From Candidatus Parcubacteria bacterium (GTDB lineage: Bacteria; Patescibacteriota; Minisyncoccia; Phycocordibacterales; UBA1006): a stretch of 12,808 nucleotides of DNA. The translations under genes were made by a program, and so were the position numbers. Below the pieces are notes generated by a model, which saw nothing but the letters and a program-made list of their open reading frames with translations, was not told the origin of the DNA and did no database searches. Shown here piece after piece: positions 1 through 12,808 of the stretch (the stretch's first letter is position 1; each line of letters begins with the position of its first letter). Where the stretch lies: contig JALVJP010000088.1 of the NCBI GenBank assembly GCA_027028225.1, positions 9,475-22,282 on the forward strand. The letters are read 5' to 3'.

Positions 1-369
1 ATTTCTAAAAATACAAATCGAAAAGATGAGAGCGAGAGCGATTCTTTCAAGAACCGAACCACCGTGCTTGAGGAGATGGAAGAGCTTGTATCTCCAAAAC
101 TTGAAAAACTTCTCGATCAACTTGTAGCGGAAAAGGATGTGAAGAATGTTTCGTCCAAAACTCACTTAGTAGGAAAACGAGAGAAGAAAAGGAAACGGGT
201 AGAGAGGAATGCGGGATCAGATACAAAGAAACTTCTCAGTTCTGTCATTTCTCGAGTTGTCAAGAAAGAAGAATCAGAAGAGAAGTTTAGGGGAAGTGAA
301 GAGGATAGCAAGTTTTCACAAACGAAGAGTGTTGAGGGTCTTGAGGACATTCTCCTTGAAGATAAGTGA
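1..369 (+). CDS. C-terminal part of an unrecognised charged protein (5' end outside window)
   Basis: The reading frame is open from the first base of the window to TGA at 367-369, giving 122 visible residues. The beginning probably lies upstream: there is no good start before GTG at 64 or ATG at 76, and neither has a -10 element or ribosome binding site in front of it. The visible part is rich in Lys, Glu, Arg and Ser, with a very basic stretch (KREKKRKRVER) and no predicted membrane segment, so it is probably a flexible or disordered tail with a short amphipathic stretch (EEMEELVSPKLEKLLDQLV) before it. I do not recognise a family. The next gene starts 19 nt after the stop with no clear promoter between, so the two may be co-transcribed. 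If GTG 64 were the true start, it would be a 101-residue protein. Confidence 0.6.
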   Translation: MSKNTNRKDESESDSFKNRTTVLEEMEELVSPKLEKLLDQLVAEKDVKNVSSKTHLVGKREKKRKRVERNAGSDTKKLLSSVISRVVKKEESEEKFRGSEEDSKFSQTKSVEGLEDILLEDK

Positions 370-388
370 TAAGTATTTTTCTATTCAT

Positions 389-1939
389 ATGTTTCGTCGT
401 GTTTTAACAAGTTTCATATTTCTCATATTTTGTACCCCATTTATTTCTTATGCAGACGCACACCTAAGAATTAATGAGGTTATGTATAACCCTGAGGGTG
501 CTGATGCTGATCATGAGTGGGTGGAGATTTACAACGATGGGAGTGAGAGCATTGATATTGCTTCATGGTATTTTTGGGAGGGAAATACCTACCATGGACT
601 CCATCCAGATGGATTTACCCAACTTACTCCTGGTGAGTACGCGCTCATTGTTCGTAATCTCGATACTGCTCGATCTGAACTTGGGTCATCAAACCGTTAC
701 ATAAAGGCAAGTTTTTCTCTCAACAATACGGGAGAGCTATTGAGAATTGCAAACAATGCAAAGGAGACGATTGATGAAGTTTCTTATCAGAGTGATTGGG
801 GAGGAAATGGGAACGGAAAGAGTTTACAATATATCGGTAGTTCATGGAGAGAAGGAAATCCTACACAAGGAAGAGAAAATACGATGAGTTCTTTTTTAGA
901 GAATAGCGGTGGTAATGAGAATACAAGTGTGGCAGGAGGAGATACTTCTCAAGAAGGAATTTCAAACGAGGAGAACATCTCTAAAGAGAATCCGACATAT
1001 CACATTTTCGTTCCAGTGTTTACACAAAAGCTTATCGCAGGAGAACGCTTTCGTGCAAAGATACGAGTAATGTATGGGGATGAGGAGGTTCATAACGGAC
1101 TCTTTCTCGTGAATTTTGGGGATGGAAATCTACTAAAAACTGGGAAATCAATGAAAGAGTATGTGAACCGTTACATCCATCCTGGAAGATACCTCTTTAT
1201 CTTTGAATACTATTCGTCTCCTTTCTTTTACCAGTATGGAGAGAAACCAGAAATTTTGTTTCGTAAGATTATTGATGTTGAAGAGCGAGAGACAATTACA
1301 ATTGAGAGGGTAAATCCGTATGATGGAGTGGTAATAAGAAACAGCGGTGGAAACGAGATAGAACTTGAAGGATGGTTTCTCCGATGGAATGGAAAGAAGT
1401 ATGCATTTCCTCATGCGACGATTCTCCTCCCTCACGAAATTTTACGAATTTCATTTAGGACTCTTGGCTTCTCTCCATATTCCACGAGAGAGAATAAGGT
1501 ATCTCTCGTGAGTAATGCGAATATCGTTGTATCGAGTTATCCCGTACCACCTTACTCTTCACAGCAGAAACGCGTAGTAAAAGCATCACATACGAAAGAT
1601 TTTCATGTTAAGCAAGAGAAAGTTGATATAGAGAAAGAGGATATTGATTTTGATTCACTTCCTACATTTTTCCAAGAGAGAGAAAGTAATCCATTCCAGG
1701 GCTATCTTGAGGAACACCCTGGAAAAGTGCTCGTTACCTTTTCACAAGAGGAAGATGAATATAGGAGAGAGAAGGAAATCTCTCCTTTTGGAACAATGCT
1801 TCCCCTCGCGATTGCTCTCTTTCTCACAGTGATTTCATCGCTCATTGCAATTGTTTCGTTCTCAAGGAGAGTAAGGAGTGAGGAAAAGGAAGAGAGAGAT
1901 TTGAACAATTACCATATAGAACTTGTTGATGAAGAGTAG
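389..1939 (+). CDS. Secreted, membrane-anchored lamin-tail-domain (LTD) protein
   Basis: 516 residues from ATG 389. The frame is open further upstream, but residues 1-24 from this ATG form a clean signal peptide (MFRRVLTSFIFLIF..., cleavage near YADA), which decides the start. Residues ~26-163 match a lamin tail domain: LRINEVMYNP, then HEWVEIYN, DIASWYF, GEYALIV and the closing GKSLQ. This immunoglobulin-like beta fold is found in bacterial surface proteins and nucleases. A low-complexity Asn/Gly/Glu linker follows (~164-202). Residues ~203-298 resemble a PKD/Ig-like module (VNFGDG at 241-246, then HPGRYLFIFEY). Residues ~302-384 look like a second, weaker LTD-like module (IELEGWFLRWNG). A transmembrane helix lies at ~469-491, followed by a charged cytoplasmic tail (RRVRSEEKEERD). 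It should therefore be exported and held by its C-terminus. No nuclease or protease residues are visible; adhesion or scaffolding is inferred. Confidence 0.8.
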   Translation: MFRRVLTSFIFLIFCTPFISYADAHLRINEVMYNPEGADADHEWVEIYNDGSESIDIASWYFWEGNTYHGLHPDGFTQLTPGEYALIVRNLDTARSELGSSNRYIKASFSLNNTGELLRIANNAKETIDEVSYQSDWGGNGNGKSLQYIGSSWREGNPTQGRENTMSSFLENSGGNENTSVAGGDTSQEGISNEENISKENPTYHIFVPVFTQKLIAGERFRAKIRVMYGDEEVHNGLFLVNFGDGNLLKTGKSMKEYVNRYIHPGRYLFIFEYYSSPFFYQYGEKPEILFRKIIDVEERETITIERVNPYDGVVIRNSGGNEIELEGWFLRWNGKKYAFPHATILLPHEILRISFRTLGFSPYSTRENKVSLVSNANIVVSSYPVPPYSSQQKRVVKASHTKDFHVKQEKVDIEKEDIDFDSLPTFFQERESNPFQGYLEEHPGKVLVTFSQEEDEYRREKEISPFGTMLPLAIALFLTVISSLIAIVSFSRRVRSEEKEERDLNNYHIELVDEE

Positions 1940-1941
1940 GG

Positions 1942-1995
1942 AATAGGAAAAGCGGATTTAGTTCGCATTTGCGAACTAAATCCGCTTTTCCTATT
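1942..1995. terminator. Perfect 26-bp inverted repeat, probable transcription terminator or insulator
   Basis: The arms 1942-1967 and 1970-1995 are exact reverse complements with only TT between them; the apex reads CGCATTTGCG. The repeat starts 3 nt after the TAG of the lamin-tail gene and ends about 25 bp before the next promoter. No T-run follows on the + strand, so it is not a textbook intrinsic terminator, though the right arm itself contains TTTTCC. It would fold the same way in transcripts from either strand. Confidence 0.65.
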
Positions 1996-2019
1996 GCAGA
2001 GAATATTAATTTGCTTCTT

Positions 2020-2048
2020 TTGCATATCCTCACAATACAGCGTATACT
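2020..2048 (+). promoter_or_regulatory. Promoter of the methyltransferase gene (leaderless)
   Basis: A TATACT -10 box at 2043-2048 has TTGCAT at 2020-2025 as a weak -35 box, with a 17-bp spacer. The ATG at 2057 begins 8 nt after the -10 box, which places the expected transcription start on or next to the start codon. Confidence 0.6.
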
Positions 2049-2056
2049 TACAGCGT

Positions 2057-2593
2057 ATGGAACAACAATTTTTAGATCCAAAGAATGTGATAGTGGTGTG
2101 CGATCTCAGTTCTGATGCACACATCGCTGACTTCGGCGCTGGTTCAGGAATTTACACTTTCCTTCTCGCAGAAGGATTTCCTATGAGAAAAATCTTCGCA
2201 ATCGATGTTCAAAAAGATTTGGTCGATCATATTCAGAAGGAGGCAGAAAAGCGTGGATTTCAAAATATCTATGCAGTCTGGGGAGATGTGGATGAGGTAA
2301 AAGGGAGTATGCTTCGCGATGAGTCTATCGATTGTGTTCTCATGGCGAATATCCTCTTTCAACTTGAAGACATTCCTACTGCAGTAAGAGAGGCGTATCG
2401 TATTCTCAAGCCAGGAGGAAAACTTCTCGTTGTTGATTGGAGTGAATCATTTGGCCATCTAGGTCCTCATCCAGATCATGTCGTGACAGAAGAGAATGCG
2501 AAACAACTCGTGGAAGAAGCTAATTTTCTCATTCAAAAAAGCTTTGACGATTTAGGAGCACATCATTATGTGTTTCTTGCTGAAAAGATGTAA
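2057..2593 (+). CDS. Class I SAM-dependent methyltransferase (UbiE/MenG-like fold, substrate unknown)
   Basis: 178 residues from ATG 2057. The frame extends up to 1994, but that would run into the hairpin and skip the promoter. The Rossmann-type SAM site is plain: motif I ADFGAGSGIYT at ~24-34, the acidic residue that binds the SAM ribose in FAID (D50), GD at 76-77, motif IV-like DCVLMANILFQL at ~92-103, and ILKPGGKLLVVDW at ~116-128. The length is typical of a minimal methyltransferase domain with almost no substrate-binding cap, and there is no signal peptide, so it is cytosolic. The best overall resemblance is to the methyltransferase 11/31 or UbiE-type groups. It is the only evident cytosolic enzyme in a block of surface genes. 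It could modify a small molecule, a lipid or a protein; the sequence does not say which. It has its own promoter. Confidence 0.82.
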   Translation: MEQQFLDPKNVIVVCDLSSDAHIADFGAGSGIYTFLLAEGFPMRKIFAIDVQKDLVDHIQKEAEKRGFQNIYAVWGDVDEVKGSMLRDESIDCVLMANILFQLEDIPTAVREAYRILKPGGKLLVVDWSESFGHLGPHPDHVVTEENAKQLVEEANFLIQKSFDDLGAHHYVFLAEKM

Positions 2594-2609
2594 TTTTCTC
2601 TATTCAATG

Positions 2610-2615
2610 TATAAT
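2610..2615 (+). promoter_or_regulatory. -10 box of the solute-binding protein gene
   Basis: A consensus TATAAT lies at 2610-2615, just after the methyltransferase stop at 2593. The preferred ATG is at 2627, 11 nt downstream; a TTG at 2621 in the same frame is only 5 nt away. The predicted transcript start (~2622) lies past the TTG, which favours ATG 2627 with a leader of a few nucleotides at most. I see no convincing -35 box. Confidence 0.6.
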
Positions 2616-2626
2616 TTATTTTGGTT

Positions 2627-3958
2627 ATGCTTAAAGAAGTTGGTTTCAAAAGAATTATCACAGTTTTTTTTGTTGTAGGAACAGTTATCGGTTTTCTTAT
2701 TTTTTCTGGGATGATTAAAGTAGGTGATAGTGCAAAGACAGCAAAAGGAAAAGTTGTTATATGGGGAACAATTCCGTATAATATCATTCACCCATATATA
2801 GAAAAAATATGGACGAAAGATGTTGAGGTGGTCTATTCAGTCAAGGATAAGAATACTTACGAGAGAGATCTTGTTGATGCACTTGCTGCAGGAAATGGAC
2901 CAGATCTCTTTATTATGTCCCATGAAGAGATCATACGAAATGCAGATAAAGCATTCGTTATTCCTTATACAAGTCTTCCTAAAGAAGGATTTCTCACTAC
3001 ATATGTAAAGGAGGCAGATATTTTTCTCACTAAATCTGGTATCCTCGCCATTCCCTTTTTTACAGATCCTCTTGTTCTCTACTATAATAAACAGCTCATA
3101 GCGTCTTCCTATCTCGTTTCCTATCCAAAGACATGGAAGGAGTTTGTTACTTTCTCTCAAAAAATTACAAAGCATGATGAGTATGGAACAATCGAAATTG
3201 CAGGTGCTGCAATGGGAACTTACAATAATGTAACTCATGCAAAGGATATTATTTCTACACTCTTTCTTCAAAATGGGAATTCTATTGTAGGAGATGATCA
3301 GGTGAGTGGAAAGAAGAAATCAATTCTCACTCTTACTGAAGAGAATTCAGAAGCCGCAAAGAATGCACTCCTGTTTTATAGTTCATTTCAAGATAAAGGA
3401 AATTCGCATTACTCTTGGAATGCTTCACTAGAAGATTCTCGCAACCAATTTGCTTCAGGTGATCTTGGACTTCTCTTTGATCGCGCGAGTCAACTTGAAT
3501 ATATGGCGAAGCGCAATCCAAATCTTAGTTTTGGAATTGCAGTTGTTCCACAGATAGAGGGAACATCCACAAAAAAAGTATTTGGGGAGATGTATGGGGT
3601 TGTTATCTCTAAACATACAAAGAATTTAAAAGCTGCAATTCTTGTTGCTTCACGACTCACAGGGAAAGATATTGTAAAAGGTTTTGTTGATAGTTTTCAT
3701 GTTGCTCCTGTTCGACTTGATCTCCTTACCTCAATTCCTGAGGATGCAAATAAGAGTGTTATCTATAAATCAGCGATTATTGCAGATGCATGGTTTGATC
3801 CTGATGCAAAGAATACTGATAGTGTATTCCGGAATATCGTTCGATCGATAAATGCAAAATCTATCGAAGTGCACCAGGCAATAAACAAACTTAATGCTGA
3901 TATTCAGAGCATTCTCGATACTACTGTTAATAAAACAGTAAATAAAACAGGTAAGTAG
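2627..3958 (+). CDS. Membrane-anchored extracellular solute-binding protein, family 1
   Basis: 443 residues from ATG 2627. A single N-terminal hydrophobic helix (~10-30) has no lipobox cysteine or clear signal peptidase site, so the protein is probably tethered by an uncleaved signal anchor. The rest follows the family 1 (maltose/sugar type) periplasmic-binding fold: VVIWGT beta strand at ~43-48, AAGNGPDLFIMSHE at ~87-100, the hinge-proximal GILAIPFFTDPLVLYYNKQL at ~138-157, TWKEF at ~169-173, GDLGLLFD at ~278-285, and FGIAVVPQI then FGEMYGVVIS at ~302-328. Family members normally deliver a sugar or peptide to an ABC permease. No permease or ATPase gene lies within 2.6 kb upstream or anywhere downstream in the window, so the ligand and partner are unknown. 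The C-terminus ends in a short Thr/Asn/Lys repeat (TVNKTVNKTGK). A sensory or scavenging role is as possible as transport. Confidence 0.8.
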   Translation: MLKEVGFKRIITVFFVVGTVIGFLIFSGMIKVGDSAKTAKGKVVIWGTIPYNIIHPYIEKIWTKDVEVVYSVKDKNTYERDLVDALAAGNGPDLFIMSHEEIIRNADKAFVIPYTSLPKEGFLTTYVKEADIFLTKSGILAIPFFTDPLVLYYNKQLIASSYLVSYPKTWKEFVTFSQKITKHDEYGTIEIAGAAMGTYNNVTHAKDIISTLFLQNGNSIVGDDQVSGKKKSILTLTEENSEAAKNALLFYSSFQDKGNSHYSWNASLEDSRNQFASGDLGLLFDRASQLEYMAKRNPNLSFGIAVVPQIEGTSTKKVFGEMYGVVISKHTKNLKAAILVASRLTGKDIVKGFVDSFHVAPVRLDLLTSIPEDANKSVIYKSAIIADAWFDPDAKNTDSVFRNIVRSINAKSIEVHQAINKLNADIQSILDTTVNKTVNKTGK

Positions 3959-3975
3959 AAATAAATACTTTTTTA

Positions 3976-3984
3976 TGTTAACAT
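3976..3984 (+). promoter_or_regulatory. Extended -10 promoter of the pilin-fusion gene (leaderless)
   Basis: TG at 3976-3977, one base, then TAACAT at 3979-3984. ATG 3992 follows after 7 nt, so the transcript should start at the start codon. This promoter sits in the 33-bp gap after the solute-binding protein gene; no terminator separates the two genes. Confidence 0.5.
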
Positions 3985-3991
3985 ATTTCGT

Positions 3992-6364
3992 ATGAAGAAA
4001 TTTATTTTTAGTATTTTCTTTTTCACTCTTTTCCTCCCTAATTGGACATATGCAAGTGATGTTGTGGTGAGTCCTCACTTTAATGTAGATGCTAACAGCG
4101 TTAAAATTTCTGCTCTGTTTAACAATAGTCCGGTATCTATTACTTTAGAGAATGGGTGTAATTACCCTATCATAAGGAATGATTCTGTATCTGTTGGGGC
4201 GATGGAGAGTTATTCTCTTTCAATGAATTCAATTAATTTTACAAGTTGTAGTGATGTAAGGTTTACTGTTGGTGGTGTCGATAAGGTATTTGCTTTGCGT
4301 GATCTTCCTGGATATAGTGATGTTATTTCCTTTATAAACAATCACTCTAATAATAACAACTCTCAATCAAGCCAATCCGGCGGAACACAAAGCAATGATT
4401 TTATGGATACTCCGTATTTTGCTTTCGAGGGTAACGATAATGAGCATTGGGCAATCATGGCAAGATTCCATGGAGATCAATCAGTTTCTGTTTATCTTGA
4501 GGGTAATGGGGGAGGTATGACATCAAGCGGTTGTTCTTATCGACTTGCATTTGATCAGCATATTGATGATGGGTTTCTTGTGATGTTTTGGATAGATAAG
4601 AATTACAATCTTACAAATTGTTCTAGAGTTAAGTTTATAAGTAATATTGGTGGGAGTACTCACACAAAAGTTTTCCCTTTGTCTCAACTCAGTCACTATA
4701 GTGAAGCTCTAGCTCATTATTCTGGGAGCTCTCAGCAAGGCGGTTCTAATGCTAACGGAAATACTAATCAGTTGTTAACAACAAGTTACGTTGGTTTACC
4801 GACAGCAACTCTTAAACAGACAAACACAAACCCGAAACACTGGTTCTATGAGATAAACTTAAAATTTAATCGATCTCGAAATGAAGATGTATATCTTATC
4901 GCCCAACGAACACCAGAGGATGGAGGGCAACAGGAATATACGACTCTTTGTCATATTCCGTCAGGAAATAGTTCTCCTATAACGATTTCCTATCCAGATG
5001 GTACTAATCACAATTGTGATAGTTCTCCTATTGATAATGATTTCTTTAGAGCTGGGAATGATTATGTTTTTTATCTTTCCAACCAAGCAAATGGTGTTTT
5101 GAATTTAGATAGTGATATGACCTTGATTCCTCAAGATAGGGAAATTTCACAAAATTCTTCATTCTCTTCAGGTAATGGTAATAGTGTATCTTTTGATATT
5201 GGAGAATCATCTTTTGCGCGTTCTGTAAAAGATGGAAAGGAGATATGGGGTCTTCGTATTGTATCTCAAAGTGGGGGAATGATACAACGACAGAGAGATG
5301 AAACAATTTACCTCATTCTCGCTGAATCTGCTCAAGGAGGGGTTGGGAAGAGGAAAGCTCTTTGTGAGTTTAAAGGGGGATCTGGATTGAATAGTTTTTC
5401 TGGTCCAAATTTTCCAGGTTGTTATGTAAGGGATAGTCATAAGTTATTTAACTTTGACGGTGATGATTATGGAATTATTGACATTATAGAACAGGGAAAA
5501 GATTATTCAGTATTCTTTAGTTCCGATTTGAATGGGAGTAATGTTATCTCCTCAGTGAAGAGTATCGGAACAGCGATTCCAAGAACAAGTATTGTTGTCG
5601 ATCCAGACATTAGTGTCGAAATAAAACAAGATACCAATGGTGGATATTACTATCATATTGAGGGGGATGTTAAAAAAGACCACCCTGCTAATTTTCCTCA
5701 AAATACAGAACTCCACTTTGATATCCTTAATGAAAATCAAATAACTACCACGATTTCTGATATAACACCAAATCCTGTTTTCTATAGGAAAGGTGTTCAT
5801 TTCGCACTTGATACTCCAATTCTTGATGAAGGAAATTATGCACTTCATATAAAAACTTCTAAAGGAACAATAAATAGTATCGATCTCCAAACAATTCCTC
5901 TCCCGCGAATAGGACAAGGTGGAAATTCACAAACAAATGTGGGTACGGCAGGTGGCAATACTAATCAGTATAATGGAGTAAATTCTCTTGCTTCTGGGAA
6001 TGATCCATATTCTGACTATAAGGGAATAGGAAATGATGATGAACAACTCGTTCCACTTGATTGTGGTTACAATTTAGGGAAGGGGGGGAGGATGTGTGTG
6101 TTGAGTGATTTCATCCGTATGATTCGAAGAGTTATAAGTTATATTTTTATTATAACAGTTCCGATCGCGGCAATTGTGTTTGCTTATGCTGGTTTTCAAC
6201 TTCTCTTTTCTGGTGGAAATACTACAAAGAGAGATGCAGCAAAACGTGCAGTAAAGAATCTCCTTATAGGGATAGCGGTATTCCTCCTCGCATGGGTAGG
6301 AATAAATCTTCTTATCTCAACGCTTGGGATTCAATCTGATTTCAATATCTTTTTCGGAAAGTAG
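3992..6364 (+). CDS. Large secreted multi-module protein with C-terminal VirB2/TrbC-like pilin domain
   Basis: 790 residues. A signal peptide (MKKFIFSIFFFTLFL..., cleavage near YAS at 20-22) precedes five beta-rich modules at about 23-115, 138-243, 262-380, 398-530 and 531-638, joined by Asn/Ser/Gly/Gln-rich linkers. Modules 1-4 each hold one cysteine pair (C56/C86, C181/C210, C320/C342, C458/C477). Modules 2-4 share Trp (W153, W284, W419) followed by a [VI]YL strand, and modules 1 and 2 both end in an L-x-x-Y-S pattern, so they look like diverged copies. Residues 686-790 are a different domain: LVPLDCG with C691/C702, membrane helices at ~714-737 and ~757-778, and the loop SGGNTTKRDAAKRAVKN. 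This is the two-helix layout of CPR pilin-like conjugal-transfer proteins. The fusion would put a long ectodomain on a pilin-like anchor. A role as adhesin, tip protein or cell-wall spacer is inferred. I do not recognise the ectodomain family. Confidence 0.8.
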   Translation: MKKFIFSIFFFTLFLPNWTYASDVVVSPHFNVDANSVKISALFNNSPVSITLENGCNYPIIRNDSVSVGAMESYSLSMNSINFTSCSDVRFTVGGVDKVFALRDLPGYSDVISFINNHSNNNNSQSSQSGGTQSNDFMDTPYFAFEGNDNEHWAIMARFHGDQSVSVYLEGNGGGMTSSGCSYRLAFDQHIDDGFLVMFWIDKNYNLTNCSRVKFISNIGGSTHTKVFPLSQLSHYSEALAHYSGSSQQGGSNANGNTNQLLTTSYVGLPTATLKQTNTNPKHWFYEINLKFNRSRNEDVYLIAQRTPEDGGQQEYTTLCHIPSGNSSPITISYPDGTNHNCDSSPIDNDFFRAGNDYVFYLSNQANGVLNLDSDMTLIPQDREISQNSSFSSGNGNSVSFDIGESSFARSVKDGKEIWGLRIVSQSGGMIQRQRDETIYLILAESAQGGVGKRKALCEFKGGSGLNSFSGPNFPGCYVRDSHKLFNFDGDDYGIIDIIEQGKDYSVFFSSDLNGSNVISSVKSIGTAIPRTSIVVDPDISVEIKQDTNGGYYYHIEGDVKKDHPANFPQNTELHFDILNENQITTTISDITPNPVFYRKGVHFALDTPILDEGNYALHIKTSKGTINSIDLQTIPLPRIGQGGNSQTNVGTAGGNTNQYNGVNSLASGNDPYSDYKGIGNDDEQLVPLDCGYNLGKGGRMCVLSDFIRMIRRVISYIFIITVPIAAIVFAYAGFQLLFSGGNTTKRDAAKRAVKNLLIGIAVFLLAWVGINLLISTLGIQSDFNIFFGK

Positions 6365-6460
6365 ATATTTACACATAGATGATAAATGTAGTATCCATCT
6401 TATCCCAGTAGTCCGTGCTCCATCTTAGAATTCGTTTTGAAGTACGGGTAAATTTCTCTC

Positions 6461-6480
6461 AAAGTTTTTGCAAAAACTTT
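6461..6480. repeat. Perfect 20-bp palindrome
   Basis: The arms AAAGTTTTTG and CAAAAACTTT are exact reverse complements with no spacer. It lies 97 bp after the pilin-fusion stop, in the 269-bp gap before the next pilin gene. It could be a weak A+T-rich terminator or a binding site for a dimeric regulator. Only TTGACC follows, so there is no strong T-run. Confidence 0.45.
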
Positions 6481-6509
6481 TGACCATATTTATTGGAACA
6501 TTTCTACTA

Positions 6510-6590
6510 TTGTTTTTGTATTTTTATCCTCTATAATAAGGGTTGAGCCTTGAGACTGAGACATTTTGTTTTCAGTGGAGAGGATATAAT
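6510..6590 (+). promoter_or_regulatory. Two further -10-like boxes upstream of the first small pilin gene
   Basis: TATAAT at 6532-6537 has TTGTTT at 6510-6515 (16-bp spacer), and a second TATAAT lies at 6585-6590 with no good -35 box. If used, they would give leaders of roughly 90 and 37 nt to ATG 6634, unlike the leaderless pattern elsewhere. An AGGAG at 6602-6606 is 27 nt before the ATG, too far to serve as a ribosome binding site for it. Confidence 0.4.
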
Positions 6591-6596
6591 TGATTC

Positions 6597-6625
6597 TTAT
6601 CAGGAGTAATTAATATTGTGATACT
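6597..6625 (+). promoter_or_regulatory. Proximal extended -10 promoter of the first small pilin gene
   Basis: TTATCA at 6597-6602 forms a -35-like box. After a 17-bp spacer containing TG at 6617-6618 comes GATACT at 6620-6625. The ATG at 6634 follows after 8 nt. The direct repeat at 6607-6616 and 6626-6635 brackets this -10 box. Confidence 0.5.
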
Positions 6626-6635
6626 TAATTAATAT
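6607..6635 (+). repeat. Direct repeat TAATTAATAT flanking the -10 box
   Basis: TAATTAATAT occurs at 6607-6616 and again at 6626-6635, starting 19 bp apart. The second copy runs into the ATG at 6634. The TAATTA core is itself palindromic. The position would suit an operator, but repeats this A+T-rich can arise by chance. Confidence 0.4.
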
Positions 6636-6975
6636 GAAAAAAATTGTTAGTGGAATTATCGTAAGTGTTCCTGTGTTTGCTTTTGCGCAAGGAGCAGATG
6701 CGACAAGTATTCTTCAAAAAATATCTGACTTGTTGAGTGTTTCTATTCCTATTGTTATTACGGCTGCACTCCTCTTCTTTATTTTTGGGGTAGTAAGGTA
6801 TGTAATTGCGGGGAATCCAGATGATAAAGATAAAGCAAAAGGTATTATTACGAAAGGTATTATAGGACTCTTTGTTATACTATCTGTATGGGGACTTATT
6901 GCTGTTATCCAACGAACATTCGGTATTGGAAATCCACAAATTACTAGTGAAAACTTACCTAGTGTTCAGTTCTAA
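6634..6975 (+). CDS. Small VirB2/TrbC-like pilin protein
   Basis: 113 residues. The signal peptide (MKKIVSGIIVSVPVFAFAQ, likely cleavage AFA-Q or AQG-A) leaves a mature protein of about 95 residues. Two membrane helices, ~38-59 and ~74-93, are separated by a short polar loop, GNPDDKDKAKG (60-70). This is the layout of VirB2/TrbC pilins and of the CPR pilin-like conjugal-transfer families, and the loop resembles that of the pilin domain ending the preceding gene (GNTTKRDAAKR). VirB2-type proteins are the main subunits of type IV secretion pili. A structural role in a surface filament is the likely job, but no VirB4, VirB6 or coupling ATPase is in the window. It ends in a soluble tail (GNPQITSENLPSVQF) and has its own promoter and terminator. 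Confidence 0.75.
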   Translation: MKKIVSGIIVSVPVFAFAQGADATSILQKISDLLSVSIPIVITAALLFFIFGVVRYVIAGNPDDKDKAKGIITKGIIGLFVILSVWGLIAVIQRTFGIGNPQITSENLPSVQF

Positions 6976-6985
6976 TGAATTATTT

Positions 6986-7016
6986 AAAAAGCGTTATAAA
7001 CCGCTTTTTTCTTTTT
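6986..7016 (+). terminator. Intrinsic terminator after the first small pilin gene
   Basis: Arms AAAAAGCG (6986-6993) and CGCTTTTT (7002-7009) form an 8-bp stem with an 8-nt loop, followed by a T-rich tract to about 7016. It starts 11 nt after the TAA and makes the gene monocistronic. Confidence 0.75.
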
Positions 7017-7023
7017 CCTTTGA

Positions 7024-7032
7024 TGATATAAT
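7024..7032 (+). promoter_or_regulatory. Consensus extended -10 promoter of the second small pilin gene (leaderless)
   Basis: TG at 7024-7025, one base, then a perfect TATAAT at 7027-7032. ATG 7039 begins 6 nt later, so transcription should start at the codon itself. It follows the previous gene's terminator directly. Confidence 0.7.
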
Positions 7033-7038
7033 TCGTAT

Positions 7039-7398
7039 ATGTTCTATCATTTTTTCTATGAATACATTGCAATTCCTGTTGCGCATGCAGATGGACTTAC
7101 TCAATTCCTTGCGAAGGTGAATAGACATATTATCAACCCAATTATTCTCGTCCTTTTTGCAGTTGCTTTCGTTCAGTTTTTCTGGGGTCTCTTTGCTTTT
7201 TTGAAAGCGAAGCAAGAAGAGAAAGATCTCACAGAAGGAAAACAGCATATACTATGGGGAATTATAGGTATGGCGATTATGGTATCTGTCTTTGGTATTA
7301 TGGGACTTCTCACAGGAACATTAGGACTTAGCGATGTTTCTGGAAGCTTTCGAAAGAATGGAGGAGGAATGGGAGATGTATCTGCACTCCTCAAATAA
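7039..7398 (+). CDS. Small VirB2-like two-helix pilin-family protein
   Basis: 119 residues. A short signal peptide (MFYHFFYEYIAIPVAHA, likely cleavage AHA-D) is followed by a brief amphipathic stretch. Helix one is at ~32-55, with a charged loop KAKQEEKDLTEGKQ (56-69) and helix two at ~71-94. The tail is soluble and Gly-rich (RKNGGGMGDVSALLK). The loop-and-helix order matches the neighbouring pilin, but the sequence is clearly different, so the two are distant family members or distinct subunits. A structural subunit or inner-membrane component of the same surface apparatus is inferred. The gene has its own promoter and shares a terminator with dnaE. Confidence 0.65.
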   Translation: MFYHFFYEYIAIPVAHADGLTQFLAKVNRHIINPIILVLFAVAFVQFFWGLFAFLKAKQEEKDLTEGKQHILWGIIGMAIMVSVFGIMGLLTGTLGLSDVSGSFRKNGGGMGDVSALLK

Positions 7399-7431
7399 AA
7401 AAAACAACTTAGCTTTTCTAAGTTGTTTTTT
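7399..7431. terminator. Bidirectional terminator between convergent pilin and dnaE genes
   Basis: A 14-bp stem (7399-7412 with 7418-7431) and loop CTTTT. Both strands end the stem in a run of six T. It begins 1 nt after the pilin stop. The dnaE stop codon (7418-7420 on the - strand) and its last codons lie inside the right arm, so the terminator is built partly from coding sequence. Confidence 0.8.
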
Positions 7432-10400
7432 CTTCTGTAAGCAATTTCATCCCTTCAAGCAGAATGCTTTTCTCTCCGTCACGTATTGAAACTTTCGCTT
7501 TTATCGCAACGACATTTCCCTCCTCGAGAATTGAGCGAACCTCGTTGTAGATTTTTGGAAAGACGACGACCTCAATTGAATCTTCAAAATCTCTCAATGA
7601 GAAGAATGCCATACGATCTCCTTTTTTTGTATGGATAAGTTTAGGTTCTTCAATGATTCCGCCAAGAATGACCACAGCTCCTTCACTCCCTGACTCGATA
7701 ACACTGCGAATGCTACTTTTTGTTGCCTCGAATCGTTTCTTGTAAGGATCGAGTGGGTGACCAGAGACATAGATTCCAAGCATCTCTCGTTCCATCTTAA
7801 GTTTCTCTGTAAGAGTCAGTTTGTTTCCTCTGTGGAGTCGGATGTGACTCGTTTCTTCTCCAAAAAGCGAATCTTGGTTATTTGAAAGTGATTGACTCGC
7901 CTTGTTGTAAGCAACGAGCTCTTCAATGTTTTCAATAAGAACTCCGCGATTTTCAAACATATCAAGCGCTCCCGACATAATGAGTGCTTCGAGTGACTTT
8001 TTGTTGAAGTTCCTGTGACGAATGCGTTTGAGGAAATCTTCGAGTGAACGGAATGGTCCGTTTGCTTCTCGTTCTTGGATAATTGCATCCGCAATTGCTT
8101 CTCCAAAATTTTTGATGGTGTAGAAGCCGAAGCGAATCGCATCTCGCCCGTTTTCACCACCACCGGGAATTGCGGTAAATCCACCATAACACTCATTAAT
8201 ATCAGGGGGGAGAATATCAATTCCGAGAACCTTTGCTTCCTCAATAATCTCTGAGATTTTGTCAGTGTCTCCTGATTCCGCAGTGAGCATTGCAGTCATA
8301 TACTCGAGCGGGTAGTTTGCTTTCATATACGCAGTTTCGTAGCTAATGCGACCGTAGCTCGCTGCGTGTGCCTTGTTGAATCCATACGCCGCGAATGTTT
8401 CAATCTGATGCCAGAGTTCCTCTGCAATCTCTTTTTTCATCCCATGTTCAATACATCCATTGATGAGTTTCTCTTTCTGCTCCGCCATCATCTTTGGAAT
8501 CTTCTTTCCGATTGCTTTTCGGAGCTTGTCCGCATCTCCCCACGAGAAGCCTGCAAGTTCTACTGAAATCATCATTACGTCATCTTGGTAGATGAGAATT
8601 CCATAGGTTGGTTTGAGGATTTTCTCCATTCTCGGGTCGAGGTAACGAACGAGCTTTGGGTTTCGCTTTCGCTTGATGTATTCAGGGATAAACTCCATTG
8701 GACCAGGACGATAGAGCGCAATCATCGCGTTGATGTCATGAATATCAGTTGGCTTTAGGTCCATAATGTATTTTGTCATTCCTGCACTTCCCATCTGGAA
8801 GACTCCAAGTGTTCGTCCTTGTGCGAGAAGGTTATACACTTTTTTATCTTCAAGTGAAATTGTGTTGAGATCAATCTCTTCTCCACGAAGTGTTTTTACG
8901 AGCTTCCGTGCACTCTCAAGGATGGTGAGGTTTCGAATTCCAAGCAAGTCAAATTTCGGAAGGTTTACCACCCCATCACGATCTCCTGTGTACATATCGT
9001 ACTGCGTGATAATCTTTCCTCCTTTCGGGTCGAGCTGAACAGGGCAGAAATCATCTACGCGGGTAGGGGAGATGACGACTCCTGCTGCATGAACAGAAAT
9101 GTGTCGAGCACAACCCTCAATTTTCTTTGCAAGGTCGATAATTCTCTTCACATCAGCATCCTGTTCGTAGAGTTCTTTTAACTCTTTCTCTTCTTCCATT
9201 GCGCGATCGATAGTCATCGGAAACCCTTGTGCACCGAGCGGGATAAGCTTCGCAATCTTGTCTCCAAGTTCGTATGGGTAGTCGAGCGCACGAGCAACAT
9301 CACGAACAGAACCTCTCGCCGCCATCGTTCCGAATGTTCCTATCTGTGCAACAGCTTTTTTCCCGTATTTCTCTCGTGCGTAGTTAATGAGTTTGTCGCG
9401 GTAAATATCAGAAATATCAAGGTCGATATCAGGAATTCCTTTTCGTCCTGGGTTCATAAATCGCTCGAAAGGGAGGTTCATCTCTACAGGATTTACTTTC
9501 GTAATGAAGTTGAGGTAGGAAACGAGCGAACCTGCAGCAGAACCTCGCGTATTCGTGTAAATTCCCATCTCTTTTGCTGACTGCACAAGGTCCGACATGA
9601 TAAGGAAGTAGGAGGAGTATCCTTTTGAGCGAATAATTTCCAGTTCGTATTCTATACGATCCTCAAGTTCTTTCGTGCGCTCCATTCCTCGCTTTGCAAT
9701 TCCTGCATAGGTTTGCTCGCGGAGCACTTCATCGTAGGTTTTTCCTTCAGGAATCGGGTACTCAGGAAAGTACCATGAATCAATATCAATATCTACATTA
9801 CAGCGATCTGCAATTTTGTTGGTGTTTTCAACCGCCTCTGGGTAATCCTTGAATTTCTCCCACATCTCTTCGTCGCTCGGGAAGTGGAACTTTCCCTGCA
9901 TAAAGCCGGGACGGACTTTCGTTCCGCTTCGAGATACTCCGAGGAGGGTGTCGAAAGCCTCGCGGTCTTCTGGATCGAGGTAGTGGATGTTCTGCGTCGC
10001 GACGAGCTCCGCTCCCGTTTCTTCTGCGAGGCGAGCGAGGTCAGCATTGATTTCGCGAAGTCCCTCGATGTGTTCGTTGAACATAATTTCAATGAAGTAA
10101 TTCTCTTTTCCAAAGATATCTTGGTACTCTTGCACAATTCTTTTTGCTTTCTCAAAGTTCTTCGTGAGGATTGCCTGCCCCACTTCACCAAACACCGGTC
10201 CTGAGAGGCAGATGAGCCCCTCTGAGTACTGACGGAGGAGGTCTTTATCCATACGAGGGCGGTAGTAGAACCCTTTGAGGTGTGATTGGGTAACAAGCTT
10301 GATGAGGTTGTGGTACCCTTTCTCATTTTTTACGAGGAGCGTGAATGGGTAGCGTTTCGTATCGATCCCGTGTTCCTTGTTCTCCATCTTTCGGAATGCC

Positions 10401-10609
10401 ATATAGGCATCGAGTCCGATAATCGGTTTTATTCCTTGTTTCTTTGCCTCCTTATAGAATTCAATGATTCCATACATCGCTCCGTAGTCGGTAAGCGCAA
10501 GCGCATCGTGCCCTTGCTCTTTTGCACGCGCAATAAGTTCGGGAATTTTTGGAAGCCCTTGGAGGAGGGAGTAGTGGGAGTGAACATGGAGATGGGTAAG
10601 CTTTTTCAT
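7418..10609 (-). CDS. dnaE: DNA polymerase III subunit alpha (replicative polymerase)
   Basis: 1063 residues from the ATG at 10609. The frame runs further upstream into gatB, but this start follows a -10 box and gives the family N-terminus (KKLTHLHVHSHYS). Order: PHP domain ~4-230; polymerase core with catalytic aspartates in PDIDLD (D394, D396) and KFDLLG (D554); GTFGTMAARGSVRDVAR at ~424-440; YRPGP at 633-637; YGFNKAHAASY at 742-752; LPPDIN at 800-805; helix-hairpin-helix region ~855-900; clamp-binding motif QDSLF at 912-916; OB fold ~978-1058. It extends DNA at the replication fork. The chain stops after the OB fold, so the tau-binding tail of the E. coli enzyme (1160 residues) is absent. 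Most PHP metal ligands are replaced (Q17, Y42, P88, P138, N207). FQMGS at 604-608 has Gly where the family usually has Glu. Confidence 0.96.
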   Translation of the reverse strand: MKKLTHLHVHSHYSLLQGLPKIPELIARAKEQGHDALALTDYGAMYGIIEFYKEAKKQGIKPIIGLDAYMAFRKMENKEHGIDTKRYPFTLLVKNEKGYHNLIKLVTQSHLKGFYYRPRMDKDLLRQYSEGLICLSGPVFGEVGQAILTKNFEKAKRIVQEYQDIFGKENYFIEIMFNEHIEGLREINADLARLAEETGAELVATQNIHYLDPEDREAFDTLLGVSRSGTKVRPGFMQGKFHFPSDEEMWEKFKDYPEAVENTNKIADRCNVDIDIDSWYFPEYPIPEGKTYDEVLREQTYAGIAKRGMERTKELEDRIEYELEIIRSKGYSSYFLIMSDLVQSAKEMGIYTNTRGSAAGSLVSYLNFITKVNPVEMNLPFERFMNPGRKGIPDIDLDISDIYRDKLINYAREKYGKKAVAQIGTFGTMAARGSVRDVARALDYPYELGDKIAKLIPLGAQGFPMTIDRAMEEEKELKELYEQDADVKRIIDLAKKIEGCARHISVHAAGVVISPTRVDDFCPVQLDPKGGKIITQYDMYTGDRDGVVNLPKFDLLGIRNLTILESARKLVKTLRGEEIDLNTISLEDKKVYNLLAQGRTLGVFQMGSAGMTKYIMDLKPTDIHDINAMIALYRPGPMEFIPEYIKRKRNPKLVRYLDPRMEKILKPTYGILIYQDDVMMISVELAGFSWGDADKLRKAIGKKIPKMMAEQKEKLINGCIEHGMKKEIAEELWHQIETFAAYGFNKAHAASYGRISYETAYMKANYPLEYMTAMLTAESGDTDKISEIIEEAKVLGIDILPPDINECYGGFTAIPGGGENGRDAIRFGFYTIKNFGEAIADAIIQEREANGPFRSLEDFLKRIRHRNFNKKSLEALIMSGALDMFENRGVLIENIEELVAYNKASQSLSNNQDSLFGEETSHIRLHRGNKLTLTEKLKMEREMLGIYVSGHPLDPYKKRFEATKSSIRSVIESGSEGAVVILGGIIEEPKLIHTKKGDRMAFFSLRDFEDSIEVVVFPKIYNEVRSILEEGNVVAIKAKVSIRDGEKSILLEGMKLLTEEKTT

Positions 10610-10615
10610 ACCTAT

Positions 10616-10624
10616 ATTGTAACA
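10616..10624 (-). promoter_or_regulatory. Extended -10 promoter of dnaE (leaderless)
   Basis: Read on the - strand: TG (10624-10623), one base, then TACAAT (10621-10616). The ATG at 10609 begins 6 nt later. There is no clear -35 box, which fits an extended -10 promoter. It faces away from the gatB promoter within the 90-bp divergent gap. Confidence 0.6.
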
Positions 10625-10683
10625 GAAAATAGAGAGGAAAAATCTTGCGTATTTTTTCTCTGTGTGGAAAAAGCTCCTAAACA

Positions 10684-10692
10684 TGCTACCAT
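10684..10692 (+). promoter_or_regulatory. Extended -10 promoter of gatB (leaderless)
   Basis: TG at 10684-10685, one base, then TACCAT at 10687-10692. ATG 10700 follows after 7 nt. The hexamer matches 4 of 6 consensus bases and no clear -35 box is visible. Confidence 0.5.
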
Positions 10693-10699
10693 AGCGCGT

Positions 10700-12127
10700 A
10701 TGGATATCGCAAAAGAAAAAGGATACACGGTGACGATTGGGCTTGAGATTCACGCGCACCTCAAGACGAAAACGAAGATGTTTTCTCGCTCTCTCAACAA
10801 TCCTGATGAGACACGACCGAATTGGAACATCTCTCCTATTGATCTTGCTCATCCAGGGACACTTCCTACGATTAATAGGAAAGCGGTTGAGCATATGGTC
10901 CGTATTGGGCTTGCGGTTGGGGGAGATATTGCGAACTTCACTGAGTTTGACCGAAAGAACTACTTCTACCCAGATATTCCAAAAGGGTATCAGATTTCCC
11001 AGTATAAGTACCCAATTGTCTCAGGAGGGAGCATTGCAGGGTTTGCACTTGAACGCATTCACCTTGAGGAGGATACAGGGACACTCAAACACTTTGATGG
11101 TTATAGTCTCGTCGATTACAACCGTGCAGGGTCTCCTCTTATGGAGTTGGTAACAAAACCAGTGCTCCATAGTTCGGAAGATGTTGTGCGTTTTGCGCGA
11201 GAGCTCCAACTTCTCCTTCGCTACCTTGGGGCGAGTGACGCGAACATAGAAAAGGGGCAGATGCGCGTAGAGGTAAACCTATCCGTTTCAAAGACAGATG
11301 AGTTTGGGACGAAGGTAGAGGTGAAGAACATTGGCTCCATTTCCGCTGCGGGGAGGGCAACAGAGTATGAAATTAGGAGACAGATTGAGGTATTAGAATC
11401 AGGAGGAACGATTGTGCAGGAGACGAGAGGGTGGAATGAAAATGAGCAGAAGACAATTTCACAGCGTTCAAAAGAGAACGCGAAGGACTACCGCTACTTC
11501 CCAGAACCAGATCTCCCAAAGCTCTACCTCCACGAGATTTTCAATCTCGATGAGATGAAGGAGGGTCTTCCAGAGCTTCCATGGGAGCGAAGAGCTCGCT
11601 ACTCACAGACGCTTGGCTTAAAGGATGAAGATGCAGAGTTCTTTGTAGTGAATCGCGCGTATGGAGATTTCTTTGATACTCTTCTCTCTCAGCTCGAAGG
11701 GAAAGAGGTGCAGAGTGCGGTGAACTATCTTACGACTGATCTCCCAGGAATCGTGAGAAGTGAAGAAGGGGTGTCGGATCCTTTTGTGCATCTCACCACT
11801 GACGCGTTTGTAAAACTGATGAAAATGAAGGAGGACGGAACCCTCAACTCCTCTGCGGTGAGTCGTATCCTCCTCGAACTCGTGAAGCAGGGAGGAGATC
11901 CTGAAGAGATTGCAAATCGTCTTGGTCTCGTGCAGAATTCTGATCCAGAAGCACTCCGCACGCTTGTGCGAGGAATTATTGAGCAGTATCCACAACAGGT
12001 AGAGGATTATCGTGCGGGAAAGGAAGCGTTGATGAAGTTTTTTGTAGGAATGGCAATGAAAGAAACAAAAGGATCTGCGAATCCAAAAGTGGTAACAGAA
12101 CTTTTTGAGGAAGAGTTATCGAAGTAA
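10700..12127 (+). CDS. gatB: Asp-tRNA(Asn)/Glu-tRNA(Gln) amidotransferase subunit B
   Basis: 475 residues from ATG 10700; the longer frame upstream overlaps dnaE and skips the promoter. GatB activates the side-chain carboxylate of misacylated Asp-tRNA(Asn) or Glu-tRNA(Gln) with ATP and works with the amidase GatA and small subunit GatC. Family motifs in order: IGLEIHAHLKT at 13-23 (E16 and H18 metal ligands), FYPDIPKGYQISQ at 89-101, LEEDTG at 122-127, LVDYNRAGSPLMELV at 137-151, KVEVKN at 205-210, QETRGW at 240-245, RSKENAKDYRYFPEPDLP at 256-273. The C-terminal helical/YqeY region closes with MKETKGSANP (453-462). Length is normal. Oddities: there is no cysteine anywhere, so the usual zinc-binding cysteines (CPVCLG region) are replaced (ISPIDLAHPG, 44-53). 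The motif EVHVQL has become EIHAHL. gatA and gatC are not adjacent in the window. Confidence 0.95.
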   Translation: MDIAKEKGYTVTIGLEIHAHLKTKTKMFSRSLNNPDETRPNWNISPIDLAHPGTLPTINRKAVEHMVRIGLAVGGDIANFTEFDRKNYFYPDIPKGYQISQYKYPIVSGGSIAGFALERIHLEEDTGTLKHFDGYSLVDYNRAGSPLMELVTKPVLHSSEDVVRFARELQLLLRYLGASDANIEKGQMRVEVNLSVSKTDEFGTKVEVKNIGSISAAGRATEYEIRRQIEVLESGGTIVQETRGWNENEQKTISQRSKENAKDYRYFPEPDLPKLYLHEIFNLDEMKEGLPELPWERRARYSQTLGLKDEDAEFFVVNRAYGDFFDTLLSQLEGKEVQSAVNYLTTDLPGIVRSEEGVSDPFVHLTTDAFVKLMKMKEDGTLNSSAVSRILLELVKQGGDPEEIANRLGLVQNSDPEALRTLVRGIIEQYPQQVEDYRAGKEALMKFFVGMAMKETKGSANPKVVTELFEEELSK

Positions 12128-12147
12128 GTTTATAGAGGAAAGATAAA

Positions 12148-12176
12148 AAGGGGCGAGCGCTACGCGCTCGCCCCTT
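12148..12176. terminator. G+C-rich hairpin after gatB
   Basis: A perfect 13-bp stem (12148-12160 with 12164-12176) with loop TAC, 20 nt after the gatB stop. On the + strand it is followed by CTCC, not a T-run. On the - strand it is followed directly by TTTATC, extending a T-run begun in the arm. It may stop gatB transcripts, but the better terminator shape faces transcription coming from the right. Its sequence resembles the G+C-rich hairpins inside the repeats further on. Confidence 0.6.
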
Positions 12177-12241
12177 CTCCTATCATCAATTCTGTTTTGT
12201 TAAATTTCGATTTCACTAACGCTCTTACTTCTTACTACAAC

Positions 12242-12288
12242 TTGAACTGACTTTTTCACGATCGTGAAAAAGTCAGTTCAAATTTTTT
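12242..12288 (+). terminator. Perfect 40-bp palindrome followed by six T
   Basis: The 20-nt arms 12242-12261 and 12262-12281 are exact reverse complements with no spacer. TTTTTT follows at 12283-12288. On the + strand this has the form of an intrinsic terminator, although it lies over 110 bp after gatB and behind another hairpin. The centre reads CACGATCGTG. Confidence 0.6.
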
Positions 12289-12310
12289 GAAGCTATATCT
12301 TTCTTAATTC

Positions 12311-12470
12311 AGAGGTATCAGCGACTATACTAAGAAAATAAACAGCGTGCTTATTCTCTAGATTCCGCATCAAGTGCGGAATGACAGGCGGGGTGTGCGA
12401 ATGCACACCCCGCCTTCAGAAAGAATTGCAAAGTAATTCTTTCTGTCATCCCGGACTTGATCCGGGATCC
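12311..12470 (+). repeat. Composite palindromic repeat, unit A
   Basis: Begins AGAGGTATCA and runs through an imperfect AATAA/TTATT hairpin. It then has a 21-nt palindrome with loop TCAAG and stem ATTCCGCA (12362-12382), a 12-bp G+C-rich hairpin (12387-12398 with 12403-12414), an 11-bp A+T-rich hairpin (12417-12427 with 12435-12445), and an inverted copy of the palindrome (12448-12468, loop CTTGA, stem ATCCCGGA). The palindromes belong to the ATTCC...GGAATGACA type of dispersed bacterial repeats. Confidence 0.7.
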
Positions 12471-12705
12471 AGGAGTATCACCGCCTACATTACAGAATAA
12501 GCAAAGTGTTTATTTACTAGATTCCGGGTCAAGCCCGGAATGACAGGGAAAGTGGATTCCGGTCATGGTTTATGTTGAACTTGATTCAGTACCCGGAATG
12601 ATGAGGCGGGCGAGTGCAATGCACTCGCCCACCTTTTAGACAAAGCACAAAGTGCTTTGTCATTCCCGTACCCGCCTACGCGGGCACAGGCTCCAGCGGG
12701 AATCT
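12471..12705 (+). repeat. Composite palindromic repeat, unit B
   Basis: Same order as unit A but with an extra palindrome. It begins AGGAGTATCA and has an AATAAGC/GTTTATT hairpin, then palindrome 12521-12541 (stem ATTCCGGG, loop TCAAG). A spacer GACAGGGAAAGTGG leads to a stretched second palindrome at 12556-12599 (7-bp stem ATTCCGG, 30-nt loop). A 10-bp G+C-rich hairpin follows (12608-12617 with 12621-12630), then a 10-bp hairpin (12639-12648 with 12652-12661) and an inverted palindrome 12662-12703 that contains a nested CCCGC/GCGGG hairpin. Confidence 0.7.
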
Positions 12706-12808
12706 AGGAGTATTACTACTTACTGATAAGGACAGCATTCATATTCTCTGGATTCCGGGTCAAGCCCGGAATGACAGTGAAAGTGGATTCTGAATCAAGT
12801 GCGGAATG
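12706..12808 (+). repeat. Composite palindromic repeat, unit C (cut by window end)
   Basis: Begins AGGAGTATTA like unit B. Palindrome 12752-12772 is identical to the one at 12521-12541. The spacer GACAGTGAAAGTGG leads to a second palindrome (12787-12807, ATTCTGAA arm, loop TCAAG) exactly 35 bp after the first, as in unit B. The rest lies beyond the window. Confidence 0.65.

Follow-up and report, generated by a model that had tools for sequence, protein, structure and literature searches.

A pilin-family hairpin with a large, apparently exchangeable ectodomain at a conserved locus of Parcubacteria

Is an open reading frame that joins a long chain of extracellular modules to a pilin-like membrane hairpin a genuine gene, and what might its product do at the cell surface? 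The question is raised by a stretch of 12,808 nucleotides (G000:C88:9475-22282, in the following the window) from the 557-kb, 81%-complete genome of a tiny, probably host-dependent Candidatus Parcubacteria bacterium. Within the window, a single frame of 790 codons runs without interruption from position 3992 to 6364 of the plus strand, the strand of all features given below. A preliminary description of this DNA had proposed that a large ectodomain is displayed from a pilin-like anchor. The proposal is borne out by a hairpin that scores above the cut-off of the Pfam family PF18895 (T4SS_pilin) and by the conservation of the fusion in the genus; surface display from such a hairpin can now be assumed with high confidence.

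All the parts named in the preliminary description, i.e. a signal peptide, the LVPLDCG motif, C691 and C702, and two helices around a basic loop, were recovered from the sequence, Pfam and structure models. The amino-terminus reads as a Sec-like signal by eye, MKKFIFSIFFFTLFLPNWTYA followed by SD; it comprises residues 1-21 (3992..4054), with a modelled helix at residues 2-13 and a cleavage site after A21 that was likewise judged by eye. The stretch described earlier as about 610 residues of beta-rich modules resolves into five modules spanning residues 22-632, upstream of a linker, with strands taken from a poor model. Module 1 (residues 22-115, 4055..4336, Cys pair 56/86) is a duplicate of module 2 (residues 137-245, 4400..4726, Cys pair 181/210, delimited by blastp and the model), with 29% identity over 103 columns and an E-value of 1.6e-7 in a blastp search of a database of the five modules. 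Modules 3 and 4 are a detectable duplication as well: the profile of module 4 (residues 396-533, 5177..5590, Cys pair 458/477), which we refer to as the core module, matches module 3 (residues 259-388, 4766..5155, Cys pair 320/342) at residues 287-372 with 30.2 bits. Module 5 (residues 538-632, 5603..5887) has seven strands predicted by the model, in a block with pLDDT 48-78, and lacks cysteines. It is followed by a Gly/Asn/Gln-rich linker of 53 residues (633-685, 5888..6046), the motif LVPLDCGY...MC with C691 and C702 (6047..6118), and the hairpin with helices at residues 704-738 and 744-777 (6101..6322, Pfam and models). Of the ten cysteines of the chain, eight thus lie in modules 1-4, a pair per module, and the other two are C691 and C702.

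The structure model of the full chain is poor (pLDDT 53.9, pTM 0.29; pLDDT below 50 for residues 633-700), and the 50 matches listed by Foldseek, which comprise Ig-like, FN3-like and MG-like domain chains as well as the BSP domain of Bap, have TM-scores of only 0.05-0.31. Because of this, the result was used solely as an indication of a string of beta domains. Sequence searches of the PDB gave chance matches only (receptor helices, antibody and fibronectin chains), the fusion protein had no PHROGs match at E up to 0.1, and a promoter and terminator scan remained at chance level.

The family assignment of the hairpin is based on PF18895, which matches residues 710-769 of the 790-residue chain with 33.9 bits (E 3.4e-8, cut-off 26.6) and the last 115 residues alone with 38.1 bits. 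Models of the full chain and of the domain alone agree that the basic loop between both helices is SGGNTTKRDAAKR. By the positive-inside rule, the hairpin would be oriented with its amino-terminal end outside, the loop inside and the carboxy-terminus outside; this is also the topology of membrane-inserted VirB2. Type IV prepilins have a single amino-terminal helix. By eye, a class III prepilin signal with such a helix is absent from the window protein, which has an ordinary hydrophobic signal and carboxy-terminal membrane helices.

With VirB2/TrbC proteins the hairpin shares the two-helix layout. PF04956 (TrbC/VirB2) scores the window hairpin with 12.2 bits, below its cut-off of 27.9; in our alignment A2, PF18895 matches 42 of 42 hairpins and PF04956 also matches 26 of the 42 at E up to 1. 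An hhalign comparison with four TrwL/VirB2-type proteins placed both helices in register, with a non-significant score of 13.9 (E 0.094), to be read against 12.7 for F TraA, 8.5 for AtpE, 8.9 for AtpI and 10.6-11.5 for the reversed profile. The window protein is far larger than R388 TrwL and other PF04956 pilins, and VirB4 is not nearby in the fragmented assemblies considered here. The NCBIfam model NF045849 (Mbov_0395 family pilin-like conjugal transfer protein) spans the whole hairpin, albeit weakly (22.3 bits, E 7.7e-5, cut-off 40). Among the 26 Foldseek matches listed for the hairpin, none is a VirB2, TrbC or TraA pilin and none reaches E up to 0.001, and the rows listed by VIA-align are generic helical pairs with no VirB2-type chain among them; an absence from such listings does not by itself speak against a VirB2-type fold.

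The fusion is confirmed as genuine and conserved within its genus. In a sample of 12 genus genomes, own genome included, the whole protein finds a match in 11 and the long fusion is present in 10; in G002 the match is confined to a small pilin at the edge of a contig, and G007 is the genome without a match. The nine relatives encode single open reading frames of 319-534 residues with the hairpin at the carboxy-terminal end, and both small pilin genes lie 3' of the fusion in all 10 loci according to tblastn. Since ten genomes share the fused gene together with the same two pilins, an assembly fusion does not explain the data. The preliminary description had reckoned with homologues whose carboxy-terminal domain is always a separate gene; instead, the domain is fused in 10 of the 12 genus genomes, wherever it was found in full.

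Comparison of the ten sequences reveals a conserved hairpin below a changing ectodomain. The hairpin of the window protein shares 39-80% identity with those of the nine relatives, and 20 hairpin positions are invariant, including C691, C702, the GY after the first Cys and polar residues. Identity over the whole chain is 23-29%, except for the closest relative, which matches residues 261-789 at 64% and lacks modules 1-2. The number of residues before the hairpin ranges from about 210 to 685 while the hairpin stays conserved. The core module is found in 10 of 10 genus fusions, with one copy detected in the shortest (319 residues). At E up to 0.001, its profile matched 12 places in 20 family genomes, all of them in fusion-length frames of this genus; among 148 order genomes it found only the own genome and a second one of the genus, besides a weak match in G081 (E 0.002).

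The neighbourhood of the gene is conserved as well. Downstream, two stand-alone genes encode proteins of 113 (6634..6975) and 119 residues (7039..7398). The preliminary description had called both of them pilin-like, which holds for the first with 43.6 bits against PF18895; the second stays just below the cut-off of 26.6 with 23.9 bits. Upstream lie a gene for a SBP_bac_1-type solute-binding protein (SBP; 2621..3958, PF01547, 93.8 bits), 5' of it a SAM methyltransferase gene (1994..2593, Pfam scan), and the carboxy-terminal end of a VirD4-type coupling ATPase (1..369), the start of which precedes the window and which yields a TrwB_AAD_bind match of 41 bits on L054:8011-9474. Transporter genes were not recognised within the window. 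Methyltransferase and SBP genes both precede the fusion in 8 of 10 genus loci, and the SBP in 9; the contig of G008 ends inside the SBP gene, and in G011 a TypA/BipA gene stands 5' of the fusion in place of both. The SBPs of the genus relatives have a hydrophobic stretch at the amino-terminus.

To place the gene in a wider context we searched 148 order genomes with a profile of the ten hairpins; 126 of them contain a match with an E-value of 1e-12 or lower. The 125 best matches that were typed include two from the own genus, and the regions of 120 of the 123 others were examined; G081, G146, G162 and one matched genome lacking a best-match entry are thus outside the census. The frames of the 125 best matches have fewer than 200 residues in 97 cases, 200-249 in 4 and at least 250 in 24, two of which belong to this genus. 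In 89 of the 120 genomes outside the genus, the hairpin gene lies directly 3' of a homologue of the SBP gene in the same orientation; further 5', 81 of these loci have a methyltransferase homologue and 65 have GyrA, where 5' genes were sought within 3 kb only and some contigs end in that range. Amino-terminal lengths are upper bounds, as they were counted from the first ATG, GTG or TTG. On this basis, 70 of the 89 hairpins are preceded by fewer than 60 residues and are encoded by a separate gene, as is the rule in most other genera sampled; 13 are preceded by 60-119 residues and six by at least 120, with the hairpin match starting at residue 602 in G015, 367 in G145, 293 in G053, 189 in G050, 147 in G164 and 136 in G021. 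Among the other 31 genomes, 27 have fewer than 120 residues before the hairpin and four have at least 120. Beyond the census, extended hairpins occur 3' of an SBP gene in L113, L117 and G014. Extended hairpins are further present in L119 and L141.

As the SBP-adjacent position is the same and is mostly occupied by stand-alone proteins, the fusion gene corresponds by position to an orthologous pilin gene of the ordinary, stand-alone kind. From a comparative perspective, it is a lineage-specific elaboration of that gene, and the ectodomain appears to have been added in few lineages besides the genus.

What has been added differs between these lineages, with unnamed modules in some. In L113, a 231-residue chain at the same locus combines PF18895 (42.0 bits) with a Big_7 Ig domain (44.7 bits, cut-off 24.1). 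In G164 a Dickkopf_N-type Cys-rich domain (31.0 bits, cut-off 25) precedes a hairpin that the genus profile matches (E 8.1e-14) but that the Pfam scan did not assign to PF18895. G145, G053 and G020 gave matches to Pur_ac_phosph_N, an FN3-like domain, all below the cut-off, and three short repeats are visible by eye in G050. Another gene of the family, in L069, encodes a chain of 1627 residues with InlB B-repeat and Ig matches amino-terminal to PF18895. The ectodomains of different genera mostly have no mutual matches; the best cross-genus matches, from a small database, join G063 to G134 (E 8.6e-5) and G053 to G020 (E 0.0014). In other genes of the family, additions are found at the other end of the hairpin, too. 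In G067, InlB B-repeat domains are carboxy-terminal to a hairpin just under the PF18895 cut-off, and in G075, PF18895 (30.7 bits) is followed by an SLT transglycosylase domain (48.7 bits, cut-off 21.3) in the same chain. In classical type IV secretion systems (T4SSs), the SLT domain represents the VirB1 activity; the fusion in G075 fits a hairpin family that is linked to wall penetration. Carboxy-terminal parts that look M15-like by eye in L055, L196 and L267 were discarded as candidates, as Pfam, NCBIfam and the PDB lent them no support (residues 170-389 in the case of L267; L196 was outside the PDB comparison).

Of 102 hairpins placed on a tree from 104 alignment columns, with many forks open, 19 are extended. 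The extended state needs eight changes on this tree, at least four of the changes being forced by well-supported branches, compared with 17.7 changes in shuffles. A single clade of extended hairpins is not rejected at 0.05, with a borderline p-value of 0.057, so that a repeated origin is likely, but not proven; recurrent gain, or gain and loss, of the extensions appears likelier than one origin. That ectodomains have been swapped by lineage on a conserved pilin position is very probable in the light of these comparisons. Such an exchange is a striking new feature of a known pilin family.

It is important to consider whether the genomes in question possess the machinery that a pilin would serve. 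VirB4-type ATPases and PrgI are each found above the cut-off in 10 of the 12 genus genomes. The own genome has a VirB4-type ATPase on contig C15 (85.2 bits) and a PrgI fragment at a contig end that is below the cut-off (17.5 bits). In nine fusion-bearing genomes the VirB4 match is on a different contig from the fusion (eight above the cut-off, that of G011 weak), which in view of the fragmented assemblies shows only that VirB4 is not close by. G010, at 99% completeness and in about 6 contigs, has the fusion and the pilins and gave no VirB4 or PrgI match. A protein search with a VirB4 of the genus found none in G010 or in G011 (92% complete), and PrgI is present in the latter. A genuine loss in G010 would mean that the fusion operates there in the absence of this T4SS; otherwise the genes are too diverged for detection.

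In the available excerpts of a genome survey (PMC12102498), VirB2-like pilins are reported from 1,948 VirB4-holding Patescibacteria assemblies and 441 arrays, PF18895 pilin arrays hold 2-11 genes, most genomes with VirB2 homologues lack VirB1, and a PrgB-like adhesin went undetected in Patescibacteria across 3,035 genomes; a pilin fused to an ectodomain is unmentioned in these excerpts. Elsewhere, excerpted text names T4SS pilins as essential in S. epibionticum by Tn-seq (PMC10633639), and lists T4SS pilins and Ig-fold proteins, under separate gene numbers, among the uncharacterised genes with high expression in Paceibacteria that parasitise methanogens (PMC10936435). Among the open-access papers listed by literature searches, none has a title or abstract opening about pilin-ectodomain fusions.

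Taken together, we favour a surface protein encoded by the first gene of a conserved pilin array, which would act as a minor pilus or channel subunit for contact with a partner cell; we assign this reading a probability of roughly 0.55. The 790-residue chain would be exported by Sec, and the PF18895 hairpin would remain in the membrane with its basic loop inside and the ectodomain and carboxy-terminus facing outward. A cytoplasmic loop would leave the two ends of the hairpin outside, so that fusions are possible at either end, as seen. Most likely the hairpin would co-assemble with the two small pilins into a T4SS-like pilus or channel of the Patescibacteria. As there would hardly be space for a coat with one ectodomain per subunit, a minor, tip or base subunit is to be expected; the chances that the hairpin protein is in fact incorporated in this way are about even. 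The flexible linker of 53 residues may allow the five-module stalk to project to a partner cell. By sequence, the ectodomain is the replaceable part: its length and module count vary within the genus, and on the same hairpin at this locus other genera have other domains. Different modules on one hairpin gene suggest a platform for touching other cells, and for contact or adhesion as the actual task of the fusion protein we see the balance as level.

The alternatives differ in how much of this they accept. If the frame were an assembly chimera or annotation artefact, a secreted protein would have been joined to a pilin, for which one could cite that the hairpin is a separate gene in most other genera sampled; the nine relatives with the fused gene and the same two pilins refute it, the base composition per codon position is similar in both parts (GC3 0.24 in the ectodomain, 0.31 in the hairpin), and its probability is negligible. 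A reading that keeps the fusion and gives up the filament holds that the hairpin is a static anchor, never part of a filament or channel, for an ectodomain that serves as receptor, S-layer-like element or stalk. Family hairpins do bear very different domains at either end, from Ig and Dickkopf-type to InlB B-repeat and SLT; the assemblies do not place VirB4 near the fusion, and G010 has the fusion in a nearly complete genome with neither VirB4 nor PrgI matches. The 20 invariant hairpin positions, with the Cys pair and the polar residues, nevertheless exceed what an anchor apparently needs, the two small pilins follow every one of the ten genus fusions, and 70 of the 89 orthologues carry no cargo that would have to be anchored. 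We thus regard a static anchor as possible, but rather unlikely.

Another reading starts from the upstream gene and combines the fusion, the orphan SBP and the pilins into an uptake or capture complex that scavenges nutrients or DNA. The SBP gene directly precedes the hairpin in 89 of 120 order genomes and in nine of ten genus loci, the hydrophobic amino-terminal stretch is found on the SBPs of the relatives, and the VirD4-type ATPase lies 5' of the cluster in the own genome. However, the ectodomain differs between genera while the SBP stays, which is easier to reconcile with a partner that changes than with a substrate that is fixed. Together with the G011 fusion, which has no SBP gene 5' of it, and with the lack of recognised transporter genes in the window, this renders the uptake complex improbable.

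The minor-subunit reading places the protein next to several known systems without equating it with any of them. It shares with PF18895 pilins the hairpin above the cut-off, the signal peptide, the pair of helices flanking a short basic loop and the adjoining pilin-like genes, but adds about 660 residues of ectodomain and linker to a family in which 97 of 125 order matches remain below 200 residues. PrgB-type adhesins and VirB5 tip proteins mediate partner-cell contact at or near T4SSs; the likeness is one of proposed role only, as the window protein has its ectodomain and the pilin-like hairpin in one chain. Type IV pilins form the surface filaments of episymbiotic Saccharibacteria, according to the available part of PMC12206443, whereas the window protein has a carboxy-terminal two-helix hairpin.

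A broader and more speculative proposal, which we consider doubtful, is that the PF18895 hairpin is a general fusion socket on the T4SS-like organelle of Patescibacteria, with lineage-specific contact domains at its amino-terminal end and wall-cutting or surface-repeat domains at its carboxy-terminal end, in place of the VirB5/PrgB contact proteins and the VirB1 hydrolase that other bacteria encode separately. If it were true, the choice of host would change whenever the array's first pilin received another ectodomain. For partner recognition by episymbiotic Patescibacteria, a pilin chain with an exchangeable ectodomain is a concrete and testable candidate for the contact protein that is still missing. 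Orthologues that stand alone at this locus provide natural controls, and the ectodomains, which lend themselves to comparison between genomes, are potential markers of host range.

Across 120 regions from genomes of other genera of the order (L161–L280), the gene order GyrA, methyltransferase, solute-binding protein, pilin is conserved, and the solute-binding protein gene lies directly upstream of the pilin position in 89 of these genomes. The solute-binding protein beside the pilins looks like an orphan. In the genome studied here and in its relative G001, the usual upstream gyrA is replaced by a gene for a VirD4-type ATPase together with one for a lamin-tail-domain protein (window positions 1–1939; regions L054 and L056). 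A protein search found no VirB4 match in G010 and G011, two members of the genus that carry the fusion. G010, which is 99% complete, has no PrgI match either.

Relatives within the genus possess a second pilin array (positions 7039–9863 of region L057, with like stretches in L058–L062 and L064). It is preceded by two genes on the opposite strand, encoding about 370–460 and 125–180 amino acids, the longer of which has no Pfam match in L057. None of the four matches to PF18895, the Pfam model of the two-helix T4SS_pilin hairpin, forms such an array in the 81%-complete genome studied here.

This genome encodes a second long protein with a PF18895-type hairpin (708 amino acids; L055, positions 1429–3552, contig C38). 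The hairpin, at residues 414–467, follows a large N-terminal part and scores 16.1 bits, i.e. below the model's cut-off of 26.6 bits. The C-terminal part of about 240 residues contains a His...HWH pattern and, judged by eye, looks like an M15-type peptidase, a reading for which Pfam, NCBIfam and the PDB gave no support.

T4SS_pilin-type hairpins are also joined to InlB B-repeat domains in G026 (L069, positions 3391–8271) and G067 (L195, positions 3306–4955); the G026 protein additionally matches an Ig model and, with a score only just above the cut-off, an M64 peptidase model. A gene for a Clp-type AAA+ ATPase, assigned by Pfam in G093 and G075 and by look-alike N-termini in G143, G103 and G031, lies near C-terminally extended hairpin genes in these five genomes. 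According to Pfam, the G075 chain (L235, positions 454–1596) combines a T4SS_pilin hairpin with a subsequent SLT lytic transglycosylase domain. In classical T4SSs the SLT domain represents the VirB1 activity. The G075 protein is predicted to couple an activity of the VirB1 kind to a pilin-like anchor.
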